Positions 1-8,866 of a DNA stretch of 8,866 nt are shown here, piece by piece (position 1 is the first letter of the stretch; each line of letters opens with the position of its first letter). The position numbers and the translations under genes are program-made. The notes under the pieces are model-generated. The model saw nothing but the letters and a program-made list of their open reading frames with translations, had not been told where the DNA came from and made no database searches. The stretch is taken from NCBI GenBank assembly GCA_029210545.1, contig JARGFV010000102.1, positions 1 to 8,866 of the forward strand. Direction: 5' to 3'. Source of the DNA: a bacterium. GTDB taxonomy: Bacteria > BMS3Abin14.

Positions 1-4
1 TAAG

Positions 5-77
5 GAAAGGGAAAACGACGCTTTTCCCTTTCCGTGGAGCGAAAAGTCCCGGATTGGACTTTTTGCGACCCTATCAA
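5..77 (-). repeat. Structured two-hairpin repeat, left copy (reverse orientation)
   Basis: These 73 bases are the exact reverse complement of 8794-8866. Read on the minus strand, the copy starts with the leader TTGATAGGGTCGC. It then forms hairpin 1 (66-56 pairing with 49-39, 11 positions with one A-C mismatch that is a G-T wobble on the plus strand). A short TCCA linker follows, then hairpin 2 (33-22 pairing with 15-4, a perfect 12-base stem around a six-base loop). Including base 4 completes the hairpin 2 stem. The unit lies directly upstream of hemB in antisense orientation and leaves only 34 bases between it and the hemB ribosome binding site. No U tract follows either hairpin, so a simple intrinsic terminator is not supported. 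A REP/BIME-like extragenic palindrome is the closest known class. Confidence 0.9.
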
Positions 78-125
78 CTTTGATCTTCGCGCTTTGCATA
101 TGATCCCGAACGGAGGTAATTTCTA

Positions 126-1097
126 ATGCAATACCCAATCTACAGGCCGCGCAGGACGCGAAGGACTCAGACCCTGCGGCGCATGGTCAGGGAGACGAGG
201 CTTTCCCCGGACAACTTCATCTATCCCCTGTTCGTGGTCCACGGCGAGGGTGTGAGGAAAGAGATCGGCGCCATGCCCGGCGTGTTCCAGCTCTCGGTGG
301 ACGAGATCGTCAGGGAGTGCCGCGAGTGCTGGGGCCTGGGCGTCCCTGCCGTCATCCTGTTCGGCATCCCCGATCACAAGGACGAGTCGGGCTCCGAGGG
401 GTGGGATCCGGAAGGCTCCGTCCAGAAGGCGGTGCGGGCCATCAAGGCCGAGATCCCCGAGATGGTGGTCATCACCGACGTGTGTCTTTGCGAGTACACC
501 AGCCACGGCCACTGCGGCCTCATCGAAAACGGTGAGGTGTTAAACGACCCGACCCTGGAACTGCTGGCAAGGACCGCCCTGTCCCACGCCGTGGCCGGGG
601 CCGACATCGTGGGGCCTTCGGACATGATGGACGGCCGGGTTGCGGCCATCCGCGACCTTCTCGACGATGAGGGGCACAGCGACACCATCATCATGTCCTA
701 CGCCGTCAAGTATGCGTCGGCATTTTACGGCCCGTTCCGCGAGGCGGCCGAGTCCACCCCCCGGTTCGGCGACCGGCGGGCCTACCAGATGGATCCCCCC
801 AACGCCGTGGAGGCCATCCGCGAGGCGGCCCTGGACGTGGAGGAGGGAGCCGACATCATCATGGTCAAGCCGGCCCTTCCGTACCTGGATATCATCGCCT
901 CCCTGCGTGACCGTTTCGACATGCCCCTTGCCGCCTACAACGTGAGCGGCGAGTACTCCATGGTCAAGGCGGGAGCAAAAATGGGCTGGATCGACGGCGA
1001 ACGGGTCATGATGGAGTCCCTCATCTCAATCCGCAGGGCCGGCGCAGGCATGATCCTGACCTACTTCGCCAAGGAGGCCGCACGGCTGCTTGGATAG
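126..1097 (+). CDS. hemB: Delta-aminolevulinic acid dehydratase (porphobilinogen synthase)
   Basis: HemB condenses two molecules of 5-aminolevulinate into porphobilinogen, the first common step of tetrapyrrole (heme, siroheme, corrin) synthesis in the cytoplasm. The 323-residue product is full length for the family. The two Schiff-base lysines are visible: K195 in [15 protein letters not shown] and K248 in [13 protein letters not shown]. The cysteines of the [14 protein letters not shown] motif (C120, C122, C130) mark the zinc-binding form rather than the aspartate-rich, magnesium-only form. The basic N-terminal arm (YRPRRTRR) is typical of the octamer-forming family. The ATG at 126 is supported by GGAGG at 112-116 with a 9-base gap. 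The stop codon lies inside the conserved leader of the following structured repeat. The 172-base gap to ruvX suggests a separate transcription unit. Identification is by motif and is near certain. Confidence 0.97.
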
Positions 1098-1162
1098 GGT
1101 CGCGAGAGGGCCTGCCGGGCCCCTCGCTCAACGCAACGGGAAAAACGTCGTTTCCCCGTTGC
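1093..1162 (+). repeat. Structured two-hairpin repeat, diverged middle copy
   Basis: This copy begins with GATAGGGTCGC, identical to 8796-8806, and includes the hemB stop codon. Hairpin 1 pairs 1102-1112 with 1118-1127, with A1107 bulged. The linker is TCAA at 1128-1131. Hairpin 2 pairs 1133-1144 with 1151-1162 around the loop ACGTCG, with one A-C mismatch. Hairpin 2, with the base before it, aligns without gaps to 8837-8866 plus one more base beyond the window. In hairpin 2 two pairs changed on both sides (G-C to C-G, A-T to C-G). In hairpin 1 about three A-T/T-A pairs became G-C. The paired changes show that the fold, more than the sequence, is kept. Position right after hemB would suit a transcript 3' end, but there is no U tract. 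Confidence 0.82.
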
Positions 1163-1165
1163 TCA

Positions 1166-1216
1166 CGAACCAGGGACGCAAATAATGGTCCCAGGTTCGG
1201 GCGCCCACGCGGGCGC
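1166..1216 (+). other. Two further hairpins in the hemB-ruvX spacer
   Basis: Directly after the structured repeat, 1166-1177 pairs with 1188-1199 (11 pairs and one A-A mismatch) around an A/T-rich ten-base loop. Next, 1201-1206 (GCGCCC) pairs perfectly with 1211-1216 around ACGC. Together with the preceding copy, the spacer folds into four consecutive stems. They may be additional parts of the repeat unit, because the copies at the window edges are cut off before this point. Alternatively they may be a separate 3' processing or termination structure. No U run follows either stem, so an intrinsic terminator is not claimed. I found no convincing promoter for the downstream operon between 1217 and 1257. 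Confidence 0.6.
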
Positions 1217-1269
1217 GTTGATGACTTCTGTCGATGTCTTCAGCCATTGGGCAGATCAAGGGACAGGAC

Positions 1270-1710
1270 ATGGGACGAGTCATTGCCATCGACTGGGGTG
1301 AACGCCGTGTGGGGATCGCCCTGTCGGACGAGACGGGCACCATCGCCTCTCCCCACTCAGCCATCAAAAGGGCCGGGTCGCTTGACAAGGTCCTGGAGGA
1401 GATCTCCGGGCTCGTGGACAGCCACGAGGTGACCCAGGTGATCTTCGGCATCCCCCTGCGCCTGGACGGCACCCGGGGGCCGGAGGCCGAGGGTGTCCTG
1501 GAGGTGGCCGAAAAGCTCCGGGCCAAGGTCCGCGTTCCCGTGGACACCTGGGACGAGCGGCTGAGCACCGTTCAGGCCGAACGCGCTCTCATCGGGGGTG
1601 ACGTTTCCAGGAAGAGGCGAAAGGGGCTTGTCGACCAGGTGGCCGCTTCGATCTTTCTCCAGTCGTACCTGGATTCTGGTGGTAGTGCCGGGGATGGAGG
1701 TGCCGGTTGA
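1270..1710 (+). CDS. ruvX: RuvX/YqgF-family Holliday-junction resolvase-like nuclease
   Basis: The product (146 residues, usual for the family) has the RNase H-like fold signature of RuvX/YqgF: IDWGERRVGIA near the N-terminus with D8, FGIPLRLDGT at 59-68, WDERLST at 94-100 with E96, and LVDQVAA at 120-126 with D122. These are the expected metal-binding acidic residues. Family members are linked to Holliday-junction resolution and to 16S rRNA 5'-end maturation; which role applies cannot be told from sequence. An upstream in-frame ATG at 1234 has no ribosome binding site and adds 12 residues absent from the usual N-terminus. I chose ATG 1270, preceded by AAGGGA at 1258-1263. The C-terminal tail is glycine-rich and probably disordered. 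The stop overlaps the next start by four bases, making this the first gene of the operon. Confidence 0.93.
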   Translation: MGRVIAIDWGERRVGIALSDETGTIASPHSAIKRAGSLDKVLEEISGLVDSHEVTQVIFGIPLRLDGTRGPEAEGVLEVAEKLRAKVRVPVDTWDERLSTVQAERALIGGDVSRKRRKGLVDQVAASIFLQSYLDSGGSAGDGGAG

Positions 1711-2732
1711 TCATCGGCAAGCCTAAAAAGAAAAGCCGGGCCCTTCCCATTATTCTCCTGGCCGTGGCCGCCGTGGCCGGGCTGACCGTTTTAAAGCTGG
1801 TGCACTTCTGGCACAGCCCAGCCCAGGAGCCGGGCCATGAGGTGGTGCTCACCGTCCCCGCCGGGGCAACCTTTGTCGCGGCCTCCCAGCTCCTGGTGGA
1901 CGCCGGGGTGGTCAAGTCGCTCAAGCCCTTTGTCCTCCTGGGCAAGGTCAAGGGACTTTCCAGCAGCATCCAGGCCGGGGAGTTGATGTTCAGGACCGAC
2001 ATGACCCCCCTGGAGGTCCTCGACATCCTGGTCAGGGGCAAGGCGGTCTCCTACCCTGTGACCATCCCGGAAGGGTATAACAGCAGCCAGATCGCGGCGC
2101 TTCTTGCCGGGCGCGGGATCGTGGACGAGGAGCGGTTTAAGGCACTCATCGGCGACGCGGATTTCGCCCGGTCCCTGGATGTCCCGGCCGACGGGCTGGA
2201 GGGGTTCCTGTTCCCCGACACCTACTCCTTGCCCCGGGGGCTTTCCGAGGAGGAGATCCTGGCCCGGATGGTGAAAAGGTACAAGGAGGTGTTCAACGCC
2301 CGGATGGCCGAGCGGGCCCGGGAGATCGGCATGACGGAGCTTGAAGTGGTGACCCTCGCCTCCATCGTGGAAAAGGAGACGGGCGCTCCTGAAGAAAGAA
2401 GACATATCTCGGCGGTGTTCCACAACCGGCTGAAAAAGGGTTACCGGCTCCAGACCGACCCCACCGTCATCTACGGGATCAAGGAGTTTAACGGGAACCT
2501 GACGAAAAAGGACCTGCGCACCGACCACCCTTACAACACCTATACGAGAGGCGGCCTCCCCCACGGTCCCATCGCCAACCCGGGAGAGGCGTCCATCCTC
2601 GCGGCCCTGTACCCGGAGGATGTTCCCTCCCTTTATTTCGTGGCCAGGGGCGACGGCACACACGTCTTTTCCAATACATTGGTCGAGCACAACCAGGCGG
2701 TGAAGATCTACCAGCTGGGAGAAATACCGTGA
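1707..2732 (+). CDS. mltG: MltG endolytic murein transglycosylase (YceG-like)
   Basis: MltG is an inner-membrane lytic transglycosylase that cuts nascent glycan strands in the periplasm and is thought to set glycan chain length. The 341-residue product matches the usual length of about 340. A short basic cytoplasmic tail precedes one transmembrane helix (about 13-33). A LysM-like subdomain follows (about 45-110), then the catalytic YceG domain. Visible signatures are LEGFLFPDTYS (164-174), ASIVEKET (218-225) with the predicted catalytic glutamate E222, QTDPTVIYG (249-257) and YNTYTRGGLPHGPIANPG (276-293). The start is TTG 1707, overlapping the ruvX stop as TTGA, with GGAGG at 1696-1700 and a six-base gap. 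No better start exists before the membrane helix. It is translationally coupled to both neighbours. Confidence 0.96.
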   Translation: MIIGKPKKKSRALPIILLAVAAVAGLTVLKLVHFWHSPAQEPGHEVVLTVPAGATFVAASQLLVDAGVVKSLKPFVLLGKVKGLSSSIQAGELMFRTDMTPLEVLDILVRGKAVSYPVTIPEGYNSSQIAALLAGRGIVDEERFKALIGDADFARSLDVPADGLEGFLFPDTYSLPRGLSEEEILARMVKRYKEVFNARMAERAREIGMTELEVVTLASIVEKETGAPEERRHISAVFHNRLKKGYRLQTDPTVIYGIKEFNGNLTKKDLRTDHPYNTYTRGGLPHGPIANPGEASILAALYPEDVPSLYFVARGDGTHVFSNTLVEHNQAVKIYQLGEIP

Positions 2733-4159
2733 ACGGGCCGGACCAGGGACTCATGGCCGAGATCGTCTCCATCCTCCTCTCCTCGGGAGGGGAGTTCGCC
2801 GACCTGTATTTCCAGGACATGACCGCGAGGCAGGCCGAGGCCGAGTCCGGCCGCATCGAACGCATCGCCTCGGTACGGGAACGGGGTGTCGGCCTGCGGC
2901 TCATCCGGCATGGGGTCACCCACTTCGGGACCTCTGTCGAGATGTCTCCGGCGGCCCTGCGGGAACTCGCCGGGAGCCTGGCCGCGGGAGCGGGGGAGGT
3001 TAAGAGCAGTGGAAAGCGGAAAGTGGAAGGTGGAAAGGGGGGGATAGAGCTCAAGAAGCGGCCTGCGGGGAGGCTTCCGGCCGGTGAGGATCCGTCGGGC
3101 GTTCCCCTGGAGCAGAAGGGGAAGCTGGTGCTGGCGGCTTTAAGGGCCCTGGACGGGTACGACTCCAGGCTCGTACAGGTCAAGTCGGTTTACCGGGACT
3201 CCTCCCTTGTCATGAAGGTGGCCAACAGCGACGGGGTATATGCCGAGGACACCAGGTACCACGGGGTGTTCCTGGTCCAGGTGGTGGTCTCCGACGGTGA
3301 TCACATGCAGACGGGGTACGAGCCCGTGGGCGGTACCGGTGGGTACGATCTCTTCAGAAAGATTGATCCTGGCGAGGTGGCCCTGATCTCCGCGGGCCGC
3401 GCGTTGACCATGCTTCAAGCCCCCGAGGCCCCGTCCGGCACCATGCCGGTGGTCCTCTCCTCCGAGGCAGGGGGGACCATGGTCCACGAGGCCGTGGGCC
3501 ACGGGCTGGAGGCCGACCTCGCCGGGCAGGAACTTTCGATCTACGCGGACAAGATGGGCCTGCAGGTGGCCTCGCCCCTCGTCACGGTGGTGGACGACGC
3601 GACCCTCCCGGGCAGGCGCGGCTCCTACAACTACGACGACGAGGGTGAGCCGGGACGAAGGACGGTGCTGGTGGACAAGGGGGTCCTCACCGCCTTCATG
3701 AGCGACAAGGCGGCCCTTTTGAAGTACGGGATGCCCGCCACCGGCAACGGCCGGCGCCAGTCCTTCAGGAACTGGCCCATCCCGCGGATGTCCAACACCA
3801 TCATCGAGCCGGGGAAGCACGTCCCGGCCGATATCGTCCGTTCGGTGGACCGCGGGCTCCTTGTGCTCAAGATGGGCGGGGGGCAGGTCAACACGGTCAC
3901 GGGCGATTTTGTCTTCGACGTGAGCGAGGGATACCTCATCGAGGGCGGTGAAAAGGCCGGACCCGTGCGCGGAGCCACCCTTGCCGGTAACGGCCCGGAA
4001 GTGTTAAAAAACATCGATATGGTCGGAAACGACCTGGGATTTGGTCTCGGGACCTGCGGAAAGGACGGCCAGGGCGTACCGGTGGGTGACGCCCAGCCCA
4101 CCCTCAGGATACCCGAGATCGTTGTCGGCGGAAGGGACGCCGAAGGGGGACCTGGATGA
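2729..4159 (+). CDS. tldD: TldD-type zinc metalloprotease
   Basis: TldD is normally the catalytic half of the TldD/TldE(PmbA) cytoplasmic protease, which degrades unfolded peptides and trims leader peptides of some modified peptides. The zinc-binding motif is intact: HEAVGHGLEAD, with H253, E254 and H258. The C-terminal GTCGKDGQGVPVGDAQP carries the conserved cysteine C443, and RRGSYNYDDEG (297-306) is also family-typical. The 476-residue length is normal. The GTG start at 2729 overlaps the mltG stop by four bases (GTGA) and has GGGAGA upstream; an in-frame ATG at 2753 is the alternative. Residues about 88-130 form a basic, glycine-rich linker encoded partly by a 7-base tandem array (3011-3038), with a composition unlike the rest of the protein. 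No TldE/PmbA partner is present in the window. TldD is preferred over PmbA because the HExxxH motif is complete. Confidence 0.95.
   Translation: MNGPDQGLMAEIVSILLSSGGEFADLYFQDMTARQAEAESGRIERIASVRERGVGLRLIRHGVTHFGTSVEMSPAALRELAGSLAAGAGEVKSSGKRKVEGGKGGIELKKRPAGRLPAGEDPSGVPLEQKGKLVLAALRALDGYDSRLVQVKSVYRDSSLVMKVANSDGVYAEDTRYHGVFLVQVVVSDGDHMQTGYEPVGGTGGYDLFRKIDPGEVALISAGRALTMLQAPEAPSGTMPVVLSSEAGGTMVHEAVGHGLEADLAGQELSIYADKMGLQVASPLVTVVDDATLPGRRGSYNYDDEGEPGRRTVLVDKGVLTAFMSDKAALLKYGMPATGNGRRQSFRNWPIPRMSNTIIEPGKHVPADIVRSVDRGLLVLKMGGGQVNTVTGDFVFDVSEGYLIEGGEKAGPVRGATLAGNGPEVLKNIDMVGNDLGFGLGTCGKDGQGVPVGDAQPTLRIPEIVVGGRDAEGGPG
3011..3038 (+). repeat. 7-base tandem array inside tldD
   Basis: Four consecutive units follow the pattern GGAARGN: GGAAAGC, GGAAAGT, GGAAGGT, GGAAAGG. 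The array sits in a longer, nearly all-purine stretch (about 2992-3050). It encodes residues 95-103, GKRKVEGGK, with the reading frame rotating through the unit. Gain or loss of one or two units would shift the tldD frame; three units would keep it. The units are not identical, so the tract may be older and stable. A similar heptad array (GGA-based) occurs in the 3' intergenic region. Confidence 0.75.
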
Positions 4160-5946
4160 CCGCCCTGAACCACAAACGGAAGGGTAAGGCAGGCAAGGAT
4201 ACCAGGGCCGGCATGCCCCGGGTCGAGAAGCCGGAGAAGACCGGCCCGAAGATCCGTATCCTCTACCAGTTCCTTCTCGTCACCCTCGCGGTGGCGGTGC
4301 TCCCCCTCCTCATGGCCTCCTACAAGCTCATGGGGATCAACCGCGCCTTCCTCGAGGATGAGCTCCTCGCCCTTCACAGCCAGGTGGCCAACGCCGCGGC
4401 GGAGGAGATCTCCACCGCAATGTCCAACATCCTGGTCAACCTTGAGCTGGTGGCCAAGGCCCAGGGAGGCGGCAGCCCTCTGGGCAAGGAGGAGCGGGAA
4501 CGCTCCCTCATCTTCTACCTCGACCAGTACCCCGAGATCATCCGCCTCACGCAGTATTCCACGGGGGGGCGCCAACTGGCCCGGGTGTTCCGGGTGGGCA
4601 AGTCCAAGGTGCCGCCCCTTGCCGAGGAGGTCATGACCACTGCCGTCAAGGAGGCCTCTGCCGGCAAGACCTACATCAGCCCGCCGGTGGTCCTGGGCGG
4701 CCAGCAGGTGCCGGAGATCGTGGTGGGCATGCCCGTGTACGGCCCCTCCGGGGGGATCCAGTCGGTGCTGTTGGGCGAGATCAACCTCCAGAAGGTCCAG
4801 CAGACAGTGGAGCGCATCAATATCCGCCGCCAGGGAAACGCCTACGTGGTGGACCGCAAGGGGACCCTCATCGCGCACCAGGACCTGGAAAGGGTGGCCA
4901 ATTCCGAGGACATGACCTCGGTGGAGATCGTGGGCAACTATCTCCTGGCGGGCTTGAGCGCCGGGACCATCCCCTTCAGGGACAAGATGGGCAAGGACAT
5001 GGTGGGTTCCTACGCCAACGTGAAAGCGCTCGGGTGGGGAGTCGTGGTCCAGGAGCCCAGGGCCGATGCCTACCAGATCATCAGGGACATGACCGTCCAG
5101 ACGGGGATCTGGGCGGTGGTGGCCTTCGTCCTGGCAGGAATTGCCAGCACCCTGCTGGCTATCCGCCTGGCGAAACCCATCGGCATCCTGGCCGGCAAGG
5201 CCATGTCCCTTTCCCGGGGGAACTTCGCAGAGCGGGTGGACATCACATCCCGCAACGAACTTGGCCAGCTGGCCCAGAGTTTCAACCACATGGCGGCCCA
5301 GCTTGAACGGCACGACCAGAACCTGCGTGAGATGTTCATCGACACCACCAAGGCCCTGGCCGCGGCCATTGACGCAAAGGACCCGTACACCCGGGGCCAC
5401 TCCCAGCGTGTCGCCCAGATCAGCCTCGAGATCGCCAAGGAGATGGGCGTTTCCCCCACCGACCAGCAGAAGGTCAACATCGCCGCCCTCCTCCACGACG
5501 TGGGCAAGATCGGCATCGAGGACCAGGTCCTGAAAAAGCCGGGCCAGCTCACCGACGAGGAGTACGCCGTCATCAAGCAGCACCCCCGGTGGGGGGCCAT
5601 GATCATGGGTCACATAACCCAGCTGAAAGATATCGTGCCCGGGATCCAGTACCACCACGAGCGGCTCGACGGCTCCGGATACCCGGAGGGCCGGGCCGGG
5701 GAGCAAATCCCCCTGCTGGCCCGCATTATCGCCGTGGCCGACACTTTCGACGCCATGACCACGGACCGGCTGTACCAGAAGGGGATGGAACCCCAGTTCG
5801 TGGTGAGCAAGCTGCACGAGTGGAAGGGGAGCCGTTACGATCCCAAGGTGGTGGACGCCATGACCCGCGTCTACTCGAGGGTCGTCACCGCCAGGCCTCC
5901 TGCACCCCAGCCTCCCACTCCCCCGCAGTCTACCCCGGGAGCCTGA
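4156..5946 (+). CDS. Membrane Cache/HAMP/HD-GYP cyclic-di-GMP phosphodiesterase
   Basis: This 596-residue transmembrane signalling protein probably hydrolyses cyclic-di-GMP in response to a periplasmic cue. The order is a basic cytoplasmic tail, membrane helix about 35-57, a periplasmic dCache-like sensor about 60-315 (with the typical VVDRKGTLIAHQ at 231-242), membrane helix about 317-337, HAMP about 338-390, and an HD-GYP domain about 395-570. Metal and catalytic signatures are intact: H415 in RGHSQRVA, H447-D448 in HDVGKIG, H476 in KQHPRWG, H500-H501 and GYP 508-510 in HHERLDGSGYPEG, and D529 in VADTFDAM. An active enzyme is therefore expected. The tail (580-596) is proline-rich. ATG 4156 overlaps the tldD stop (ATGA), with GGGGGA at 4145-4150. 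The ligand is unknown. Family assignment is firm and the biological role is inferred. Confidence 0.94.
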   Translation: MTALNHKRKGKAGKDTRAGMPRVEKPEKTGPKIRILYQFLLVTLAVAVLPLLMASYKLMGINRAFLEDELLALHSQVANAAAEEISTAMSNILVNLELVAKAQGGGSPLGKEERERSLIFYLDQYPEIIRLTQYSTGGRQLARVFRVGKSKVPPLAEEVMTTAVKEASAGKTYISPPVVLGGQQVPEIVVGMPVYGPSGGIQSVLLGEINLQKVQQTVERINIRRQGNAYVVDRKGTLIAHQDLERVANSEDMTSVEIVGNYLLAGLSAGTIPFRDKMGKDMVGSYANVKALGWGVVVQEPRADAYQIIRDMTVQTGIWAVVAFVLAGIASTLLAIRLAKPIGILAGKAMSLSRGNFAERVDITSRNELGQLAQSFNHMAAQLERHDQNLREMFIDTTKALAAAIDAKDPYTRGHSQRVAQISLEIAKEMGVSPTDQQKVNIAALLHDVGKIGIEDQVLKKPGQLTDEEYAVIKQHPRWGAMIMGHITQLKDIVPGIQYHHERLDGSGYPEGRAGEQIPLLARIIAVADTFDAMTTDRLYQKGMEPQFVVSKLHEWKGSRYDPKVVDAMTRVYSRVVTARPPAPQPPTPPQSTPGA

Positions 5947-5950
5947 CAAG

Positions 5951-7399
5951 ATGACCAGGGCACCCAGAGAAACGGACCGGACAGGGGCCCGTCTGAAGTG
6001 GAAGACGGTCATCATCCCCTTTTCAACCCTCCAGTTCTGGGTGAACTTCCTCATCGTGCTGGGTGTCCTGTGCGCGGTCATGATCGGCGTCTACTACCAG
6101 TTTCTCAGCCCCAAGGCCCAGGCCAGGCGCCTCATCGCCGATACTGAAGCGCGGTTCGACCAGGCCATCGTCATGGGGGTCAAGGAGCTGGCCTTCGAGG
6201 AGTACCGCTCCGTCCAGGAGGGCCTTTTCCAGGCCCGCAAGAACTACGACGACCGCAAGTACACCGAATCTCTCATCCTCCTGGAGCAGACCACTACCAG
6301 CCTGGACAAGGCGATGGAGAGGCTCAAGTCTGACGAGTTCTTCCGCCGGGAACGCTCGGCCACCTTCAAACACCTCAAGGGGGACGTGGAGATCCAGCAG
6401 GCCGGCTCCCTCGGATGGCAGCCCGCCAAGGCGGGGACACAGCTGAAAAAGGGCGACCGCGTGCGGACCCGGTCGGGTTCCCAATGCGTGGTCCAGTTTG
6501 ACGACGGCAGCCAGCTGACCGTCAAGTCCGACTCCCTCGTGCACATCGACGAACTGAGCGAGGACGTGCGCACCCGGACCAAGAACTCGGCCATCAACCT
6601 CCTGGTCTCCGATGTGGAGGCCAGTATCCTGCGGCCCACGGCCAAGGGGTCGAGGTTCCTCATAAAGACGCCGGGCTCCACGGCCCAGGTCAACAAGGCC
6701 CGGATGAACATCCGGGTGGACAAGGACAACCAGACCGAATACAAGCTCATCTCCGGTGACGTCTCGGTGAACGCCGCCGGCAAGGACGTCAGCCTTGGGG
6801 CCAACGAGGTGGTGCGCCTGGCCAGCGAGGGCCGGGTAGTTTCCCGGGGCAGGCTTCTGGGTGTCCCCGCGCCCCAGTTGCCGGAAAACCTCGACTGGCG
6901 GGTCAGTGCCAGGGAGAAGGTTCCGGTGAGTTTCGTGTGGGAGCGTGTGCCCGAGGCGGCAAGCTACCATCTGGTGGTGGCTGCCGACAGGTACTTTGCC
7001 AACGCCGTTTACGACAACGCCAAGATCCGCGTCACCGGCGCCACGGTGAAGGGCCTCGAGGCCGGGATCTACTACTGGCGTGTCTCCTCGGTTGACAGCC
7101 AGGGCCGGGAGAGTCTTTTCTCTCCCTTCTCCGTCTTCCGCCTCAACCACGACCAGACCCCGCCCCTGCTGGCCATGAGCGACCCCATCGTCCTGCAGGA
7201 GGGGCAGCAGAACAAGGTCTACCTGGCCGGGGCGGTGGAGCCCGGCAGCACCCTGGCCGTCAACGGACGGCCCGCGCCCCTGGCCCCTGACGGCACCTTC
7301 CGCATGTTCACAGACCTGGGAGCGAACACCGCCTCCCTGTCCATCCGGGCGGTAGACCCTGCCGGGAACGTGCTTTCCCATGTGAGGGAGCTGAGATGA
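5951..7399 (+). CDS. Membrane-anchored FecR-domain protein with Ig/FN3-like repeats
   Basis: This is a 482-residue protein with a cytoplasmic basic tail and a single membrane helix (about 29-50); the rest is predicted periplasmic. Residues 55-130 are a charged helical segment resembling DUF4398-type helical pairs (ADTEARFDQA..., KYTESLILLEQTTTSLDKA). Residues about 143-295 resemble a FecR domain: GDVEIQQ, LKKGDRVRTRSGSQCVVQFD, SQLTVKSDS, then a second beta-rich part with GDVSV...GKDVSLGANE. Residues about 315-398 are FN3-like (VSFVWERVPEAASYHLVV ... GIYYWRVSSVDSQGRES). Residues about 405-482 are an Ig-like cap (VNGRPAPLAPDGTF ... AVDPAGNV). Classical FecR proteins are anti-sigma regulators beside an ECF sigma factor and receptor; neither is here, so a structural or scaffold role is more likely. 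It starts 4 bases after the HD-GYP stop, with GGGAG at 5937-5941. Confidence 0.85.
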   Translation: MTRAPRETDRTGARLKWKTVIIPFSTLQFWVNFLIVLGVLCAVMIGVYYQFLSPKAQARRLIADTEARFDQAIVMGVKELAFEEYRSVQEGLFQARKNYDDRKYTESLILLEQTTTSLDKAMERLKSDEFFRRERSATFKHLKGDVEIQQAGSLGWQPAKAGTQLKKGDRVRTRSGSQCVVQFDDGSQLTVKSDSLVHIDELSEDVRTRTKNSAINLLVSDVEASILRPTAKGSRFLIKTPGSTAQVNKARMNIRVDKDNQTEYKLISGDVSVNAAGKDVSLGANEVVRLASEGRVVSRGRLLGVPAPQLPENLDWRVSAREKVPVSFVWERVPEAASYHLVVAADRYFANAVYDNAKIRVTGATVKGLEAGIYYWRVSSVDSQGRESLFSPFSVFRLNHDQTPPLLAMSDPIVLQEGQQNKVYLAGAVEPGSTLAVNGRPAPLAPDGTFRMFTDLGANTASLSIRAVDPAGNVLSHVRELR

Positions 7400-8394
7400 A
7401 AGCAGGGAGGAGGCAGGAGGGAGGAGGGAGGAGAGGGTTGCGGCTCGTGCTCATAACCCTCCTGATCCTTGCTGCTGCTGCGGCGACGACCGGGTGCAAG
7501 AGCAGGGCGGACAAGTTCTCCCTGGCCCAGAGGTTCAACGGGGTGGGGATCGCCCTGTACGGCCGGGGTAATATCCCGGAGGCGCTGGAGAGGTTCCAGA
7601 AGGCCGCCGGGTACGCCCCCGACTTCGCTTTCGCGAGGAACAACTCCGGGGTGGGGTTCTATCACCTGGGGCAGGTGGAGTTGGCTGTGGCCGAGTTCAG
7701 GACCGCGGCCGCGCTTTCCCCCGAGACCGCCGAGATCCACGGCAACCTTGGAGTGGCCCTCATGGTCCTGGGGCAGTTCGATGAAGCGGAAAAAGAACTG
7801 GTGCAGGCCATCTCCCTGGAACCGGAGTACGTGCTGGCCTACAGCAACCTGGGGGCTCTCCGGTTCCGGACCGGGCGGCCGAACGCGGCCATCGTCACCT
7901 ACCGGAAAGGGCTTGCCATCGACGAAAGCAACAGCCGCCTGCACCACAACCTGGGGGATGCCCTCATGGCCCAGGGTAATTACAGCGACGCGGTAAAGGA
8001 GTACAACCGCGCCCTGGAGCTCAACCCGGACAGCACCATCACTTTCAATAACCTGGCGTGGGCCTACGCCAAGAGGGGGGTCAACATCGAGGACGCCCTG
8101 GCGCTTGCCACCGCGGCCCTGGAGCAGGACCAGGAGAACGGCTTTTACTACGACACCCTGGGGTGGATCTACTTCAACCAGGGGAAGTTCGAAGAAGCCC
8201 TCGGTGCGCTGGCGAGCGCTACGAAGTTCCAGCCTGGGATCCCTGAGATCCACTTCCACCTGGGGGAGACCTACCGGTGGATGGGGAAGAATCATGAGGC
8301 GACAGAGGAGTACGGGCGGGTGATCGGGCTGGAGCCGTATGGGGAATGGGCGGATCGGGCCCAGAAAGCCATCTGGTCAATAAAGGGTCTTTAA
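7396..8394 (+). CDS. TPR-repeat lipoprotein
   Basis: The annotated frame gives 332 residues: a basic N-terminus, a hydrophobic signal segment about 15-30, and a probable lipobox TTGC with cysteine C34. The lipobox has threonine rather than leucine at -3, so lipidation is likely but not certain. About eight TPR units of roughly 34 residues follow, with the expected pattern (for example GNLGVALMVLGQFDEAEKEL, HNLGDALMAQGNYSDAVKEY, DTLGWIYFNQGKFEEAL). TPRs bind proteins, so this is a periplasmic adaptor candidate for the FecR protein encoded immediately upstream. ATG 7396 overlaps the upstream stop (ATGA) with GGGAG at 7386-7390. A TTG at 7438 is a serious alternative: it would give a cleaner signal peptide starting MRLVLITLLIL, has GGAGG six bases upstream, and would leave the purine heptad array untranslated for this start. 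Last gene of the operon. Confidence 0.9.
   Translation: MKAGRRQEGGGRRGLRLVLITLLILAAAAATTGCKSRADKFSLAQRFNGVGIALYGRGNIPEALERFQKAAGYAPDFAFARNNSGVGFYHLGQVELAVAEFRTAAALSPETAEIHGNLGVALMVLGQFDEAEKELVQAISLEPEYVLAYSNLGALRFRTGRPNAAIVTYRKGLAIDESNSRLHHNLGDALMAQGNYSDAVKEYNRALELNPDSTITFNNLAWAYAKRGVNIEDALALATAALEQDQENGFYYDTLGWIYFNQGKFEEALGALASATKFQPGIPEIHFHLGETYRWMGKNHEATEEYGRVIGLEPYGEWADRAQKAIWSIKGL
7402..7436 (+). repeat. 7-base tandem array at the TPR gene start
   Basis: Five consecutive 7-base units are present: GCAGGGA, GGAGGCA, GGAGGGA, GGAGGGA, GGAGAGG. The tract is purine on the plus strand apart from two C bases. It follows the ATG by two codons and would encode an arginine/glycine-rich leader (residues 3-14) ahead of the hydrophobic segment. 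Each unit carries GGAGG or a close variant, the core Shine-Dalgarno sequence, and the last GGAGG (7427-7431) is ideally placed for TTG 7438. It could therefore act as a multi-site ribosome loading region rather than as coding sequence. Confidence 0.7.
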
Positions 8395-8621
8395 TAAGGG
8401 GGCGGCGCGCAATAACGGGCGATCTGCGGCGTTCTCAGTCGCGGCCCATTGACCAGTGCACTGCTGCAAAAGTGCGCCCGCTCTCCATGCGGGGTCACCG
8501 TGCAGTAATTCTTTGTTTCCCGTGCACTTCATGCACCGATTCACCTGCACTCCTGCATTGCCCTTCCCGCACTCTTGGTGCCCTTACTTTACTTGAAGTG
8601 CGGACGGGTTGTTAGCAGTCC

Positions 8622-8642
8622 AAGGGCCAAAGCCCAAGGCCC
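8622..8642 (+). repeat. AAGGCCC-type 7-base tandem array
   Basis: Three adjacent units follow AAGGSCC with single changes: AAGGGCC, AAAGCCC, AAGGCCC. The array is partly self-complementary (GGGCC near its start against GGCCC near its end), so it can also fold into a small hairpin. It lies in non-coding DNA between the TPR gene and the REP-like element. It is short and could be coincidental alone; the shared 7-base period with the other arrays is what gives it weight. Confidence 0.5.
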
Positions 8643-8648
8643 AATGTT

Positions 8649-8682
8649 GTCATTGCGAGCCACCTTCGGCGAAGCAATCCCG
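8649..8682 (+). repeat. REP-like palindrome (CATTGCGAG...GAAGCAATCCCG)
   Basis: The sequence folds as ATTGC 8652-8656 with GCAAT 8674-8678, a small internal loop, then GCC 8659-8661 with GGC 8668-8670 (the first pair G8659-C8670) and a six-base loop. The wording GTCATTGCGAG...GAAGCAATCCCG resembles a dispersed extragenic palindrome type known in several bacterial genomes, usually present in many copies. Only one copy is in this window, so its repetitive nature is inferred from resemblance rather than shown. Confidence 0.55.
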
Positions 8683-8711
8683 GTAATTGCTGCATCCTCA
8701 CGCTAAATCCC

Positions 8712-8739
8712 GGAACCTGGAGCGTGGAATTCGGAACTC
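8712..8739 (+). repeat. GGA-based 7-base tandem array
   Basis: Four adjacent units keep GGA at the same phase and a pyrimidine at the seventh position: GGAACCT, GGAGCGT, GGAATTC, GGAACTC. The array is non-coding and resembles, in unit length and GGAA start, the array inside tldD (3011-3038). It is degenerate, so slippage is probably no longer frequent. Confidence 0.55.
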
Positions 8740-8743
8740 AAGT

Positions 8744-8760
8744 GTGCAACTGCGTTGCAC
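8744..8760. other. Small perfect hairpin GTGCAA/TTGCAC
   Basis: GTGCAA (8744-8749) pairs with TTGCAC (8755-8760) around a five-base loop. The 8-base palindrome GCAATTGC lies just downstream (8771-8778). No T tract follows the hairpin directly, so a terminator is not called. Either palindrome could be a weak operator-like site or chance. Confidence 0.35.
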
Positions 8761-8793
8761 CTTGGCATGTGCAATTGCTTTTAATATCTAACA

Positions 8794-8866
8794 TTGATAG
8801 GGTCGCAAAAAGTCCAATCCGGGACTTTTCGCTCCACGGAAAGGGAAAAGCGTCGTTTTCCCTTTC
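8794..8866 (+). repeat. Structured two-hairpin repeat, right copy (cut by the window end)
   Basis: This copy is identical to the reverse complement of 5-77 over all 73 bases. Leader TTGATAGGGTCGC; hairpin 1 pairs 8805-8815 with 8822-8832 (one A-C mismatch); linker TCCA 8833-8836; hairpin 2 starts at 8838 and pairs with the end of the window around loop GCGTCG, lacking only its last base, which the left copy supplies. Flanking sequence outside the unit differs from the left copy (AACA against AAAG before the leader), which fixes this edge of the unit. Confidence 0.9.

Follow-up and report, generated by a model that had tools for sequence, protein, structure and literature searches.

What is the hairpin-rich repeat whose first bases include the hemB stop codon in this stretch of DNA, and what keeps its stems paired while their sequence changes? 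The window, that is, the whole 8866-bp stretch analysed, is an entire contig (C102) of a 2.72-Mb MAG assembled in 241 contigs. It encodes hemB, ruvX, a YceG-like gene, a PmbA/TldD peptidase, a Cache-HAMP-HD protein, a FecR-domain protein and a TPR protein. We consider it highly probable that the repeat is a gene-less MITE that would be moved in trans by the transposase of an IS1182-like insertion sequence (IS), with the pairing of its stems most likely maintained at the level of DNA.

The copy after hemB and the family it belongs to

The two hairpins originally noticed at 1093-1162 (predicted fold of -34.2 kcal/mol) are the first half of an element of about 152 bp at 1093-1244. The element directly adjoins the end of hemB, and the hemB stop codon TAG (1095-1097) sits within its first bases, GATAG (1093-1097). 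Hairpins H3, H4 and a degraded H5 continue downstream of H1-H2 in the order seen in complete copies elsewhere, and therefore we take the unit to comprise five hairpins. Two further copies lie at the window edges:

1-75, minus strand: young-type copy, left 75 nt (H1-H2), cut by the contig end
1093-1244, plus strand: old, diverged full-length five-hairpin MITE copy (cmsearch 132.3 bits over model positions 1-156)
1102-1127, plus strand: hairpin H1
1133-1162, plus strand: hairpin H2; relative to the common type, two of its pairs differ on both sides and one is an A.C mismatch
1166-1199, plus strand: hairpin H3, whose stem varies most within the family
1201-1216, plus strand: hairpin H4, GCGCCCACGCGGGCGC
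1217-1244, plus strand: degraded H5, which forms the right terminal inverted repeat (GTTGATGACTT...)
8796-8866, plus strand: young-type copy, left 71 nt, cut by the contig end

The edge copies differ very little from each other, and the window is a contig whose assembly broke off at these repeats; the two therefore amount to one variant. That the contig stops at two element copies also explains the 73-nt perfect inverted repeat joining the window ends; a composite transposon was considered for these inverted ends and rejected, as they are contig ends at repeats. Outside the copy at 1-75, positions 76-81 read AAAGTT on the element strand, which fits the AAnnTT target described below, and outside the copy at 8796-8866, positions 8790-8795 read AACATT. 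The copy at 1093-1244 is old and carries no recognisable target-site duplication (TSD).

Comparison of 1-75, the sequence from 1093 onward and 8796-8866 bears out the leader, linker and hairpin-2 loop that the earlier note had described as shared by the three copies. Hairpin 2, which aligns without gaps, has two pairs changed on both sides exactly as claimed (G-C to C-G and A-T to C-G), and one further pair, absent from that description, has become an A.C mismatch in the window copy. The estimate of about three changed pairs in hairpin 1 also holds, with a bulged A shifting the register.

The internal order of the element is H1-H2-H3-H4, followed by H5, which is the right terminal inverted repeat (TIR). 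Among copies the modules [H1-H2] and [H3-H4] may be absent or tandemly repeated, giving sizes from 46 bp (bare TIR pairs) to ~370 bp (repeated modules). The element has neither coding capacity nor a transposase gene. The further copies that the earlier note proposed to look for are plentiful: the host genome holds on the order of 200 (322 first-look candidates; 189 exact left-end 14-mers), counts that rest on 60 stretches (~1.16-1.17 Mb of host genome) plus fetched loci, with crude gene calls. The proposed covariance model, built from 18 diverse copies, detected the element in 11 of the 12 phylum genomes compared (all one family, eight genera). Outside the phylum, 49 genomes searched with the model yielded no element apart from one marginal match (E 2.7e-4). 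The element is present in the MAGs PFL40 and SZUA-204, the latter matching at the places where G007 does. We found no copy in the plasmids searched and no description of this element in the literature searched. Rfam gave no match to the element at the gathering threshold, nor any with E≤0.5 where the element lies in the window.

The covariation is strong and exceeds the controls. From an alignment of 18 diverse copies (several genomes and genera) made without structural guidance, RNAalifold recovered the first four hairpins unaided; 15 pairs showed changes in both partners. When the structure is supplied, 93.7% of the cells in this alignment pair, and 16 pairs are changed on both sides against 6.9 expected after shuffling; the covariation score is 0.182, compared to 0.098 for shuffled alignments, and was reached by 0 of 500 shuffles. 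As a further control we slid the partners by 1-3 columns, which gave 1-5 pairs changed on both sides. Conservation is higher in stems than in loops, and across genera the hairpins keep their order, number and linker sequence. At two pairs of H3 (77-109 and 78-108) double changes exceed one-sided intermediates.

Ends, insertion sites and a candidate partner IS

MITEs are defined by TIRs, a TSD, small size, high copy number and absence of coding capacity. The left terminus of the element, GAYAGRGTCGCAAAAAGTCC, and the right, GGACTTTTTGCGAGTCCATC, form an imperfect inverted repeat of about 20 bp, the two ends reading GAYAGRGTCGCAAAAAGTCC / GATGGACTCGCAAAAAGTCC. In the 58 two-ended copies the flanking six bases match at 4.64 of 6 positions, compared to 3.55±0.10 for shuffled partners, and 25 of the 58 have flanks identical over all 6 bp. 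The excess is confined to positions -1 to -6 and is gone at the seventh base. The TSD is replicated in relatives and other genera (3.96 versus 3.18±0.16) and is also visible in elements of Desulfobacterota MAGs that share these ends around a different interior. Insertion targets follow the consensus TCAAnnTTGA, with a 6-bp duplication at AAnnTT; this strong AAnnTT preference partly masks the TSD signal. Other Desulfobacterota MITE families with the same ends, starting with GATGGCGTCGCAAAAAG or similar and differing in their interior, are found at L152, L162, L166, L169, L174 and L179.

By crude gene calls, only 10 copies (not counting those at stretch ends) fall inside genes, where ~84% of random placements would lie. 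Use of intergenic gaps is as expected from all gaps (35 tandem, 12 convergent and 11 divergent), and between tandem genes 18 copies lie in sense and 17 in antisense orientation. The hemB-ruvX gap is free of the element in five relatives (G001, G004, G006, G009 and G010), while in G003 copies after hemB start about 30 bp further on and are probably separate insertions. In relatives hemB ends in other stop contexts, without the element there.

Taken with these features, the case for a MITE is strong, and the element is filed as one because a 1665-bp IS in the same genome has similar terminal repeats. This IS is present in one copy (L033:15758-17422, G000:C1) and encodes a 520-aa protein with DUF772 and DDE_Tnp_1 domains. 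It was reached via a DDE_Tnp_1 transposase search combined with relaxed end matching; a strict ends-plus-TSD scan of 1.17 Mb of host genome returned no IS ends with an identical TSD. Of the 20 bases of the MITE right end, its TIRs, GATGGACCCGCAATTAGTCA / GACGGCATCGCAAAAAGTAT, share 16 and 15, respectively, and they abut AACCTT and AATATT. A Desulfobulbaceae MAG and a Desulfocapsa MAG carry homologous ISs with ends of this kind, and the flanks of the three ISs found are AAnnTT-like and non-identical (AACCTT/AATATT; ATATTT/AATTTT; AAATTT/AATATT). The best NCBIfam model for the host IS protein is IS1182, at 116 bits and below the 270-bit cut-off. The host IS thus resembles the IS1182 family in its DUF772 and DDE_Tnp_1 transposase and in its best model, but differs in staying under the model cut-off and in having plasmid relatives that are just 23-36% identical. 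The similarity of the ends suggests that this IS1182-like DDE transposase is the likely agent that moves the MITE in trans, and it gives this MITE group, whose end sequence recurs across Desulfobacterota, a likely partner IS. The unequal flanks of the three ISs, and the agreement of the host IS ends with the MITE ends at just 15-16 of 20 bases, weigh against this account.

Bacterial MITEs, such as MITEAba12 as presented in PMC6382973, resemble the element in shortness, lack of coding, TIRs, TSD, high copy number and in having their ends in common with an IS resident in the genome. Unlike them, the element has an interior in which covarying palindromes, up to five or more, line up in repeated modules. 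Further differences are its 6-bp TSD at AAnnTT and ends that resemble those of a distantly IS1182-like IS.

Two neighbouring observations concern other elements. At L193:926-3017, in the Desulfobulbaceae MAG, an IS1182-like IS lies between two short elements in opposite orientation, possibly a composite. In MAG SpSt-1226 the contigs L159, L160, L165 and L181 end in one ~120-bp sequence, which closes with the shared right end and is probably another mobile element with these ends; the body of this candidate IS end was not found in the bin.

The RAYT gene of the host

Interspersed intergenic palindromes, modular arrays and many copies are equally hallmarks of the REP/REPIN/BIME systems associated with RAYT (REPINs are reportedly described in PMC3116915), and a REP-like unit moved by a RAYT-type transposase was among the possibilities raised in the earlier note. 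Its suggestion to look for a RAYT gene succeeded, as the host genome encodes one above the NCBIfam cut-off (84 versus 80 bits), about 840 bp from an element copy; what fails is the association, since the presence of RAYT and that of the element do not coincide. G006 and G007 have many element copies and no RAYT match, the absence in G006 being the weaker evidence because that genome is ~80% complete compared to 98% for G007. Conversely, G001 encodes two RAYT genes and has no element copies, and G002 has RAYT and only two element copies. The host RAYT gene (L032:1459-2118, G000:C150) is bordered by inverted repeats of its own, of CTCTGACACC type, which look unrelated to the element.

REPs are not known to duplicate their target on insertion and lie mostly 3' of genes, avoiding divergent gaps. 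The element, unlike REP/REPIN/BIME, has TIRs and a 6-bp TSD, shows no dependence on RAYT and no gene-context bias, its copies being spread evenly across convergent, tandem and divergent gaps. Hairpins and modular arrays, which the REP reading expects, are present in the element copies, but given the TIRs, the TSD and the RAYT distribution we reject an origin in which RAYT (TnpA-REP) mobilises single-stranded hairpins as very improbable. No relative of the host RAYT was found in the viral contigs searched. An IS200/IS605-type TnpA at L031:1492-1926 adjoins fragments of another transposase.

What keeps the stems paired

Covariation is routinely read as proof of functional RNA. If the stems were selected in a transcript, one-sided changes giving G-U should outlast those giving A-C on the same strand. 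Among the unique helices of H1-H4, which are not phylogenetically independent, we count 55 G-U and 57 A-C cells (p = 0.92); with the poorly paired terminal pairs dropped, the counts are 41 and 50 (p = 0.40). In a small control from the same data, 15 tRNA acceptor stems, there are 5 G-U and 0 A-C. Because A-C mismatches equal G-U wobbles, the covariation looks strand-symmetric. In the earlier note, the idea of a mobilised, structured repeat family stands; the use of covariation as direct proof of selection on RNA is weakened by these equal intermediates.

The strong covariation, the conservation of stems above loops (which selection on structure would also give) and an architecture kept across genera would all fit a row of hairpins that is spread by transposition and selected at the RNA level as a 3' mRNA stabiliser, non-canonical terminator or small RNA. 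We regard such a functional RNA as improbable, given the equality of one-sided G-U and A-C changes, the near-equal sense and antisense orientations with no bias in gap type, and the absence of the element after hemB in five relatives. The stabiliser suggested in the earlier note would sit poorly with 18 sense against 17 antisense copies and no preference for convergent or tandem gaps. As to the suggested terminator, the two copies scanned contain no terminator-like site (a GC stem followed by a T run), and with no orientation bias either, we reject a terminator or 3'-UTR role. A known RNA family is likewise rejected, there being no Rfam match. The equal G-U and A-C counts, the lack of orientation and gap bias, and the lack of a terminator-like site in the two copies lead us to conclude that pairing is kept strand-symmetrically. 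With A.C as frequent as G.U and both orientations equal, its upkeep most likely takes place at the DNA level, through hairpins or cruciforms and/or template-switch repair, rather than by selection on a transcript.

Within that DNA-level explanation, published work shows that template switching can create and maintain compensatory changes in hairpins (PMC8794818). The covariation might therefore be purely mutational, with switching at quasi-palindromes rewriting one arm from the other and no selection on structure at all. This possibility, which concerns the upkeep of pairing and is compatible with a MITE, deserves serious attention even if the balance is somewhat against it. It accommodates the symmetric G-U and A-C counts and the excess of double changes over one-sided intermediates at H3 77-109 and 78-108, and the element resembles the published quasi-palindrome hairpins (PMC8794818) in its compensatory double changes, often without wobble intermediates; those were described for RNA genes, whereas here a mobile DNA element is concerned. 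Repair alone does not explain why hairpin order, number and linkers are kept across genera. Since stems are also more conserved than loops, purely mutational repair is no full explanation. Tentatively, and on the whole with less likelihood, the element could represent a class of bacterial MITE whose row of palindromes is under selection for a function that it performs as single-stranded or cruciform DNA. If so, the palindromes might serve, for example, as binding sites for a transposase or host factor, and their covariation would report the structure of DNA, not of RNA.

The reading that we favour combines a mobile element with DNA-level upkeep. A short element with TIRs and no genes inserts at AANNTT, duplicating 6 bp; a distantly IS1182-like IS with similar ends would supply the DDE transposase that moves it in trans. 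Pairing of the stems is held across copies by paired changes, and would be maintained by DNA hairpins or cruciforms that form as the DNA replicates or transposes, by template-switch repair of quasi-palindromes, or by both. The combination of strong covariation without RNA-type strand asymmetry is a caution for RNA discovery by covariation. With about 200 copies in a single genome and further ones throughout a small phylum, the family is a large natural set that can act as a test bed for separating RNA selection, DNA-hairpin selection and template-switch repair.

Elsewhere in the window, positions 8645-8685 (TCATTGCGAGCCACCTTCGGCGAAGCAATCCCG) carry a sequence that we take to be similar to another widespread interspersed bacterial repeat.
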